Virus record (IMG/VR): IMGVR_UViG_3300046683_000929
Location: 1 to 64,000 of that record
DNA from: a virus
Strand: one strand, 5' to 3'
DNA length: 64,000 bases
Position numbers and translations under genes: made by a program. The notes below the pieces were generated by a model, which ran no database searches, had not been told where the DNA came from, and worked only from the letters and a program-made list of their open reading frames with translations. This document shows positions 1 through 64,000 of this stretch, one piece after another. Numbering within the stretch: the first letter of the stretch is position 1; each line of letters begins with the position of its first letter.

Positions 1-38
1 CGAATGTAATTTATTATTCCTTTTATTTGATTGATAAG

Positions 39-50
39 TTCACATTCACT
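39..50 (+). promoter_or_regulatory. TTCACATTCAC repeat, copy 1
   Basis: TTCACATTCACT differs from the repeated dodecamer TTCACATTCACA only in its last base. It lies 10 bases before an ATG at 61 that opens only a 12-codon frame, so here it precedes the structured RNA rather than a gene. It may be a promoter or leader element of the early block. Confidence 0.45.
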
Positions 51-97
51 ACTATTGTACATGCAAACGCCAGTTTGTTATTCGGTGTCTCTTTTTT

Positions 98-110
98 AGG
101 TCAATGACCT
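98..110. promoter_or_regulatory. AGGTCA-A-TGACCT palindrome
   Basis: A perfect 6-1-6 inverted repeat. With a one-base spacer it is too tight to fold as an RNA hairpin of that size, so a dimeric DNA-binding protein site is the simplest reading. It sits between T-runs about 350 bases before the first gene. No cognate repressor is identified. Confidence 0.3.
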
Positions 111-361
111 GGTTTTTAGCCCTCTGCGAAACCCATCGAGCCGAGCCATCTAAAAGGCTCACTCTTTAACCAATCGAGCAAAGAGTATAAATGTTAGTGA
201 TTGTAGGGAAACCACCCTTTGATACCCGAATCAAATAGAAAGGCGCAAATACAGTGTAACGACTGTAATAAAATGGGAGTAGTTAACCCGCATCGATGAG
301 TTTGTACATCGATGTAAGCGAGAAAGCCGTGTTAGTGAGTTATCACGCGGTGAGAAGTAAA

Positions 362-427
362 AACGTATACAGATTATATCTGTACTGATGAGAGATTAAA
401 ACAGTGTGTTTTGCATCTCGAAACGTT
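362..427 (+). ncRNA. Type III hammerhead ribozyme
   Basis: All core elements are present in the right order. Stem III is AACGT (362-366) with ACGTT (423-427). The cleavage triplet is GUA (365-367), predicting a cut between 367 and 368. Stem I is 368-374 with 378-384, a 7-bp stem with a 3-nt loop. The catalytic core CUGAUGA is at 385-391. Stem II is GAGAT (392-396) with ATCTC (415-419), extended by AAAAC/GTTTT (398-402/408-412). GAA is at 420-422, followed by A15.1. The required G10.1-C11.1 and A15.1-U16.1 pairs are both present. It lies in the leader 36 bases before the first gene, so cleavage would give an mRNA starting at 368 and release the RNA upstream. Confidence 0.88.
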
Positions 428-435
428 AACTTATA

Positions 436-447
436 TTCACATTCACA
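436..447 (+). promoter_or_regulatory. TTCACATTCACA repeat, copy 2
   Basis: Exact dodecamer preceded by TTATA, 15 bases before the ATG at 463. The TATA-TTCACATTCACA context recurs at 3866 and 10490. Confidence 0.5.
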
Positions 448-462
448 TCAAACTAAATAACC

Positions 463-699
463 ATGTTAGCCACCCGATTATTATCAAACAAAGTTATTTA
501 TAACCATGGGCAACAGTCCAATTTTCAACTAAACACCAAACGCCCCGTATTAGACACTATAGGGCGTTTAATCGGGTTTAGGGTGAAAGGTATCAGCAAA
601 CACAGCAGCGCCGTTTACAGCGTATCTACTATATGTGATTTGCTTGATATGGGCAGCGTTACGTTGCCAAATGGTTTAAGCCTCGAAATAGTTAACTAA
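463..699 (+). CDS. Hypothetical protein, 78 aa
   Basis: First gene after the hammerhead leader. It is basic in its N-terminal half, with no transmembrane segment, signal peptide or motif I recognise. The ATG at 463 follows the TTCACATTCACA box by 15 bases and there is no Shine-Dalgarno sequence, as is normal for Bacteroidota. Its position as first gene behind a ribozyme leader suggests an early accessory role, which is inference only. Confidence 0.7.
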   Translation: MLATRLLSNKVIYNHGQQSNFQLNTKRPVLDTIGRLIGFRVKGISKHSSAVYSVSTICDLLDMGSVTLPNGLSLEIVN

Positions 700-702
700 T
701 CC

Positions 703-714
703 TAAAATATTTTA
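703..714. promoter_or_regulatory. TAAAATATTTTA palindrome, copy 1
   Basis: Perfect 12-bp palindrome in the gap between two genes, ending 4 bases before the ATG at 719. Other copies also sit immediately upstream of start codons. Confidence 0.5.
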
Positions 715-718
715 GACA

Positions 719-928
719 ATGATAACAGATACCCCGCCATGCTCGCTAAGTCAGGGACTTATTGAAGCATACGAAACCCACGGTTATACCGACCGCGTTT
801 TGACCTCGAAAGAGTTTGCAGCCATGTTAATAGATCATGACTACCTATCCACCGAAACCACCGACGAGGCATTAAACGAATGCCCCAATAAATCACTATT
901 TGAACTATTAGCCTTTTTAGGATATTAA
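719..928 (+). CDS. Hypothetical protein, 69 aa
   Basis: Small acidic protein with no recognised domain. The start is set by the ATG 4 bases after the TAAAATATTTTA palindrome. It is separated from the next gene by 35 bases holding a degenerate TTCAC repeat (TTCACAATCACC, 936-947). Confidence 0.7.
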   Translation: MITDTPPCSLSQGLIEAYETHGYTDRVLTSKEFAAMLIDHDYLSTETTDEALNECPNKSLFELLAFLGY

Positions 929-963
929 AATTTTATTCACAATCACCATAACCAACCAACAAC

Positions 964-1230
964 ATGAAAAAGTTACTATTATTAGCCTCCTTACTTATTA
1001 TTTTAGCCTCTAAAAGCCACGCACAACAGCGCGTAACAGTCGACAAAGCCGGGAATTATACAGCAGTCAAACGCGACACCGCCCAGACCGCAGCCAAGCC
1101 CACAGGACACACGATCACCGCCACCGATGGTATAGTATACCCAGTATACGAAAGCGCACGCGGTAAGCTGTATTATAACCGAATCAGCAAAGCCGGGCAC
1201 GCTTACAAATGCTACATTAAAACAAACTGA
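964..1230 (+). CDS. Small exported protein, 88 aa
   Basis: The N-terminus MKKLLLLASLLIILASKSHA is a classical Sec signal peptide. The predicted signal peptidase I cut after SHA leaves QQ at the mature N-terminus, as in the Bacteroidetes Q-rule. The mature part is about 67 residues, rich in Thr, Lys and Tyr, and is expected in the periplasm. The last codons overlap the start of the structured leader at 1226. The function is unknown; envelope modification or superinfection exclusion would fit a small exported phage protein, but nothing here proves it. Confidence 0.75.
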   Translation: MKKLLLLASLLIILASKSHAQQRVTVDKAGNYTAVKRDTAQTAAKPTGHTITATDGIVYPVYESARGKLYYNRISKAGHAYKCYIKTN

Positions 1231-1296
1231 TTAAGGCGTTAAAACCGTGCGTTGTATCCCTGCTTATTAGGGGTACAGGTTCAGTAAATCAAAAAC
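1226..1296 (+). promoter_or_regulatory. Structured leader, class B, copy 1
   Basis: ACTGA (1226-1230) can pair with TCAGT (1281-1285). Inside lies the segment GGCGTTAAAACCGTGCG and a 9-bp hairpin (1253-1261/1269-1277, loop GCTTATT). It ends in TTCAGTAAATCAAAAA, 8 bases before the ATG at 1305. The same layout and internal segment recur at 6195. It begins inside the stop region of the upstream gene, so it belongs to a polycistronic mRNA. Confidence 0.55.
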
Positions 1297-1304
1297 TTAA
1301 AATC

Positions 1305-1790
1305 ATGAACACTAAAGAAATTAACCCAAAATTTGAATTGTCAAAAGACGGCGAAATAAAATTCACAGGCAGCGAAAACGATTGTTATATTAAACTACAA
1401 CGGCTACAATCTCAATCATCTGACTGGGCGATGAAAAATGAGGGCTGGGCGATCAATCCCGTAACAGAGCCAAAAATATACACCCGCAAGCAATTACTAA
1501 ACAAAGAATGCACACACCGCCAATATTACGCCCAATTCGTTAACGAGGGCTTAAAAAACCTTGTTAATAGGTGGTTTTCTACAGAAGAATTGACAAAAGC
1601 CATAAAGGAAGACGAGCATTTAAATAGTATTCCCTTACATAGATGGGATGCATGTAGCGACAGTGTTAAAAATAGCGGTTTTGGATTATCCGCTCAACTT
1701 AAAGAGCGCGGCGACGGGCTATCGTTGGCCGGGCTTGTATGTATCTGCAAAGAGGCGGCCAGACAAATTATTGAATCTTCAAAGCCTTAA
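1305..1790 (+). CDS. Hypothetical protein, 161 aa
   Basis: Soluble mixed-charge protein without a recognised domain. The middle part carries a Cys-Thr-His and a Cys-X-Cys-Lys pattern, but not a convincing zinc site. The start at 1305 is fixed by the structured leader ending just upstream. The next gene follows after 4 bases. Confidence 0.75.
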   Translation: MNTKEINPKFELSKDGEIKFTGSENDCYIKLQRLQSQSSDWAMKNEGWAINPVTEPKIYTRKQLLNKECTHRQYYAQFVNEGLKNLVNRWFSTEELTKAIKEDEHLNSIPLHRWDACSDSVKNSGFGLSAQLKERGDGLSLAGLVCICKEAARQIIESSKP

Positions 1791-1794
1791 TATC

Positions 1795-1992
1795 ATGAGA
1801 AAATCAGACGAGTTACTAATAGTAAGGGATATAAATTTATCTTTTAACGACCGCTTAAAAGCGGCAGGGATTGAAACCATACGAGAACAAGGCAAAAAAA
1901 TAAAGCTAAAGTTTAATGATATTATTATACCGCGCCCAATTGTTAACGACATTGAGCGGATATGTTATGAATCATTTGAAGTACATATTTAA
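1795..1992 (+). CDS. Hypothetical protein, 65 aa
   Basis: I start this gene at the ATG at 1795, just after the previous stop. An upstream extension of the frame to 1648 would overlap the preceding gene and is unlikely. The product is a small basic protein with alternating hydrophobic strands and no recognised family. A pseudoknot leader begins 2 bases after its stop. Confidence 0.65.
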   Translation: MRKSDELLIVRDINLSFNDRLKAAGIETIREQGKKIKLKFNDIIIPRPIVNDIERICYESFEVHI

Positions 1993-1994
1993 CA

Positions 1995-2069
1995 ACCGTG
2001 GCAGCGGTATACAAACTGTTAGGCTGCCAGCGTCCCGGCTTATTTAGTCGGGGGTCAGTAAATCAAAAA
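1995..2069 (+). promoter_or_regulatory. Pseudoknot leader, class A, copy 1
   Basis: An H-type pseudoknot followed by a hairpin. Stem 1 is ACCG/CGGT (1995-1998/2005-2008). Its loop TGGCAG (1999-2004) is exactly complementary to CTGCCA (2024-2029). The connecting strand is 15 nt and ends GTTAGG. After GCG comes a hairpin (2034-2039/2047-2052) and then GTCAGTAAATCAAAAA, 5 bases before the ATG at 2075. Copy 2 at 3506 keeps the same lengths with different paired bases. Confidence 0.7.
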
Positions 2070-2074
2070 TCATC

Positions 2075-2431
2075 ATGGAAACTTTAACTCAAAAACTTAA
2101 CGCCCTAAGCTTTGAAGCACTGGGTATTATTAAAAACCACCTGTCAAAAAATAACGGCATAGTCATATATGCAAGCACCGAAACAGCGTATAATAAGGCA
2201 GACGAATGCCTAACCGATGACTTTTTAACCAACTCATTTAACACGCTATTAGATACCCAATATAGCGAAAACGAAGATCTGTACTTTCTAAAATTACAGC
2301 TACTTGAAGACGGGCACACGGTTAACATAACAATGATAGACGAACAAGGAGAAGACCACCTTTTTGAGTTAGGGCAATCATTTACAGACGCGCAAATTAT
2401 TGAATTTGCGGATTTTGTTAACACTTTATAA
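2075..2431 (+). CDS. Hypothetical protein, 118 aa
   Basis: Acidic soluble protein. Its translation sits directly behind the pseudoknot leader, so expression is probably controlled by it. No recognised domain. The C-terminal third alternates short acidic and aromatic segments. The following gene begins with GTG directly after this stop. Confidence 0.75.
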   Translation: METLTQKLNALSFEALGIIKNHLSKNNGIVIYASTETAYNKADECLTDDFLTNSFNTLLDTQYSENEDLYFLKLQLLEDGHTVNITMIDEQGEDHLFELGQSFTDAQIIEFADFVNTL

Positions 2432-2626
2432 GTGGTCGTCTTTTACCGCGTATCATTCAATAATTGCGAATCCTTTATTGTACCCGCCACCGATACACAA
2501 CAGGCAAAAAATATAGCTATTGCCTATGCCCTATCCTTTTTAGAAGCAAGGAAACAGCCATCTACCTACAGTAAACAAAGAATTAATTTAACTAATTGTA
2601 AAGAACATGGAAAACCCAACGAATAA
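2432..2626 (+). CDS. Hypothetical protein, 64 aa, GTG start
   Basis: The start is a GTG immediately after the preceding TAA, suggesting translational coupling. It overlaps the next gene by 20 bases in another frame. Small protein with an N-terminal strand-rich half (VVVFYRVSF); no family recognised. Confidence 0.6.
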   Translation: MVVFYRVSFNNCESFIVPATDTQQAKNIAIAYALSFLEARKQPSTYSKQRINLTNCKEHGKPNE

Positions 2627-2807
2627 AATAGTAATTGTAATACGGGGCGGAATGCCGTCTGTTTACATATCGTCTGATCTTTCAGTTTCATTAAGCATAA
2701 ACATACTTGATTATGATTTGCAAAATGAAGAATACCCCTTTAGTCTTGAAGAAGCAGAAGCGGAAAGCTTTATTAATTCTGACATGCTTTTACCTGTTAG
2801 CTTTTGA
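2607..2807 (+). CDS. Hypothetical protein, 66 aa
   Basis: Short acidic protein starting inside the end of the previous gene. No transmembrane segment or motif recognised. The ATG is taken because the frame has no other early start. Confidence 0.6.
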   Translation: MENPTNKIVIVIRGGMPSVYISSDLSVSLSINILDYDLQNEEYPFSLEEAEAESFINSDMLLPVSF

Positions 2808-2849
2808 AGAAATTAACTAATCTATTCACCATACCAACAACTAAACACC

Positions 2850-3023
2850 ATGATCATTTTAACCAAGTACACCGTAAACGGCACCCAGTTTCAAACCGCT
2901 AATTTCTTACATGCAGCAGCCAGAGCCAAAACAACAGCCACCCGCAAAGCGCCCGGGATCATAATGGCCAATAACCAGGTTGTTGCCAAGGTGCGGAAAA
3001 ATGGGCTGATAGTTGCCGGCTGA
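2850..3023 (+). CDS. Hypothetical protein, 57 aa
   Basis: An intact frame starts at the ATG at 2850 in a typical A-rich context (CTAAACACC before it). The product begins MIILTKYTVNG and is basic, with an Ala-Arg-Lys-Thr-rich middle. The codon use matches the neighbours and the gene fills an otherwise empty gap between two well supported genes. Confidence 0.6.
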   Translation: MIILTKYTVNGTQFQTANFLHAAARAKTTATRKAPGIIMANNQVVAKVRKNGLIVAG

Positions 3024-3040
3024 TTATCAAAACCTTACAT

Positions 3041-3067
3041 AGGTCGGTGTTTTGGAAACGTCGACCT
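3041..3067 (+). promoter_or_regulatory. 12-bp hairpin in intergenic leader
   Basis: AGGTCGGTGTTT (3041-3052) pairs with AAACGTCGACCT (3056-3067) around a TGG loop, including two G-T wobbles. It lies 35 bases before the ATG at 3103. The upstream TGATTA-AAACC wording resembles the class B leaders, but the trailing TCAGTAAATC box is missing. Confidence 0.45.
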
Positions 3068-3102
3068 CTTTAGTTAACTTCATAAACCAAATCCAATTAT
3101 AA

Positions 3103-3507
3103 ATGAAAACCACCCAAAACATTGCCATACTTGTGGCTATCGCAATTCTTTTAGCCGTCTCCAGTGGGCAAGCTCAAACATTCAAAGGAAAATATATTGC
3201 CACAGAGACCCGAAAATTAAGCTCTGGAGACATGCAGCACGTGCCATTAAGATCACCATTGACGGGGATAATCAATTTGGAGCAATCAGCCCTTACAGTT
3301 GATGGAACAAAATATATTATTCTGAAACATGGGGGCCGCGAAATGGAAGACGAACTTTGGTCTACCATTTCAATTTTCATTGTGGAGGCATCGAATAAAA
3401 AAGTTATCGAAGCCATACTCCTTTATAAACCCGATAAAAAAACTCTTTCAGAGGTTATATTCAAAGGCGAAGCCGGGAGGCAGTATTCCTATATTATTTG
3501 TGATTAG
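3103..3507 (+). CDS. Exported protein, 134 aa
   Basis: An N-terminal Sec signal peptide ends SSGQA, with predicted cleavage before QTFKG (Gln at +1). The mature domain of about 110 residues is beta-strand-rich and looks like a small periplasmic protein; no family is recognised. The second pseudoknot leader starts within its stop codon, so its mRNA 3' end and the next leader are physically joined. Confidence 0.75.
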   Translation: MKTTQNIAILVAIAILLAVSSGQAQTFKGKYIATETRKLSSGDMQHVPLRSPLTGIINLEQSALTVDGTKYIILKHGGREMEDELWSTISIFIVEASNKKVIEAILLYKPDKKTLSEVIFKGEAGRQYSYIICD

Positions 3508-3586
3508 TCCTTTGGGGGACTTTAAACCACGTTAGGCCCAAAGCGGTTTCCCGGCTTATTGCTTGGAAACGTCAGTAAATCAAAAA
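3506..3586 (+). promoter_or_regulatory. Pseudoknot leader, class A, copy 2
   Basis: Same architecture as the element at 1995. Stem 1 is AGTCC/GGACT (3506-3510/3517-3521). Its loop TTTGGG (3511-3516) is complementary to CCCAAA (3537-3542). The connecting strand is again 15 nt ending GTTAGG, then GCG, then a hairpin GTTTCC/GGAAAC (3546-3551/3565-3570), then GTCAGTAAATCAAAAA. Paired bases differ from copy 1 but complementarity is kept, which is covariation. It ends 8 bases before the ATG at 3595. Confidence 0.7.
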
Positions 3587-3594
3587 ATATCACA

Positions 3595-3855
3595 ATGAAA
3601 AATCCTTTAATAATTTACGTGCAGCATTGTAGCCAAGTCACTGAAGCGACCCTGACTAAGCTAAGCTTTGACCCAGGCGAATGCATGGACATTGTAAACG
3701 CTATGTCCCGAGAAGAGACTATTGAGTTTTTAGTCTGGAATGATCCTAATGGTGTATTTTCAGATACAGCAGCAATGGGTGAAGGGTTAGACCCTCTTAA
3801 ATCCTGTGAAGCTAAAGTATATGCTATGAAGATTCTTTGGGAAGCTTCGCTATAA
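3595..3855 (+). CDS. Hypothetical protein, 86 aa
   Basis: The start at 3595 is chosen because it follows the pseudoknot leader; an in-frame extension to 3559 would run through the leader hairpin. Acidic soluble protein with an N-terminal strand (IIYVQH) followed by helices. No domain recognised. Confidence 0.7.
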   Translation: MKNPLIIYVQHCSQVTEATLTKLSFDPGECMDIVNAMSREETIEFLVWNDPNGVFSDTAAMGEGLDPLKSCEAKVYAMKILWEASL

Positions 3856-3865
3856 TAAACCTATA

Positions 3866-3877
3866 TTCACATTCACA
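3866..3877 (+). promoter_or_regulatory. TTCACATTCACA repeat, copy 3
   Basis: Exact dodecamer preceded by CTATA, in the 34-base gap before the PP-loop ATPase gene. It ends 12 bases before the ATG at 3890. Confidence 0.5.
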
Positions 3878-3889
3878 ACCCATCAAACC

Positions 3890-4858
3890 ATGCTTACTGT
3901 AAACAGCCTGTCAGGGGGCAAAACATCGTCCTATTTAGAAGCTCATTACCCTGCCGATGTGTCGCTATTTGCGCTTGTATGCCTCGATAATCATAACGCA
4001 AACGCCGGGAGCAAGACTTTTAAAATTGATAAGCATGTACGGCAGTTGGTAAATGATAAGCTGCAGAAATATTGCAGCCATATGCCCGAATTTATGGCCA
4101 CGGCGGAAGATCCTCTGATTATTAAAACAATGTTCGACTTAGAGCAACACACAAGCCGGGAAATTGTCTGGCTAAGAGGGGAAAGTTTTGAGTCTTTGGT
4201 AGAAGATAAAGGAACGCTACCCAATAAACATCATCGTTGGTGTACTACAAGATTCAAGATCACGCCAATATTTGAACATTTATTCATGTACCATACATTG
4301 CCCTGCAAAATGCGGATAGGATACCGAGCAGATGAAGCCGAGCGTGTTAATAGCTTTAAGGACACATTCAAATACCAGACGCACGCAGAATTGTATTATA
4401 CCAAGTGCGGGGAAACGGCACCCGCTAACTTCAAAACTAAAAATCTTGCTTGGATTCAAAAAGATGGAAAGCCCAGTAAAGATTATTTTCGCGGAATAAG
4501 TCACCCACACCAACACAGATGGGCAGAAATATCCTTTCGTATTGGTGAATTCCCTTTAATAGAAGATGGAATTGACCAAAGCGATGTACAGAGGTACTGG
4601 AAAGATAAAAACGTTCAGTTCCCAGTCGACAGCAATTGCCAATTTTGTTTTTGGAAACATCCACAGCAGCTAAGGCAAAACTTTGACACCCATCCGGGTA
4701 TAATGAATTCAGCTGTCTATATTGAATATATGAAGGATGATAAATCTACATTTCACCATCAATTTTCAATGCAGGATATCAGGGACAAAGTTTGGTTACA
4801 AGGAGATTTATTTCAAATGCGCGGCGGCAGTTGCCAAGGCGGCTATTGTACAGATTAA
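3890..4858 (+). CDS. PP-loop ATPase, PAPS reductase/DndC-like
   Basis: Residues 8-14 (SGGKTSS) form the PP-loop that binds the ATP pyrophosphate in adenine nucleotide alpha-hydrolases and PAPS reductase-like enzymes. Further family-like features are RWCTTRFK near residue 117, a CQFC pair near 248 and a C-terminal CQGGYC. The cysteines suggest a metal or persulfide site, as in sulfur-transfer members such as DndC. The family activates a substrate with ATP for sulfur or amide transfer; the substrate here is unknown. No DndD or DndE partner is present, so full phosphorothioation is unlikely from this window. A second, divergent member lies at 7635. Confidence 0.8.
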   Translation: MLTVNSLSGGKTSSYLEAHYPADVSLFALVCLDNHNANAGSKTFKIDKHVRQLVNDKLQKYCSHMPEFMATAEDPLIIKTMFDLEQHTSREIVWLRGESFESLVEDKGTLPNKHHRWCTTRFKITPIFEHLFMYHTLPCKMRIGYRADEAERVNSFKDTFKYQTHAELYYTKCGETAPANFKTKNLAWIQKDGKPSKDYFRGISHPHQHRWAEISFRIGEFPLIEDGIDQSDVQRYWKDKNVQFPVDSNCQFCFWKHPQQLRQNFDTHPGIMNSAVYIEYMKDDKSTFHHQFSMQDIRDKVWLQGDLFQMRGGSCQGGYCTD

Positions 4859-4868
4859 TATTTTAAAC

Positions 4869-5123
4869 ATGAAAACAGCAGAAATAACAAAATTAAAAAC
4901 AAGGACTATTGGCTATCTTGATTTATGGAAAGCCAAAGGCGGTAAAACAGGTGGATTATTTTGCCCTCACTGTAACAAACCCAATGAAACAACAATACCA
5001 ACTAAAAAAGATGTTTCATCAAAAGGCTATTGGGATAGCCTAACCACATGCTACGAATGTGGTGGATTATTTATGTCTTACCGATACGTAGGCGGTGAAA
5101 TTAAAGTATTCAAGCCTGAATAA
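4869..5123 (+). CDS. Zinc-ribbon protein, 84 aa
   Basis: The ATG at 4869 follows TAATATTTTAAAC, a relative of the TAAAATATTTTA box. A longer frame from 4737 would overlap the ATPase gene and is rejected. CPHC (about residue 32) and CYEC (about 63) form a two-knuckle zinc ribbon. It may bind nucleic acid or support the ATPase upstream; neither is shown. The stop overlaps the next ATG (TAATG). Confidence 0.7.
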   Translation: MKTAEITKLKTRTIGYLDLWKAKGGKTGGLFCPHCNKPNETTIPTKKDVSSKGYWDSLTTCYECGGLFMSYRYVGGEIKVFKPE

Positions 5124-5224
5124 TGGAAATAATAAGATCAATAATAGCAGCGGGATCACAAGGTGTTTGCCTGCTAATTATCTTAATTATTCTTTTTAAA
5201 AACCGTAAGGACATATTCAGATGA
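5123..5224 (+). CDS. Membrane micropeptide, 33 aa
   Basis: A single hydrophobic helix (around GVCLLIILIILF) is followed by a basic tail KNRKDIFR, giving an N-out, C-in prediction. It is coupled on both sides by TAATG and ATGA overlaps, which supports a real gene. It is one of six such tiny membrane peptides in the left block. No function known. Confidence 0.55.
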   Translation: MEIIRSIIAAGSQGVCLLIILIILFKNRKDIFR

Positions 5225-5988
5225 GTAAATCAAAAAAAAGCGACATCCCGCCAGAGTTCCTCAATTCCTTCACAATGGAACATGAATACAGCCCGGTACA
5301 ACTTCGCCCAGACGAAGAGCCTGTAAAGCTTATTAGGTGCTCAAATGGATACTGGGTAATGTTAGAGTATGGCGAGTATTTAAAAGATGAGAAACGCCGG
5401 CTTATTGTCATCCCAGAAAAGGAGGCTAAATTAGGCCGGGCGCGTTACCTGCTAAACTTCAGTGAACAGATAGCAAATCAAAAAGGCGAAATGTATGAAA
5501 AAGCTATTCAAGAAGAGGTTACCCGACTAAAAAAACTAGTTGACATCCGCGCTGAAAAAGATCTTTCAAAAATGAGGGAGATATTTGTATTGGCAGGAAA
5601 GATTAAACCGGAGGGATTAGAAGCTCTTTTAATTAGCGCCGTTGAAAACGCAACTGGTAACGATCCGTTTCAAATCAACAACCAAAACAGAGTACAGCAC
5701 GAGACAAAGAAAAAACTGGCTTTAGAACTTGCTACCGACGACCTTATGCAAGCTTATGAATGCATGCAATCGCTTCATAAGGCAGGCGAATACGCTACGC
5801 TATATAACCATTTCTTTCAAGATGGACTGCCTCAATTAGCATCCTTTGACCACCACAACCCAAAGCACCAAGCGGCACTGATCAAAAACTTCTCCAAGGA
5901 TAAAATAATGGCTACCATAGATAACATTCAATCGAAAGATCATCTATACATGGTAGCTAAGTTTAAGGTCGACAAACAGCAAGCATGA
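5221..5988 (+). CDS. Hypothetical protein, 255 aa
   Basis: Charged, mainly helical protein. The N-terminal 80 residues look like a small beta domain (SNGYWVMLEYGEYL); the rest is helical with coiled-coil propensity around residues 85-130. No family recognised. It overlaps the membrane micropeptide upstream (ATGA) and the next gene downstream (ATGA), so it is part of a tightly coupled operon. Confidence 0.8.
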   Translation: MSKSKKSDIPPEFLNSFTMEHEYSPVQLRPDEEPVKLIRCSNGYWVMLEYGEYLKDEKRRLIVIPEKEAKLGRARYLLNFSEQIANQKGEMYEKAIQEEVTRLKKLVDIRAEKDLSKMREIFVLAGKIKPEGLEALLISAVENATGNDPFQINNQNRVQHETKKKLALELATDDLMQAYECMQSLHKAGEYATLYNHFFQDGLPQLASFDHHNPKHQAALIKNFSKDKIMATIDNIQSKDHLYMVAKFKVDKQQA

Positions 5989-6203
5989 TAGCCATTACAA
6001 AAAAACAAGCAGAGCAATTTAACCGTATGCGGGCAGCCCTCATTCAAATTGCAAAAGAATACCAAACACCAGTACAGCTTAAACGTAATTCAGGAAAACA
6101 ATATGGGCTGGACTATGAAGAGGTTCTGGAAATGTCATATGAAAATATTCAGGATGAAGCAAAACTTGCAAGCAAAGGAGTAAAAGCACTTAAAACTGAT
6201 TAG
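5985..6203 (+). CDS. Hypothetical protein, 72 aa
   Basis: Small helical charged protein overlapping the preceding stop by 4 bases. No motif recognised. Its last codons form the start of the class B leader at 6195. Confidence 0.7.
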   Translation: MIAITKKQAEQFNRMRAALIQIAKEYQTPVQLKRNSGKQYGLDYEEVLEMSYENIQDEAKLASKGVKALKTD

Positions 6204-6246
6204 GGCGTGGAAACCGTGCGGCTCTCTTTATAGAGAGCGTTCAGTA
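6195..6246 (+). promoter_or_regulatory. Structured leader, class B, copy 2
   Basis: ACTGA (6195-6199) can pair with TCAGT (6241-6245). The inner segment GGCGTGGAAACCGTGCG matches copy 1 at 1226 in all but two positions. The hairpin is GCTCTCT/AGAGAGC (6221-6227/6232-6238) with a TTAT loop. TTCAGTAAAAT follows and the ATG is at 6261. The hairpin sequence differs from copy 1 while pairing is kept. Confidence 0.55.
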
Positions 6247-6260
6247 AAATAACAATCATC

Positions 6261-6545
6261 ATGTCAACCCAAATCGAAACTATTGCAAAAGAATTCGGCA
6301 AAAACCTTGTAGAATGCCTCGACGATCACGAAATGCAATCCATCATCCAACTAAACACCACCACCGACTATTCGGATTGCTGCGCTACTCATAACTACTG
6401 CGATGCTAATATGCCAATGGACGAAGCATTTACTAAAGTGGTAGGACGTGAAATAGATCTTCAATCACAAGAGGATATCTTGATTTGGAATATGGCTTGG
6501 AAACATGCCCGAGATAACGATTTTTTCTATTTTGAACAACTATAA
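6261..6545 (+). CDS. Hypothetical protein, 94 aa
   Basis: Acidic soluble protein rich in Asp and Cys (SDCCATHNYCDAN in the middle). The cysteines could bind metal but do not make a standard finger. Expression sits directly behind the class B leader. Confidence 0.7.
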   Translation: MSTQIETIAKEFGKNLVECLDDHEMQSIIQLNTTTDYSDCCATHNYCDANMPMDEAFTKVVGREIDLQSQEDILIWNMAWKHARDNDFFYFEQL

Positions 6546-6550
6546 AAATT

Positions 6551-6793
6551 ATGGCAAGAATATCACAGAAAGAACGCGAAGTTCTTTTATCCCTATTAGG
6601 TCAGTTTGAACTACCCAGAAGAGGCCCACACAAAAGATTGATGCTATCCTATGTACAAGCTTTTGAAACGCTTAAAACTAAGCAAATCATATCCATTGAC
6701 TACGATGGAAACATATCGTTCGATAAGGCGCAAATTGAAAAAATAATCACAAAACATGAACCAACCATTTCTACCGAATCCATCGAAGCCTGA
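6551..6793 (+). CDS. Hypothetical protein, 80 aa
   Basis: Mostly helical, basic N-terminal half (ISQKEREVLLSLLG) and a short strand region, reminiscent of a winged-helix but not assignable. It overlaps the following methylase-like gene by 38 bases in a different frame. Confidence 0.65.
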   Translation: MARISQKEREVLLSLLGQFELPRRGPHKRLMLSYVQAFETLKTKQIISIDYDGNISFDKAQIEKIITKHEPTISTESIEA

Positions 6794-7481
6794 AGAAATT
6801 TGGGCCCTTATAGGCTGTGAGGAAAGCCAGGCAATCACACTGGAACTTTTAGCAATGGGTGTTAATGTCTATTCATGTGATTACAAACCCTGTTCCGGTG
6901 GGCGTCCAGACAGACACATCCAGGGCGATGTGCTGGAAGCCATTGCAAGCCGCCAGTGGCACTATGCTGTATTCCACCCTACTTGTACCCGGCTAACAAA
7001 TGCGGGCGTTCTGAGGCTTTATTATGAGGGTAAAAAGATAAATGGCATAGATCCTGTAAAATGGGCAGAAATGGTTGCCGCGGCAGAGTTCTTTAACAAA
7101 TGCCTCAATGCCAATATCCCGCACATTAGAGTAGAAAATCCAATACCCCACGGCTACGCCATGAAAATCATTGGACAGAAGTACGCACAGATTATCCAAC
7201 CCTATAACTTCAACGAAGATGCAAGCAAAGCAACATGCCTTTGGACTAAGAACCTGCCTATCATTCAACCTACCAGCTATTTCCCACCAAGATATATTGA
7301 TGGGAAACCTCGATGGGATAATCAAACAGATGGAGGGCAAAATAAATTGCCGCCAGATAAAAAAGGGCAGGAAGGGCGCCGCGCAGAACTGCGATCAAAG
7401 ACATACCCAGGAATAGCGCAAGCTATAGCGAAACAAGATATTTATCACATACTTAATCCACAACAAATAAAACTTTTCTAA
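6756..7481 (+). CDS. Cytosine-methylase-like phage protein, 241 aa
   Basis: The start GCEESQ (residues 20-25) with YSCDYKPCSGG resembles the SAM-binding start of C5-cytosine methyltransferases. HPTCTRL (about 74-80) sits where the catalytic Pro-Cys motif is expected, and VENPIPHG (about 128-135) resembles the ENV motif. This phage family is usually annotated as DNA methylase or hypothetical; many members are short like this one. The HPTC rather than PPC setting makes catalytic activity uncertain. It is followed by a structured leader and the second PP-loop ATPase, suggesting a nucleic-acid modification neighbourhood. Confidence 0.7.
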   Translation: MNQPFLPNPSKPEEIWALIGCEESQAITLELLAMGVNVYSCDYKPCSGGRPDRHIQGDVLEAIASRQWHYAVFHPTCTRLTNAGVLRLYYEGKKINGIDPVKWAEMVAAAEFFNKCLNANIPHIRVENPIPHGYAMKIIGQKYAQIIQPYNFNEDASKATCLWTKNLPIIQPTSYFPPRYIDGKPRWDNQTDGGQNKLPPDKKGQEGRRAELRSKTYPGIAQAIAKQDIYHILNPQQIKLF

Positions 7482-7511
7482 TAGAAACTAAAGTCGGAGA
7501 CCGGTCACTAT

Positions 7512-7572
7512 AATTATGTTTTATATCCACAGCACCAGCATAAACCTGACTGTACTGATACAAAACATAATT
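7512..7572 (+). promoter_or_regulatory. Long leader hairpin
   Basis: Two 16-base arms (7512-7527 and 7557-7572) pair with a single A-C mismatch. The 29-base loop can form an inner ACAG/CTGT stem. TTTTTATC follows. It may be a terminator or attenuator for the operon upstream, or a structured leader for the gene at 7635. It occupies most of a 153-base gene-free gap. Confidence 0.5.
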
Positions 7573-7623
7573 TTTATCTGAATAACATTATCCTGTAAGC
7601 TAAGGCAATTATCAACTCTTAAC

Positions 7624-7635
7624 TAAAATATTTTA
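7624..7635. promoter_or_regulatory. TAAAATATTTTA palindrome, copy 2
   Basis: Perfect palindrome whose last A is the first base of the ATG at 7635 (TAAAATATTTTATG). This placement argues for action near translation or transcription initiation. Confidence 0.5.
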
Positions 7636-8597
7636 TGAATTATCAATGGGTAGATGGCTTTGAATTAACTGTACTTTCATTTGGAGCTGGGCAGGACAGC
7701 ACCTATATCCTTTACAAAATAATTCGCGATCCGTCATATAGAGCGCAATTTGTGAAGGGCAGGCTTATCGTTTTAATGAGCGATACTGGAAACGAACACC
7801 GACACACCTATGAGCACATTGTCTTCATCCGCCAGCTATGCATTGATAATAACATAGAATTTTACTTCATCACCGCCGATATGGGCTACCATCCTAACAC
7901 ATGGCCAAGCCTGGAATACCAGATGATCAAAAATAATTCGATCATGTCTATGATGATGCCGCGCTCATGTACGGATAACCTAAAGATAAAGCCATTCTAT
8001 AATTTCCTGAATGTTTGGCTTGCTATTAACTTATTCGGAGAGGAAGCACCAAGCAGCACCAGAAACCGCAAGTACATATCTAAGTATCATTCAATGTATG
8101 GAAAGATCAATGTTATAATAGGCATTGCTGCGGGCGAAGAAGGGCGTGTTAAGGTTACTAAAAAGCAAAAGAAAGCTGCCCAAATGGATTTATTTATAAA
8201 ACCCAAAAAGGCGGGAAACGTCTGGATGTCAAAATCAATCAATCGGTTTTATCCGATGATTGAAGAGGGAGTGGATAGGCAAGGTGCACAAGACTATATC
8301 AATATAACACCATGGCCAATGCCATTTCCTTCAAACTGCCGCTTCTGTCCTTTCTTATCCAAGCAGGAAATATTATGGATGTATCGCTTTGAACCGGATG
8401 ACTTTGCCCTTTGGGTTATGTACGAGCAAAATAAGCTTAACAGGAATCCTGGTCACCCACGCAACCTCGGAGTCAAAGGTGAAAAACTCCTGCAAGAAAT
8501 ACTGGCGGAAGCAATAGCCGAATTTGGCCACTGGTCAGATGATGAGCTTAATGAATACAAAATGTCACATGGTCACTGTGTTAAATCTCAATATTAA
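7635..8597 (+). CDS. PP-loop ATPase, PAPS reductase-like, second copy
   Basis: Residues 15-22 (SFGAGQDS) match the phage-type PP-loop variant of PAPS reductase-like proteins. MSDTGNEHRHTYEH after the second strand is typical of the family. CRFCPF near residue 236 gives a CxxC site. It is only distantly like the protein at 3890, so this is not a recent duplication. It likely adenylates or thiolates a substrate using ATP; the substrate is unknown. A plausible role is nucleic-acid or cofactor modification together with the methylase-like and DUF5131 proteins, which is inference. Confidence 0.8.
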   Translation: MNYQWVDGFELTVLSFGAGQDSTYILYKIIRDPSYRAQFVKGRLIVLMSDTGNEHRHTYEHIVFIRQLCIDNNIEFYFITADMGYHPNTWPSLEYQMIKNNSIMSMMMPRSCTDNLKIKPFYNFLNVWLAINLFGEEAPSSTRNRKYISKYHSMYGKINVIIGIAAGEEGRVKVTKKQKKAAQMDLFIKPKKAGNVWMSKSINRFYPMIEEGVDRQGAQDYINITPWPMPFPSNCRFCPFLSKQEILWMYRFEPDDFALWVMYEQNKLNRNPGHPRNLGVKGEKLLQEILAEAIAEFGHWSDDELNEYKMSHGHCVKSQY

Positions 8598-8603
8598 AAC
8601 TGT

Positions 8604-8813
8604 ATGGAAATTATCGCTAATCAAATCTACGTGAGTCGAATGGACAACATGGCTCCGTTAGTCATACTTGCTGTTATTGGTAAGTATATTATGTTTAAGC
8701 CGCATAAATCACGGCAGCATCCACAAGTATATACCAAGGCGTTTTTTAAACAAGCCTTTATTAAAGACTGCAAATACAAACTAAAACATTTTAGACATGG
8801 AACAACCCATTGA
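8604..8813 (+). CDS. Hypothetical basic protein, 69 aa
   Basis: Small, strongly basic protein (many Lys, His) with a short N-terminal strand region. It overlaps the next gene by 17 bases, and TAAAACATTTTA, one base off the repeated palindrome, lies inside its end just before that gene's ATG. Confidence 0.6.
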   Translation: MEIIANQIYVSRMDNMAPLVILAVIGKYIMFKPHKSRQHPQVYTKAFFKQAFIKDCKYKLKHFRHGTTH

Positions 8814-8979
8814 AAACAAAGGCTGGAAACAATTATCAATCGGCACATACAGCGGTGCCTTAACTGGACCATATATTGAAATAAACCAGGGAGCCAATAG
8901 TATATTCCTATCGCCAGAAGGACTAAAAAATCTCGTGGAATCCAGCACTGAAATTTTAACTTATTTCAAAATAGAATAA
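8797..8979 (+). CDS. Hypothetical protein, 60 aa
   Basis: Acidic small protein; the beta-like middle (YIEINQGANSIFLSP) suggests a compact strand-rich fold. The ATG at 8797 follows a one-mismatch copy of the TAAAATATTTTA box by 4 bases, as at 719. Confidence 0.65.
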   Translation: MEQPIENKGWKQLSIGTYSGALTGPYIEINQGANSIFLSPEGLKNLVESSTEILTYFKIE

Positions 8980-8983
8980 TCCC

Positions 8984-9745
8984 ATGGAAGACAATCTTAA
9001 ACCCCTCTACTTTAAAGTAGGAGATCAAGTAGTTACTAATCGATTTGAAACAACACCGCCATTAACGTTCCTTTCCAGAATGAATGAATATGTGGGGAAA
9101 ACAGGGCCAATTCAAGAAATATTTGAGAACTGTATATTAGTACATGGCTTTTATTGGCCATGGAGTGCTATTGAGCATCCAAATTCACTCCTGCAAGACG
9201 ACGATTCATTTAATACCGCTGTCGCCCAAGAAATAAAAGAGCGAGAAGCATTTTTGAATTATCATGCCGACTGGATAAAATCACAGAGAGATGGTGAATT
9301 GATATATAATGAGGCTATTAATAAACTGGAAATTGATAAAAAAATAGCTCATGAAATCAAATCATCAAAGATTAAAACCCATAACGACTTTGTAGCCGCT
9401 AAGAATAAACTTATGGTTGTAATGTACGACCATTTTGAAAATCAAATTGACACGGCCAAAGTAGAACGCATGGTAGAAAAGTATAAAGCTAATCCCTGTG
9501 CTTCTCCAGAAGTTTGGATTGCTCTGGAACCTATGAATGAGGCCGAAAAACAAGCTTTCCTTAATGCCATTGCTACCCTGCCAGAATCAAAGTATACCTG
9601 GCTAAAGCTTACACAAGAGGAACTTTCTGATTTAGTCCACGCACTCGACTATACCCGCGATAACTATACTGGGGTATGGGGTGAAAATAAAAGGAAACGT
9701 CACTTCGAACTTCAAGCCATGATCAATAAATATATTTCACCATGA
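8984..9745 (+). CDS. Hypothetical protein, 253 aa
   Basis: The N-terminal 60 residues (FKVGDQVV and later FYWPWSAIEHP) resemble a small KOW- or SH3-like barrel. The remainder is helical and charged. No family assigned. It overlaps the following gene by ATGA. Confidence 0.75.
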   Translation: MEDNLKPLYFKVGDQVVTNRFETTPPLTFLSRMNEYVGKTGPIQEIFENCILVHGFYWPWSAIEHPNSLLQDDDSFNTAVAQEIKEREAFLNYHADWIKSQRDGELIYNEAINKLEIDKKIAHEIKSSKIKTHNDFVAAKNKLMVVMYDHFENQIDTAKVERMVEKYKANPCASPEVWIALEPMNEAEKQAFLNAIATLPESKYTWLKLTQEELSDLVHALDYTRDNYTGVWGENKRKRHFELQAMINKYISP

Positions 9746-9936
9746 ACGAACCCCTTATCCAACTAAACGCCATCCTGGTAGAGAAAGGTTTAAATATCTG
9801 CTTCTCTGCACAAGATAATCATGGATTCATTACAGTTTACATGATCAAAAATGGTATAACCACAACCCTTAAATCAAATGCTACTCCACCTCAAGTTACT
9901 ATGATGTGTGAAGTAGCTATTAAAATCTTAAGTTAA
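9742..9936 (+). CDS. Hypothetical protein, 64 aa
   Basis: ATGA-coupled to the gene upstream. Small protein with alternating strands; no motif recognised. Confidence 0.65.
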   Translation: MNEPLIQLNAILVEKGLNICFSAQDNHGFITVYMIKNGITTTLKSNATPPQVTMMCEVAIKILS

Positions 9937-9942
9937 AATAAC

Positions 9943-10392
9943 ATGGATATATTCGAACAAATCGCTAACGATCCCGGAGAAATGATACATAATTTCGATG
10001 AATCACATCGCAATGTTTTTATTTGCACCGGTTACCAAATGCGGCACGCCAAAGCAAAAGGTTTTGAAAGATACGTAGGGCGCTTAGAACAAGTCAGGCT
10101 TGAACATGGACAGTTCGGTAGCGACCTAGTATTTATCCTCCATCATGACGGTGTTACATGGACTCATGAAAATCAATCCTTCTATCTTGTTAAAAAAAAA
10201 TACATTCCAGAATTAAGCGAAATGTACAAGGATTTTGACGTAGTGCCCGACACAGAAGCATGGACAAGTAAAGGTGAAAATCCGGAATATGGTTTTATTA
10301 TCCCTTCTAAAATTCCGGAAGGAGAAACTACTCCACTGCGAGAAGTCAAATCAGACATATACAAAACACTCGACGATATTTTTGGATCTTAA
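9943..10392 (+). CDS. Hypothetical protein, 149 aa
   Basis: Soluble mixed alpha/beta protein with His-rich stretches (VFILHHDGVTWTH). No domain recognised. It is the last gene before a strong terminator, so it probably closes an operon. Confidence 0.75.
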   Translation: MDIFEQIANDPGEMIHNFDESHRNVFICTGYQMRHAKAKGFERYVGRLEQVRLEHGQFGSDLVFILHHDGVTWTHENQSFYLVKKKYIPELSEMYKDFDVVPDTEAWTSKGENPEYGFIIPSKIPEGETTPLREVKSDIYKTLDDIFGS

Positions 10393-10429
10393 GTTAGGTT
10401 TGCTGAATGGTCAGTTTAATACTGGTCAT

Positions 10430-10465
10430 ACCACCGGGAAGTGATTAGCCCGGTGGTTATTTTTT
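10430..10465 (+). terminator. Rho-independent terminator
   Basis: ACCACCGGG (10430-10438) pairs with CCCGGTGGT (10449-10457), followed by TTATTTTTTAT. A further 9-bp hairpin with two G-T pairs lies just upstream (about 10408-10430). It ends the operon of the gene at 9943, and the next gene restarts with its own TTCACATTCACA box. Confidence 0.85.
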
Positions 10466-10489
10466 ATCACCTTTTACGCTAAGTTTATA

Positions 10490-10501
10490 TTCACATTCAC
10501 A
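10490..10501 (+). promoter_or_regulatory. TTCACATTCACA repeat, copy 4
   Basis: Exact dodecamer preceded by TTTATA, directly after the terminator and 4 bases before the ATG at 10506. Its position right behind a terminator is the best evidence in the window that the repeat is part of a promoter. Confidence 0.6.
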
Positions 10502-10505
10502 GCCA

Positions 10506-10691
10506 ATGACAACAAAAGAAGTAACAAGTTTTGAATTCTCAACCCAAGAGGTTCAGGCAATACTGCTTAAGCACCTGGTCAATAACGAAAAGATAAATCT
10601 TCAGGCCATGGACACGTCGCAGATATTCTTTAACTCTGACAGTATTTGCCTCACAGTTACAAAAAAACGAAAGAAACCATTTAAGCTATAA
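10506..10691 (+). CDS. Hypothetical protein, 61 aa
   Basis: First gene after the terminator and dodecamer. It ends in a basic KKRKKPFKL tail. No domain recognised. Confidence 0.65.
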   Translation: MTTKEVTSFEFSTQEVQAILLKHLVNNEKINLQAMDTSQIFFNSDSICLTVTKKRKKPFKL

Positions 10692-10694
10692 ACC

Positions 10695-11015
10695 ATGAGC
10701 GACACAACCAAATGCTTCAACTGCGGAACACCAACCGCTATGCCCCAGAAAGTAAAACTGGACGGCAGCGAGATATTATTTTGCCTCGCCTGCTTCGCCT
10801 GCGCGAAAAGTGCAGCGCCACGACACATATCACTTTTACAAGAGGACAAACAATACCTCCAGCTACGAGACCACCGGAACCGACAATTAAACGTCGTAAT
10901 GGAAGGGGGCTTTCCCGCACCTACGAAGCACCTGGACGCATCACTTGAACTATACGAACGCAAAATGGGAACAGATTACTGCGCTGTTCTTTATCATAAT
11001 CATTTACATAGATAA
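10695..11015 (+). CDS. Zinc-finger-like protein, 106 aa
   Basis: The N-terminal CFNCGTP (residues 8-11) and CLACFAC (about 31-37) build a zinc ribbon. The rest is helical and basic, and the ribbon may bind nucleic acid or protein. No catalytic signature. It starts 3 bases after the previous stop. Confidence 0.7.
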   Translation: MSDTTKCFNCGTPTAMPQKVKLDGSEILFCLACFACAKSAAPRHISLLQEDKQYLQLRDHRNRQLNVVMEGGFPAPTKHLDASLELYERKMGTDYCAVLYHNHLHR

Positions 11016-11020
11016 CCACC

Positions 11021-11143
11021 ATGACAACTATCCAACGCGAAGCCGCAGAACTCTGGAAAACAGCAACCACCTTTGAGAAGATAACACTCATTGCCTGCGC
11101 AGTATCAGTTATTGTTTTAACTATTTACGATTTTTTTATTTAA
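11021..11143 (+). CDS. Membrane micropeptide, 40 aa
   Basis: An N-terminal amphipathic charged segment is followed by one hydrophobic helix (ITLIACAVSVIVLTIY) ending close to the stop. It starts 5 bases after the previous gene. It is a tail-anchored type like the 47-aa peptide at 14783. No known function. Confidence 0.5.
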   Translation: MTTIQREAAELWKTATTFEKITLIACAVSVIVLTIYDFFI

Positions 11144-11160
11144 CCCAAATCACTATAGTT

Positions 11161-11658
11161 ATGAATTTGCAAAAAGAAAAAAGGCTTTTTGATCTACAGT
11201 ACTTCGATCAAAAAGTTTGGATGTTTAGCCATATCCCCCCGCACGCCAAAGAAGAGTTGCGACCAGTTGCACGAGATTTTGCAGGAGAATCAATTGGATA
11301 CCTGCTTCTTAAATCAATAAATGATTTAACCGATGAAGAGGCTATGAAATTGGCACTCGTTTTAGAGCCGGAAGTTTTTACAATGGATGATGTTATTACC
11401 GTTCAAAGGTTTCCAGATTTTATTTTTATGATGTGCAATCAAGGCCAGGTCCAAATTAACTTCAATGGCCCAGAAGGTTTATTTTCGAACGATGATAATT
11501 ATCTTTTCCATACAGATTTAATATATCAGTGCTATTCAATGCTGAAGCTTTGGGGTTATTTATTACCCTTCACCTACATAGATGAAACCGGCAAGCCTGT
11601 AACATTGTCCCCGGAAGAAATAATTGCTCTTAAATGGGCTCAATACGCTACAGCATGA
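11161..11658 (+). CDS. Hypothetical protein, 165 aa
   Basis: Acidic soluble protein, mainly helical with aromatic patches. No domain recognised. It overlaps the next gene by ATGA. Confidence 0.75.
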   Translation: MNLQKEKRLFDLQYFDQKVWMFSHIPPHAKEELRPVARDFAGESIGYLLLKSINDLTDEEAMKLALVLEPEVFTMDDVITVQRFPDFIFMMCNQGQVQINFNGPEGLFSNDDNYLFHTDLIYQCYSMLKLWGYLLPFTYIDETGKPVTLSPEEIIALKWAQYATA

Positions 11659-12143
11659 ATCTAAGCGACATCAACGAGCGCCTGGATAAATTTAAGAACT
11701 TCCTTTCATGGCACCTACACGCAAAAGTTAATAACGCATTCGGCGGCAATATGAGAGCCGGGACATTTGATCAATGGCTATATTCAAAACACATCGACCA
11801 CCTGCTTACGCCAGATGCCGAAATAATCCCGCAAATAACCAATCCTTTAGGCAAGTACTGGAATCAAGCCGATCAACGCCGCATTTATATTGACAGAGAA
11901 AATGCCTATATGGAAGAATCTGAATTTAATAAACTATGCAATTATTCACATTCACAACCATCCGGCGTTTATATTGGAAAGTGCTGGAAAGGTAAAGATA
12001 TCAACGGTTGGTATTTAGCCTGGTACGGCCCGCATCCTAACCCCGACTTTGTTTCAAATAACTATCGAACCATCCACATTCTGCCGGCAAGAAACTACCG
12101 TTATGAAATGGATGAGAAACGCACATTAACTATTTTATCATGA
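11655..12143 (+). CDS. Hypothetical protein, 162 aa
   Basis: The start at 11655 is chosen for the ATGA overlap with the upstream stop; a longer frame from 11634 would add seven residues. It is rich in Trp and Tyr. A copy of TTCACATTCACA lies inside the frame at 11945-11956, where it encodes Ser-His-Ser. No family recognised. Confidence 0.7.
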   Translation: MNLSDINERLDKFKNFLSWHLHAKVNNAFGGNMRAGTFDQWLYSKHIDHLLTPDAEIIPQITNPLGKYWNQADQRRIYIDRENAYMEESEFNKLCNYSHSQPSGVYIGKCWKGKDINGWYLAWYGPHPNPDFVSNNYRTIHILPARNYRYEMDEKRTLTILS

Positions 12144-12174
12144 AAATCGAATCTTCAAATAAATCTCAAATGTA

Positions 12175-12399
12175 ATGGCATTCAGTATTTTTACTCTATT
12201 TACAAATCGAAAAAAACGGGCCAAAAAACCGTCTATATTCAGTATAAGAATGCCGAAAGAATTTTGGCCTCAATTGATCTGCAGGTATACTATTAACGGA
12301 ATTACACACTATACATACAGAAATCCCGCAACCAACTTTATTTACCAACATCAGTTTGATGATGAACAACAGCTATATATACGAACAGTTTATTTATAA
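12175..12399 (+). CDS. Hypothetical basic protein, 74 aa
   Basis: Very basic N-terminal stretch (NRKKRAKKPS) followed by an aromatic strand-rich part. No signal peptide, and function unknown. Confidence 0.6.
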   Translation: MAFSIFTLFTNRKKRAKKPSIFSIRMPKEFWPQLICRYTINGITHYTYRNPATNFIYQHQFDDEQQLYIRTVYL

Positions 12400-12411
12400 C
12401 CCCATTTAAAT

Positions 12412-13026
12412 ATGAAAATTGATCTTGAAAAAATAATGATTGCCCACAGCCCACTAACAGGCAATATTTATGCAGGCAGCATATCCAAACCAGGAGTTTG
12501 GAAAAACAAAGTAGATGTCACAGACAAGGTATACGCTGCAGTTATTGAAGCAAACCTTAACCAGGTTCATAATATGAGCTTTGGCGATAGAACCTTTGAA
12601 TTGACTGTAAAAGAAATGCCTCTGATCATTCCTCCTGCCTACTACAACTGCGCAGCGTGCGAAATGGACTACAATGCCTCTGACCTATCCAAAAATTTAG
12701 AATGTCCCGTTTGTCATATAGTTTGCGACTGCGTTTTGCTTGATGAATTGGCTACTGCAACTTTCGAAGGCTTGAATCAAGAAAATGAAAAAGCAGTCGA
12801 AGCCATAGAGATCACTTCTGAAAACCTGAAAGCCCTTGGCTTTACTGAACACCCCTACGAGGGGCTGGCGTGGCTGGAAATTGAAAAGCCGCACCCATCC
12901 GTCCTGCTATTCACTGGCGATAAAAACGGATATCTGGAAGTAGTTCTGGAAATAGCGGACATCGAAATCAAACGCATGCGGTATCTTCATGAAGTAAAAA
13001 AGGCAATCAAATTCTTTAAGCCATGA
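12412..13026 (+). CDS. Zinc-ribbon protein, 204 aa
   Basis: CAAC (about residue 81) and CPVC with CDC (about 102) form a zinc ribbon in the middle of the protein. The flanking regions are helical and strand-rich without a known family. It overlaps the next gene by ATGA, so the two products are probably made together. Confidence 0.7.
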   Translation: MKIDLEKIMIAHSPLTGNIYAGSISKPGVWKNKVDVTDKVYAAVIEANLNQVHNMSFGDRTFELTVKEMPLIIPPAYYNCAACEMDYNASDLSKNLECPVCHIVCDCVLLDELATATFEGLNQENEKAVEAIEITSENLKALGFTEHPYEGLAWLEIEKPHPSVLLFTGDKNGYLEVVLEIADIEIKRMRYLHEVKKAIKFFKP

Positions 13027-13829
13027 GAATAGCGGCTTACCTTAATGTACACGGTGTAAACACAAGTGTAATCCAAATACACGGAAATCTTAAAAAGGGA
13101 ATTAGACTAAGGTCCTTCCTGTTTAAAGACTCAATGAAAATATCCTGTTACTTTCAAGTATATGGGGTTAAGCTTAGCTACTGGTTTTCAGGAAACATGG
13201 AAACCTTTGAACGCTATATGGAGACATATGATCCGGCCTGGCATAGCGATTATACAGTACTGGGCACCGAAATAAAACGAACATTGATCATGGTGCCACC
13301 GAAAGAGCGATGGCACGAGATTAATGGATTGCAACGCATGTTGGGCCTTACAAGTAGGTTTATGAATATTGGCAGTGTTAAAAGTAATCCGTTTTACTGG
13401 ACTGAATTTGCCCATCCAACCGATATCAATCCCCTACCAATAGGGCCACTTCCTGAAAATCCTTGGTTTGAAAAACAGATGGCAGAGTTTAACACCTTGT
13501 ATGGCTCATTAACTTCAAGAATTGGAATCCCAAAAGATAAAACTGGAGAACCTATTGGAAATACAAAAAGTAGACTATATAGGTTTTTCATTCCTGCATC
13601 CCCCGATATCGTCGACACATGGGGCTTTAGAAATCCCTACGCAGGGCTGAATTTACCGCCGCCAAGATTTCCCAATATAGCAGAATCAGAAAATGCTTAT
13701 GGCCCGTATCGCAATTACTTCAAATTCTCAAACAAAAAATACCGAATCCCGCGCAAACTCAAAAAACGCCTAAAGAAAAACCCTAAAGTAATCCCAGAAT
13801 TTAACAGCAAAGCACTATGGGAAAGATAA
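13023..13829 (+). CDS. Hypothetical protein, 268 aa
   Basis: Aromatic, basic protein with a Pro-rich C-terminal third. It ends in a Lys/Arg-rich region (IPRKLKKRLKK) also seen in short form near the N-terminus of the protein at 22177. No domain recognised. It overlaps the next gene by 13 bases. Confidence 0.7.
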   Translation: MRIAAYLNVHGVNTSVIQIHGNLKKGIRLRSFLFKDSMKISCYFQVYGVKLSYWFSGNMETFERYMETYDPAWHSDYTVLGTEIKRTLIMVPPKERWHEINGLQRMLGLTSRFMNIGSVKSNPFYWTEFAHPTDINPLPIGPLPENPWFEKQMAEFNTLYGSLTSRIGIPKDKTGEPIGNTKSRLYRFFIPASPDIVDTWGFRNPYAGLNLPPPRFPNIAESENAYGPYRNYFKFSNKKYRIPRKLKKRLKKNPKVIPEFNSKALWER

Positions 13830-14155
13830 AGCATTCTATTGGATATGATCCAGTAAGCAATAAACCAGGTGTAGCATCTGTGTTTACATTTCAACTTCCA
13901 GAAACGCCCGCAGATAAAATGATAGTCATTTATGCTGGCCGGACAGAAACGGATTCATTTTATGACGAAGTTTTAAAAATGGCTGAATATTTCGGGGTGG
14001 CTATCACAGAAGAAAAGAAACCAAACCCAAAATGGATCGCCGCCATGAAACGTCCATTCTGGAGAACACTTCGCCGGCACTCCCTTCGCAAAATAAAATC
14101 ACGCCGCAAAAGGCTTATATATCTTATCTGCTACTTTGTTAAAATAAAACCATGA
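13817..14155 (+). CDS. Hypothetical protein, 112 aa
   Basis: The N-terminal two thirds are mixed alpha/beta; the C-terminus is highly basic and ends with a hydrophobic segment (LIYLICYFVKI) that could associate with membrane. It overlaps the following gene by ATGA. Confidence 0.65.
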   Translation: MGKIKHSIGYDPVSNKPGVASVFTFQLPETPADKMIVIYAGRTETDSFYDEVLKMAEYFGVAITEEKKPNPKWIAAMKRPFWRTLRRHSLRKIKSRRKRLIYLICYFVKIKP

Positions 14156-14436
14156 AAGAAGAACTTGAATGGAAATCGTTAAATCCAGAAAATAGAAAAT
14201 TTACATTAGACACGAACAAGGATGCCCACGGCTGGATACAGTTCAAAGGAGGAAGTCTTTGTATGGATGTACATTGCACATGCGGTCACCATAGCCATAT
14301 TGATGGAAACTTTATCTATTTCCTACGATGCCCTGCCTGTGGATCTATTTATGAACTAAATGGGCACATCCAACTTATTGAGCGACCAGACCTTATACTT
14401 AATGAAGATATCAACATTCACGATCCACAAAATTAA
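14152..14436 (+). CDS. Zinc-ribbon protein, 94 aa
   Basis: CTCGHH (about residue 43) and CPAC (about 61) make a CxC/CxxC ribbon inside a small beta protein. It is one of several zinc-ribbon mini-proteins in this block. Role unknown. Confidence 0.7.
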   Translation: MKEELEWKSLNPENRKFTLDTNKDAHGWIQFKGGSLCMDVHCTCGHHSHIDGNFIYFLRCPACGSIYELNGHIQLIERPDLILNEDINIHDPQN

Positions 14437-14447
14437 TCACCACCACG

Positions 14448-14786
14448 ATGCAAACACCAAAAGAAATACTGAGCCAATGGGATGGAATGCCATTCTCAAA
14501 AGACACAGACTGGTTTTCTGAAAAAGCAGTATTAAGAGCTATGGAAGAATATGCCCAGCAGTTCAAAGACAATATTTCAGATATGGAAACCAAACATTCT
14601 GAAGATCTAGCTAACTACAATAGTTACGCAGCTAGTGAAATAGAATCACGCTGGGAAGAGAATCGTGATAGGCTAATTGCTAAATACGAAAGCGACATCA
14701 AACTGTTTAAACTCATAGATGAGAAACACCTGGCAGTTCATATTTGGAATGGAGTTATTGACGATCTAAAAAAGATTGAATTGTGA
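14448..14786 (+). CDS. Coiled-coil protein, 112 aa
   Basis: Strongly charged and helical, with heptad-like Glu/Leu spacing between residues 30 and 90. It is followed by an overlapping GTG-started membrane peptide, suggesting a soluble and membrane partner pair, which is inference. Confidence 0.7.
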   Translation: MQTPKEILSQWDGMPFSKDTDWFSEKAVLRAMEEYAQQFKDNISDMETKHSEDLANYNSYAASEIESRWEENRDRLIAKYESDIKLFKLIDEKHLAVHIWNGVIDDLKKIEL

Positions 14787-14926
14787 GAACAATAATCAGG
14801 CAGCTATACGTATCTGTCGAAAGCAAAAATATTCTTAAAGAGATATGGCGGGCATTCCTGCCATTTCTTGTTTTTATAGGATTTGTTGGAGCCGTTGTTA
14901 TTACCTTTATCTTAATTGCAAATTAA
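14783..14926 (+). CDS. Membrane micropeptide, 47 aa, GTG start
   Basis: The GTG overlaps the upstream TGA. The first 24 residues are basic and amphipathic, then one hydrophobic helix (FLVFIGFVGAVVITFILIA) ends at the stop. This is a typical tail-anchored small membrane protein. The product is inferred from frame, overlap and composition only. Confidence 0.5.
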   Translation: MRTIIRQLYVSVESKNILKEIWRAFLPFLVFIGFVGAVVITFILIAN

Positions 14927-14935
14927 AAACGCCAT

Positions 14936-15616
14936 ATGGAAAAGTCAGCAGATCATAAATCTTTTACCGTTAAATTCCTTCACATAACCGGGAAAGCTCA
15001 GGTTTATAAAGCAGGAAATATCTGGATGGCCTTTATTCAGTTCCCAGCCTGCTATTTAATGCCCGGAGCAAATAATTATGCCATTCCCAATATCTTTGGT
15101 CGTACTGTAGATGAAGTTGCTGAAATAGCCTATATGCAGTTCAAAGAGTTTTATGCAGTTCTGGATAAACCTCTAAGGCTAATCGGTAAACACAACTTCT
15201 TTGTCACCAGGAAACGATTTCATACATCAATATCAAAAAAACTGGAACACTTTACTGGTAGCTTTACCTTCACTGGGCACTACTTCTGCATCTCCGAAAA
15301 TGTAGATGGAACCAAATTCTTTAAAACTATTTTCGGCGACAGGAATCAGCTTAATACCTTGGCAGCACTTATGGTTATTAATTGGAATGAATTTGTCCTT
15401 CCAGTTCAACAATTAGGTTTCAATAAAAAGTTCCTTGGAAACTTAATGATCCGCCATGATAAAGTAAAAGCCCACCATCTCCGTTACCATTACGACAAAG
15501 AAGTTTTCGATGAAGTAGCTAAACATCCAGATAAAATCACAAAGCACGTATCCCTTCAAAGAGAAGAATTCTTTAGTGCTATGGTTATTCATAAAATGAA
15601 ACCTCCAACGGATTAA
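14936..15616 (+). CDS. Hypothetical protein, 226 aa
   Basis: Basic, aromatic-rich protein with many His and Phe. No transmembrane segment or catalytic motif recognised. It closes an operon before the dodecamer at 15649. Confidence 0.75.
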   Translation: MEKSADHKSFTVKFLHITGKAQVYKAGNIWMAFIQFPACYLMPGANNYAIPNIFGRTVDEVAEIAYMQFKEFYAVLDKPLRLIGKHNFFVTRKRFHTSISKKLEHFTGSFTFTGHYFCISENVDGTKFFKTIFGDRNQLNTLAALMVINWNEFVLPVQQLGFNKKFLGNLMIRHDKVKAHHLRYHYDKEVFDEVAKHPDKITKHVSLQREEFFSAMVIHKMKPPTD

Positions 15617-15648
15617 TATTATTTACTTCTTTTTTAGTATCGCATATG

Positions 15649-15660
15649 TTCACATTCACA
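15649..15660 (+). promoter_or_regulatory. TTCACATTCACA repeat, copy 5
   Basis: Exact dodecamer 21 bases before the chosen ATG at 15682. Its presence argues that an upstream in-frame ATG at 15646 is not the true start, since the box would then be coding. ATCTTTG between box and ATG resembles a Bacteroidota -7 element only loosely. Confidence 0.5.
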
Positions 15661-15681
15661 AAAACACTATCTTTGTTTCCC

Positions 15682-16104
15682 ATGAAAGAAGATATTAACG
15701 AAACCACCGCAGAATCAACAAAAAGCCGAGTTGAACCATATAGTTTAGCCGAGTTTGCCACGCTAAAAGATGTGCCCGAAGAAGCTGTACTGCATGCAGT
15801 ACAACAAAATAAACTTCGCACTGTGCAGAAAAAATTGCCCGAAATATTCATACCGCCATACGAGGCCAAAGAATACAACTTCGAAATGATATCCGTCTAT
15901 GACTACGCGGCCCGCAAAAACGTTAGCGCCAGATCTGTTTATAATAAAATCAGCAATAAGTCAATAAGCTACACCCTTAAACCTGGTTCATCCGCCGAAG
16001 AAAAGGTTTATCAAATTGACTGGACAGCCTTTGGTGATGTTCATTTCAGGGCTGTCAAATACAAGTATCGTGGCAAAGACAAAATTATTGACAATAAGCA
16101 CTAA
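15682..16104 (+). CDS. Hypothetical protein, 140 aa, possible HTH
   Basis: YSLAEFATLKDVPEEAVLHAVQ near residue 20 and ISVYDYAARKNVSARSVYNK near 70 are each shaped like a helix-turn-helix, as in excisionase or MerR-type DNA binders. The protein could regulate transcription. The start at 15682 is preferred because the repeat box lies upstream of it. Confidence 0.6.
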   Translation: MKEDINETTAESTKSRVEPYSLAEFATLKDVPEEAVLHAVQQNKLRTVQKKLPEIFIPPYEAKEYNFEMISVYDYAARKNVSARSVYNKISNKSISYTLKPGSSAEEKVYQIDWTAFGDVHFRAVKYKYRGKDKIIDNKH

Positions 16105-16108
16105 AACC

Positions 16109-16381
16109 ATGATGACAGATAAAGAATTGCGCAAAGAGCGCCACGAAGCATACCTGCTTATTTTATTCATTGGAATAGCCGCTTTCTTCATGTTGAGTGG
16201 GCTTGTTTATTGGGTTGAAAAACTTAATTCGTGGGGGATAAAGCAAAATAAAAGGTCAATAATTGTAAATGGAATGGGTGTGCCATTTACAGATACGGCA
16301 GTTTGGATTGTCGTAAAAACAGATAAGGACACATCGTTTATTTACATTAATGATAATCTTAAATTAAAGCATTGGAAATGA
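16109..16381 (+). CDS. Small membrane protein, 90 aa
   Basis: A charged N-terminus of about 14 residues is followed by one transmembrane helix (LLILFIGIAAFFMLSGLVYW) and a soluble C-terminal domain of about 55 residues. The start is the first of two adjacent ATGs after the previous stop. It overlaps the next gene by ATGA. Confidence 0.65.
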   Translation: MMTDKELRKERHEAYLLILFIGIAAFFMLSGLVYWVEKLNSWGIKQNKRSIIVNGMGVPFTDTAVWIVVKTDKDTSFIYINDNLKLKHWK

Positions 16382-17199
16382 AAATAGAAGAAGTAAAACA
16401 ATGGAATTGCGGCAATGGGCTTGCAGTTGCCGTTAATCCGTATATATACACCGAGAAAGATTTTTATATAAGAAAATCAGAGGGGGAAAGCTGGGGCGAC
16501 TTTTATAGTAAAAAAAGTATTGAATTTAATAAGTGGGCATCCGATCCCGCCAACCAACCAGTAACAGACCTTTCGGGTGTTTATAATTCCGATCAGGTTA
16601 AAGAGGTATGGGAATACAGAGGAGTACTAAGTGACGACTGGGCACAAGATCGACCAACTGTTTATGCATTGTTTCCTTCGTTTGATGCATATTCAATATA
16701 TGCTAAATCCCTTTGTGCAGAATGCGAAACCCGCAGGCGTTTAGTACTTGCTGAACCAAAAATATATCACAGTATTCATGCTGATGGAGAAAAATGCGTT
16801 ATCTGTAAAAGAGATGCTGATAGAAAAATAGGTGAACAGATATTGAGCAATAACCCTAATAAGTTCACCCATGAATTGACTGCTTATGTTTGCAATGGAT
16901 GCTTTGACTTAATCTTCAAAAGATACACTAATACACCGGCTGAGATAAAGATCATAGATGAAGCTGCCCTATGTAATACAGATAGCAGCGTTAAAGAGGA
17001 TAAGCCAATTACTGATATTTCCAAGTTACAAGCCCAGTTTGATAATCAAATGAAGCACAAAGAAAGCATTAAGCAGTATTGGTTATCATGCTCTGAAAGT
17101 AAAAATAAATGGGTTGAAGCCATTAAAGAGTACTTCGATGGTGGACATAATGAAATTTCAACTTTTGAGGATTTTAAATATCAATTTGATTTAGATTGA
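16378..17199 (+). CDS. Hypothetical Cys-rich protein, 273 aa
   Basis: The start is the ATG overlapping the upstream TGA. The middle holds CAEC (about residue 116), CVIC (about 140) and CNGC (about 175), which suggests one or two zinc-binding modules of the HNH or treble-clef kind without the catalytic His-Asn signature. N- and C-terminal parts are unassigned. Confidence 0.7.
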   Translation: MKIEEVKQWNCGNGLAVAVNPYIYTEKDFYIRKSEGESWGDFYSKKSIEFNKWASDPANQPVTDLSGVYNSDQVKEVWEYRGVLSDDWAQDRPTVYALFPSFDAYSIYAKSLCAECETRRRLVLAEPKIYHSIHADGEKCVICKRDADRKIGEQILSNNPNKFTHELTAYVCNGCFDLIFKRYTNTPAEIKIIDEAALCNTDSSVKEDKPITDISKLQAQFDNQMKHKESIKQYWLSCSESKNKWVEAIKEYFDGGHNEISTFEDFKYQFDLD

Positions 17200-17201
17200 C
17201 C

Positions 17202-17861
17202 ATGAGCCAACCAAATAACCCATGCCCAACATGTGGCGAGTACAATAATACAGTATGCAGTAACTCATATCATTTATGGGTTGAACCTGAAATTGAAATC
17301 GATTCGTTACATGTTGGGGAAATGGTAGGCGAAGCTGCAATCGATTCATTAATAATGGATGAATACGATACAGAGCGACCTTATACGAGTGGCTTTATCA
17401 GGGGCGCTAACTGGATGAAAGATAAACTATCAGAAGCCGGGGAAAGTAAATGGATTGATGTAAAAAATAATTTACCTGAAGTTGCCGGATTTTATTGGGT
17501 GAATAGAATTGTAGTTGATACACATACCGACGATCATGGCAATGCTCAATTTATAAATGAGCAAGAAAAGATATTTTATTTTAAAGAACGAAATGTAACC
17601 GGATGGGAAAAAGATTGGACTGCAAACCCATCTAATGTTACCCACTGGCAACCCCTACCATCAGCCCCCAACGAAACTAATGTGGCACCCCGTTTATACA
17701 CCCATGCTGAATTGTTAGCATTCGGGGAAAAAGTAAAGGAGTTGGCAGCGGAACAAGGTACTATTATATATATAGAATCTGAAACAAAGGATGGTATAAT
17801 TGATGCAGAAATTGACAAACAATCTATCTTATCAATTGACCTTAACGAATTAGCAAAATAA
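17202..17861 (+). CDS. DUF551-type protein with zinc motif, 219 aa
   Basis: Near the N-terminus CPTCGEYNNTVC gives a possible zinc knuckle. The centre has KWIDVKNNLPE followed about 65 residues later by VTHWQPLPSAP, the hallmark start and end of DUF551, a phage domain of unknown function. The C-terminal 50 residues are extra. I start at the ATG at 17202 rather than an upstream TTG. Confidence 0.7.
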   Translation: MSQPNNPCPTCGEYNNTVCSNSYHLWVEPEIEIDSLHVGEMVGEAAIDSLIMDEYDTERPYTSGFIRGANWMKDKLSEAGESKWIDVKNNLPEVAGFYWVNRIVVDTHTDDHGNAQFINEQEKIFYFKERNVTGWEKDWTANPSNVTHWQPLPSAPNETNVAPRLYTHAELLAFGEKVKELAAEQGTIIYIESETKDGIIDAEIDKQSILSIDLNELAK

Positions 17862-17863
17862 AG

Positions 17864-18073
17864 ATGGCAACAAAACATACAAGCCCATGCTTAAAAAAGG
17901 CAGGCGATGACGAAACTATATTTGTGCTTAGAGCGCAAGACGTTACTTCGCCCATAATAGTTTTGGAGTGGATTAAAGCAAACTTTGAAACATGCCCGAA
18001 TGATAAGCTAATGAAAGCGTTTGAATCGGCTTTATCTATGAAGGATTTTAAAGGCAGAAAATCAGCGGATTGA
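17864..18073 (+). CDS. Hypothetical protein, 69 aa
   Basis: Small soluble protein starting 2 bases after the previous gene. It has a helical C-terminal half and no recognised family. Confidence 0.65.
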   Translation: MATKHTSPCLKKAGDDETIFVLRAQDVTSPIIVLEWIKANFETCPNDKLMKAFESALSMKDFKGRKSAD

Positions 18074-18094
18074 CCTTAATAAAATTGAAATCAA

Positions 18095-18241
18095 ATGAAA
18101 AAACTTAAAATTAGGATATAGTTTTATGATACCAAAGATAAAGGGGTGTCAATATCATACACTCAAAGCATGCCTGATGGTAGTCAATCTAATCATTTTT
18201 GGGATATAGACGGTTTTTTTAACTGGTTTTATCATGAATAA
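18095..18241 (+). pseudogene. Small gene with in-frame TAG at codon 9
   Basis: The frame starts ATG at 18095 after a typical A-rich spacer, reads MKKLKIRI, meets TAG at 18119-18121, and then continues open for 39 codons of convincing protein (FYDTKDKGVSISYTQSMPDG and on) to TAA at 18239. Either it is a decayed gene, translation restarts internally, or amber readthrough occurs. No suppressor tRNA for TAG was identified here, so decay is the default. Confidence 0.5.
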
Positions 18242-18278
18242 CATTTAATGTAATCCCCCAACCACCTAAATAAACAAT

Positions 18279-18422
18279 ATGAAAAAGACAAAACGAGAAG
18301 GGATGTACGAATTGGTAAAATCTATCAATTGGAGAATTAAAAAGGTAAAGGGCAATATGAACACATTTAATAAAAAAGTTGATGCTGTTGGGATATCCTT
18401 AAATAATTTAACCACTACTTAA
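18279..18422 (+). CDS. Hypothetical basic protein, 47 aa
   Basis: Short, lysine-rich, helical product (MKKTKREGMYELVKSINW). The A-rich upstream context TAAACAAT before ATG matches neighbours. Supported only by frame, composition and position. Confidence 0.45.
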   Translation: MKKTKREGMYELVKSINWRIKKVKGNMNTFNKKVDAVGISLNNLTTT

Positions 18423-18430
18423 ACAAACAA

Positions 18431-18595
18431 ATGAAAGCCTACACGGAATTAGAATTAATCGGCATGATTGAGGTTGCCACCAGTAAGGAGGAATTGGCAA
18501 ATGTGACTAATCATGTATTTCAAAACAAAGAAATATACCCGGGAATGTGGATTAAAATACAAACAATGTGCATGAAGAAATTAGTAACAATTTAA
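18431..18595 (+). CDS. Hypothetical protein, 54 aa
   Basis: The frame opens after AAACAAACAA. The helical product has an acidic N-terminal half and a basic Met-rich end. No family recognised; it fills the space between two other small genes. Confidence 0.5.
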   Translation: MKAYTELELIGMIEVATSKEELANVTNHVFQNKEIYPGMWIKIQTMCMKKLVTI

Positions 18596-18612
18596 ACCTA
18601 ATAAGATGCCAA

Positions 18613-18726
18613 ATGAAATACCTTTTAATCGCCATATTCACCGCAATACTATTTACATCTGCCTGGATAGTTTATCACAAAATAACAATACACAATACGG
18701 GTATTAAAACCACAGATACAAGATGA
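18613..18726 (+). CDS. Membrane micropeptide, 37 aa
   Basis: N-terminal hydrophobic helix (YLLIAIFTAILFTSAWIVY) and a short polar tail. ATGA overlap with the next gene supports expression. It could be a signal-anchor peptide. Confidence 0.5.
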   Translation: MKYLLIAIFTAILFTSAWIVYHKITIHNTGIKTTDTR

Positions 18727-19061
18727 CCGAAAAAAAGCCGCTTGAAATTCATTCCCCTATAGCTTTAATGCCATTCGGAAAAAATAAAGGAGAAATTATC
18801 TGGTCATTGGGCCTTTCAAGTTTGAGCTTTATGCTTTCCAGATGGAACTTATCCGAAAGAACCAGGCAAACATTTAAAGATGCTTCTGCTATGTTTATCC
18901 GAAATGGTGAATATGCTGTGCTTCGTAAATTTAATCGCGAACCGAATTTTATAAAGCTAATGGGCATATACAACACTAGAACATATGCCGAAAAGCAAAC
19001 AAAATATAGTTCAGGGAACTATGACGATATTGTTTATCATATCGAAGTTCCAAAATCATAA
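18723..19061 (+). CDS. Hypothetical protein with MPFGKNKG motif, 112 aa
   Basis: MPFGKNKGE near residue 16 followed by SFMLSRW is like the start of the DUF3820 family (MPFGKYKG, then a Trp-containing helix), but the match is short. No catalytic role is known for that family. Confidence 0.6.
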   Translation: MTEKKPLEIHSPIALMPFGKNKGEIIWSLGLSSLSFMLSRWNLSERTRQTFKDASAMFIRNGEYAVLRKFNREPNFIKLMGIYNTRTYAEKQTKYSSGNYDDIVYHIEVPKS

Positions 19062-19087
19062 ATTAATAAAACCACTAAAATAAAATC

Positions 19088-20278
19088 ATGGAAAACAAAG
19101 AAATTGAATCGCCTGCAGAAAACGAAGCCGCCGCAAATTCTAACATGCCAATACCAATTACTCCAGACCAGCTGGCCTCCTTCATGGACTCTCGGAAATT
19201 ATCAATTGCCGGCAGGCAAACAATCAAAATCCTCGTTCGAAAAATATCTTTTCGCCCTGGACACAATGTTACAAGCGAAGAAAGCTACGATAAGGAATAC
19301 ATTGAGCAGCTTGCCGACTCCATTCAGGAATTAGGTTTAGAGCATCCTATTACCGTTGATCTTATGAAGGATGGAACGGCCTATGTTTTGTGGGGCCATG
19401 GACGCTTACTGGCTCACCGGCTGTTAATTGAACGTGGAGCCAAACGCAAAGGCAAAGGAAAGGACAGAAACAAAGAAAAAGGCTTCGAATATATCGAATG
19501 CTTCCTTGCGCCAAAAGATTACACCGAAATAGATCGTACAACAGCGATGATTTTGGAAAATGTTAAGCGCCATGTAAAGCCGATTGAACAAGCAGCCGGT
19601 CTTTTACGCTTAAAAGAATTTGGCTTGAGTAACGCCGCTATTTCAAAAATGCTACCAGGTATAAACGAAATGCAGATAGGCTTAATGCTTACCCTGGCTG
19701 GATTATCCAAGGAAGAGCAGGATTTGATAGCAGATGGCAAAATTAGCCCGACTGCGGCCGTTAAATTAGCCCGAAAGGAATCAGACCCAGCCAAGCGCGT
19801 AGAGATCATAGAAAAGGCAGCAGCAGGCGAAGACGGTAAACTCAAAGTGACCGAGGTAGATAACATTATCTCAGACCAGGAACAAGCCGACAATATCGCA
19901 TCTATGATGATGGGTAATGCAGCCAATGGCGAAACAGGAGATCCTTTTGCTAACGACCGCTCTGACTATCTTAAAATAAATTCAGGAGATAGTAACGATC
20001 CAAGCATGAAAGGAAACTCTGGAAAAGCACACGAGTCTACTCAGGATCCTGCCATCAAATCAAAAGACCAGCCTAAACCCCTGGATGAAGACGATAAAGA
20101 TGATCACGACATCGTAACCGGCAAAGCTACCGCCCGCGATATGATTGCTGAATCGGTTGAAATATGCAAGAAGCTTTCCTACGAAATTGAAAAGGATCTT
20201 AGCCCTAAAGGTATTACTCTTCTTTTTGATCTTGAAAAGAAATTACTTGATCTTAAAGCTATCTTAAAAAGTAAATGA
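19088..20278 (+). CDS. ParB/Spo0J-like protein, 396 aa
   Basis: The N-terminal domain (about 45-165) is ParB-like: IEQLADSIQELGLEHPITV, then a GHGRLLAHRLL box where canonical ParB has the GERR nucleotide-binding arginines. A helix-turn-helix segment follows (about 170-220, with SNAAISKMLPG). The C-terminal 150 residues are acidic and low-complexity before a final helix. In phages such proteins act in segregation, transcription control or as nucleases. No ParA partner is seen nearby, which favours a regulatory or nuclease role. Its stop overlaps the next ATG. Confidence 0.8.
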   Translation: MENKEIESPAENEAAANSNMPIPITPDQLASFMDSRKLSIAGRQTIKILVRKISFRPGHNVTSEESYDKEYIEQLADSIQELGLEHPITVDLMKDGTAYVLWGHGRLLAHRLLIERGAKRKGKGKDRNKEKGFEYIECFLAPKDYTEIDRTTAMILENVKRHVKPIEQAAGLLRLKEFGLSNAAISKMLPGINEMQIGLMLTLAGLSKEEQDLIADGKISPTAAVKLARKESDPAKRVEIIEKAAAGEDGKLKVTEVDNIISDQEQADNIASMMMGNAANGETGDPFANDRSDYLKINSGDSNDPSMKGNSGKAHESTQDPAIKSKDQPKPLDEDDKDDHDIVTGKATARDMIAESVEICKKLSYEIEKDLSPKGITLLFDLEKKLLDLKAILKSK

Positions 20279-20640
20279 ATATTGTAACCATTCTTAAAAA
20301 GCCCATAACCGAAGAGATAATCGAAGCTATGGGCTTTACCGACTACGACGACGAGCACTGCACCTGGGGAAATAGAAGATTATTTTTCGGAGCCGGCAGT
20401 AAGATAAGTGGCGACCCATGGTATCAACTTCAAATTATTGACTACGAAGATTGGCCAGATGAACATGAACCAGAGTTTAATGATTGCTTTTATTATTCTG
20501 GTTGGTTTGAATTGATAAAGGATTTTCGCACAGATGGAAACTGGCGGCTTAATACAGTAAAGGACATATATAAAATCATTTATCTATATCACCGTGAGTG
20601 GCTGCCAGAATTCAAACAGATACTTTTAAAACTTAAATAA
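20275..20640 (+). CDS. Hypothetical protein, 121 aa
   Basis: Acidic protein rich in Asp, Trp and Tyr, overlapping the ParB-like gene by ATGA. No domain recognised. Confidence 0.7.
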   Translation: MNIVTILKKPITEEIIEAMGFTDYDDEHCTWGNRRLFFGAGSKISGDPWYQLQIIDYEDWPDEHEPEFNDCFYYSGWFELIKDFRTDGNWRLNTVKDIYKIIYLYHREWLPEFKQILLKLK

Positions 20641-20647
20641 TATTGCC

Positions 20648-20875
20648 ATGCCAATTTTTCCTCTTGTTGACCCGGATTCAAATCTACCAGAAGGATACTT
20701 CCCAGACAACGCATTATACCATAGTAAAATTACAGGCGCCTCCGTGCCTATTAAAGTCAAAAGGGCTTTCACCACTTCATGTATGTATGGGAAACGGCAT
20801 ATAGTCATCGAAAGCGAAATGGGCAACCGGTATCTTCCGGAAGAATTAGAATTTTTAATCATTAAAACACCATGA
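20648..20875 (+). CDS. Hypothetical protein, 75 aa
   Basis: Small beta-rich soluble protein. No motif recognised. ATGA overlap with the next gene. Confidence 0.65.
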   Translation: MPIFPLVDPDSNLPEGYFPDNALYHSKITGASVPIKVKRAFTTSCMYGKRHIVIESEMGNRYLPEELEFLIIKTP

Positions 20876-21135
20876 GAGCAATTCATTTCCCACAATCAAA
20901 CAAAACCTACGTCAAACCGCCCAGTATGACCGATGAAGAGTGCTATCCTGTATCAGTGTATGAACATAAAGATGCAGAAGGCAATATTGAGTTCATTAAC
21001 ACAGTCTGGCAGCCAAACAAAGAGGATATCGAAGCCATAAATGCCGGCAGGCCCGTAGTAATGAATATGCGGGCTGGCTTTCTGATACCCCATGCCCTTT
21101 ATACCTGCGACGAGAACGGAAATATTAACGAGTAA
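20872..21135 (+). CDS. Hypothetical protein, 87 aa
   Basis: Acidic small protein with Pro-rich N-terminal part, coupled to its upstream neighbour by ATGA. Unassigned. Confidence 0.65.
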   Translation: MRAIHFPQSNKTYVKPPSMTDEECYPVSVYEHKDAEGNIEFINTVWQPNKEDIEAINAGRPVVMNMRAGFLIPHALYTCDENGNINE

Positions 21136-21139
21136 TCCA

Positions 21140-21466
21140 ATGCAATATATACTCACAGAAAGCAACCATCTACTTGGATTAAAAGGGATGCTAATTGCAA
21201 GAGAAGAATATATTGCAGTTCCTTATTATGACCGAGCTCTGTTTCAAATTGCCCAGGAAGAATCCGAATATGCCTTTCAAGTTGTAGCCGACTATGGCAA
21301 TAAAGAAGTAAAATATTTTATTCGGCACGCTATGGCTCTTGAAGAATGGATGGATGAAACGCACCTTGATCGATCCGTTGCTGAATGCTTTGCGCAGCTT
21401 AAAAAACATGGCAAATACATTATCAACTTACCATTAATCTCCTACACTTTTACTAAAACACCATGA
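21140..21466 (+). CDS. Hypothetical protein, 108 aa
   Basis: I take the ATG at 21140, 4 bases after the previous stop, instead of an in-frame start at 21092 inside the upstream gene. Helical, aromatic, soluble protein; no family recognised. It overlaps the next gene by ATGA. Confidence 0.65.
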   Translation: MQYILTESNHLLGLKGMLIAREEYIAVPYYDRALFQIAQEESEYAFQVVADYGNKEVKYFIRHAMALEEWMDETHLDRSVAECFAQLKKHGKYIINLPLISYTFTKTP

Positions 21467-21627
21467 AAACAACACTCATTATCACCGCAATTTTAGAAAA
21501 TATACTGCTCGGGGTAATAGGCATGCAAGTTATCAATTGCCTGAATCCACCACACCTTACATTGCTTTTAATTGGATGGGATTTGTATATCATCATCAAA
21601 ATGGGCAATACAAATATTAATAAATAA
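21463..21627 (+). CDS. Small membrane protein, 54 aa
   Basis: Two hydrophobic segments are visible (LIITAILENILLGVIGMQV and LTLLLIGWDLYIIIK), so a hairpin of two membrane helices is likely. Coupled by ATGA to the gene upstream. Unknown function. Confidence 0.5.
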   Translation: MKTTLIITAILENILLGVIGMQVINCLNPPHLTLLLIGWDLYIIIKMGNTNINK

Positions 21628-21644
21628 ACCAAAAAAATCACACC

Positions 21645-22166
21645 ATGCATTTTAAAGTAATTAAAGGAACACCGCTATTCGACACCCTTATGGGTGTACA
21701 CGAAAAATTACAAGAATCACATAAAGCTATCAAAGCTCTTTGTAAAGAAGTAGGCGCTGATGGACATGCCGAAGCCAGCTACAGTTATCTAAAAGGCGAT
21801 ATAGCTGCATTCCATTTTGAGATGTGTCGCCCGCCATCGGACGTCTGGATGAAAAAACAAGGATGTTTCTTTATGCCAAAATCCGGCAAGAAGTTTATAG
21901 AAGAAACGGGGCATATACTGCAAAAAATAAAAGAAATCCCTAAAGTTAAAAAAGAACTCTTGATGGATGCTATACAGGCAAAGGAACAATGGTATAATGG
22001 ACTGACACTATTTTCTCGCCCCGGATTTGCGGTCTATCCTGAATACATTCTTTTCTCTTTCCCAAGCGAAGTTAAATATGAGCCCGTTGAAGGAATGGTA
22101 GAAATACTGGGATCGGAATTTACTGCGCTATCTAAAAAAGAAGAAGCTCTTAAATATCAAGATTAA
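21645..22166 (+). CDS. Hypothetical protein, 173 aa
   Basis: Basic helical protein with a Lys-rich centre, no transmembrane segment. No family assigned. The next gene starts 10 bases later. Confidence 0.75.
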   Translation: MHFKVIKGTPLFDTLMGVHEKLQESHKAIKALCKEVGADGHAEASYSYLKGDIAAFHFEMCRPPSDVWMKKQGCFFMPKSGKKFIEETGHILQKIKEIPKVKKELLMDAIQAKEQWYNGLTLFSRPGFAVYPEYILFSFPSEVKYEPVEGMVEILGSEFTALSKKEEALKYQD

Positions 22167-22176
22167 CCGCAACATC

Positions 22177-22695
22177 ATGAATAAACACCGTTTCTTTACA
22201 AGATGCATGGCCTGTTTTTTTGGTCATAAGTGCGATAAGGTACATATCCCGCGAAAACTCAAAAATAAGCTCAAATCTGTTCTTGTTCTCGTTGGTAAAA
22301 ACCTACTCGGCCGGGAATATTACAGTGAAATATGCACCATTCAATCATCCATTAAGAAAATAACCCCTCTTCTTTCCAAACACAAATACCTTGTTAAATA
22401 CATTAAACAAATAGATCTGCTAATTAAACATGCCTGGGACTACGACGGAAACGAACCTCGTATAGATGAAAAAGGGGATCTGGTTTGGCTCTGGGAGGAT
22501 GACGGCGACTATGGCGGCACAAGCGGACATATGAAAACATGCTACACCAAAGAAGCTGCCGGTAAAACATGGGCCTATTCAGCACTTTCAGATGTTTTTG
22601 AAAGTATGTATTCAATGGAATTGCCTGCCTGCATTAAAAGCGATAACGATTTGCTTAAATACATCAAAACTTACCCACCTTACAGTATAAATTAA
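22177..22695 (+). CDS. Hypothetical protein, 172 aa
   Basis: A Cys cluster CMACFFGHKC near residue 10 may bind metal. The basic IPRKLKNKLK segment resembles the end of the protein at 13023. A Gly/Asp/Trp-rich middle (WLWEDDGDYGG) follows. Function unknown. Confidence 0.7.
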   Translation: MNKHRFFTRCMACFFGHKCDKVHIPRKLKNKLKSVLVLVGKNLLGREYYSEICTIQSSIKKITPLLSKHKYLVKYIKQIDLLIKHAWDYDGNEPRIDEKGDLVWLWEDDGDYGGTSGHMKTCYTKEAAGKTWAYSALSDVFESMYSMELPACIKSDNDLLKYIKTYPPYSIN

Positions 22696-22699
22696 AAAC

Positions 22700-23131
22700 A
22701 TGAAAAAATCAATCTTAATTACCGTAGCAATAGTAGCTGTATCCATGCTTGCAAATGCCCAATTAACATTCAGTACCGCAGCCAGCGATGAATCAACCTA
22801 TGTCCTGTCAACCTTCTTTTTTAAAAATAGCAGCTACAAGGTTCTGGATACCACCTATTCTATTAAAGACAGCCTCCCTATGCGAACAATACGCTCAAAA
22901 TTTAAAGAGTCAGACAGAAACCGTTCGCCGGGTAAATGGATGATGACCACCGAAAATTGCACCTGGAGCGAAAGGAATCAGATGTTTATATTCTACTCTG
23001 CAAGTATTGAGCCATATGTGGAACCATTAACTTACACACCTAACTACATTAACGAAGATCGGTTTTATTTAAGTCAACCACATCCATTCTGGCAGAAAAT
23101 TACACCCACTAAACCTAAAAATAAAAAATAA
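22700..23131 (+). CDS. Exported protein, 143 aa
   Basis: Sec signal peptide MKKSILITVAIVAVSMLANA with a predicted cut before QLTFS, again Gln at +1. The mature domain of about 123 residues is beta-rich and basic at its end, so periplasmic location is expected. No family recognised. Confidence 0.75.
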   Translation: MKKSILITVAIVAVSMLANAQLTFSTAASDESTYVLSTFFFKNSSYKVLDTTYSIKDSLPMRTIRSKFKESDRNRSPGKWMMTTENCTWSERNQMFIFYSASIEPYVEPLTYTPNYINEDRFYLSQPHPFWQKITPTKPKNKK

Positions 23132-23133
23132 CC

Positions 23134-23508
23134 ATGAACAGCACCATCAAAATAGAAAAGTTCGGCGAGAGACTTATTTGTATTGGAGGAATAGGCCATA
23201 TGTTCCATCAACATGGGTTTCCGTTGGGTATGTCAGCTAAAGAACTTCAAAAAAAGGGGATTGAACTTAGCTGGTTTCATGTAATCAAAGAACTTTATTT
23301 TCAATATACCGAAAATGACCGGCTCTATAATAAAATAAAGCATGAGATTGAGGACTCAAGCGTAGAGGGGATATCTGTTGACCTCAAAGAAATCGAACGA
23401 TTTATATACGCAGATACTGAAACTCAAAGAGAAATGATATTTGATTTTCTTTTTAAAGGAGACGTTAAACTTCAAAAAGACTTCCTAATTTATAAATCAT
23501 TATCTTAA
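23134..23508 (+). CDS. Hypothetical protein, 124 aa
   Basis: Soluble helical protein starting 2 bases after the exported protein. It shares one base with the following gene (TAATG). Unassigned. Confidence 0.7.
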   Translation: MNSTIKIEKFGERLICIGGIGHMFHQHGFPLGMSAKELQKKGIELSWFHVIKELYFQYTENDRLYNKIKHEIEDSSVEGISVDLKEIERFIYADTETQREMIFDFLFKGDVKLQKDFLIYKSLS

Positions 23509-23816
23509 TGGAAGAAGATATCCGCAAACTTCCCAAAGCTCAGCTTGACCTTATAGATCATGATATTTATAAATGGCATTGTTGTGCAGAAGGATGTAAA
23601 GGATTTACCAGGATAAGAGATTATGGTGAATCGCCGTTTTATTATCATCGAAAAGGATGGTATGATCTTACTCATTATTGGTGGCTATGTAGTAAACATT
23701 GGCCAATGGATAAAAAGGGGATTCAGTTCCCTTTAAAAGAAGATTACTACGGAATATCTAATATTATCTTCGAAAAATCAGTAACCTTTTTAGGAACACA
23801 GTCGGAACAAACTTAA
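23508..23816 (+). CDS. Cys/His-rich protein, 102 aa
   Basis: WHCCAEGC (about residue 20) and a later LCSKHW could together bind a zinc ion; the region between is aromatic and basic. No known family. It ends 1 base before the dodecamer at 23818. Confidence 0.65.
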   Translation: MEEDIRKLPKAQLDLIDHDIYKWHCCAEGCKGFTRIRDYGESPFYYHRKGWYDLTHYWWLCSKHWPMDKKGIQFPLKEDYYGISNIIFEKSVTFLGTQSEQT

Positions 23817-23817
23817 C

Positions 23818-23829
23818 TTCACATTCACA
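23818..23829 (+). promoter_or_regulatory. TTCACATTCACA repeat, copy 6
   Basis: Exact dodecamer whose last A is the A of the ATG at 23829. With this copy any transcript initiated inside the box would be leaderless. Confidence 0.5.
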
Positions 23830-23921
23830 TGGACCTCCTGCAATTATTAATTCTAATCTTATGCTTCCTTATATATTTTGCAGGCATAAGCACACCAATT
23901 TTCCCATATCGTAAACCATGA
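23829..23921 (+). CDS. Membrane micropeptide, 30 aa
   Basis: One hydrophobic helix (LLQLLILILCFLIYFAGI) and a short basic tail. It starts at the end of the TTCACATTCACA box and overlaps the ASCH gene by ATGA, so it would be co-translated with it. Confidence 0.5.
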   Translation: MDLLQLLILILCFLIYFAGISTPIFPYRKP

Positions 23922-24439
23922 AAATACTATCACTACTACAGCCCTGGGCAACACTTGTTGTTACCGGCGCTAAACTCGTTGAAACACGCAGCTGGCAAAC
24001 CCCTTATCGCGGGCCTGTTTTTATTCATGCCTCCGGCGATCTTAACAAGAAATTCAAAGGGATGGATATTACGCCGGCACTAACATCCTTATGCCCCCAT
24101 TTTAAAGATTTCATCAAGCCACAAACCCTCCAGTTCGGCAGAATAGTCGGCATGTGCGAAATTGTAACATGCGTTCGCACGGAGGATATCGCCCCCACAC
24201 TTTCCGAACAGGAATTAGCTTTTGGTGACTATACCAAAGGTCGCTGGGCTTGGCAGCTTAGCAATCATGTATCCTTTGATCACGCCATTCCTATCAAAGG
24301 ACAACTGGGTCTTATCAAATTCGTACTCGAAACCAGGTGCAAGATGTGTGATAGCGGGCACTTCCCTACTGATAAATTTCATGTAGTTTGGGTCGCAGGT
24401 AAAAAACAAGAAGTTATACGTTGCCAAAATATATTGTAA
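23918..24439 (+). CDS. ASCH-domain protein, 173 aa
   Basis: ILSLLQPWATLVVTGAKLVE followed by TRSWQTPYRGPVFIHAS is the signature of ASCH domains (PUA-like fold): Gln-Pro-Trp, Glu-x-Arg-x-Trp and Arg-Gly-Pro with His. ASCH domains bind RNA or modified nucleosides; some bacterial members are small amidohydrolases acting on acetylated nucleosides. The C-terminus carries CKMCDSGH, a possible metal site. It precedes the DUF5131 gene, a common pairing in phages, and may handle modified nucleic acid. Confidence 0.8.
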   Translation: MKILSLLQPWATLVVTGAKLVETRSWQTPYRGPVFIHASGDLNKKFKGMDITPALTSLCPHFKDFIKPQTLQFGRIVGMCEIVTCVRTEDIAPTLSEQELAFGDYTKGRWAWQLSNHVSFDHAIPIKGQLGLIKFVLETRCKMCDSGHFPTDKFHVVWVAGKKQEVIRCQNIL

Positions 24440-24464
24440 TCATTTCACTACATATAACAAAATC

Positions 24465-25475
24465 ATGAGTAAGATAGAATGGACCGGGCTAACTTGGAAC
24501 CCTACAATAGGCTGCGACGAGTGTTCCCGAGGATGCCTTAACTGCTATGCCGCTGTAATGGCATATCGCTTAATGCATATACCAGGACAAAAAGAAACAT
24601 ACGCCGGCGTAGCGAAGAGACTACCCAATGGGCGACGAGTATTCACCGGACTTGTAAAAGAGCTTCCAGAGCGCCTAAAAGAACCACTGGCGAAGAAAAA
24701 GCCTACTGTATATTTCGTCGATAGCATGTCAGATCTTTTCCACAAGGATGTGAGCTTCAATTTCCAGTATAAAGTATTCGAAGTGATGCTCCTAACCCCA
24801 CAGCATACATACCAGGTTCTTACAAAACGACCAGAAATTGCTCGCAAAAGAATTCAGGATATCTGGTTTCATTTAAAACGCAATTACCCAAATATTGAAT
24901 TCCCACTTAAAAATGTGTGGGGAGGAACTTCGTGCGAAGATCAGAAAACATTAAATAGCCGCATGCCACACCATTTGGAAACCCCTTGGCACCTTCATTT
25001 TCTATCTTATGAACCAGCTATAGGACCAATTGATTTGCTAAAAATAGACAGCCAGGGCTTAGGCTACATGGATATTTTTGCTGAAAAAGAATTTGCCTAT
25101 TTATCTTCCTTATTCCTACCCGGCAATCCTAACTTTAAATATCAGCTAAGCTGGGTAATATGTGGCGGGGAAAGCGGTACTGGTAAACTTATTCAACCAA
25201 TGAAACCAGCCTGGGCCAGAAAGGTACGCGATGATTGCAAAAAAACCGGCACCGCATTCTTTTTTAAACAATGGGGCAACTGGTCGCCAACAGAAGACCA
25301 TAAAGGAAACCGTATAATAGGAACCAGATACGGAAGATTCGACGGCGATACATTTCTACCTGGTAATTGGGTAGTTACTGCATTTCCAGCTGATACTGTT
25401 TATATGACCCATGTAGGAAAACACCGGTCTGGATCTTTACTTGATGGAGTTGAACATAAAGAAATGCCTATATGA
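24465..25475 (+). CDS. DUF5131 (phage Gp37/Gp68) protein, 336 aa
   Basis: IEWTGLTWNPTIGC and then CxxCSRGCLNCYA (cysteines 17, 20, 24, 27) form the conserved start of DUF5131, thought to be radical-SAM-like with a Cys-bound iron-sulfur cluster. KPTVYFVDSMSDLFH, CGGESG and FFKQWG are further family blocks. Length is normal for the family. The substrate is unknown; with ASCH and PP-loop proteins in the same block, nucleic-acid modification is plausible. It overlaps the following gene by ATGA. Confidence 0.85.
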   Translation: MSKIEWTGLTWNPTIGCDECSRGCLNCYAAVMAYRLMHIPGQKETYAGVAKRLPNGRRVFTGLVKELPERLKEPLAKKKPTVYFVDSMSDLFHKDVSFNFQYKVFEVMLLTPQHTYQVLTKRPEIARKRIQDIWFHLKRNYPNIEFPLKNVWGGTSCEDQKTLNSRMPHHLETPWHLHFLSYEPAIGPIDLLKIDSQGLGYMDIFAEKEFAYLSSLFLPGNPNFKYQLSWVICGGESGTGKLIQPMKPAWARKVRDDCKKTGTAFFFKQWGNWSPTEDHKGNRIIGTRYGRFDGDTFLPGNWVVTAFPADTVYMTHVGKHRSGSLLDGVEHKEMPI

Positions 25476-25963
25476 GACTATTAACATTAGAAGAAATAGC
25501 TGAGATTGAAAAACAGCAAGGTGACATGCGCCAGATGACAAGAGAGCTTCTAAATGAAGTGTTTGTTTTCTACACGCCTGAGAGTAGAAATATGCTCTTA
25601 TCAAGAGGGATTAATTGGGAGTCATTCAAAATATTTGGGAGCCTTCAGCTATATGATTTCAAATATAATTATCTCAGAGAAATATACCCTAAAGGCTTTG
25701 TAGTAGAGCATCCAATTCCATTCACATTACCAGGCCCCAGAATATCACTTACCTTAAAGCCACAAAGACTCCACAAAGTTGAAATAAGCTTTAATATATA
25801 TCCCACCGGAATTGGATATGCCTTTGAATTGGAGATTGACTATATACGCGGACGTGATGATTTAGAGCATATATTTAAACAAGAAATTAAGCGATTTGAA
25901 ACATCGATTATTACTCAATTATTAACTGAACGATTTGAATCGTTTGCAAACTCAAAAAGATAA
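25472..25963 (+). CDS. Hypothetical protein, 163 aa
   Basis: Helical N-terminus and a beta-rich middle; no domain recognised. Coupled to DUF5131 by ATGA and to the next gene by a shared base (TAATG). Confidence 0.7.
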   Translation: MRLLTLEEIAEIEKQQGDMRQMTRELLNEVFVFYTPESRNMLLSRGINWESFKIFGSLQLYDFKYNYLREIYPKGFVVEHPIPFTLPGPRISLTLKPQRLHKVEISFNIYPTGIGYAFELEIDYIRGRDDLEHIFKQEIKRFETSIITQLLTERFESFANSKR

Positions 25964-26241
25964 TGCCAGAATTTGAAGTTAGATTTTCAGGCCACTCCAC
26001 AATAGTTGCGGATGACCTGGCCCATGCAGTAAAAGTATGGGATGCTATTAATGGTAATATTAAAGCCGCTCATGGAGTTTGGGTAGGGCCAGATAGATTT
26101 ACAGAATGCAGCAGCGCCAATGCACCAGCAGATGTAATCGGTATTTGTGAATGCTGCGGATATCCCGTTTTTGAAGATGAGGAATACGGAGTAGGTGAAG
26201 ATATTATAGCTCATGAACATTGTGAACCTCGCGATTATTAA
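25963..26241 (+). CDS. Small Cys-rich protein, 92 aa
   Basis: The N-terminal half is strand-helix (FEVRFSGHSTIVADDLAHAV). The C-terminal half has CECCGYPV and a later HEHC, consistent with a single zinc site. The role is unknown. Confidence 0.65.
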   Translation: MPEFEVRFSGHSTIVADDLAHAVKVWDAINGNIKAAHGVWVGPDRFTECSSANAPADVIGICECCGYPVFEDEEYGVGEDIIAHEHCEPRDY

Positions 26242-26255
26242 ACAAAACCCATAAA

Positions 26256-27167
26256 ATGGAATCAAAACCAATGACACCTAACGACGTTATTCGCTACCTT
26301 ATTCACCACATCAACTATGAGAACAAGGCCGAATTTTACAAACTTGCTGAGAAATATCTTTCGGAACTAACCGTTGGTGGTAAAAACTACCATAACATTC
26401 GAACTGTATTGAATCAGAAACCAATGAAAATGATGACACTTGAATCCTTAAGTAAGGATGTAAAGGCACTGATCAGCAGTGATCAGCAAAAGGATGAATT
26501 CGTTTTCTTAAACAGTGATATCGGGCAGTTAATCGAAGAAATACTTTTCGAGTGGGAAAATAAAGAAATCTATCAATACCACAATTTGAATATCCGGAAC
26601 AAAATACTCTTGCATGGGCCAACCGGCAACGGCAAAACTACTGTGGCCAGAAACATCGCAAAGCTTAGCAATTTACCGTTTGTCGAAGTCCGTAGCGATA
26701 TGATGATTGATAGCCATTTAGGAAACACCGGGCAAAATATCCATAAACTGTTTAACTCAATAAAGGAACCCTGTATCCTATTTTGGGACGAAGTTGATAG
26801 CATTGGAAAAAGAAGAGGCACCCGGTCAGACAACTCAGCAGCGTACGAAAACGAGCGCATGGTGAATAGCATCCTGGTTAATATTGATAAACTGGCCAAT
26901 GACGTAATATTCATTGGAGCCACAAATCGCCGCGACATTTTAGACGAGGCGTTTGTTCGTCGGTTCAATATACTTCACGAAGTGACTAACCCATCCCTTG
27001 AAGAAAAAGAAAGTTTTGCAGCCGGGCTTTTAGAATACCATAAAATGCCCGTAGCTAAAATTCATGTTGATCACCTTCTTAATTTTTCAGAAATCAAAGA
27101 ACATGTTATTGGCATAGCTCGGACATTTGTAATAGAACATCTACTAACAAAAAAAGCCAGCATTTAA
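26256..27167 (+). CDS. AAA+ ATPase, 303 aa
   Basis: Walker A GPTGNGKT (residues 121-128), Walker B ILFWDEVD (about 174), sensor-1 GATN (about 222) and an RRF arginine-finger region (about 234) are all present, as in FtsH/Cdc48/spastin-like classic AAA modules. The N-terminal 100 residues are helical and specific. It is a single-ring remodelling ATPase of unknown target. No protease domain is attached. It ends inside the terminator at 27151, so it closes the main left-block transcript. Confidence 0.85.
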   Translation: MESKPMTPNDVIRYLIHHINYENKAEFYKLAEKYLSELTVGGKNYHNIRTVLNQKPMKMMTLESLSKDVKALISSDQQKDEFVFLNSDIGQLIEEILFEWENKEIYQYHNLNIRNKILLHGPTGNGKTTVARNIAKLSNLPFVEVRSDMMIDSHLGNTGQNIHKLFNSIKEPCILFWDEVDSIGKRRGTRSDNSAAYENERMVNSILVNIDKLANDVIFIGATNRRDILDEAFVRRFNILHEVTNPSLEEKESFAAGLLEYHKMPVAKIHVDHLLNFSEIKEHVIGIARTFVIEHLLTKKASI

Positions 27168-27178
27168 ACTGGCTTTTC
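27151..27178. terminator. Bidirectional terminator hairpin
   Basis: AAAAGCCAG (27152-27160) pairs with CTGGCTTTT (27169-27177). On the plus strand it is followed by only four T; on the minus strand by a run of seven T, which makes it stronger in that direction. The plus-strand stop codon of the AAA+ gene lies in its loop. Confidence 0.75.
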
Positions 27179-27182
27179 AATC

Positions 27183-27194
27183 TAAAATATTTTA
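27183..27194. promoter_or_regulatory. TAAAATATTTTA palindrome, copy 3
   Basis: Perfect palindrome between the terminator and the next frames. Unlike other copies it is not clearly tied to the start of a confident gene, though a plus-strand ATG lies at 27207. Confidence 0.4.
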
Positions 27195-27198
27195 TCTA

Positions 27199-27420
27199 TT
27201 AACCCAATGAAGTACCAGGCGTTTTGCTGGAGTTTCCATGGGCTTCAGCGCCAAGTAAATCCTGGTTACTGTAGCCAAACTGGCCAGACTGATTATGGTC
27301 TTCCTGCCATGCTCCATGTGCCTGGTGAAGAGATGTATCCGCGTAATCCACTACACGGCCCTCTGAATCGAATGTGTTTGCATGCGCCTTAGGCACTGTT
27401 CCTGAATGTACTGATCCCAT
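27199..27420 (-). CDS. Putative small hydrophilic protein, 73 aa
   Basis: A minus-strand frame inside the plus-strand block. The product is Gly/His/Gln/Ser-rich and lacks hydrophobic core, so it would be largely disordered. Support comes from the strong minus-direction terminator 20 bases beyond its stop and an A-rich leader before the ATG. An opposing plus-strand frame (27207-27392) has Cys/His/Trp-rich shadow-like composition and is less likely. Confidence 0.45.
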   Translation of the reverse strand: MGSVHSGTVPKAHANTFDSEGRVVDYADTSLHQAHGAWQEDHNQSGQFGYSNQDLLGAEAHGNSSKTPGTSLG

Positions 27421-27479
27421 GATTTCTACTTTTTAATGATGATAATACAATATTACACAATTAATTACTATTTAAGTTT

Positions 27480-27857
27480 ATGGAAATTTTAATTCTTGGC
27501 CCGGAAGAACGAGCCAAACTCAAAAAAATAGTCGACTATGCCCACGAAAACCCATATACCATGGATGATCTCTTGGACACAATTAATAACCCGGCAAATG
27601 CACCTGGCACAAAACCGGAATACCAATGCGAAATCCCGGAAGGATTTAAGGTTGTTTATAGCGTTAACTGCCTGCCAGAAGGTAAAATTAGGCACCTCTC
27701 GATATCGATAAATAAAAAAAACACGATCCCTTCGGTTCAGTCTGTTGAAATGATCATGAATGCATGCGGGTTCAAAGAAGATCTTGGAGACTGCCAAATA
27801 AGGTTTGAAAAGTTAGAACCAGGCTACACCGCAGTAGAAATTGGAGAACTCATTTAA
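27480..27857 (+). CDS. Hypothetical protein, 125 aa
   Basis: Compact alpha/beta acidic protein preceded by a 60-base AT-rich spacer that could hold a promoter. No domain recognised. Confidence 0.7.
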   Translation: MEILILGPEERAKLKKIVDYAHENPYTMDDLLDTINNPANAPGTKPEYQCEIPEGFKVVYSVNCLPEGKIRHLSISINKKNTIPSVQSVEMIMNACGFKEDLGDCQIRFEKLEPGYTAVEIGELI

Positions 27858-27895
27858 TTAACTAAATTCACATAAAATCAATTAAAAAAAAACAA

Positions 27896-28189
27896 ATGAA
27901 AAAATTCCTCACCACCGCTGCATTGTTATCATGTTTAATTTTGACAGCATCGGCCCAGACAGCCTCGCCACGGCCTCCGGAAGAACCAATATACATAAAG
28001 GTACTGCCGAGCCAACTCAACCAATTACAGCAGATATTACAATTCAGCTTCCAGTGGCTACCTACCAGCGATGCAAAAGCCAAAGAGGTAGGTATAATAA
28101 TGCCAATAATACAACAATTGTATCCGCTATTGATCGCCGATACCGCGTACAAAAAAAAGACACTGACCCCACTGTCCAAGAAAAAATAA
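27896..28189 (+). CDS. Exported protein, 97 aa
   Basis: Signal peptide MKKFLTTAALLSCLILTASA with predicted cleavage before QTASP (Gln at +1). The mature part starts Pro-rich (SPRPPEEP) and continues with amphipathic helices; the C-terminus is basic. Size and location next to the lysis-like cassette could suit a periplasmic lysis factor, but there is no specific signature. It ends at the convergent terminator. Confidence 0.7.
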   Translation: MKKFLTTAALLSCLILTASAQTASPRPPEEPIYIKVLPSQLNQLQQILQFSFQWLPTSDAKAKEVGIIMPIIQQLYPLLIADTAYKKKTLTPLSKKK

Positions 28190-28196
28190 ACCACAT

Positions 28197-28229
28197 AAAA
28201 AATGCCCGGCTAATTGTCGGGCATTTTTT
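28197..28229. terminator. Bidirectional terminator between the two gene blocks
   Basis: AATGCCCG (28201-28208) pairs with CGGGCATT (28218-28225), flanked by AAAA and TTTTTTT so that it works in both directions. It separates the rightward small-gene block from the leftward virion block. Confidence 0.9.
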
Positions 28230-28753
28230 TATTGTTGGATCATCGTATTTCTCAACGGAGGCGATGCTTTTTCTTCTATAGGAGGTTCAGGCTCTGGCTG
28301 CTCAATTGATTCGGTAATTACCGGCGTACGATCACTACCTTCCTGATCAACAGCTACCACTACCGGAATATCTTTTACAACGGGAATATCCTCGGCTTTA
28401 ACCGGCACCTCCGCTGCTTTAACATTTGCCACAGAAGCATCAACGCTTGCTTTAACTTCAGCATATTGATTTTTTAGATCCTGGGCTAAGGTTATATAGT
28501 CTTGAAGATTGGCATCTGGCTTAGCCAGCGCAGATGTGTCTTTTACCGCGAACTGAGGCAGCGCCACCATACCACCTGAAAGGCCCGCCAATATGCCAAG
28601 CCAGGATTGCGGGAAATCGGGGAATTGTGCCTTAATGGTTGCCGCGATAAGCCCAAGCAAAAGGCCTATATATCCTATTACTTTCCAAAAAATTGGACTA
28701 TCGGCCAATAACCGCTGCTTTAGGGTTAATGGTGGTTCTGGTTCTACTGCCAT
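28229..28753 (-). CDS. Holin-like membrane protein, 174 aa
   Basis: Two hydrophobic helices (about residues 23-43 and 52-70) near the N-terminus, then a long hydrophilic tail rich in Val, Glu, Pro and Ala. Two closely spaced helices and small size fit a class II holin or a lysis regulator. It is last in the leftward transcript, a common place for lysis genes. No endolysin is identifiable beside it. Confidence 0.6.
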   Translation of the reverse strand: MAVEPEPPLTLKQRLLADSPIFWKVIGYIGLLLGLIAATIKAQFPDFPQSWLGILAGLSGGMVALPQFAVKDTSALAKPDANLQDYITLAQDLKNQYAEVKASVDASVANVKAAEVPVKAEDIPVVKDIPVVVAVDQEGSDRTPVITESIEQPEPEPPIEEKASPPLRNTMIQQ

Positions 28754-28798
28754 CTTTTTTTTATTATGAAATTATTAATTAACTTTTTATATAAATAC

Positions 28799-29008
28799 CT
28801 ATTTTAAATCCTTTATTTTTTCTTTTAGATAATCGTTTTTGTCTCGTTCCTGATCTAATTGGTGTAAAAGATCACGAATCTTATCCTCCTTTAGTTTACC
28901 CATCGCATCATTTATTTTATTATCAACAGCTTGCATAATTATAAACCACGCGCCGCCCGTAACAGTGCAAGCTATGCCAATAACCCCTACCCAGTCCCCT
29001 GATGTCAT
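28799..29008 (-). CDS. Membrane plus coiled-coil protein, 69 aa
   Basis: One transmembrane helix (VGVIGIACTVTGGAWFIIM) is followed by a charged coiled coil to the end. The shape is like XhlA-type holin accessories or spanin-like proteins. ATGA overlap with the receiver-domain gene upstream. Confidence 0.6.
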   Translation of the reverse strand: MTSGDWVGVIGIACTVTGGAWFIIMQAVDNKINDAMGKLKEDKIRDLLHQLDQERDKNDYLKEKIKDLK

Positions 29009-29403
29009 GCTGTTAATTCTTTACGTGCTATAATATCTGGTGTGAAATGACTAATCCACTCCATCAATCTATCAGGCCAATATCCCCCGTCCTTCCGTAC
29101 AACCCCATCAACCCTATACCAAAATAATTGCTCATAGATAAGAGGCGTGAACGCGGCCGAGACTACTATTATGCGTATTCCAGGATATTCAGCGCGCATC
29201 ATCTTAATAGCATCCATTGGATTATAATTGGCCATCCTTAAGTCACTTATGACCAAATCAATATTCTTCGATAGGGATGATAGAAATTCATTTGCCTCGG
29301 TAAAGCATTGCAGCTCATATAACGGATTATTACGTAATAATTCTTTAACTGCGATCACATCGCCTTCATTATCTTCTACAAGATTGATTATTACCTTAAT
29401 CAT
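29005..29403 (-). CDS. Stand-alone response-regulator receiver domain, 132 aa
   Basis: Complete CheY-like receiver fold with all key residues: acidic pair Glu10/Asp11 (LVEDN), phospho-acceptor Asp54 (VISDLRM), Ser82 (VVSAA) and Lys104 (VVRKDG). No output domain follows; the last 15 residues are a short tail. It should therefore be phosphorylated by a host histidine kinase or acetyl phosphate. It lies between membrane proteins of the lysis-like cassette with ATGA overlaps on both sides, so it may tie lysis or fibre function to a host signal, or act as a phosphate sink. Both roles are inference. Confidence 0.85.
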   Translation of the reverse strand: MIKVIINLVEDNEGDVIAVKELLRNNPLYELQCFTEANEFLSSLSKNIDLVISDLRMANYNPMDAIKMMRAEYPGIRIIVVSAAFTPLIYEQLFWYRVDGVVRKDGGYWPDRLMEWISHFTPDIIARKELTA

Positions 29404-29696
29404 GACCTGCGCATTTCCTTATAAATATCCGTAACTGTAGTATTGAAAGTGTGAATTTCGCCTTCCATTTTATTTTTAAACGAAGTAAATTCATTTTTAT
29501 ACTCGGATAGTGAACTTTCAATGGTAGCCCTTACCACATTTTCAATAAACTCCTGTTTTTCCGTCTTTTTATTTTTAAAATAAGCATTTATATAAGTAAT
29601 AAATGCGACAAGAAATCCAAACACGCCGAGTGAAACTTCGATTATTTTTGTGAGGTCTACGTTGTTGTCCAATTTTTTAGTCTTTAAATATGTCAT
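29400..29696 (-). CDS. Membrane plus coiled-coil protein, 98 aa
   Basis: One transmembrane helix (about residues 19-39) followed by a helical, charged region with coiled-coil character. The layout is the same as the 69-aa protein downstream, so the two could be partners. It overlaps the receiver gene by ATGA and its upstream neighbour by 20 bases. Confidence 0.65.
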   Translation of the reverse strand: MTYLKTKKLDNNVDLTKIIEVSLGVFGFLVAFITYINAYFKNKKTEKQEFIENVVRATIESSLSEYKNEFTSFKNKMEGEIHTFNTTVTDIYKEMRRS

Positions 29697-30045
29697 TTTT
29701 TATGCCGGTAAATAAAATAATAATGGTCGCTATACAAACGGCGCTATTATAAACAGTAAATGCTAATACCGGGCTTTTTAAATGTAACTGATACGTAAAT
29801 GTAATTAAAAAAACATTTACAAGTACAGATATTTTACCGATAATATTGAACTGTTCATGCAGCCAGGTTTTATACCGCAATAACTCGTCCAAAATTAAAA
29901 ATGCAACCATTAAAGCCATTGGCCAATAAAATCCATACAGTTTCAACCAATATAGCTTACCTATATCATTGTAAAACCTATATATGTACACGTTTACACT
30001 CATACAATACAAACATAGGCCAGACGCTGTTATTATACCTCTCAT
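29677..30045 (-). CDS. Polytopic membrane protein, 122 aa
   Basis: Four hydrophobic stretches (near residues 3-23, 38-53, 68-85, 93-115) indicate four membrane helices. Candidate holin or membrane regulator in the lysis-like cassette. No family recognised. Confidence 0.6.
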   Translation of the reverse strand: MRGIITASGLCLYCMSVNVYIYRFYNDIGKLYWLKLYGFYWPMALMVAFLILDELLRYKTWLHEQFNIIGKISVLVNVFLITFTYQLHLKSPVLAFTVYNSAVCIATIIILFTGIKNDIFKD

Positions 30046-30278
30046 CCTGGGTCTTTAACGCATTCGCCCGTTTGTGGATCACGAATATATCCTGCAGGAC
30101 AAAGCTTTGCTACAACTTCTTCCGTAATGGGAACCGCAGCTTCGGCTATAGTTTTTGCATGCTTATGCAATATGGCTTTAACAGCTGATTCTGCCAACTG
30201 CGGAATTTCCTTTATTACAATACCTGCTAATCCCGCAAAGAAAGCATCTAATATTGGATTTGATTTTTGATCTGACAT
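30042..30278 (-). CDS. Hypothetical protein, 78 aa
   Basis: Amphipathic Ala/Ile-rich helices (FFAGLAGIVIKEIPQLAESA) and a C-terminal CPAGYIRDPQTGECV, a two-Cys loop resembling short calcium- or chitin-binding tails in secreted proteins. Overlaps the upstream membrane protein by ATGA. Role unknown; a membrane-active helix is possible. Confidence 0.6.
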   Translation of the reverse strand: MSDQKSNPILDAFFAGLAGIVIKEIPQLAESAVKAILHKHAKTIAEAAVPITEEVVAKLCPAGYIRDPQTGECVKDPG

Positions 30279-30294
30279 TTTATATTTGTTTTAA

Positions 30295-33200
30295 TTATTG
30301 AAATAGTGACCAATCAAATGTTACCGCCCCGGTTAATCCGGCCAAATAAACGACATCAAATGTTGTAGTCGTTTTATTTGTTACATAGAATACTGCGGCG
30401 GCTACCAAGCTGGTAGGTGTAACATTCACTTTATAAGTGTTATTCGGCTGTGTACTGCCGATAGTAACCGTAAATGTTGTTGTTGCGGTTCCTGTACCTG
30501 AATAACTTGCGGCTATTGGTGTAACTATTGTATATGTTCGATTTGCTGATAAATCTTGTGTTACCCCATTAATGGTTATCGATCGCGTTCCTAATACATA
30601 ATTATTAAGCTTGGTTTGCATTCCCGCCAATGAATAACTATTAGCTACAGCTCGTACAACCGAAGTATCATTGCTCAATGTTATACTTCCTGCCCCGTTA
30701 GTTACTACTTGACCAGTGCCCGCACTTCCTGTTATGGTTTTTGCCTCCATGCCGGTAGCCCCGCTGTTAGCACCAACGATTTGATTAGCTGTTAAATCAG
30801 TGCCGTTTAATTGGAACAATCCGGTTTTTGATATCCTAAGTATATTTGACAGAGTACCCCCTAAGTCTGCCGCTGTAGATGTACCAAGTGCTAACAAATA
30901 ATCACCGCCACTCCCTGAAGTATTATAGAACGGATATGCATATAGTATTGTTGATCCTGCTGAACTGGTCTGTGAGATAGTGGGTGCCGCTCCTATCATA
31001 TATTGTCTTGATGCAGATGCATTGTAAGTACCATCAACCCCGAGTGCAGCCCCCGCGCCGCTTGTCCCTGCACCGAATTGAAATGTCGGCAATGTAGTTG
31101 GAACGGTGTTTATAGTAAAAGTTCGCCCTGAATTCAGTTTTATAGCTAATGGTCTCTGGGTTCCAGTCCCAGATGCAGCCACATTTAAAGTATATGTATT
31201 ATTTACCCATGACCATGTAGCCCTCTCCAAATTAGTTGTTTGGTCAACGGTATTATAGTGAGCAAACCCATTTCCTGTATTAGATAATGTCAGTGAATTT
31301 GTTGGGATAGTTTTTATACCCAGCCAAGAATTAACCTCGTCAAATTGAGTTGTTTGAGCCGACCCAAAATATACTTTACCCTTAGTCGCATTTGCAGTTG
31401 ATGTCAATGTTAAGTTTTCACTTGCGCTTGCCCCTCCTATTACTGTTTGTGATCCCGCTAATCCTGTAAGCAATGTATTACTTTGATCTAAAATAAATTT
31501 AAATGTCTCGTTTTTGCCACCTTGCTGAATTTTAACAGCATCGGTTATTGAATAGTATTCCTTTAAATGTCCAGCCTCATTTAAATGGGTACCATCCACT
31601 AAGTCGGTTGAAACTATAGACACGCTAATTGTTTTACCTGGATAAGATGATGCAAGATGAGACGCCATAGACGTTTGATCCAATGCAGGTTCATATAGTG
31701 GCATAATGTGGAATACCTTGATACCATGCGCTACTAATGAATCAACGAACCTATCATAATTAGCATTACGTGTTGCAGGTAATACCCCGCCCCTATCATC
31801 GTTACTTGAAAACGACAATACGGCATATTTAGGATTGATTGCTAATGTTTCATTGATTAAAGTTAGCATGTCTGCTGTAGTATTACCTCTGCCAGCTTCT
31901 ACTACCACACTATTATTCGTAATTCCTAATAATGTAGCTACGTTCGAGGTAATGAATTGTGTTCCAAACCTAATCTTACTATCCCCTATCAAGGCTACAT
32001 TTGGATTTTTAATTTCTCTGCTTGTAATGGTAATAGACGTAATTTTAAAAGCCCCTCCGAGGTTATATAGCGAAAACTGGCCCATGTTTGGTTGATATAT
32101 GCCAGCACTGCCATTAAATTTCATGGTAACAGTTGCTGATACATACGCGGAACCCGTTGTAATATTCCTAATAGAAACTGTAAATTTATTTATAAATCGC
32201 TCAACAACTAATTCAACCGAATCATTTACTGACCAGGTTAGTGCGGTTGTTGATGTTGTTAGAGTTGGATACAGGTTAGTAATATCACCCCCAACAAGGC
32301 TTACTTGCCCAGACGCTGCGTTGCTCGTCATGTCAAACTTTCCTGCTATATTTATCTTACCAGTCCCAGAGTACGTGCTCTGGGTACCGAAAGCAAAACC
32401 ATAGGATGTTGCAGATTTTTCTAAAACAACCCCTTTTATTACTGCTCTATACTTTTCCAGTGCTGTATTCCCAGTAACTTGTAATTGCTTGACAAAGGTA
32501 TTATCTCCGCTACCTGTGGCGAAATTTAGCGTGCCTCCACTAACGGTTACGCCACTTGATACATCGGTAAACCCGCTTGTTGAGGTGAATGTACCTCTAT
32601 TAAATATCTGGCCTAAAAAATGTTCTGTTTTAGAGGTATCCTGTTTTAGTGAGGCGATACTGTCTGTTTGTGTCCCTGTTATCAGCGTCCCCGATGTAGC
32701 CGGCATATATAAATCTATATTAGATGATACTGTCGAACCAGTTATTTTAGGATACAATTTCACCTCGTAATTGCTTATTGGGTCTCTGTAACCGAAATAA
32801 CTTGATCTATATACAGACAAATTTCCGGTATTATCAGTTACAGTAACCGCTTGCGGCTCCAACGCGCCTGTTCCACTGCCATTACTAACATATAGGCCTA
32901 CACTAAGATTGCCGGTTCCAGCAGTTATTGTTCTCCCAATAAAATCGTGAGTTCCTAAGTTCAAGTCGGTTGTCGCCCCTGTATACGGAACATACAGACT
33001 TAGGTTCGGTGCATATGTTGCGATTAAACTCTTTACTCCACCAACGTCAGTTATAGCCCTGTCATTAGCCAATTGAGCGGCAGTGTTATCCTTTGAGTAT
33101 ATAAGTCCTATATTATCAACGTCATCAACAACAGATAATCCCGTGCCCTCATAGGTTATATCCAATGCTTTATACTTATTAACCGAACTTATCTTCTTCA

Positions 33201-33753
33201 TTGTACCAATGAATGCCCGGGCCGTATTGGTGCTATTCCCCTGGATAAACATCTGTGCATTTCTATTAATGCCGGCGCTTGTGATAAAATATGCCTGCCC
33301 ATTATCAAATTGAAACTCTGAAAAAGTAGTAAAATCAGATTTGTAGGCCGAAAGATTCCAACTATAATCCCCAACTGTTTTTGTTACTCCAGATGTTAAC
33401 GTGCCGCCGTCCTGTATATCATTGACAACTTTTGTCAAACCATTGGACGCCGTATAAACAGCAGCAGATGGCAATATGGCCAAACTGCCATCTCCCCTAA
33501 TATATTGTGAGGTTGTGCCTGCCGGATGCGGATAATAGCCCAATAGAATGTTAGTGAGCTGCGTGCTGGAAATTGGCTGCCACCATTTATAAGTTGCCCC
33601 ATTCCAAATAAAATACTTATTTGTAGATGGCTCAAAATCAAATTCAACAGTAGTCAATTTAATAGGAGAAACAGGTGGAACTACCGGAGGGCTTACTTGT
33701 CCTGAAACCTGTAAACAAATAAATAAAGATAGAATAAAAAGTGCTTTTTTCAT
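30295..33753 (-). CDS. Fibre-like protein with SGNH hydrolase domain and signal peptide, 1152 aa
   Basis: The N-terminus MKKALFILSLFICLQVSG is a Sec signal peptide with Gln at +1. The next 550 residues are Gly/Thr/Ser-rich repeats typical of Bacteroidota phage tail fibres (TTSQYIRGDGSLA). Residues about 585-740 form an SGNH/GDSL hydrolase: GDS at 590-592, a Gly-containing block (GRGNTT), SSND, and the catalytic DGTH at 720-723. The rest returns to fibre-like beta repeats, ending in a conserved-looking VTFDWSLF tail. SGNH enzymes deacetylate or de-esterify glycans, which suits receptor or capsule processing. A signal peptide on a fibre is unusual. It overlaps the next fibre gene by ATGA. Confidence 0.8.
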   Translation of the reverse strand: MKKALFILSLFICLQVSGQVSPPVVPPVSPIKLTTVEFDFEPSTNKYFIWNGATYKWWQPISSTQLTNILLGYYPHPAGTTSQYIRGDGSLAILPSAAVYTASNGLTKVVNDIQDGGTLTSGVTKTVGDYSWNLSAYKSDFTTFSEFQFDNGQAYFITSAGINRNAQMFIQGNSTNTARAFIGTMKKISSVNKYKALDITYEGTGLSVVDDVDNIGLIYSKDNTAAQLANDRAITDVGGVKSLIATYAPNLSLYVPYTGATTDLNLGTHDFIGRTITAGTGNLSVGLYVSNGSGTGALEPQAVTVTDNTGNLSVYRSSYFGYRDPISNYEVKLYPKITGSTVSSNIDLYMPATSGTLITGTQTDSIASLKQDTSKTEHFLGQIFNRGTFTSTSGFTDVSSGVTVSGGTLNFATGSGDNTFVKQLQVTGNTALEKYRAVIKGVVLEKSATSYGFAFGTQSTYSGTGKINIAGKFDMTSNAASGQVSLVGGDITNLYPTLTTSTTALTWSVNDSVELVVERFINKFTVSIRNITTGSAYVSATVTMKFNGSAGIYQPNMGQFSLYNLGGAFKITSITITSREIKNPNVALIGDSKIRFGTQFITSNVATLLGITNNSVVVEAGRGNTTADMLTLINETLAINPKYAVLSFSSNDDRGGVLPATRNANYDRFVDSLVAHGIKVFHIMPLYEPALDQTSMASHLASSYPGKTISVSIVSTDLVDGTHLNEAGHLKEYYSITDAVKIQQGGKNETFKFILDQSNTLLTGLAGSQTVIGGASASENLTLTSTANATKGKVYFGSAQTTQFDEVNSWLGIKTIPTNSLTLSNTGNGFAHYNTVDQTTNLERATWSWVNNTYTLNVAASGTGTQRPLAIKLNSGRTFTINTVPTTLPTFQFGAGTSGAGAALGVDGTYNASASRQYMIGAAPTISQTSSAGSTILYAYPFYNTSGSGGDYLLALGTSTAADLGGTLSNILRISKTGLFQLNGTDLTANQIVGANSGATGMEAKTITGSAGTGQVVTNGAGSITLSNDTSVVRAVANSYSLAGMQTKLNNYVLGTRSITINGVTQDLSANRTYTIVTPIAASYSGTGTATTTFTVTIGSTQPNNTYKVNVTPTSLVAAAVFYVTNKTTTTFDVVYLAGLTGAVTFDWSLFQ

Positions 33754-35024
33754 GGCTGTGGTCCAACTATAACGTCAAATGTATTATCGGGTAATATATA
33801 TCCAAATGTTCTAAACATCTTATTTCTCCAAAAATATCTTACTCCTAAATCCCTATATGAATTTTTAGTCGTATCTAATATATAACCCAAATCTGTAAAC
33901 TTGTAAGTATTTCCATTCCTAAGATCGAAGATTAAGTTGTCAGACCCGCTAAAATTTATATTTGTAAAGGTGGCATTATCTTGAGACCAAGCTGCATAAC
34001 CATAAGGCTTAGCTCCCCTAAATTTTATCAATGAGGTATCAGAAGCAAGATTAAATGTTAAAGGATGAGACATAGAACCCTTTCCTCCGGGTGCATCAGA
34101 GTAATTTGTAGTGTTTACCGTAATAGTATCGCCACGCCTCACTACAGACACATCCACTGTTACGCCAGACCAGGCAGCAGTCGTTTGATAAACCCCAGCG
34201 CTACCATTCACTATTGTTCGCTGTGTTGGCAGATTATAATCATAATAAACAATATAAGATTTTGAAACATTCTGCCTTTCCCTTATCAATGTTAATGTGT
34301 GTTGCCTGGGAATAAGACTGTCTGTTACATTTACTTTATATGTATTGGGATCTAACCCATATGCCTGATTAGGAATCATATGAAGGCTGTCTTCCATAAA
34401 AGCAATTACAGTACCTATAAAATCATTGTCTCCACTGGCTGCCGATAACGTTAAAGTATGAACATAATTTGAAAAGCCTTTGGGCGATATAAAACCGACA
34501 AAGGAACCTGTATTAAGTGTGGATTTTACCGCATTAGTTACGGTGTCGAAAATCCAACTATTAGTAGCATCAACCCTTACTGGCATCTGTCCATTTATAA
34601 GTATTCCACCACTGGAAGATGGACTCCCTCCGTGAGCAAATCTTTTGAATGAATTAAATATTTGCAATTGAGTTGCTGATCCTGAAGCAAAGGCACTATC
34701 TTTTTGACTATCCGTATAGATAAACTGCCCATAAACTAATGGCTCTACAGGTAAATAATTATTTGAATTGTTGCCAGATGCCGCCAATGTCTGCCCGCTT
34801 AATCCAATCGGCAGAGAAGGCCTGGCATTAATAAATTTATCGATTTGATACCTATCATAAAATCCGATATATGCATTAGGCCCGCTACCTCCACCAATCC
34901 TTCTTAAAGTATCATCCCCTCTTTTTTGCCATTGAATAGTATTGCCAAACCCATACCATACCTGCGCATGGCCTAAACTTGCGAAAAGCATCAATAATGC
35001 TACGAACGTTATTCTCTTCATCAT
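33750..35024 (-). CDS. Exported fibre-like protein, 424 aa
   Basis: Signal peptide MMKRITFVALLMLFASLGHA with Gln at +1 (QVWYG). The mature region resembles the start of phage fibre proteins (GFYDRYQIDKFINARPSLP) and then beta-rich Ser/Thr/Asn-rich segments. It is coupled to the SGNH fibre gene downstream and to the 219-aa gene upstream. It may be a surface-displayed adhesin-like protein or a virion appendage. Confidence 0.7.
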   Translation of the reverse strand: MMKRITFVALLMLFASLGHAQVWYGFGNTIQWQKRGDDTLRRIGGGSGPNAYIGFYDRYQIDKFINARPSLPIGLSGQTLAASGNNSNNYLPVEPLVYGQFIYTDSQKDSAFASGSATQLQIFNSFKRFAHGGSPSSSGGILINGQMPVRVDATNSWIFDTVTNAVKSTLNTGSFVGFISPKGFSNYVHTLTLSAASGDNDFIGTVIAFMEDSLHMIPNQAYGLDPNTYKVNVTDSLIPRQHTLTLIRERQNVSKSYIVYYDYNLPTQRTIVNGSAGVYQTTAAWSGVTVDVSVVRRGDTITVNTTNYSDAPGGKGSMSHPLTFNLASDTSLIKFRGAKPYGYAAWSQDNATFTNINFSGSDNLIFDLRNGNTYKFTDLGYILDTTKNSYRDLGVRYFWRNKMFRTFGYILPDNTFDVIVGPQP

Positions 35025-35680
35025 ATTACTGTAACTATTATATCCTGTGGTGTACTTGTGTCAAACCCATAAAGACCGGCAGGAGTAACAGATTTATCAT
35101 ACTGGGTATTTACACTCTTGCCATTTGACATTGTCAGAATAGGCCTCCTGTTCACCAGTAGGGCGTTCGGAAGGTAAAGACTGCCAAAGCCATCATCCAA
35201 TAAATTCGAAGCGGTAAAAGTCAAATCTACCGGGCCCGTTGTTGGAGGAATCCCGGAAGGTACCTGCCCGGATATTTGCAAGAAACCATTCGTGCCCCTG
35301 CTGAAGTCAAACGAAATACTCAGAATATCTTTTGTTTCGTCGTCATCCTCATAAGTAATATTTGGCACCGCACCGAAATCTCCCTGAGCTGGGCCGCCCG
35401 GCAAATCATAAATAAACAGCCAGGGATTGTTGCCGTAGAGAGGGTAGTAATTATCGTGGTAATTATCCAGAACTAAGCTCGGGCTATCATCTGTAGTTAC
35501 AAAGGAGATCTTATCACTATTGAAATAAACTACACGATTTGCGATATTAAGAAATAAGTCAGCCAACTCCCACCAACAATCTGTTTCATCCTGTAGACTT
35601 ATGGAATTTGGTCGCGTTTTTATAAGTATTTTGGTTCTCACCCTTTCCTTATACGCGGCAATATCACTTGCTAAACTCAT
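35021..35680 (-). CDS. Virion-associated protein, 219 aa
   Basis: Beta-rich protein with a helical start and an N-terminal signature (CWWELADLFLNIANRVVYF) followed by Pro/Gly-rich loops. Its place directly before the two fibre genes suggests a fibre base or adaptor, which is inference. The ATG is 4 bases from a TAAAATATTTTA box. Confidence 0.65.
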   Translation of the reverse strand: MSLASDIAAYKERVRTKILIKTRPNSISLQDETDCWWELADLFLNIANRVVYFNSDKISFVTTDDSPSLVLDNYHDNYYPLYGNNPWLFIYDLPGGPAQGDFGAVPNITYEDDDETKDILSISFDFSRGTNGFLQISGQVPSGIPPTTGPVDLTFTASNLLDDGFGSLYLPNALLVNRRPILTMSNGKSVNTQYDKSVTPAGLYGFDTSTPQDIIVTVI

Positions 35681-35684
35681 TTCC

Positions 35685-35696
35685 TAAAATATTTTA
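35685..35696. promoter_or_regulatory. TAAAATATTTTA palindrome, copy 4
   Basis: On the minus strand it ends 4 bases before the ATG of the gene at 35680 and includes the stop codon of the gene upstream. The spacing to the ATG matches the copy at 703. Confidence 0.5.
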
Positions 35697-35996
35697 TACG
35701 AAACTTTTAACCCACTGCTTAACATGGATATGTGCACCGCTGCAATTGGCACATTCATCCGCGCACTTTTGAAGATATTCCCACTGGTGTATATTGATTG
35801 TGCCGTATTCAATGCCTTCAAATTCAATGAAAAAACCTGTAACCATTTTGTATTTATTCTCTTGAGGATACCAGGCTCTTTCACTTTTTTCACCTATGAC
35901 TTTGGCTGTATTGCAGTCCACGAAGAGTAAAACTGGACAAGGAAGTAATTCACCATCCTTATATATTATAGGGAATTCTATTAATGCCTTAGCCAT
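35694..35996 (-). CDS. Hypothetical protein, 100 aa
   Basis: The last 35 residues hold CADECANC and a His-containing tail, a likely zinc site. The N-terminal part is beta-rich. It is the first gene after the tRNA array terminator. No family recognised. Confidence 0.65.
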   Translation of the reverse strand: MAKALIEFPIIYKDGELLPCPVLLFVDCNTAKVIGEKSERAWYPQENKYKMVTGFFIEFEGIEYGTINIHQWEYLQKCADECANCSGAHIHVKQWVKSFV

Positions 35997-36032
35997 ATAG
36001 GCATTAAAGATAAAACTTATTTTCGGATTCTC

Positions 36033-36044
36033 TAAAATATTTTA
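36033..36044. promoter_or_regulatory. TAAAATATTTTA palindrome, copy 5
   Basis: Located just downstream (minus direction) of the tRNA-array terminator and 36 bases before the ATG at 35996. This restart position after a terminator fits a promoter role. Confidence 0.5.
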
Positions 36045-36052
36045 TTTAACGC

Positions 36053-36088
36053 AAAAAAGCCAGGATGCTTTTAACTATCCTGGCTTTT
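36053..36088 (-). terminator. Terminator of the tRNA array
   Basis: AAAAGCCAGGAT and ATCCTGGCTTTT (36055-36066/36077-36088) make a 12-bp stem with a T-run on the minus-strand side. It should end the tRNA transcript. Confidence 0.85.
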
Positions 36089-36185
36089 GCCCTCCGCATA
36101 CCCAGTGCACTGATGTTAGCGGCAAAACAATTTATCAAAGTTTGTATCCTACCCCCTAAACGACCGCGTCACCCAATCACAGATA

Positions 36186-36269
36186 CATAGCAGGCCGGGA
36201 TCGAACCGGCGTCTCAAACTTTAATGTCCTAAGTACCATACCAGCAGTCTCTCAACTACTGGCTGCCTT
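36186..36269 (-). tRNA. Degenerate tRNA, Leu-like (anticodon possibly UAG)
   Basis: A good T-arm is present (GCCGG-TTCGATC-CCGGC on the minus strand, 36194-36210). The acceptor arms AAGGCAG/CTGCTAT pair at six of seven positions. Overall length is 84 nt, as for class II tRNAs. The anticodon loop reads CTTAGGA with a weak stem containing an A-C mismatch. The D-arm region folds instead into an 8-bp hairpin. It is probably a decayed or strongly divergent tRNA. Confidence 0.4.
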
Positions 36270-36721
36270 CGCCGGGATATCTGTCGCATTAGTTTTCTAA
36301 TCCCTATAACACAACTTGCTAAAGCATTTTCCCTTTTGTTGGGGCCAGCGGTTTACTGGCCCCATTTGCATCTACTCTGTTTCCGTAATAACGGGTTCTG
36401 TATATCGGGGTATGTTCTAACCATTCTTGAACTATTAGCCTAAACCAAACGGGGATCGAAACCCGTATCTTACCATCTTCTTGAAGCTGACTTATTAAGG
36501 ATTACCCATGCAGCTATATGTTTTAGCGAACTTAAAGAGAGTAATAAATTACCACGAACTTAAGCCGCTTTTTTTCATTTTAAGAAAGAGTAGCCAACCT
36601 CGCGTCAACTACCCTTCAACCTAAACCTTATCACAATTAATTACCTTGGCAGGTAATTCCTATTGAGACTCAAACATAAAGTTTATTTTTTAAAATAAAA
36701 AATATAAATGAAAATAAATTT
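36270..36721 (-). other. Gene-free structured stretch inside the tRNA region
   Basis: No coding frame is convincing. It contains a strong hairpin GGGGCCAG/CTGGCCCC (36341-36348/36356-36363), an ATTACC/GGTAAT hairpin near 36640-36657, and an isolated T-arm-like piece (minus-strand GGTTTCGATCC) around 36450-36467 without a clear partner anticodon arm. It may be decayed tRNA genes or an unknown small RNA. Confidence 0.4.
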
Positions 36722-36798
36722 GTCCAATGGATAGGATTCGAACCTATTAAGCCGCAAAGCAATGGATTTACAGTCCATCCCAATTCACCGTCATTGGA
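36722..36798 (-). tRNA. tRNA-Tyr (GUA)
   Basis: Acceptor arms TCCAATG/CATTGGA, anticodon stem ATGGA/TCCAT with loop CTGTAAA, and T-arm ATAGG-TTCGAAT-CCTAT on the minus strand. A variable region of about 14 nt marks a class II tRNA. The D-arm is unusually short. CCA is not encoded. Confidence 0.85.
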
Positions 36799-36816
36799 GC
36801 CAAAGGATATTAAGAG

Positions 36817-36899
36817 CGGAGAGTATAGGACTCGAACCCTGCGCTTACACGCCGCGCCTGTTTTCAAGACAGGATGTTCACCAATGAACGCTACTCTCC
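36817..36899 (-). tRNA. tRNA-Ser (UGA)
   Basis: Acceptor GGAGAGT/ACTCTCC with discriminator G, anticodon stem CCTGT/ACAGG with loop CTTGAAA, and a 16-nt variable arm rich in GC. The T-stem has two mismatches at its outer end, which may mean reduced stability. Confidence 0.85.
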
Positions 36900-36905
36900 A
36901 AGTTG

Positions 36906-36988
36906 CGGAAAATCTGGGATTCGAACCCAGGCAACCTTTCGGTTGTACAGATTAGCAATCTGCTGCCTTACCACTCAGCCAACTTTCC
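36906..36988 (-). tRNA. tRNA-Ser (GCU)
   Basis: Acceptor GGAAAGT/ATTTTCC with discriminator G, anticodon stem GCAGA/TCTGT with loop TTGCTAA, long variable arm ACAACC-GAAA-GGTTGC, and a perfect T-arm CTGGG-TTCGAAT-CCCAG. Confidence 0.9.
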
Positions 36989-36992
36989 TTTG

Positions 36993-37073
36993 TACCCCAT
37001 CCCGGACTCGAACCGGGACGCCGAAGCATAAGATTTTAAGTCTTACGTGTCCTACCAATTTCACCAATGGGGC
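36993..37073 (-). tRNA. tRNA-Leu (UAA)
   Basis: Acceptor GCCCCAT/ATGGGGT with discriminator A, anticodon stem TAAGA/TCTTA with loop CTTAAAA, an 11-nt variable arm with a UUCG tetraloop, and T-arm CCCGG-TTCGAGT-CCGGG. Confidence 0.9.
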
Positions 37074-37077
37074 ATGT

Positions 37078-37149
37078 AGCCTGCCTCAGACTCGAACTGA
37101 GAACATCTTGATCCTAAATCAAGCGTGTCTGCCAATTGCGCCAGCAGGC
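37078..37149 (-). tRNA. tRNA-Leu (UAG) with short variable loop
   Basis: Acceptor GCCTGCT/GGCAGGC, Leu-type D-arm (CAATTGGCAGAC), anticodon stem CTTGA/TCAAG with loop TTTAGGA, and T-arm CTCAG-TTCGAGT-CTGAG. The variable loop is only about 5 nt, whereas bacterial Leu tRNAs carry a long arm. First tRNA of the array in the direction of transcription. Confidence 0.85.
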
Positions 37150-37152
37150 CAT

Positions 37153-37184
37153 AAAAAAAGCCCCTTGATTTTGTCAAGAGGCTT
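37153..37184 (-). terminator. Terminator upstream of the tRNA array
   Basis: An 11-bp stem AAGCCCCTTGA/TCAAGAGGCTT (37158-37168/37174-37184) with a run of seven T on the minus-strand side. It lies 4 bases ahead of the first tRNA, so the hairpin may also help mature the tRNA 5' side. Confidence 0.75.
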
Positions 37185-37578
37185 TTAAAAACTTTCATTT
37201 ATAAATCTAATCCATAGGATGCCTCTTTGCGTCGTATAACGAATAACTTAACAAGAGACTATATAGATTTTTATTTTTCATATTAAAACATCAATGGCAA
37301 CAAGCGATAGTATCTTTATTTTTCTACCAACGAAGTAAGGTACATCTACGGCACATCGATATCACAAAAGTAAACTAATTTTTTAAAATAAAAAATGTAA
37401 TTCAAAATAAAACTGGCCGACATTAATGTCGGCCAGTTAATTGCCGTGGTAAGGTGCTGCAATGGTTCCCATGTAGTACATCCAGCCGCGCTCTCTTTAG
37501 CTACGCTCTCCAGTTAAAGTCTTAGGATTATGACGGCTTAGATGCATCTACTTATATATATGCATTGAGGTTACCACT
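37185..37578 (-). other. 394-base gene-free spacer
   Basis: No credible gene. It contains the palindromic terminator at 37411 and, right of it, a segment bounded by GCCGT/ACGGC (37443-37447/37533-37537) with inner inverted repeats, possibly a small RNA. The AT-rich part 37200-37400 could hold the promoter for the tRNA array; no clear TAnnTTTG box was found. Confidence 0.4.
37411..37438 (-). terminator. Terminator, 28-base perfect palindrome
   Basis: AACTGGCCGACAT and ATGTCGGCCAGTT form a perfect inverted repeat around TA, followed on the minus strand by TTTTATTTTG. It ends the transcript of the gene at 37579. Confidence 0.8.
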
Positions 37579-38055
37579 TTAGCCAACAGATAAATCTTTT
37601 GCTTTCGAAACTTTACTTTTCGCCTCGACTCTTGCTTGTGTGGCAAGCTCCAAATAACGCTTTGCGTCATTAAGTAAATCATCGGCCTCTTTTAATAACT
37701 GCTTCTTAATAGATATAAAGTCTTTCACATAGCCGAGTTTTTGATAAACTTCGTATTCATCAAGAAACATGAAATGATATCCAGCTGGATTAGCCGAAAA
37801 ATGAGTTACACTGCCCCTATCTTGCATAGGCCCATGATCTGGCACTATCTTAATGTTGGCACACACAGAACTCCATGGCCGGGTAATTAAAGCCACGCAA
37901 ACATCGGCACCATTGCTTCGAGCAGCTGAATCATCTGGATTTGGAAAGAAAATGACAGTTTCGCCAAGTTTTGGCATGCGTTCGCTGAACGCTTGAGAAT
38001 TATTTTCCACTTTTTTAATTTTAAAGTCCCCGCAACATCGCGGATATTTAGTCAA
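37579..38055 (-). CDS. Hypothetical protein, 158 aa
   Basis: The N-terminal two thirds look like a small mixed beta domain (GETVIFFPNPDDSAARSNGA). The last 45 residues are a charged helix. A second in-frame Met at residue 27 is an alternative start. No family recognised. A TAAAATATTTTA box lies 5 bases before the ATG. Confidence 0.65.
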   Translation of the reverse strand: MTKYPRCCGDFKIKKVENNSQAFSERMPKLGETVIFFPNPDDSAARSNGADVCVALITRPWSSVCANIKIVPDHGPMQDRGSVTHFSANPAGYHFMFLDEYEVYQKLGYVKDFISIKKQLLKEADDLLNDAKRYLELATQARVEAKSKVSKAKDLSVG

Positions 38056-38060
38056 ATATA

Positions 38061-38072
38061 TAAAATATTTTA
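38061..38072. promoter_or_regulatory. TAAAATATTTTA palindrome, copy 6
   Basis: Sits 5 bases before the minus-strand ATG at 38055 and overlaps the stop codon of the upstream gene. Confidence 0.5.
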
Positions 38073-38444
38073 GTAATACGTATCAGCCTTTTCGTTGTCG
38101 TCTTTATAATCTGTTACTACAAACCCAGTCCATGTACCTCTTACCAGAAGCTTTCTTTTACATCCCTGGCAGTTCATTGTATATTGCATTTCATGAGACT
38201 CTCCAACTTCTTGCTCACAAGTACAAATAGGGCATTTAAATATGGATGATACTGTAGAGATATGACATGCCACTTTTGGCTGCGCGATCCATTCGAATAT
38301 TGACGAAAACCCGAATTTATGACAGATAATATCTGCCTGCTTTTGGTAGTCATCTTTACGAACTCCTTTAAACATCCCAGCCTTTTTTAAACCGGCAAAG
38401 TCAAAGTGCTGTTCCATGAAACTTTTTAATGCTATATCAACCAT
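38070..38444 (-). CDS. Zinc-finger-like protein, 124 aa
   Basis: CPICTC (about residue 75) and CQGC (about 96) form a zinc ribbon in the C-terminal half. The N-terminus is helical and basic. It follows the giant polyvalent gene on the late transcript. Possible regulator; not shown. Confidence 0.7.
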   Translation of the reverse strand: MVDIALKSFMEQHFDFAGLKKAGMFKGVRKDDYQKQADIICHKFGFSSIFEWIAQPKVACHISTVSSIFKCPICTCEQEVGESHEMQYTMNCQGCKRKLLVRGTWTGFVVTDYKDDNEKADTYY

Positions 38445-38501
38445 ATTTTAAAATTAAAGAAGGCGCTGATATAAGTATCGATGCGCGATAAGCTAAAATA
38501 C

Positions 38502-41500
38502 TTACTTTTTCTTTTTAATTTCCTGCCCCTCAGCAACTATCTTTTGATAACTAAACTTTTCAATGAGTTTCTGTTTAGCATATTGCGCTGCTACTGTAGC
38601 AGCTCGCTTCGGTGCCATTCCCCTCTTTTCAAGCTCCTGCTGTTTGGGCTCTTTTATCTGCTCGTAGTAGTCCTGGTGTTCTTGACTAAGCTCTATAACT
38701 TTACTTCCAACTTTTAGTGGAGTAGGCTGGCTAAGATCACGATAATTGGGCTCATGAAATTTACTGGCCAATCCATATTCTACTTGCTTCCGCAGCGCAT
38801 CTACAGACCGGTTAAAGTCGGCATCATTTAAACCGGCAAAGGCGAGCATGTTTGATAACATACTACTCGCAATCACCGCTTTCTGATAAGGGGTAATATT
38901 AACTGGTACACCATATTTATCAGTGTTGTCGAAAATACGGTACGTGTCTTTGGCGATATCCCCCATGCCGTTAAATGCAGCCCCATACATACCATAATTG
39001 TTCGCTTCGGATATCTGTTGCCCTACTGATATATTTGGCTCATAGAAAAACTCACTATTGGTTAATTTATTGATTCCGCGCTGGGCCGCATCCTGTGGGG
39101 CGTTACCCAATCCGCCGAAAAAATAATTACCTAAAACGTTGGTATACCATTGCTGCAAGAAATTATCTCTTTTCTGCTGCAACTTAATATCTATTTTATC
39201 AAGCACATCTTTTTTCTCTTTATCGTCCCCAAAAATAGATGTAAGGCCATAAGCAAGCCCTTTAGTGACAAGTGCTGTTATTCCATACCCAATTGATAGT
39301 TTAATCCCCTGGAAGAACGTTTCCTCTACCAAAGCACTCATTAACGATTTCGCAGCGACGCCGGCCTGGTTCTTTCTATAGTCAGCATCAACAAATGTGT
39401 CCTTACTGGCAATAGTTCTGAAATTTTCAGTCAACGTCTGAAATTTATGCATGTTGAAAGAGCCAAACGGGAATAACAATGTTTTGGCCGCCATGTAGAA
39501 AGCATTGTTGGAATTAATCAACTTTGACCTGGCTGATTTTGAATTTTCATTCAGTTGCTTAGCGGTCATATTCTCTGCGTAGTCGGCAGCTTCCCTGTTT
39601 GGGGTTTCCGCTTCTTTTGCCCAGTCAATTGCTTTAAAATCTACCGCTTTCCCGTTTTTCATTAGATGATCAGCATAGTAGGTAACCCACGCCCATTCCC
39701 CTGTTTTTACGTCCCCATACTTTATAGGTTTCGCTATCTTTCTATCTACCGTTGTGCCGTCAGGATTTAATTGAAGTAAGTACTTGTCAATTACTGTTTC
39801 GGTGTGATCGAACATTTTTTTGATCACACCTTTCTCATCGTTCCCTTTTATCGTATTATCCTTATCGGCCAGCGCCTCGTCGCGCAGGGTATTCAGCGAC
39901 GCCATGTTATCGCCACGCTCACTGATAGGATGTTTTTTTATCAGCGCCTTAACCTCATCGCTATTTAGCACGCTCGCGGCATCACGCATTAGCTTCGCAT
40001 CGCCGCCGATATTAACCAGGGTATTGAAGATGGTGGCAGATGCTTGTTTTACCAAAGCCGAATAACTCAACAACTGTTTAAATGTACCTAGTTTAGTGAT
40101 GATGTTTAAGCCCTGCTTCATTAACCTCAGCTCCTTTTCGCCAACGCTATTATTCAGACCCATCTCATTCAGGACATTGTTGCGTACAGTCTCTTTATAC
40201 ATCTGGTGGTTTTCGTTCCCCAAAGCATCCCGCAGCGTACGATTTTTCAATGCCTCGTCAAAGATCTGCCGGCTTTTTAAAGTATGGATATCGCTGAGCT
40301 GATCTTTGATGTTCTGATTTTGCACGTCGAAGAAGTTAAGGTTTAAAACCTTTTGCTTTTCGCCCGATTTTGAAGCCAGCGGATCTCCTTTCACACGCTG
40401 CAGCGTCGCTACCGATCCGTTGGTAGTATTTTGCTCCATAGCAGTAAATCCGAGGCCCTCCCCACTTACTACATCCACCAAGCCGGTACCAAGAAACCTA
40501 TAACCATCCCGCATGTGATTGCCCCATGCTTCATATGGCATGTTCAATTGACGCTTTACCACATCCTGGTGCGCAGGTCGTAGTTCATCATCCGCAGCAC
40601 GATAAACATCATAAACTTTACGCTCACCAGGTTCCAGAAATTCAATCTGGCGAATCTGATCATAACTCAGGTTCTTTAATTGATCGCCATCCGAAACATC
40701 AATTCCAGTTGCATCTTTGATTTTATCTGAAAACCCCTGCCAAATATCCCTTTCTATGGCAGCTTCGCTATTATCGTTTTTAAGGCCCTCGGCGGCTTTC
40801 AATTCAATATCCCGCTTGATTATATCAACCCTGCGAATAAGCTCGGCATTCTGCTGCTCTGGCGATGAGAACTCCCTATTTTGATTTATGTAGGAAAACA
40901 AAGAAAGGCGCTGGATTGACTCCGGGCTTTTTGCAATTGTCGGATTCTCTTTAAAAACAACCTCCAGTTTTTTACCTATTAATTCATCATACCTATGTTT
41001 CGCCTGTGCAAAGCCATTCCTAATTTCATCAAAGTGGCTACCGGTATTAAGCTTGCTGAGGAAATCAAAATCGTTATTGGCTATTCGGCTCATTATAACA
41101 CTTAGGTTCGCCCCAACAGCCCGCAATTCACCGAGTTTAGTTTTAAACCTGGCACTTTTGCTTTTACGCCCTGTCTCTTCCAAGTAATTAGGTAATTTTA
41201 ATGCCCCCTCGTCTCCATTACCAATGGCTTTCGCCTCGAAAATACCTATTCCACTATGATCGTCATTATTGATCACATTCTCCAATACGTTATTAAACAA
41301 CCGAAGTGTATCAGCATCCTGCCCGGCCAGCGGCACCTCTTTAAGGATTTTCAAGCTTTCCTTCTGCTCTGGCGACATTGATGTATCTATTTCGATTAGA
41401 TCCTGTTTAGCCGAAGCAATATTCTCCAATGACTCCCGAAGCGTTTCTGAAAGTTCATTTGGCTTATCGTTGATGGTGTCAAGTATTTTATGAAAATCCT

Positions 41501-44500
41501 CCGCAGGTGTATCAGCCACGGAGTTACCTTCCGGATCAATACGAATACTGTCCTTTACCGATTGCTTGTAGATATCCAGCGCATCATTGATGTTATTTAA
41601 CTTTTTAATCTTTTCATTGTAGGTGGTATCCGGATCACGAAGAACACGGCTTACGGTACTGGCTATTTCCGACCTATCCGGCAGCGTACTGAACTGCGTT
41701 TGCTTATAATTGAATAAATCATCTCCATAATAAAACTCCTGGTGGTTTTGAATTATATCGTCAGCCCTCGTAGTTAAATTATGCTCTCTTTCCTCATTTA
41801 TAAAATCATGGACTTCCTGCATAGGTACAGAACTGAATTCCTTCATCCTTTGCCCATTGTTGATGTCATCCAAAATTCTATTTAATCGCTTTACATCTTT
41901 GGCATCATATGGGTTGATGGTAACCAAGTCCTTTATGGCATCTTTTATGTTTTGAGGAACAAAGGAGGCTTTTAATAATTGCCGGGCATCCTGTATCCCA
42001 GACCGGGCATCCTGTACATCGCGGATAACTTCGGCATCCTTTGCTGCCCGCGCAACGAAGTCACGAAACCGATCAAGGCCCCTCTCTGTCTTAACTGAGT
42101 TTAACTGATTGGCAAAGCCCAGCAATTGCTTATCACTGAATTTTATTTTACCAAATGCGCCAGACTTATTTAAGTCGACGATGATATTCTTTATTTCCTT
42201 ACGGATATTATTGAAATTGTCTTTAAGGGCCTTTGTCTGATCTTGGCGAAGTTGTTTTTCCTTGGCCAACCTTTCATCATACTTACCTTTTAGCTCTTTA
42301 AGTTTTGCTTTCTGCTTTTCTCCCTGGTCACGAACATACTCACCAAACTTCTCTTTGGTCAAATCGCGCTCCTTTTGTAACCTGTCGGCAGCTACTTCTT
42401 TTTGATAGCGATCATATTCCAGGAACGCAGCTTTCTGCTCCAGTTGAGCAGCTTTAAACCCAGCATTAAAATCACGATTAGCCTTCGCAATTGTTTCGCG
42501 GACAGGGGCCAGGTTCTTTTTTAAATTCGCAAATGAAATATCGTCACCAGCAGCCTGCTTTTCTTTTATCCAATCCAAAACCCGACCGGCATATTCGGCA
42601 CTTGTTTCGCCGGCCTGGCGAAGAGGCCGTTGCTTTTGCTCGGAAACAGCATCCGAAAATTCCTTATTACCGATATCGCCGATCTTAACTTCGCTCAATA
42701 AGTATTTGGAGTTAATGGTATCCAAAAACTCATGCATGCTCATGTTCTTTATATTCTTGAACTTGCTGATATCATAGCCTGTTTTCTCCAATACATAACG
42801 CTGAAATTTAATCCAGCTATCATTGATGAATTTTGCCACAGTGCCGCGTGTGCCGCTGTTCTTTATAACTTCATTAAGCTTCCCTTCTCCATCGCGGCCC
42901 AGCATGGTAACAAAAGCCTCTTCACCCATCCTATTGCCAGATAACTCATATCCTTTTTGGCGAAGCTCAGCATGAACGCCGGCTGCATCATTGCCGATAC
43001 GGATCATTCTATCCCATAAGCCAGGCGCGTTTTCTCTGGCCCACCTGGTTAAGATATGCCCAAACTCGTGAATCTGCGTGTCAGCATTTACTCTTTCAGG
43101 GTTAAAATGAATTATGTTCTTTGTATCTACGAAAGCGTTGGGTAAAGCGTCGCCTGTAGCCTCAATACCGACTTTCTTAGCCTCTCTTTCAAACGAATCA
43201 ACATCGGAATGGAATTTCGTTTCGACGCTGGGGAAAACCTTCTCTAAAAGGTTCTGGATAGCCTTGGCGCGTTCCGGTGGAAGCTTATCGCCTTCCCCCA
43301 ATTGAAATGGCAAGTCGCCTTCTTTTGGCGTTGGCCTTTCATCCAACCGACCCTCCTTTTCTTCCCGTTGCTCTAAAAATGACCCTAAAGTAGTACCTAA
43401 ACTTTGCAGGAATTTTTCTTTTTGCTCTGGCAATTCCTTGCCGCTTAGCACCTCTTTTAAGCCTAACTCTACCTTTTGAATTTTGTTTATGCCCAAGACG
43501 TTTTTGACGGCGCTTAAAAGCTCATTATACCACGCTTTTGCTTTGCCAATCCATGTATTGCCAGCGTTAGAAGACTTAATAAATGAATCAGCCGCATTTA
43601 CAGCCCACCATTCCGATGGTGAAAAAAATTCATAGTAGCCATGTGGAACTACCCTGCTTCTAAAAATATCCTTTAACTCTTTACGGATCTCTTCCCTTTT
43701 GGCATAATCGTTTTCGGTTTGCATTTGATCTGCCAAAGTAAGATATCTAATAGCCTTGGATAATTTGGCTTTTTCTTTCTCATCTTTTGATGCATCTATC
43801 TTGTCTTCTAATAAAGACTTTTCTTTATGCAGGCTGTCACCCCACTCTTTTAAAATACCGTCCCTAATTTCAGTAGGTAAAAATCGCTCGGTGTGATGGA
43901 ATATTTCATGAATTGCTGTGCTTTTTGAATTGTCCTTAAATAGAGTTATTAAAGCATCTTGGCTACTGTATTGCCCTGCGGCAAATTTGTCTTTTTTAAG
44001 CGTGATATTGATAGCTAAGTCTTTAAATAGCTCAGGGTTCTTATTTAATAACGCACTGGCCAAATCAGCTGATTCCTGGCTAATTTTCCCTGCCTTGACG
44101 CCCTGCGATATTCTTTTCGAAACAAATTCGACTCCGCGCCTCGATGGTTCAAGATCACGAACTGCTTTTTCAGCAATCTTTAGTGCTTTTTCAGCATTAA
44201 TAATGTGCTGCGGGAACTTGCTTAACATATCCTCTATCGATTTTCCTTGTTTCATCAAGTACTTATAATCCCATTTTGGCTTTCCAGTAGCAAGCAATTT
44301 TTCAAGATAGGCTTTGTTTCTGTATACATTCCCTAATTCATTTTTAGCCCTTCTAAGTTTATAGTTAGCCTCTTCACGGGACTTGTCTAATCCATAGTCG
44401 GCATCTTCCCCAGAATCGTCCTGGTAAGGCGATGATAGCTCATTAGTTATTTTTTCTGATCCGCCTGTTCCTTCTTGTGAGATAGCACCGCTACCTTCAC

Positions 44501-47500
44501 CCGGACTTGCAAATTCTTCACCATTTGCATTATCTCCGGCTTTGTCATTGTTTTTTTCATCTAAAATATCGTTAACTATAGTTTTTAAATCCGCAGGCAC
44601 CTCTTCTCCATTAAACACATCGTGCCAAATGTTGAACATATTCGATGGATCGTCAGCATAATCATTGAACTGATCGCGGACGTTTTCTAAAACGTGTTCT
44701 GGGTCGTTTAATGACGGATCACTTAATTTGTCTTCTATGAACTTACTAACCTTGTCTTCGTTGGCCAACCCGTCGTATTCGTTTTGTATGGCACGGATCT
44801 CGCCCATGGTTACGTTGCCGTATTGCCTGGCAAGATTTTTTGCGAACCTATTACTAATTTCCTTACCGGTTAGTTCAGCATATCTATCCGATATAGCTTT
44901 CAATTCAGCGTTGCCGGCAGCTGTGGTATAAGTTGCGGCACCTCCCGGATAGTTGATCATAAATTCTGCCAGGTCGTTCGCAGTTACCTTATCTTCTCCG
45001 TTAAAGGACTGGCGATTTATTTCATCGGCTTGATTATTTAAGTCAGCATCGCCGCCGTCTTTTCTAAAATAATTTAGACGGATACCACCGGTTTCATTAT
45101 TAGGATCGTTCACTCGTCCAAACTCTTCCGAATTGGTGCGCGGGCCATAAGCCGCTATGGCTGCCTCAATACTGCCGGTATCCTGAAGTTCTTTTACCTT
45201 ATCGTCATACATGCGGGCAACCTCTTCCGGATTATCTGTACCATGAAGACGCGCTTCCTGCTCAGGGGCATCAAGTTTATCAGTATCAAAACCAAATAGG
45301 CTTTTAATATCTTCTTTCGGCAGGGACATTTCTGTACCATCATCAAACTTGACATTGAACTCGCCCGCTTTACCTGGAGTAATATTTACTGGGTTGAATT
45401 CTTTGGACCTGTATTGAAATTCCCCTTCGTTAACGTTATTGTTATCGACTTGGCCGGTTCCTTGCTCGCCTCCGTTTCCGGGCAAACTTTCTCCAGCAAC
45501 TGCATTAACTCCATTTCTTTCACTATCGACTGGTAGAGCCCCTTCGGCATTTCCTGTATTCGGAGATACGGTTTGAGCCCTTTCAATTGGAGTTGGTCGT
45601 TCTCCTGGCTCTTCAATATGTTGTTCTCCATGTATTTCGTCTGCTTTATTAAGTAAGTCAACCTGAATATCTGTCCTTTTTTCGACTAAATCAATTAAAT
45701 TATCGACAGCTTCCGGATTAGCTACTGGATCCGATCCAGTAGGGGATGCCTGAATATTATCAATTTCAGAAGTTAAATTTTCTACATTATCCTTGTTGAT
45801 ATTTTGCTCAAGCTTTTTAGGATTCAATAAATTATCAATCTGATCAAATTTAGATATAAGTATCGCCTTGTCATCCGGCTTGATATCAGACTGAGCGATT
45901 GAGTGCACAAATCCATCTTTATCATTAATTATGGCATTAGCTACTCCTTTTGCATCAGATGCCCGCGCATAGGTTTTGGCCAACAAAATGAGCTGCGCTT
46001 TTTTATCGGGATCGGTTTCGAGCCGAGCCTGAGCAGCAACATCTAAAGCCTTCGCATTTAAATCACCGGAGGAAACCGGACTATTGTATGCTTCTATAAT
46101 TGCTTCAGGAGTAGCTCTATTAAAATTCTCTAAAGCGTCTGTCTGCCTGGCGTTCATATAGGTTTTGATTTCGTCGTTCGCGAAATTATTAGCCTTTACA
46201 CCTGCGTATGCTTTCAAACCTCCAAATACCAAACCAGTGCCAATCCCAGATTCTATTTGACGCTTCAAATCCTCTTTATCAATTGGCTGTCCATCGATTA
46301 AAGCAGCGCCTCCAACCTGAACTATTGGCGCGGCACCAAATATCGTTGCATCCGACAAAATATCTACGCCGCCCTTTGTTATTGCACCATTAGCTGTAAC
46401 AAGCCCGCGTTTTACAAGCTGACTAAACCAAGCATCTGACATCTTGCCGGCAATTCCACCAAGCACACCAGCAGAGACTCCGCTTACCGCTCCTTGCCCT
46501 GCCCCTTTCGCAGCAGCAATAGCAGCATCAGGCTCATCTTCCCCATGCTGCTCTGCCTCGCCATATGACTGTAAAGCTCCTTTAGCGACCATCCATTTTG
46601 TAAATGGGTTCCATACGTATCGTCCAAGCGTGTTTAGTGCCGTAGGGATTTCTGCGGCTTTCGACTCAGGAAGCAATGCGGTTGCGGCGACATCGGGTAA
46701 GAAATCAGTCATATCTTTTGTGACACGACCTGCAATAGTATTCGGAAGCGGAAGGGCATTCATTACATAATCTGCTTTTTTTGTTTGCCCATCAAGACCA
46801 AGTATCATCTTACCTAATGGGTCGGTAGCCCCATCTTCTTCAACTATCTTTCCATACGGGCTTAAAGAACCATCTTCATTATAGAGCTTTATAGCCGGTA
46901 TTCCGTTAATATTATAATTTCTTGTCAGATTAACCAAACCAGAAAGTGTTTTGGTTACTGTACTAGAGGTTGCGCCAGCGAGTTGCGCCGGAACGTTTAG
47001 CCACGATTCTTCTTTGGTGTTTTCATGGATTCTCTTTTTAATATCCTCAGATATTTTCAAGTCCTCCTCTGCTGCATCTTGATAGGCAATATCACTGCCA
47101 TATTGAGCTACGCGCCGTTGTTCCCTTCCAACAGGCGTGAGTTTATTATAAGACGCATTAGCGTTTAGTACCTGTTGTAATGCGGCGCGAGACTCTGGCG
47201 TATCCTGGGTGGTTAAATGACCTATTAGGTCATCTGTTTTTTTATTCTCGGCAACAAGCCTTAATTGATCTTGTATAGCAAATTGCTTTACTGTATCATT
47301 ATTGAAGTCAGACTGCTCTTTATCTGCTATACCATTTGCCTGAGTTACCGCAGCGTCTTTATCTTCTTGTTTTACAAAAGGTATAGGACTTGCTTTTTTA
47401 GAAAATGGCAGAACAGGAATGCCATTAACCAGGGAACTTTGGAAAGGTGCTAATCCAGAATCTGATGAGGATGAAGAAGGCGTACCATCGCTGCCACCGG

Positions 47501-47591
47501 GATTTTTTTTTTCACCGAGAATTCCCAGTGGATCAATTGCCGGTGCAGATGATTTCTTTAAGATGCCAAGTGGGTCGTGTGCGCCGTCCAT
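38502..47591 (-). CDS. Giant polyvalent virion/ejection protein with two HExxH motifs, 3029 aa
   Basis: The N-terminus has a repeated DPLGIL box (residues 6-11 and 20-25), then a helical region and hydrophobic glycine-rich stretches near 375-410 and 450-480. Residue 1228 onward has HEIFHH, and residues 1508-1512 HEFGH followed by GEEAF, two separate zincin-type metallopeptidase motifs. A long charged coiled coil lies at about 1700-1900, and helical domains continue to a Lys-rich end. Very large multidomain proteins beside two smaller helical ones occur as ejected internal proteins of podoviruses and crAss-like phages. Likely carried in the capsid and injected. No polymerase DxDGD motif was seen. 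Confidence 0.75.
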   Translation of the reverse strand: MDGAHDPLGILKKSSAPAIDPLGILGEKKNPGGSDGTPSSSSSDSGLAPFQSSLVNGIPVLPFSKKASPIPFVKQEDKDAAVTQANGIADKEQSDFNNDTVKQFAIQDQLRLVAENKKTDDLIGHLTTQDTPESRAALQQVLNANASYNKLTPVGREQRRVAQYGSDIAYQDAAEEDLKISEDIKKRIHENTKEESWLNVPAQLAGATSSTVTKTLSGLVNLTRNYNINGIPAIKLYNEDGSLSPYGKIVEEDGATDPLGKMILGLDGQTKKADYVMNALPLPNTIAGRVTKDMTDFLPDVAATALLPESKAAEIPTALNTLGRYVWNPFTKWMVAKGALQSYGEAEQHGEDEPDAAIAAAKGAGQGAVSGVSAGVLGGIAGKMSDAWFSQLVKRGLVTANGAITKGGVDILSDATIFGAAPIVQVGGAALIDGQPIDKEDLKRQIESGIGTGLVFGGLKAYAGVKANNFANDEIKTYMNARQTDALENFNRATPEAIIEAYNSPVSSGDLNAKALDVAAQARLETDPDKKAQLILLAKTYARASDAKGVANAIINDKDGFVHSIAQSDIKPDDKAILISKFDQIDNLLNPKKLEQNINKDNVENLTSEIDNIQASPTGSDPVANPEAVDNLIDLVEKRTDIQVDLLNKADEIHGEQHIEEPGERPTPIERAQTVSPNTGNAEGALPVDSERNGVNAVAGESLPGNGGEQGTGQVDNNNVNEGEFQYRSKEFNPVNITPGKAGEFNVKFDDGTEMSLPKEDIKSLFGFDTDKLDAPEQEARLHGTDNPEEVARMYDDKVKELQDTGSIEAAIAAYGPRTNSEEFGRVNDPNNETGGIRLNYFRKDGGDADLNNQADEINRQSFNGEDKVTANDLAEFMINYPGGAATYTTAAGNAELKAISDRYAELTGKEISNRFAKNLARQYGNVTMGEIRAIQNEYDGLANEDKVSKFIEDKLSDPSLNDPEHVLENVRDQFNDYADDPSNMFNIWHDVFNGEEVPADLKTIVNDILDEKNNDKAGDNANGEEFASPGEGSGAISQEGTGGSEKITNELSSPYQDDSGEDADYGLDKSREEANYKLRRAKNELGNVYRNKAYLEKLLATGKPKWDYKYLMKQGKSIEDMLSKFPQHIINAEKALKIAEKAVRDLEPSRRGVEFVSKRISQGVKAGKISQESADLASALLNKNPELFKDLAINITLKKDKFAAGQYSSQDALITLFKDNSKSTAIHEIFHHTERFLPTEIRDGILKEWGDSLHKEKSLLEDKIDASKDEKEKAKLSKAIRYLTLADQMQTENDYAKREEIRKELKDIFRSRVVPHGYYEFFSPSEWWAVNAADSFIKSSNAGNTWIGKAKAWYNELLSAVKNVLGINKIQKVELGLKEVLSGKELPEQKEKFLQSLGTTLGSFLEQREEKEGRLDERPTPKEGDLPFQLGEGDKLPPERAKAIQNLLEKVFPSVETKFHSDVDSFEREAKKVGIEATGDALPNAFVDTKNIIHFNPERVNADTQIHEFGHILTRWARENAPGLWDRMIRIGNDAAGVHAELRQKGYELSGNRMGEEAFVTMLGRDGEGKLNEVIKNSGTRGTVAKFINDSWIKFQRYVLEKTGYDISKFKNIKNMSMHEFLDTINSKYLLSEVKIGDIGNKEFSDAVSEQKQRPLRQAGETSAEYAGRVLDWIKEKQAAGDDISFANLKKNLAPVRETIAKANRDFNAGFKAAQLEQKAAFLEYDRYQKEVAADRLQKERDLTKEKFGEYVRDQGEKQKAKLKELKGKYDERLAKEKQLRQDQTKALKDNFNNIRKEIKNIIVDLNKSGAFGKIKFSDKQLLGFANQLNSVKTERGLDRFRDFVARAAKDAEVIRDVQDARSGIQDARQLLKASFVPQNIKDAIKDLVTINPYDAKDVKRLNRILDDINNGQRMKEFSSVPMQEVHDFINEEREHNLTTRADDIIQNHQEFYYGDDLFNYKQTQFSTLPDRSEIASTVSRVLRDPDTTYNEKIKKLNNINDALDIYKQSVKDSIRIDPEGNSVADTPAEDFHKILDTINDKPNELSETLRESLENIASAKQDLIEIDTSMSPEQKESLKILKEVPLAGQDADTLRLFNNVLENVINNDDHSGIGIFEAKAIGNGDEGALKLPNYLEETGRKSKSARFKTKLGELRAVGANLSVIMSRIANNDFDFLSKLNTGSHFDEIRNGFAQAKHRYDELIGKKLEVVFKENPTIAKSPESIQRLSLFSYINQNREFSSPEQQNAELIRRVDIIKRDIELKAAEGLKNDNSEAAIERDIWQGFSDKIKDATGIDVSDGDQLKNLSYDQIRQIEFLEPGERKVYDVYRAADDELRPAHQDVVKRQLNMPYEAWGNHMRDGYRFLGTGLVDVVSGEGLGFTAMEQNTTNGSVATLQRVKGDPLASKSGEKQKVLNLNFFDVQNQNIKDQLSDIHTLKSRQIFDEALKNRTLRDALGNENHQMYKETVRNNVLNEMGLNNSVGEKELRLMKQGLNIITKLGTFKQLLSYSALVKQASATIFNTLVNIGGDAKLMRDAASVLNSDEVKALIKKHPISERGDNMASLNTLRDEALADKDNTIKGNDEKGVIKKMFDHTETVIDKYLLQLNPDGTTVDRKIAKPIKYGDVKTGEWAWVTYYADHLMKNGKAVDFKAIDWAKEAETPNREAADYAENMTAKQLNENSKSARSKLINSNNAFYMAAKTLLFPFGSFNMHKFQTLTENFRTIASKDTFVDADYRKNQAGVAAKSLMSALVEETFFQGIKLSIGYGITALVTKGLAYGLTSIFGDDKEKKDVLDKIDIKLQQKRDNFLQQWYTNVLGNYFFGGLGNAPQDAAQRGINKLTNSEFFYEPNISVGQQISEANNYGMYGAAFNGMGDIAKDTYRIFDNTDKYGVPVNITPYQKAVIASSMLSNMLAFAGLNDADFNRSVDALRKQVEYGLASKFHEPNYRDLSQPTPLKVGSKVIELSQEHQDYYEQIKEPKQQELEKRGMAPKRAATVAAQYAKQKLIEKFSYQKIVAEGQEIKKKK

Positions 47592-47592
47592 G

Positions 47593-49077
47593 TTATTGTT
47601 TTAAATTTCCAAGACTAACTGCTTGCTGTATCTGATCTTCTGTATATCCAAGCTTAAGTAAGTCTGAATGGGTATAGGAGTTCCCGTTCGAGGCTTTAAA
47701 AGCTGCATTGGGATTTATCGCTGGGTTTTGAAGGCCGCCTTTAACATATCCCTTACCGTGGGCGCTTACTGCCTTACTCAAAGATACATGCTCTCCGGTT
47801 ATGTCATTTAATAATTGATTTAAGCCAGCCTGGTATGTTTCTGGATTTGACGAATCCAGTCTTACTGCATGCTTTTCAATGATATTGCCACCTACCGTCC
47901 TTTGAGGAATGATGAAAGTCTGGATATCCTTGTTCTTTTTATCGATATTTATTTCGAGCGGACCTCCAAATTGTTGATTGGCGGCAACAATAGCTTTAAG
48001 TTCTTCGCCCGCGCCAATACCCTTATCATTCTTAACACCTATCCTCGCCCTTTCAATTAAATCCTGGCGAACGGTCGGTGCATCATTAGGATCTTTTCCA
48101 TCGGCTTTTAATCGTGCTATATTTAACGCATTTTGTCGATCAAGCTCTTTTTGTGCAGCTTCAAACCCCTGGCGCATGCCTTCCGTTTGGCGCTGTTGTG
48201 CCCCCTGCGCTTTTATCGTTGCAAACTGATCTTCATTTACATCTGACTTTTTAATTTCATCAAGAGGCATATGGAGTTTTGCTTCATCTATAACAAACTG
48301 ATTATAGTCGTTATTGTGAAGGGCCTTAAGGCTGTCAGGCATATTGTCAAAAGCTTTACGCCTGGCCGATTCTAATCTTTGCCCGTATTGATCTACCCCG
48401 CTTACATTTTGGGCTAAGGCCATAAACTTTTTAGGGTCTACCTTTTCGCCTTCCTCTTTGGTGATATACTTCCCATCTGATTTTGATGTGGCGTATTTAT
48501 ATTTTGACAATTCCCCTATCGTCTTATAAAAGGCATCCGGATTATAAACAAGGGGTGGTTGCAATGCAAAAGGACGGCGCTGAGAAATTGGCGCTGCGAT
48601 AAACGCATCTATTTTTGCTTTATTTTCCGGCGTATTAAATTCCGGATGTTGATCAAGGAATTGTTGTTGTTTAGCTGCGTAGGTAGCATCCATTTGACTT
48701 TGGGCCAGGTTCTGACGAAATGCCCCTTCCCCTTGTTTTAGCTTTATAGCTTGCTGGGGATTACTCAATGGATTGCGGATAACGCTAAAATTATTTGCCA
48801 GATCTTTGCCAACACTGGCATATTGCCCCATCAACGCTGTCTGGTCGGTGCCAAGAATTCCTTTTGTATCGATAGAGCCATAGATATCCAGCGCAGCCTT
48901 CAAATTATCATCATGCTGTTTAAGTACATAATGATTGGCCTCTGCCTGCATATCGGCAGCATGTTGAAGATATCCAACCGTTGCCGCAGTATTTAATACA
49001 GGGTCAGCACCGCCATAGCCGCCTTGTGCATAATCTGCATCGCCTTTGGCGCTAAGAATCTCTGCTAATGATGGCAT
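47593..49077 (-). CDS. Candidate internal/ejection protein, 494 aa
   Basis: Helical, Gln/Ala/Asp/Lys-rich, without transmembrane segments. It lies between the 268-aa and 3029-aa genes, an order like the T7-type internal core proteins (gp14, gp15, gp16 analogues). The C-terminus SYTHSDLLKLGYTEDQIQQ looks like a small helical domain. Assignment rests on context and composition. Confidence 0.6.
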   Translation of the reverse strand: MPSLAEILSAKGDADYAQGGYGGADPVLNTAATVGYLQHAADMQAEANHYVLKQHDDNLKAALDIYGSIDTKGILGTDQTALMGQYASVGKDLANNFSVIRNPLSNPQQAIKLKQGEGAFRQNLAQSQMDATYAAKQQQFLDQHPEFNTPENKAKIDAFIAAPISQRRPFALQPPLVYNPDAFYKTIGELSKYKYATSKSDGKYITKEEGEKVDPKKFMALAQNVSGVDQYGQRLESARRKAFDNMPDSLKALHNNDYNQFVIDEAKLHMPLDEIKKSDVNEDQFATIKAQGAQQRQTEGMRQGFEAAQKELDRQNALNIARLKADGKDPNDAPTVRQDLIERARIGVKNDKGIGAGEELKAIVAANQQFGGPLEINIDKKNKDIQTFIIPQRTVGGNIIEKHAVRLDSSNPETYQAGLNQLLNDITGEHVSLSKAVSAHGKGYVKGGLQNPAINPNAAFKASNGNSYTHSDLLKLGYTEDQIQQAVSLGNLKQ

Positions 49078-49080
49078 GGG

Positions 49081-49887
49081 TTACGCTGTTTGAAGGTAAG
49101 CGCTCAAGTCTGTACGATATGGGCTATTTTGGTAATTGCTCAATATTTTTTGCATTGCAGCCTGACGTGACTGATCATTGAAGGTCTGCAACTGATCATA
49201 TGAGTTTGGAATATTTATATTGGGAATAGTTGCCTTGGATGGACCTTGTATGCGATCCGTAGGGCTTGACAAAGACGGATCTATTGCCGTAAGAACACTC
49301 CCATCGGGGCCTTGTTTAATAGGACTAACATTATCTTTATAAAGTTGGCTTGTCGAATAAGCCGAAGCTGCGCTCCCTAACGTATTTAAGCTATTATTCA
49401 TTTCGCCGGCAGCTTGTGCCTTTTGCCCAGCTATTGATTTTGCCTCATCAAGATATGGCTGATATTTATCCAGCACCCACTTTTGGGTTTTTTGATCAGC
49501 AAGATCTTTGTTCACCCCCATCAAATAACGAATGTTATCGACGTGTTGTTCTGAATCCTTTGCTGCGATAGCCATGTTATTCTTATCGTAGCTATCATAA
49601 AGATGACTGATACTATTTATACCACCACCGGTTTGAAGCAGCGCACCTATACTGGAGCCCAAACCACGATCCGCCTGGCTTTGGTAGTAATTTTTGGATG
49701 CTTGGGTCATTCCACCCTGTGCCAGCCCTTCAGCAAGGTTCTGATTTTTATAATACTCGTCCTGGATATTAAAAGTAGGGCGGATGTTTAATCTGGCACG
49801 ACGCTTTGCCGCAGCAGAATCATTGGCACTCTTTATTGCTTGATACCCTGCAATTCCGGCCAAAACTAAAGGAGCTACTATCGCCAT
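49081..49887 (-). CDS. Candidate internal/ejection protein, 268 aa
   Basis: The N-terminal hydrophobic Ala/Gly helix (VAPLVLAGIAGYQAI) is followed by long Gln/Asn/Ala-rich helices (GMTQASKNYYQSQADRGLG). This is typical of the small internal core protein that contacts membrane during ejection in podoviruses. It starts 2 bases after the GNAT-like gene ends. Context-based. Confidence 0.6.
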   Translation of the reverse strand: MAIVAPLVLAGIAGYQAIKSANDSAAAKRRARLNIRPTFNIQDEYYKNQNLAEGLAQGGMTQASKNYYQSQADRGLGSSIGALLQTGGGINSISHLYDSYDKNNMAIAAKDSEQHVDNIRYLMGVNKDLADQKTQKWVLDKYQPYLDEAKSIAGQKAQAAGEMNNSLNTLGSAASAYSTSQLYKDNVSPIKQGPDGSVLTAIDPSLSSPTDRIQGPSKATIPNINIPNSYDQLQTFNDQSRQAAMQKILSNYQNSPYRTDLSAYLQTA

Positions 49888-49889
49888 TT

Positions 49890-50339
49890 CTACCCTTTAT
49901 AATTAAACTTTAAAAGTATGCATTTACGTCCGTAATATTCAACTTTATTTTGGATAACAAACTCGTTCTTTATAAGATGATTAAGTGCCTTAACATTCCA
50001 TTCGTCAATGGCTATATAAATATCACTTTCAAATGAAGATTTGATCAAATCCCAGAATAATTTAACACATTCCGGGGTCCTAAAACCTTTCCTTAACAAG
50101 AACGCCTCCAGAACAGATACTTCGTTAATTGGTATTGCCTGGGCGAAATATCCGACCACCTGCCCATCATCATCTCTTACAGAATAAAAATACGTTGTCT
50201 TCCCAATATTATTGACAATGTCATTCACGCATGCTTCAAGTCCCCCTGGATAGTTTTTTATTAACTCCAAATCAAGCGCACATGAACTAAGAACGAATGG
50301 CCTTATATCTGTTTGTAATTCCTTTTTAAAGATCTCCAT
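49890..50339 (-). CDS. GNAT-like acetyltransferase-fold protein, 149 aa
   Basis: DDGQVVGYFAQ (beta4-like), then a helix and IYIAIDEWNVKALNHLIKNEF (the beta5 and following helix of GNAT proteins) and a final strand. It aligns over its middle with the neighbouring 121-aa protein. In virion regions such genes may be structural adaptors that reuse the fold. The acetyl-CoA loop Q/RxxGxG/A is not obvious, so catalytic activity is doubtful. Confidence 0.6.
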   Translation of the reverse strand: MEIFKKELQTDIRPFVLSSCALDLELIKNYPGGLEACVNDIVNNIGKTTYFYSVRDDDGQVVGYFAQAIPINEVSVLEAFLLRKGFRTPECVKLFWDLIKSSFESDIYIAIDEWNVKALNHLIKNEFVIQNKVEYYGRKCILLKFNYKG

Positions 50340-50341
50340 TC

Positions 50342-50707
50342 CTATATAAAATTGGCAGCGCCAATACTTCTGTTGTAATTGTTTTGTATTGATGACTGAA
50401 TCAAATCTGCCACTAATTTATCAAACTCTCCGGTTTGAAACTGCTTCCTTAAATAGGGGGCGCTGGCTGTCAAGGTCCCTTGATTTTCAAGCATAGTAAA
50501 ATACCCCATCAAAGTTCCGTCCGGCATTTCGATCTTATAGAAGACGCTGCCAGGCTGAATGTTTTTTATTTTTGACTCCACGCACAAATCTAAAGCCTTT
50601 CCGACATTAACGCCAAAAGTGCTCAATAGCGGAATATCATCGGAATACATGCCATATAATAGGGCCCTGTACTCATCAACTAAAACTTTATGCAACAGTC
50701 CTGGCAT
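50342..50707 (-). CDS. GNAT-like paralogue, shortened, 121 aa
   Basis: MPDGTLMGYFTM and the helix with DLIQSSIQNNY parallel the 149-aa neighbour (DDDGQVVGYFAQ and DLIKSSFESDI), but the C-terminal strand-helix unit is absent. It looks like a tandem duplication with truncation. It overlaps the gene upstream by 20 bases. Confidence 0.6.
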   Translation of the reverse strand: MPGLLHKVLVDEYRALLYGMYSDDIPLLSTFGVNVGKALDLCVESKIKNIQPGSVFYKIEMPDGTLMGYFTMLENQGTLTASAPYLRKQFQTGEFDKLVADLIQSSIQNNYNRSIGAANFI

Positions 50708-51011
50708 TTTTAGCTTTCTCCCTGTTAACTAATTTACGATACGCATTCTGAGCGTTTAATGCTGGAATGTATTTGCAGCCGGGCCGCGTTACAAACTCAA
50801 CATATTTTTTCCTATTGGTAAACAGAACTGCAGAATCTATTAATTCAACCGGCTGCACAATGCCGCCTGCAATATCAAGCTCAAATATCCTATGCCCTGG
50901 TTTAATATCGGTGATATCAATAGTACTGGTAACCTGTTTAATATTATCTACCTGGATAGATGTTTCCATCTTGTCCTGATAAACCTGCTCCATCATTAAT
51001 GCTTCTTTCAT
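50688..51011 (-). CDS. Hypothetical virion-region protein, 107 aa
   Basis: Beta-rich middle (HRIFELDIAGGIVQPVEL) and a basic C-terminus. It sits between the 1571-aa protein and the GNAT-like pair. A TAAAATATTTTA box lies 7 bases upstream of the ATG. No family recognised. Confidence 0.65.
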   Translation of the reverse strand: MKEALMMEQVYQDKMETSIQVDNIKQVTSTIDITDIKPGHRIFELDIAGGIVQPVELIDSAVLFTNRKKYVEFVTRPGCKYIPALNAQNAYRKLVNREKAKNARTVA

Positions 51012-51018
51012 TACAGTC

Positions 51019-51030
51019 TAAAATATTTTA
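51019..51030. promoter_or_regulatory. TAAAATATTTTA palindrome, copy 7
   Basis: In the 43-base gap between two late genes on the minus strand, 7 bases before the ATG at 51011. Confidence 0.5.
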
Positions 51031-51054
51031 TTCTCCCGAATAAAAGTAGCCAAT

Positions 51055-54000
51055 TTATTTCGCCTTTTCAAACCCAATAAATTGCATAAATATTGCATCC
51101 ACCTCATTGTACTCGTTCATTCGCTCTAAGTCACGGACAAACCTTACGATACAATATTCGCCTGAGATCTTAGCGCCACCATCTAAAAGCATTGATACCA
51201 CTGGATGAAGAGTATCCGGGTAAGAAGACATATCCCGCAGCACCGATGCGTACCAGGAATTATTTTTCCGCCGCCAGTGCGACGCCGGTATATAGCTGAA
51301 CATGCGTGGGCGATTTGTCCTTATCCTATCCACAAAATATTTCAGGTCTGGACTTTGAACAATCAATGATTGATATGTTTTATCCTTATCTCCTGACGTA
51401 AATGGAATCTCAATAACCTGCGAATCCGAAACACCGTAGAATTGATTGAATGTATCAACATCTATGGAATTATGGAAGTAGGGGATGCCTGCCACAAAAC
51501 TAATTAGCTCGTTTCCAGTAAATGATTTACGGAGCGTTCCATAAAATTCAGGGACAAATGTTTGGAATTGTGTCCACCGTTTCTGATCGAGACTAAAGGT
51601 AAATGTTTCCGGGGCCGTATAAAGCACGCCGCGCTCTGTATTGGCAAAGTATTGAGCGTCGCTTGTTAATTCATTGCGCGGCCTGAAAGACACATGTAGC
51701 TCCTTCATTTTATAATCAAAGGCCATTGACTTATCAAATAGATTACGTACGTACTTATCAGCAGCCAATAGCTGATTGTGCTGCCTTATCAAAGTAAATT
51801 TATTCGTAAAGTATGATTTGTTATCGATGTTTGAAATATCAACAGCATTCTTATAATCCATAGCCACAATGGCTTCGTTTTTTCCGTCGATCCAGAATAC
51901 TACGCCATCCATGTCATTAATAACAACAGTGCCGGTGTCTTCAAGTGCACAACCGTACCGGTTATTTACTTTTTGAAATGGCTCCCCCAAAATCTGGTCT
52001 GGTGCTGGCACAATTAGTCCCTGATCAGAAACTTGTATTATATTTAAATCGTAATTGGCCATAAACCAATTATTCTCGCAAATAAATACAACCTGTTTAT
52101 TCTGCGCATGAATAGCCACTATGCCGCCCATATCATGCACCTTATACTCTTTTCTGTTGGTTCCCCGAAATCTGCCCAGTCCATTTATCCTGCCTTCGTT
52201 TACAAACTCATCTGATTTTATAACATCGCCGGGGTACCATTTTTGAACTGCTTGGCTATCCTTTACGAGTTTCCTGCCACAGCTGTCGCATCCCAAGCCA
52301 AAATAATCTGAAACAGATAAACTTGCAAAAGGATGTATAATGGCCTTTCCTGTACATTGCTTAATATGAAAGGCCCGGCTTTGATAATAGGTATCAAAAG
52401 TATCCAGGTTAAACACCTGAGCTGACAATCGATTATCTATGATCGGATAAGTTCCGATAATCTCACAATATCCATCAATCTGCGAAGTATCCTTTGGCGT
52501 TTGAATCTCGATCCAAAATCCGCAGCCGGCAAGTTCATTTGAATCGCTGCCATCTATGATATTATTTAAGGCAAGCAATCTTTTGTCAAATGGAATGATC
52601 AAAGTTTTACCATCGCCTGTATCTGTGGTTTTTGTAGTAGTGGTTGTAGTTGTGTTCGTCGCGGTATCTGTTTTTGCAATAGATAAAGAACCCTCTGGAA
52701 CGCTATCATTAAAGTTCGTGCCTAATACCAGGTAATCCATCAAGCCTCCGTTAGTCGGATCGAAAAGATTACCTTTGCCGTCATCATAAAACCTTACAAT
52801 GTCCCCTTTCGAGAACTGATACGTAGCGGTAGTAGAAAAGTTATTGTTTGTGTTGAAATCCAACAAGGACTGAATGGTGATACGGGCCCTTATTGCACCG
52901 GCACCAGTATTCGTAACTTCCCCATCCTTATCCAAAAACTCTATCTTATCACCTACCCACTGAATGTATTTTTGAAGCTTTTTATTTTTAGTTCTGAAAA
53001 AAGTAATGTATCTAGATGCATCATCGAAGACGATATCATTAAGCAATTCAACCTGCAGTCCAGGCAGCGTTATGCTTTTCTTTTCCATAAACGTAGGCAC
53101 GTCTACCGAATTAAATTCCTGTATAAAGGTTGCCCGCCCAGCCAAATCAAAGACTGCACAGCCCACGCCATAACTCCCTCCATCCTTTAATGAATTTGAG
53201 GCGTCAACTACGGTTTTCATATTAACATTAAACTCAACGGGATATATTCTTGGCAAACATTTTACACACGGAGCCAATAACATATCGTAATTAAATATGG
53301 TGCCGCAGCTTTCATTGTCTGGAATAATAAAGCAGCCATTACTGTTACCTGAATTAATATAAATCCTATCTTTTCTATCACCCAGAGATCCCTCATGTAC
53401 TATTAATTCATATGAACCATCGGTAGAAGAATAGGTTGTCGCACCACGCGTACTTGTAACCCCTACGCCAGAATAACCCAGTCCGGAAATTTGATTAATA
53501 ATTTTACCCCTTATTTTAACTCGGTTACATTCCCCAAAGCCTCCCAGATTATCAAATAAGGACACATTGTACCTTGCATAGATAGTTACGTTTTTTCTGT
53601 TTATATGCGTTTCAGCTATTTTAGCGAAGGCGTTGCAATTTGCTATTCCGCTAAATATTACTTCCCCATTCATTGCGTGACGTGCACCCATGTAAAGAAA
53701 ATAAAAACCATTATGATCGGTTGTGAAACCATATCTTAAATATTGTGGCTGTCCATCATATCCATTCGGCTTTGAAATATAGCCCAAGTTCTCAATAGGT
53801 ACTGAGTTACCTTCCTTTTCGTAGACATAGCCATCAATAAACCGAATGTCCTTTCTTACTATTATTCCTTTTCCAAAAAGTCGTTGTGGAGCATATATGT
53901 AGAAATAGTTTTTATCTGGCGTAGTTAAGGAATCCCAATCCGAATTGCAAACATTGATTTCCATCTCCTTATCGACAGTGTCCAGCCTGCGATTTATCCT

Positions 54001-55770
54001 TCCTATTTCATTAGGATCGGTACCAGTTAAATCAACTCCTGAAACTCCATTTATTTTTACTTTACTCACAAGGCCCATCACCCACGTGGATGTTTTCTCA
54101 TATTCTGATTTATAATTGGCTTTGTGGCTGCATATTCTTGCTATGTATTTACCGGCCGGCACTATGAATTCAAATTTATGTAATACATAACCCAGTACAC
54201 TTGCCGCATTTTTTATCAATGCTACTTGATCCCCTTTTTTTGCATCAACAACATCAATATTTAACAACGACCCATCGGAATTCATAATGCATTGAGTGCT
54301 TACCGCTGTATATGGCGTACCTGCTAAATATGCTTGAAAGCCAGTATTTCCATCTATGAAATTTGCATTAAAAAAATCAGCATCTGGATGACTCAGCGTA
54401 ATGTCCTGTGGTATATTTGATCCATTTGGAAAAGAATATAATACACCGCCAAATCGCACCTGGTCTTCCCCGTCTTTCCAGTTAAATTGGTTATAACTAC
54501 CATCCATTGCTACATAGGCATAAATAGTTATCTTCCTGGTTTTAACAAGCGTATCCACCGATGCATCTACGACGGAAGCTTTAAATTTTGATATGTCCAG
54601 CTTCGGAAGGTTATTGTAATTATAAAGATTATCTCCAAGTATTATCGAATCGCCGGCGGCGCTCATTCCGATAGATATCAATGGTAAATCACTCTGAAAG
54701 GAATTAAAATCATCCTGGTCCACAATATCCAGCTGCCTATCGCCACATATTTGATAAGATATGGTATTATCTACTTCATTGTATGAGTAATCGGCCCATT
54801 GGTCTTCCCTCAGCCAATAGGAATTATTTGTTGGGCCAGTGCCAAAGCGCTCAATAATATCATAAAGATACCAGTCTGCACCACAGGGTTTCAGGAAAAC
54901 CTTTATCCTTTCAACCAGCGCAGATCCAGCATTAAACTTTGCAGTATAACACCGTGGTTGGTTTGTGTTATTTGGATCGCAAACGTTTTGTTTTAACGCT
55001 ATGGGGCTGCTATAGGGACTCGATGTGGTTGGTCGCCCATCAGTTAAAACATACTGGTAAGCCACCTGGATGCTTTTATCTATAAAATAGTTTGGCTTTC
55101 CAAAATCGGAAGGAACCGGCGGCACAGGGGATAGTTCCGGCGCGAACATCGGCGGACGAACGGCAAGTTGTAAAAGTTCTTCCCTGTCAAAATGTGGTGG
55201 GCGCAATTTCCAATATGGAAAGTCATCTGGATTGAATCCATTGCTTTTTACCGCAGCCTCCACATTAATAAATCCCTGCCATTGATTTCCATCGGTATAT
55301 ATCAATGCTTTTTCATCAATTAACCTGGTATGGCTTGCATCCCTTTTATAGGTTACCCGGATAGATATTCTGTGAGCAGGTATTTTAAATGCAGGGTTAT
55401 TGCTGAAATTCAATTTTGGATCAATGATAATAATGTCCGGCTTTAACGTTACCCCGTCGATACGATACCAGCCATGCATATTATTTGAATTCCAGTTCGC
55501 AAAATAAATCTCATTGGTTTCTTCGCATTCATAAACCCCAATGGTCAAGTTATCTCCGGCAGGCAACGTAATTAAAGCGTATTTCTTATTGGCCCGGTTT
55601 GGGGTGCCCTTGCCGAAATTACCTCCCTCAACCGGCGCACCCTCGGTTTTATTGGCATTGAACGTCGTCCTGTAATTTTTTAGATATAGCGCTTCATTTT
55701 CAGTTAGAAATTTTGCACTCCTATCCGTAACTACATATAGTGGTTTGTTCTTTGCTATTTGCTGGGCCAT
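51055..55770 (-). CDS. Large tail nozzle/muzzle-like protein, 1571 aa
   Basis: Beta-rich protein with the block IQVAYQYVLTDGRPTTSSPYS near residue 235, recurrent in Bacteroidota podovirus nozzle or stabilisation proteins. It also has a carboxypeptidase-like beta sandwich part (VTSTRGATTYSSTDGSYEL), a Thr-run with low complexity (TTTTTTTKTT) near 1045, and a GCDSC pair near 1155. Length and position beside the connector gene match the muzzle protein of crAss-like phages, which caps the tail; this is inference from shape and order. It shares one base with the gene upstream (TAATG). Confidence 0.7.
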   Translation of the reverse strand: MAQQIAKNKPLYVVTDRSAKFLTENEALYLKNYRTTFNANKTEGAPVEGGNFGKGTPNRANKKYALITLPAGDNLTIGVYECEETNEIYFANWNSNNMHGWYRIDGVTLKPDIIIIDPKLNFSNNPAFKIPAHRISIRVTYKRDASHTRLIDEKALIYTDGNQWQGFINVEAAVKSNGFNPDDFPYWKLRPPHFDREELLQLAVRPPMFAPELSPVPPVPSDFGKPNYFIDKSIQVAYQYVLTDGRPTTSSPYSSPIALKQNVCDPNNTNQPRCYTAKFNAGSALVERIKVFLKPCGADWYLYDIIERFGTGPTNNSYWLREDQWADYSYNEVDNTISYQICGDRQLDIVDQDDFNSFQSDLPLISIGMSAAGDSIILGDNLYNYNNLPKLDISKFKASVVDASVDTLVKTRKITIYAYVAMDGSYNQFNWKDGEDQVRFGGVLYSFPNGSNIPQDITLSHPDADFFNANFIDGNTGFQAYLAGTPYTAVSTQCIMNSDGSLLNIDVVDAKKGDQVALIKNAASVLGYVLHKFEFIVPAGKYIARICSHKANYKSEYEKTSTWVMGLVSKVKINGVSGVDLTGTDPNEIGRINRRLDTVDKEMEINVCNSDWDSLTTPDKNYFYIYAPQRLFGKGIIVRKDIRFIDGYVYEKEGNSVPIENLGYISKPNGYDGQPQYLRYGFTTDHNGFYFLYMGARHAMNGEVIFSGIANCNAFAKIAETHINRKNVTIYARYNVSLFDNLGGFGECNRVKIRGKIINQISGLGYSGVGVTSTRGATTYSSTDGSYELIVHEGSLGDRKDRIYINSGNSNGCFIIPDNESCGTIFNYDMLLAPCVKCLPRIYPVEFNVNMKTVVDASNSLKDGGSYGVGCAVFDLAGRATFIQEFNSVDVPTFMEKKSITLPGLQVELLNDIVFDDASRYITFFRTKNKKLQKYIQWVGDKIEFLDKDGEVTNTGAGAIRARITIQSLLDFNTNNNFSTTATYQFSKGDIVRFYDDGKGNLFDPTNGGLMDYLVLGTNFNDSVPEGSLSIAKTDTATNTTTTTTTKTTDTGDGKTLIIPFDKRLLALNNIIDGSDSNELAGCGFWIEIQTPKDTSQIDGYCEIIGTYPIIDNRLSAQVFNLDTFDTYYQSRAFHIKQCTGKAIIHPFASLSVSDYFGLGCDSCGRKLVKDSQAVQKWYPGDVIKSDEFVNEGRINGLGRFRGTNRKEYKVHDMGGIVAIHAQNKQVVFICENNWFMANYDLNIIQVSDQGLIVPAPDQILGEPFQKVNNRYGCALEDTGTVVINDMDGVVFWIDGKNEAIVAMDYKNAVDISNIDNKSYFTNKFTLIRQHNQLLAADKYVRNLFDKSMAFDYKMKELHVSFRPRNELTSDAQYFANTERGVLYTAPETFTFSLDQKRWTQFQTFVPEFYGTLRKSFTGNELISFVAGIPYFHNSIDVDTFNQFYGVSDSQVIEIPFTSGDKDKTYQSLIVQSPDLKYFVDRIRTNRPRMFSYIPASHWRRKNNSWYASVLRDMSSYPDTLHPVVSMLLDGGAKISGEYCIVRFVRDLERMNEYNEVDAIFMQFIGFEKAK

Positions 55771-56840
55771 TATTGGTAGCTTTTATTGAAGTGGTCTCTG
55801 TTGTGGTCAAAGTAAATGCTCTGGGTAGAATTACGGGCAAAATAATACTCGTAAAATTCATTCAGCATGCATGCAGACATCTTGTCGCGAAGGGCCCGGA
55901 TAGCGTCGGTATATCTTTTCTTCCACTTGTTAATATTTCCCTGGGTCTCCTTTTTATCATAATCAGCAACCTCGAACTTAATACCGGCCATGAGCGCCTT
56001 TTTAGCCATTCTTGGAACCAGAATATCCTTGGTTTTTTCAAATGCGTAATAACGAAGCAAAACCTTGTCAAAAGGGAAATTAGACGGAAATATTATCCGC
56101 CTTCCATCGTTTGAAATATTATAAGTTTGGGACCGGGGATAGTATCGTGGCGACGGGCAACCCCATTCACATACCATGTCAATTTCCGGATGAAGCACCA
56201 TGTTACTTGCATGCTTATCCCATAATGAGCGATTGTGCGGATTGTCTTTGACACAGCCGCACTCTTTTATATCCAGCCTACATAATAAAGTTTCAGTGGT
56301 TTCTAAAACAGTTGAAGTATGTACCCTGTCTGTATATACCGCAGTTGGCTCATTAACCTGGACAAAAACAGAACCATCCTTTGCTATGCGCTTCCGAATG
56401 GTTTTTGTAAAGTATTGACGGGAGTCGTCCGGCATGATAGCCTCGACCTGCTCTTCGATCCCCTCATACTGGCGCTGATAGTTACACAATGCATCGGTGC
56501 ACTCGCATTCACAATCCTTGTCCAGCCCCTGGTCAACAATGTCGTCGTTGATTTCTGAATTGAACACCAACGGCTCAATTCTGCCATCGCGATTAATTAC
56601 AGATATGGTGGAAAATTTGTAATAATTATCGGGCAATACTATTCCATTTAAACGCCGGTCTAAAGTAAATAAGACGCGCTTCGTTTGTTTAATAGCCGAA
56701 AGGTTAAGTTCTGAAAAAACCTCTTTCGCCACTTCAAGATAGCGCCAGCGATAATTGCCAGTGACATCGCCTTCCCGGCTTAATATCGACTGCACAACCT
56801 CGTCAATGGTTTGAAATTGCCCGCTGTTAAAATCTTCCAT
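55770..56840 (-). CDS. Head-tail connector/ring protein, 356 aa
   Basis: The N-terminus TIDEVVQSILSREGDVTGNY and helix-strand pattern resemble the ring proteins of crAss-like and related podoviruses (gp4/gp11-type connectors). An insertion around residue 110 has CECECTDALC, a cysteine cluster, and CGCVKDN lies later, so a metal-bound loop is likely. Its C-terminal helices end in a region with many Tyr and Arg. Order next to the 1571-aa protein supports a connector role. Confidence 0.7.
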   Translation of the reverse strand: MEDFNSGQFQTIDEVVQSILSREGDVTGNYRWRYLEVAKEVFSELNLSAIKQTKRVLFTLDRRLNGIVLPDNYYKFSTISVINRDGRIEPLVFNSEINDDIVDQGLDKDCECECTDALCNYQRQYEGIEEQVEAIMPDDSRQYFTKTIRKRIAKDGSVFVQVNEPTAVYTDRVHTSTVLETTETLLCRLDIKECGCVKDNPHNRSLWDKHASNMVLHPEIDMVCEWGCPSPRYYPRSQTYNISNDGRRIIFPSNFPFDKVLLRYYAFEKTKDILVPRMAKKALMAGIKFEVADYDKKETQGNINKWKKRYTDAIRALRDKMSACMLNEFYEYYFARNSTQSIYFDHNRDHFNKSYQ

Positions 56841-56848
56841 TTGAATTG

Positions 56849-57061
56849 TTATTGCGCGGGAGCACCCTGCGCTCCTGCAGATATTGCTTCAGCAAGAAGC
56901 TTCATTACAGACTGGCAGTCCCCAGCCTGTATAAACTGTGCTATCTGTGCAACAGCTTGTCCCGGAATCATAAGGTCCTGCATAGCCCCCTGTGGGGCAG
57001 CTGCCTCGGCACCTGCTTCCGGATCGCCGCCATTGTATTCCCGTTGAATATTAACTGCCAT
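56849..57061 (-). CDS. Small Ala/Gln-rich protein, 70 aa
   Basis: Low-complexity N-terminal half rich in Ala, Gly, Glu and Gln, then one amphipathic helix (AQIAQFIQAGDCQSVMKLLA). Located between connector genes; may be a small head-tail protein. No family recognised. Confidence 0.6.
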   Translation of the reverse strand: MAVNIQREYNGGDPEAGAEAAAPQGAMQDLMIPGQAVAQIAQFIQAGDCQSVMKLLAEAISAGAQGAPAQ

Positions 57062-57063
57062 TG

Positions 57064-57726
57064 TTATAGTGTTTGAGGTGAACTAATTTTTGAATTCATA
57101 GCCTGAACTACAGGGCTGCTATCGTCGCGCATGTCAACGGGCTTATCAATAACCCGCAGCACGACCAAAAGTACGTAATTAATAATCTCCCAAACGACAT
57201 CTTCCGTGATATCTATATCGTCGTTGTCAAGAATGGCGACCATTTCCACCATTGAAACAGAATCATCTCCGAAAACCCTTATTTGATCTGCATATGCTAT
57301 ATAAATCATAGCGCCAGTATCTTCCAGAAATTCGGTTGTGCAATATAGATGTTCAGAGCCCGCAGGCGCTTTTGTAAAATTCCGATTGTAGTTTATTTTC
57401 CCTTCAGCATCAATAGCAGTCATTCGGAGTATGCCATCGCCATCTGGCATCCGCAGGATTTTATCGTTATCATAATCAAACTCTACGGTTTTACGCCCCC
57501 TGGCATCTTTGATAACTTTATATTCTCCAGGCTTTGAATTGGCAGTCAAAAAATGATAGATACTTTCACTTCGCTGCTTTTCGTCAAAATAGAATTTACG
57601 CAGCACAGAGCCCTTGGCAGCTTTACACATCTGGAGGAAATCCCTACGGTCAAGCTTCTTGCTGGATCTTATAACACCATTGTTATACAGCCCATTAAGA
57701 ACATCTGCTACTACTATAATTTTCAT
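57064..57726 (-). CDS. Virion connector-region protein, 220 aa
   Basis: Starts MKIIVVADVLNGLYNNGVI, with beta-rich middle and a helical C-terminus holding a hydrophobic stretch (INYVLLVVLRVI). It lies among ring and connector proteins; a ring or adaptor role is inferred from position only. ATGA overlap with its upstream neighbour. Confidence 0.6.
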   Translation of the reverse strand: MKIIVVADVLNGLYNNGVIRSSKKLDRRDFLQMCKAAKGSVLRKFYFDEKQRSESIYHFLTANSKPGEYKVIKDARGRKTVEFDYDNDKILRMPDGDGILRMTAIDAEGKINYNRNFTKAPAGSEHLYCTTEFLEDTGAMIYIAYADQIRVFGDDSVSMVEMVAILDNDDIDITEDVVWEIINYVLLVVLRVIDKPVDMRDDSSPVVQAMNSKISSPQTL

Positions 57727-58352
57727 TTGCGGGGCTTATATAACAAGTAATTAAGGTACGATAAGCAAAACACATTTGCAATCCAAATCGCCATTATTTT
57801 TATATTGATTATTAAAAGAAAATTAGAATCTATTCCAAAAATCAAAGTGGCTGGAATTAAAAACGTAAATATGCTCCAGAACGAAGCCATGCAAACAACG
57901 CAGGTGATAATTGGCTTGCGCAGGTATTTTGAAAATTTATAAACAGTTTCGTAACGATAAAAACTAACCGTATTTGAATGCTGATCATATTCAGTTTCCG
58001 CATTTAGATAAGCTGTTGCCCAAAGCTTCAGCGCATCCACCAGGGCAAACTCTTCATGGAAAACAAATGTATAGGCTCCCAGCGCATCGTTTTTAATTAT
58101 AACTCCTTTTTTATAATACGTCGCCATCGGGTTATATTTCAATAGCTGTTCCCCAGTAAAGTAAATTTTTTCTGCCGTGTTCTGGTTTAAAAATTTATAC
58201 AGTGGATAAAGAATCATTTCACTATCCGCATGTTTTCCATCGGGCAGTATATCCGTTCTCCCATAGGCTGATATATAAATCCCATTTATTAATAATGCCT
58301 GGGGGAATAGATAAACTAAAAATAAGAGAATTGCGATCAATAAATCTATCAT
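57723..58352 (-). CDS. Membrane protein with CxxCMASFW motif, 209 aa
   Basis: An N-terminal transmembrane helix (LLIAILLFLVYLFPQALLI), a central soluble part and two C-terminal helices. The sequence KPIITCVVCMASFWSIF holds a CxxCMAxxW motif found in small membrane proteins of phages and elements (DUF1360-like). It is unusual inside a connector gene cluster. Overlaps both neighbours by ATGA. Confidence 0.65.
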   Translation of the reverse strand: MIDLLIAILLFLVYLFPQALLINGIYISAYGRTDILPDGKHADSEMILYPLYKFLNQNTAEKIYFTGEQLLKYNPMATYYKKGVIIKNDALGAYTFVFHEEFALVDALKLWATAYLNAETEYDQHSNTVSFYRYETVYKFSKYLRKPIITCVVCMASFWSIFTFLIPATLIFGIDSNFLLIINIKIMAIWIANVFCLSYLNYLLYKPRK

Positions 58353-58819
58353 TTTAATGGCTGCTTTAAATACCCTTCATTGCCCTGCTTTTTCAATTCA
58401 TTGAGCTTTACCCGAAGCATGTCTGAATCATTTTCGCCAAACAAAGGAACTTCTCCTGCCCCTACAAGATTCCTTTTTAGAATATCATTTATAGCCGGAT
58501 CGTCTTTTGCCATTAATAACTCCATGTCTCCAGCATCTATTTTACCAGAAGGATACGTTCTGTAATATGGATGCGTGTTTTGGTCTGGCACTTTCTTTGC
58601 CCAACCACCATACCAATCAGCATAGGAATCAAAACTCATCCATGCCATTCCTGATTTGTTGGCTTTATCCATGTCTGCCTTTGTTATTTTTACGCCATGC
58701 TTCCCGATTACGACATTAGGGTCATCTGTTTTTTTATAATTAGGCGAAGTGGATGGAGCACCTGGCTCGGTTATAGGCCTTTTTAGTAGCGCTTTTTCAT
58801 AATATTCCTTTGTAAGCAT
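58349..58819 (-). CDS. Hypothetical virion-region protein, 156 aa
   Basis: I place the start at the ATG at 58819, which follows a TAAAATTTTA box and does not overlap the upstream gene. A longer frame to 58900 would overlap it by 70 bases. The protein has many Lys, Asp and Pro and a conserved-looking Trp-rich centre (AWMSFDSYADWYGGW). Confidence 0.65.
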   Translation of the reverse strand: MLTKEYYEKALLKRPITEPGAPSTSPNYKKTDDPNVVIGKHGVKITKADMDKANKSGMAWMSFDSYADWYGGWAKKVPDQNTHPYYRTYPSGKIDAGDMELLMAKDDPAINDILKRNLVGAGEVPLFGENDSDMLRVKLNELKKQGNEGYLKQPLK

Positions 58820-58829
58820 AACTAAAATT

Positions 58830-59588
58830 TTAGAATAATCCTTCTTTTTTGAGAACGGCCATAGCATTACCAAGCTCACCATCACGAACATACATCGCAT
58901 ATAAAGTATTCATTGCTTTAAATAGCAAATCATCTGCATTAGTTCGCCATTCCGTTTCTACCGCACCTGGCATAGCTGGATCATAGTAATAACTATCATC
59001 TGTATTTACCCCATAGCCATATCTGTATATTTTAGGCTGGCGGATGTAATGTAATTCAATGAATGGTATATCATAGGGGCATACCTTAATGAAATCTGAT
59101 TCAAAGATACACCCGATAGGAAATTCAAATGTTGGCGTTTTATAGGAGTGGTTGGTTATGTCGCTATACTCATCTTCCTCAACCATATCAACATCCCAGG
59201 ATATTGCCTTACTTTTTTCCTGGGCATCCATTAACTGTTCTTTTGTAGGTGCTTTGTCCGGATCAAGCCCATCAATGACCATGCATTCCTTGAAGTCTTT
59301 TTTTACAAAAATACTAGCCCCAGCATAATGACGATAATCATCCGGCAATTCTGCCTTTCCAAACTTGACCGGCAAAAGAACTTGTTTTAAATACGGGCGA
59401 AGCAGATCCTTAATATATTGATTCTCTCCGAACACCTTTACTCCCTCAGTCAAGATAAACGAAGTCACAGCATTATAATGCGTATCAAACACGTTTGGCG
59501 GATAATACTGATTTTGCTCGGCATTAGCCTGGGCCAAAACCTGCCTTAACGTTCTGTCAAGTGTTTGATCGTTGGTTTTTGCTGCCAT
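58830..59588 (-). CDS. Head-tail connector/ring-like protein, 252 aa
   Basis: FILTEGVKVFGENQYIKDLL and PIGCIFESDFIKVCPYDIPF with alternating strands and a C-terminal helix match the general form of ring or adaptor proteins in these phages. Next to Fn3-like genes upstream. The assignment is by form and position. Confidence 0.6.
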   Translation of the reverse strand: MAAKTNDQTLDRTLRQVLAQANAEQNQYYPPNVFDTHYNAVTSFILTEGVKVFGENQYIKDLLRPYLKQVLLPVKFGKAELPDDYRHYAGASIFVKKDFKECMVIDGLDPDKAPTKEQLMDAQEKSKAISWDVDMVEEDEYSDITNHSYKTPTFEFPIGCIFESDFIKVCPYDIPFIELHYIRQPKIYRYGYGVNTDDSYYYDPAMPGAVETEWRTNADDLLFKAMNTLYAMYVRDGELGNAMAVLKKEGLF

Positions 59589-59589
59589 A

Positions 59590-60429
59590 TTAACTATCTA
59601 TCTCTATGCTTATCAAATCCGGAGAATTAATTGGGCCAGTATTGGTAAGCGTATATGTCCCAGCTGCTGTTATAGTAACCTGGCTAATAATAGTTACCCC
59701 GTTTTTAACGAGTCTCAAATATATAGGATATGCAGGAACGGTACCCGTCAAGGTAGCGCTTATGGTGCCTGAGCTTAACGATGCTGTATAATCGCTTTGA
59801 GTGCCAGCAATGGTCGCATTGTTAAATGAAGCTGGAATACCAGAGGCCGTTCCATTTCTTACATCGGTAAACACCATACCAAAAGAGGCATTCACACTGA
59901 TATTGTTAGGCGTCGGACTTGGATTGTTTACCGTTACGGGCGATGTATATGCGCTGGCATATACTGGAGTAGTTGAGCTATCGCATATTCCGCTTCCTGT
60001 AACCAGGTAATCTCCATATAATCCTGCAATCAATGGAATACTGAATGTCCCTGTTTGCGTACCAAAATCATGGAAGTATAGTGAATTGCCGCCATTGGGA
60101 TCCTGGACATTAACATGGATCTTAGTTTGAGCTCCAGCCAAGGTAGCAGTAACAGATATATTGCTTCCGGATTTGATTGCCGTAAAACTAACGGGGGCAG
60201 TACAGCCTATCGTTTGGCCAGCAACCCATGGAGAAAAGGCACCATTGCTGCATAGGCTCCGGACTCCAACTTCATATTGCGCAGATGGAAGGCCATTGAT
60301 ATCAAATGGCAATTGGTCTGGCGTTTTTGTTAGTACAGTAAACGAAGCGCCAGAGCCCAATACGCGATACCTGATATGAACCGAAACTGCGCCATCTACA
60401 TCATTGGCCGCTATTGTAAGCTTTCCCAT
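59590..60429 (-). CDS. Fibronectin-III-like virion protein, 279 aa
   Basis: Two or three Fn3/Ig-like beta modules; the first begins TIAANDVDGAVSVHIRYRVL and has Pro-rich loops. Thr/Ser/Val content is high. Such proteins decorate capsids or tails and bind glycans. It lies 1 base from the connector gene. Confidence 0.65.
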   Translation of the reverse strand: MGKLTIAANDVDGAVSVHIRYRVLGSGASFTVLTKTPDQLPFDINGLPSAQYEVGVRSLCSNGAFSPWVAGQTIGCTAPVSFTAIKSGSNISVTATLAGAQTKIHVNVQDPNGGNSLYFHDFGTQTGTFSIPLIAGLYGDYLVTGSGICDSSTTPVYASAYTSPVTVNNPSPTPNNISVNASFGMVFTDVRNGTASGIPASFNNATIAGTQSDYTASLSSGTISATLTGTVPAYPIYLRLVKNGVTIISQVTITAAGTYTLTNTGPINSPDLISIEIDS

Positions 60430-60441
60430 TTTAAATCAAAC

Positions 60442-60675
60442 TTAATGTGAAATTGTTTGCTGAGCTACAGCATCCTGGCAATCGTTGCTAAAATATTTTA
60501 CTATATAATCCGGCACATCCGGCACTCCGGTTATTGTTCCGGAAACAGTAGACCCAAACGGGCCGGTAAATGTTGTTTGCCCAATCGGCGTATTAGGAAA
60601 TAAAGCATCATAGGCAACTGCCACATAATTGCCGGAATATCCTACTGCCGGTTGAAAGCTAATATTTAATGTCAT
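60442..60675 (-). CDS. Single Fn3-like module, 77 aa
   Basis: One beta-sandwich of Fn3 type (NISFQPAVGYSGNYVAVAY to GVPDVPDYIVKYFSNDC). A TAAAATATTTTA sequence lies inside the frame at 60489-60500, encoding Lys-Tyr-Phe. Probably a small virion decoration protein. Confidence 0.6.
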   Translation of the reverse strand: MTLNISFQPAVGYSGNYVAVAYDALFPNTPIGQTTFTGPFGSTVSGTITGVPDVPDYIVKYFSNDCQDAVAQQTISH

Positions 60676-60713
60676 AATAATTTACGTTAAAAATAAACAT
60701 TTACTATCATATC

Positions 60714-61721
60714 TTAAAATGTCGTTTTGGTTAGCGTATTTGTCGAAACAACATAGTCAAGCTGTAGAACAGGTGAGCCTATACCAATTCCTACTGTGCC
60801 ATTCGCACCCGCAGTTACGTTAGTAGAATAGCTGGTTACACCCGGTGAAGACACAGCCGAAACGCCAGGTATCATCAACCCGCCGCCATAATCTCCCATT
60901 ACCAAGTGACCCTGTGTAACATCTCTCAATGCATAGGATCCACTTACAGCCTTAATAGAGTCACTTCTTCCCCTTACGATAAATGTAAAATGATCAATTG
61001 CGGGATATTGCGTAATAAAATACGCCATATTTACCCCAAATCTTCTTGTCGGAGGGCCGGATAGTTTATCAGAAGACAACAGATAACAGTTCGCCGGATC
61101 ACGTCCATCGTCTGGAAACCGAAGAGGTCCACCATTTGCGGTAGAAGATACTATATTACCTGTTTCGGCTACACCTATAGTATCACAATAAAGACAAAGA
61201 TCCGCATATACATCAACCAGGTAATCGATTAGAAGTGTAGAAATTAAAGTATCATCAATACAGAAACCATGCGCATTGGCGTAATCCTGCCCATTTGCCG
61301 CTATATCAGCCAGGGCCTGATCGTTTGCATTTGCCAAACTTATTAGGCTACTATAGGTACTGGCAGGCACTACATAATCTACTGCAGTTCCAGATTGCGG
61401 GGAAACACAATCATTTCTTGTAAAAACCTCGTGCTGTCTGTCATTATAATATACAGTAGGGGATGGCGTTGTATAATCGTGCGTTATGCTTGTGTTAGAA
61501 CATGCTGCACTTACCCATACTGTATATTGGGTCCCAATCGCCAGCCCTGATATAACAACTGCAGGTACAAAATTACCGCTTGGAGACACCTGAAAATCGC
61601 CAACGTTTGTGTAGCTTCCGGCAATATCCGAATCAGATGTCACCCTGTACTTCACATTGACAAAAATATTTTGAACAACAGGATTGCCGAGAGTGACCGA
61701 TGTTAAGGTTATTGCTGCCAT
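60714..61721 (-). CDS. Virion surface protein with N-terminal Fn3-like domain, 335 aa
   Basis: Residues 1-95 form an Fn3-like domain (VNVKYRVTSD, VISGLAIGTQYTVWVSAAC). Residues 95-220 are helical with Cys pairs (DLCLYCDT), and the C-terminal 100 residues are Gly-rich beta. It shares one base with the upstream gene (TAATG). Confidence 0.6.
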   Translation of the reverse strand: MAAITLTSVTLGNPVVQNIFVNVKYRVTSDSDIAGSYTNVGDFQVSPSGNFVPAVVISGLAIGTQYTVWVSAACSNTSITHDYTTPSPTVYYNDRQHEVFTRNDCVSPQSGTAVDYVVPASTYSSLISLANANDQALADIAANGQDYANAHGFCIDDTLISTLLIDYLVDVYADLCLYCDTIGVAETGNIVSSTANGGPLRFPDDGRDPANCYLLSSDKLSGPPTRRFGVNMAYFITQYPAIDHFTFIVRGRSDSIKAVSGSYALRDVTQGHLVMGDYGGGLMIPGVSAVSSPGVTSYSTNVTAGANGTVGIGIGSPVLQLDYVVSTNTLTKTTF

Positions 61722-63769
61722 TATGATACGGAACCCGTCATGTTAGTTACCGGCGCACAAGTGGCGCCAGCTGTAAATACTCCCGAAACATTAGTTGGTG
61801 ATGTACATGCCGGAGCTGTACATGCTGCCACGATAGCACAGAATTGGGCAGACAGCGTACTATCTCCCGAGATCGCACTCAGTATTATTTTTGCAATGTC
61901 AGGGAAATAAAACCGCGCACAAGAATCATTCTTTAGCCCAAACAGCCCATCGGTAGATATTACCGTAGCCGTGGATGGCAAAAATGAACTCTTATACATT
62001 TCGCAACCAACTACCACAGATGTTATCTTGTTAAACAAAGCACATTGCTGAGCTATGACGGTAGATAGCAAATCGGAAACTGGAACGGTCGGATCAATAG
62101 CTGTCGTAACCACAGCACCGGTAGAATCAAATGAGCAGATGTTTTTCCCAGATAATCCAAACAAAACCTGAGTCGCATCAAGCGCACATATATAGTCCAT
62201 TATCTGTGTAAGAATGCCAGACAAAGTGATACACGCTCTGTTAAATTGCCTGGTAACATATCCAGATCCAATTTGCAAGACAAGATCCGTTATTACATTT
62301 GGATTTGCATTACTTACTATACTCACAGAAGTAGAGTCCGCATCCAGGTTAACTGTAAAAGTTCCCAAAGATAGGCCATTGAGCCATGCTGAAATACCGG
62401 CTGCATTTGTCAACAGCAGGGTTGACGGCGCGGCATAAACCGTGCCTGCAATTTTTATCGATGTTACGATTTTTCCTGCAGGTATCTGTTCTACTAAAAG
62501 GTAATCACAATTTGTTATCGTAACAATACAATTGCTTGTTATACCGCTTAAATCCACGCCAGAGCCAACAGACCCAATTATTAGCTTTAATAATGCTGTT
62601 AGCTCTTCGCTATCCTGTATTTGCGTAAGCATAGTTAATGCCAACGCGGCATAATCAAATCCTATACTATAAATAGTCCCGTATTGAGAATCTACCCTTG
62701 TGATCGAAAAATTTGTATCATTAATGTCCTGTTTTGTGAATTGGAATATTTTTGATGATATAGTGTATTGCGTAACAGAACCAGCCGTAGAGGCCGAGAC
62801 AGTAACACCACCAGCCTGGACAATAGCAATGCTACTTCCATCACCGCCCGGAGTAATTCGAGTAGGCTCTAATAATATAGGAATACAATTGCAATCGCAG
62901 TCAAGAATTTGCTTTATTTCAGAAACTTCTTTCGATGCATCTTGGCCGAGCTTTTCTTTTACCAAGGCAACATCCAATGGTATCCCAACCCTATCCAGTT
63001 TATCCTTGGCATCAATGCCCCTTTCCGATTTCGGGGCCTTGTCATAAACCTGTTTAGCATCATAAATGCAGCATAACACGCTGGATAATGACGACTGGCA
63101 ATCGACAGAAAATTTTAAATTAGTAAAATATTTTATTTCTACAAACACGCTGTCCTCAAGATCGTATCGTGCTGTAGAAACGTTTTTAACCAAGTAGTCG
63201 CCGGTATATAAAACATCTACAACAAACGGCGTAAACTCAAATGGGACGTCACTGATTGTTCCTTGCGGATAAAACAGATTGCCAGATTTCGAGAAAGAAG
63301 CTGGCTGCTTTGATAGATAATTAAAAGGGGTCTGCTCACCTATTTTAATGGAAGGAGAATAGCAGTTTACGTCAGCATCCATTATCCCATTAACATAACC
63401 TTTATCAGTCAGGCCGACTGGAGGGCAAATGTTTTTCTGAAGCGGGATACTATAATCATGCCCATCGGAATCGCGAATAACGCCTGTTATATTCCACCAG
63501 CCAAAAGTATATTGCTGCGATGGTATATCAACATCTAAGGTTAATCCATCGGCAGGCACAATCGCAGGGTTTGTAAAATCGATATCCAATAACGTAATTC
63601 TTACAGGATCGGTTATCTTGAAACAAACGCCCTGGACATTCGTTAATCCACTTCCAATGAAAGTGGTTAAACCGGTTAGGTCAAAGGATATTTTTTTATC
63701 ATAAAGCTTAAACACGGTAGTAAACCCAAAGGTTCCTATATTCGAGCTATTAATGTTTATTGGATTCAT
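61721..63769 (-). CDS. Virion structural protein, 682 aa
   Basis: Beta-rich start (FGFTTVFKLYDKKISFDLT), several Cys pairs (CDCNC near 295, VLCCIYDA near 235), and repeated Thr/Ala/Gly-rich domains. First large gene after the terminator at 63804; the 34-base AT-rich gap (with TTAATTTAAAAAAA) may contain its promoter. Possibly a tail or baseplate surface protein. A TAAAATATTTTA copy at 63124-63135 is inside the frame. Confidence 0.6.
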   Translation of the reverse strand: MNPININSSNIGTFGFTTVFKLYDKKISFDLTGLTTFIGSGLTNVQGVCFKITDPVRITLLDIDFTNPAIVPADGLTLDVDIPSQQYTFGWWNITGVIRDSDGHDYSIPLQKNICPPVGLTDKGYVNGIMDADVNCYSPSIKIGEQTPFNYLSKQPASFSKSGNLFYPQGTISDVPFEFTPFVVDVLYTGDYLVKNVSTARYDLEDSVFVEIKYFTNLKFSVDCQSSLSSVLCCIYDAKQVYDKAPKSERGIDAKDKLDRVGIPLDVALVKEKLGQDASKEVSEIKQILDCDCNCIPILLEPTRITPGGDGSSIAIVQAGGVTVSASTAGSVTQYTISSKIFQFTKQDINDTNFSITRVDSQYGTIYSIGFDYAALALTMLTQIQDSEELTALLKLIIGSVGSGVDLSGITSNCIVTITNCDYLLVEQIPAGKIVTSIKIAGTVYAAPSTLLLTNAAGISAWLNGLSLGTFTVNLDADSTSVSIVSNANPNVITDLVLQIGSGYVTRQFNRACITLSGILTQIMDYICALDATQVLFGLSGKNICSFDSTGAVVTTAIDPTVPVSDLLSTVIAQQCALFNKITSVVVGCEMYKSSFLPSTATVISTDGLFGLKNDSCARFYFPDIAKIILSAISGDSTLSAQFCAIVAACTAPACTSPTNVSGVFTAGATCAPVTNMTGSVS

Positions 63770-63796
63770 CCTGGATAATTAAAAAAATATTAATTT

Positions 63797-63838
63797 AAAA
63801 AAAGGCATTGGTTCCGGAGTTACCCATCATCCAATGCC
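63797..63838 (-). terminator. Terminator
   Basis: GGCATTGG (63804-63811) and CCAATGCC (63831-63838) pair around a 19-base loop, with seven T on the minus-strand side. It ends the transcript of the small peptide gene to the right. Confidence 0.85.
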
Positions 63839-63909
63839 CTCTGTTTGGGAGCAAATACTACCCGGCTGTAACGGATAGATTCTTTGGCGTAATTTCTCCC
63901 ATTAAACTC

Positions 63910-63984
63910 TTAACGTCCGCAGCCGCAGCCACCCCCGTTTTCGTCATCGTCGCCGCCATTTCTGAATTGTTTTTTCATGGCCAT
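63910..63984 (-). CDS. Acidic/glycine-cysteine micropeptide, 24 aa
   Basis: The frame reads MAMKKQFRNGGDDDE and ends NGGGCGCGR. It begins behind an A-rich leader (TTAAAATAATGGCC) and has its own terminator 70 bases downstream, so it looks like a real small gene. The GGGCGCG tail may bind a metal. No known family. Confidence 0.5.
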   Translation of the reverse strand: MAMKKQFRNGGDDDENGGGCGCGR

Positions 63985-64000
63985 TATTTTAAGGGTTAAA

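Follow-up and report, generated by a model that had tools for sequence, protein, structure and literature searches.

The window analyzed in this work comprises bases 1 to 64000 of a 98,180-bp virus record (hereafter the contig), and its early genes are located on the plus strand, from position 463 onward. The features of the early block are listed in Table 1. The block is preceded by a promoter-like site, one of 30 such sites on the plus strand of the contig, and by a leader whose minimum free energy of folding is −81.2 as compared with −65.7 for shuffled sequences (z = −3.67). The leader includes no ORF of 60 or more amino acids, and the Rfam scan of positions 1-720 revealed no RNA family or riboswitch in it. 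The hairpin at approximately 325-355 was considered as a possible domain V of a group II intron and rejected; as judged by eye, its bulge lies on the opposite side to that expected, and Rfam gave no match. We also observed the motif TATTCACATTCAC, which is repeated at 434-446, 934-946, 3864-3876 and 10488-10500, with additional weaker copies, often just upstream of start codons (10 matches with two mismatches at most, against 2.6 expected). Given that the copy at 10488 comes after a terminator-like hairpin, this motif may be a promoter or a translation signal of the phage.

Table 1. Position and supporting evidence of the features identified in the early block of the window
Feature	Position	Strand	Evidence and remarks
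Bacteroidota-type promoter-like site, TTTG-N20-TACTATTG	27-57	+	Consensus match only; one mismatch to TAnnTTTG
Structured leader RNA	64-361	+	Folding energy versus shuffled sequences; start inferred from the promoter-like site
Type III hammerhead ribozyme	362-427	+	Core, stems, fold, RF00008 on 81 nt, independent covariance model
First early ORF, 78 aa	463-699	+	ATG 35 nt past the ribozyme
Third, diverged pistol-like element (uncertain)	1186-1288	+	GCGU-P3-GGU-P2 3' half; P2 complementarity by eye
Pistol ribozyme	1994-2059	+	RF02679, 41.1 bits (gathering score, 34.5); 15 nt upstream of the ATG at 2075
Pistol-like RNA, 7-bp pseudoknot, P2 barely pairing	3506-3576	+	RF02679, 29.9 bits, below the gathering score

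The initial annotation of this DNA had claimed a complete type III hammerhead between the leader and the early mRNA, and we confirmed its three stems and the core sequences CUGAUGA and GAA where it had placed them. Stem III (362-366/423-427, AACGU/ACGUU) has 5 bp and is followed by A17 (367) and by stem I (368-374/378-384), which consists of 7 bp with the loop UAU. The core CUGAUGA (385-391; G5 at 387, G8 at 390 and A9 at 391), which carries the invariant CUGANGA, leads to stem II, formed by 5 bp (392-396/415-419) and, above a bulged C (414), by 7 bp (397-403/407-413); the core GAA (420-422) comes after CUGAUGA in the correct order. The whole element can be written as AACGU-A-UACAGAU-UAU-AUCUGUA-CUGAUGA-GAGAU...AUCUC-GAA-ACGUU. 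Also as claimed, the pairs G10.1-C11.1 (392-419) and A15.1-U16.1 (423-366) are present, together with the NUH cleavage triplet GUA (365-367), which places the predicted cut between 367 and 368. Among hammerheads the GUA triplet is rarer than GUC. Every stem is fully paired, stems I and II are closed by loops and stem III is open, which is the layout of a type III hammerhead.

Folding of the isolated stretch yielded the same structure as the predicted hammerhead (−17.7 kcal/mol, z = −2.49), and under this condition the pairing probability of stem III was 0.94. The pairing probabilities of the stems were 0.72-0.91 when positions 58-700 were folded and 0.75-0.91 for positions 1-1000; for positions 58-435 they were 0.46-0.87, and stem III was paired in just 46% of the ensemble. 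Examination by eye revealed no convincing contact between loops I and II and no convincing pseudoknot in the element, and stem II, with its 12 bp and one bulge, is long, so the rate of cleavage at physiological Mg2+ may be low.

To evaluate a chance resemblance, a type III descriptor requiring 4 bp or more in each stem was searched over both strands of the contig, and the element at 362-427 was its single match. In 1516 strand-Mb of Markov-1 random sequence this descriptor found 16 matches, and thus approximately 0.002 matches would be expected by chance in the contig (0.196 strand-Mb); when the stems were set to 6/5/5 bp, no match was found in the same amount of random sequence. The only point in favor of a chance resemblance is that the Rfam scans of 1-64000 and of 1-720, as well as an RF00008 (Hammerhead_3) search of the contig, did not detect the hammerhead. 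However, on positions 355-435 alone RF00008 produced an end-to-end alignment (360-429) with 26.1 bits and an E value of 3.8e-4, and given that this 81-nt scan detects the element, the silence of Rfam in the larger scans was not counted as evidence of absence. The score is below the RF00008 gathering score of 48.5; among related phage elements, that of phage elemoE obtained 36.3 bits, also below this value, and that of L136 obtained 49.6 and passes, from which it follows that RF00008 is strict for phage hammerheads. The covariance-model check proposed in the initial annotation was therefore ambiguous at first with RF00008; an independent model, built solely from four type III elements of other phages, resolved it, with 359-431 as its sole match in the contig (34.1 bits, E value of 2.3e-6). 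In the elements of these four relatives 7 of the 17 pairs are changed on both sides and 100% of the cells are paired. When six elements (that of the window, the four relatives and L165, described below) were aligned by fitting them to the model, 97.9% of the pair cells were paired and 8 pairs showed changes on both sides, values that far exceed those of slid controls. Together with the fact that its placement between a promoter-like site and a first gene matches that of the relatives, these results leave chance as an exceedingly improbable explanation, and, judged by its sequence and by comparison with relatives, the element is almost certainly a real hammerhead. These results also indicate that the curated cut-offs of Rfam overlook phage hammerheads.

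The terminase of this virus (L006:9777-11789, minus strand) shows at best approximately 22-25% identity to anything found, its relatives being Flavobacterium elemo phages, Cellulophaga phages and similar metagenome contigs. The phages of the elemo type are linked to this virus by the terminase only (approximately 23% identity). The hammerhead core pattern, combined with folding, was applied to 29 records, mostly terminase relatives, and type III hammerheads were identified in 4 of them: elemoE_6-9C (G016) and the metagenome phages G015, G027 and G028. Several of the 29 records also carry type I hammerheads, and in three of the four (G015, G016 and G027) the type III element is followed on the same strand, at a distance of 0.9-1.8 kb, by a type I element. 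All four share the order promoter-like site, leader (approximately 180-220 nt), type III hammerhead and ATG. The promoter-like sites, defined as TTG, 19-21 nt and TAnnTTTG with one mismatch at most, precede the type III core by 204-246 nt in the four relatives, and by 204-327 nt when the window is included; the elemo phages have a second site further upstream (432 nt). The first ATG is found 17-20 nt after the CGAAAC of the core in the relatives, and 17-38 nt after it with the window included. In elemoE (NC_055854) the type III hammerhead (18095-18154) is upstream of gp59, the first gene of a minus-strand block that leads to an Erf-like annealing protein, and the type I element is at 16332-16355. 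The elemo phages thus resemble the window in having a promoter-like site, a leader, a type III hammerhead with a GUA triplet and the first gene of a block; in contrast, their leader is shorter (approximately 180 nt) and unrelated in sequence, and their downstream ribozyme is of type I, whereas that of the window is a pistol.

No sequence homology was found when the leaders of the window and its relatives were compared. The leader of elemoE is structured (z = −2.72), and that of L136 is not measurably so (z = −0.30), which indicates that the arrangement does not generally include a structured RNA; the order of the elements is shared across these phages, but the leader RNA is not. Only one of the eight matches of the hammerhead pattern in GTDB genomes is a real type III element (L165:4294-4337, minus strand), which is located between two genes, just upstream of a ribosome-binding site and an ATG, in a contig assigned by binning to an uncultured Firmicutes bacterium. 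The matches of the hammerhead stem II pattern in IMG/VR were a type I element, present in L009 and L011, and otherwise chance matches. IMG/VR contained no close relatives of the early proteins, the replication initiator or the terminase of this virus. The search for phage DNA related to positions 1-2500 found nothing beyond a short Cellulophaga-phage match at ORF 1305, and no plasmid DNA related to positions 1-700 was found. A viroid-like or retrozyme circular RNA was also considered and rejected, given that the contig holds a single hammerhead.

Downstream of the hammerhead, the early block carries a pistol ribozyme with the expected P1-loop pseudoknot (6-7 bp, UGGCAGC/GCUGCCA). The pistol-like RNA at 3506-3576 is possibly a decayed pistol copy, and the third element, at 1186-1288, has no Rfam match. 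All three are followed by an identical leader, CAGTAAATCAAAA, and then by an ATG. A pattern based on the pistol leader GTCAGTAAATCAAA was found at 24 loci in IMG/VR, none of which was recognizable as a pistol. A pistol was also detected in Cellulophaga phage phi46:3 (KC821622), which has been cultured; it is at 19461-19528 on the minus strand (46.5 bits), and the annotation table of the record has no RNA feature at these positions. It overlaps the end of gp046, a gene that matches window ORF 1305 in DNA, and it sits in the block that corresponds to the early block of the window. Pistol ribozymes are associated with phages and were discovered near other ribozymes or ribozyme-associated genes (PMC4604425). 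The element at 1994-2059 agrees with the RF02679 pistols of that report in passing the cut-off and in having the pseudoknot; pistols are a class separate from hammerheads, and here the element appears as the companion of one.

From this arrangement, we propose that the type III hammerhead probably cuts the early transcript just past its leader and in this way trims the early mRNA. Transcription would start near position 64, downstream of the promoter-like site; the leader would fold, and the hammerhead would then fold and cut at the predicted position, setting free a leader of approximately 300 nt that ends in a 2',3'-cyclic phosphate. At 368 the early mRNA would start with a 5'-OH, retaining the folded core of stems I and II approximately 35 nt before the first ATG, and it would gain a defined, structured, non-triphosphate 5' end separated from the leader, as in the synthetic insulator RiboJ. 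The downstream pistol, and perhaps the element at 3506-3576, would cleave close to the 3' end of the ribozyme, and the block would in this way be split into mRNAs of smaller size. Type III hammerheads are cleaved on their 5' side, and the folded core remains on the mRNA; type I hammerheads and pistols cut near their 3' sides and remain on the upstream piece. A type III element followed by a type I element or a pistol is thus predicted to generate mRNA segments that carry ribozyme folds at both termini. The motif, its statistical support, its recurrence in the same order in distant phages and the pistol are shown here; we infer that the promoter is used, that cleavage occurs and that the stability or the translation of the mRNA is affected. 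The initial annotation had suggested a processing role for a hammerhead placed as the boundary between a structured RNA and an mRNA. That placement is indeed found here, and the role is strengthened by the conservation of the order promoter, leader, type III hammerhead and gene in distant relatives and by the additional ribozymes downstream; in view of the L136 leader, a structured RNA does not hold as a general feature. A broader proposal, which we consider tentative and somewhat doubtful, is that divergent Bacteroidota phages share a module of promoter, leader, type III hammerhead and early gene that provides a standard structured 5'-OH mRNA end, that a type I hammerhead or a pistol sets the downstream boundary, and that the folds at both ends shield the mRNA from host decay initiated at the ends.

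Other roles for the same elements can be conceived. The leader and the hammerhead could form a switch, in which the leader senses a ligand, a protein or an RNA and controls cutting, so that cleavage is regulatory; the marked structure of the leader, which ends only about a dozen nucleotides upstream of stem III, and its competition with this stem when 58-435 is folded would be in agreement with this idea. Nonetheless, the hammerhead is retained in relatives whose leaders are unrelated in sequence and in one case unstructured, and given that no Rfam riboswitch was matched in 1-720, we consider a switch unlikely. It could also be that the leader is the main product, the hammerhead forming the 3' end of a small trans-acting phage RNA of approximately 300 nt, with a secondary effect on the mRNA. 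The strong structure of the leader here and in elemoE and the promoter-like site directly upstream fit this reading, which is however quite unlikely in view of leaders that show neither sequence conservation nor an Rfam family, that of L136 being unstructured.

It should also be considered that the hammerhead may be decayed, either inactive or very slow, and devoid of a present role. Its score under the Rfam gathering cut-off and the lack of a visible tertiary contact could be read in this sense, as could the broken P2 of the pistol-like RNA at 3506-3576, which implies that ribozymes decay in this genome. Nevertheless, all the core positions and all the pairs of stems I, II and III are intact, despite the fact that the stem sequences differ from those of the relatives, and decay is accordingly very unlikely.

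To our knowledge, the purpose of phage and bacterial hammerheads has been an open question ever since their discovery. As a member of its class, the window element has the core CUGAUGA...GAA, the three stems, the open stem III, the N-U-H triplet and the element order of RF00008; it differs in its sub-threshold score, its long bulged stem II, the GUA triplet and its presence in the leader of a dsDNA phage. The accessible text of Perreault et al. 2011 (PMC3088659) describes clustered phage and prophage hammerheads that flank genes or gene blocks, for which the processing of long phage transcripts was proposed. The window shares with the hammerheads treated in that text the vicinity to phage genes or blocks and the processing idea, and it differs from them in having a type III element in a promoter-proximal leader and a pistol downstream in the same block. 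In E. coli, transcripts and proteins become more abundant with RiboJ, which is based on a self-cleaving ribozyme (PMC6206723). In both cases a ribozyme of a self-cleaving class is placed between a promoter leader and a gene; RiboJ provides the mRNA with a structured 5' end, as the phage element is predicted to do. In contrast, RiboJ is engineered, has 75 nt and carries an added hairpin of 23 nt, whereas the phage element is natural and comes after a long leader. A literature search of partial coverage recovered no paper naming both the hammerhead ribozyme and Flavobacterium phage. What is new is the recurrent promoter-proximal leader architecture in divergent phages, the ribozyme class and the processing idea being already known. 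Since this simple arrangement recurs in distant phages, and one of them, elemoE, belongs to a cultured phage-host pair, the trimming or stabilization of early mRNA is directly testable by means of the RNA ends in infection.

Regarding the rest of the record, its ends carry no exact repeat of 10-500 bases. Its far end encodes a Lin1244_N-domain replication initiator and a DnaB helicase, beside which there is a dense array of TTAATGTAACATTAA repeats (L007:15730-16060; contig 97730-98060). Together with a ParB-HTH protein encoded at window positions 19088-20278, these elements provide this phage with a plasmid-like module for replication. The record also includes a full-length phage GroEL-like chaperonin (L006:13313-14881; PHROG 5725, E value of 5.6e-150).
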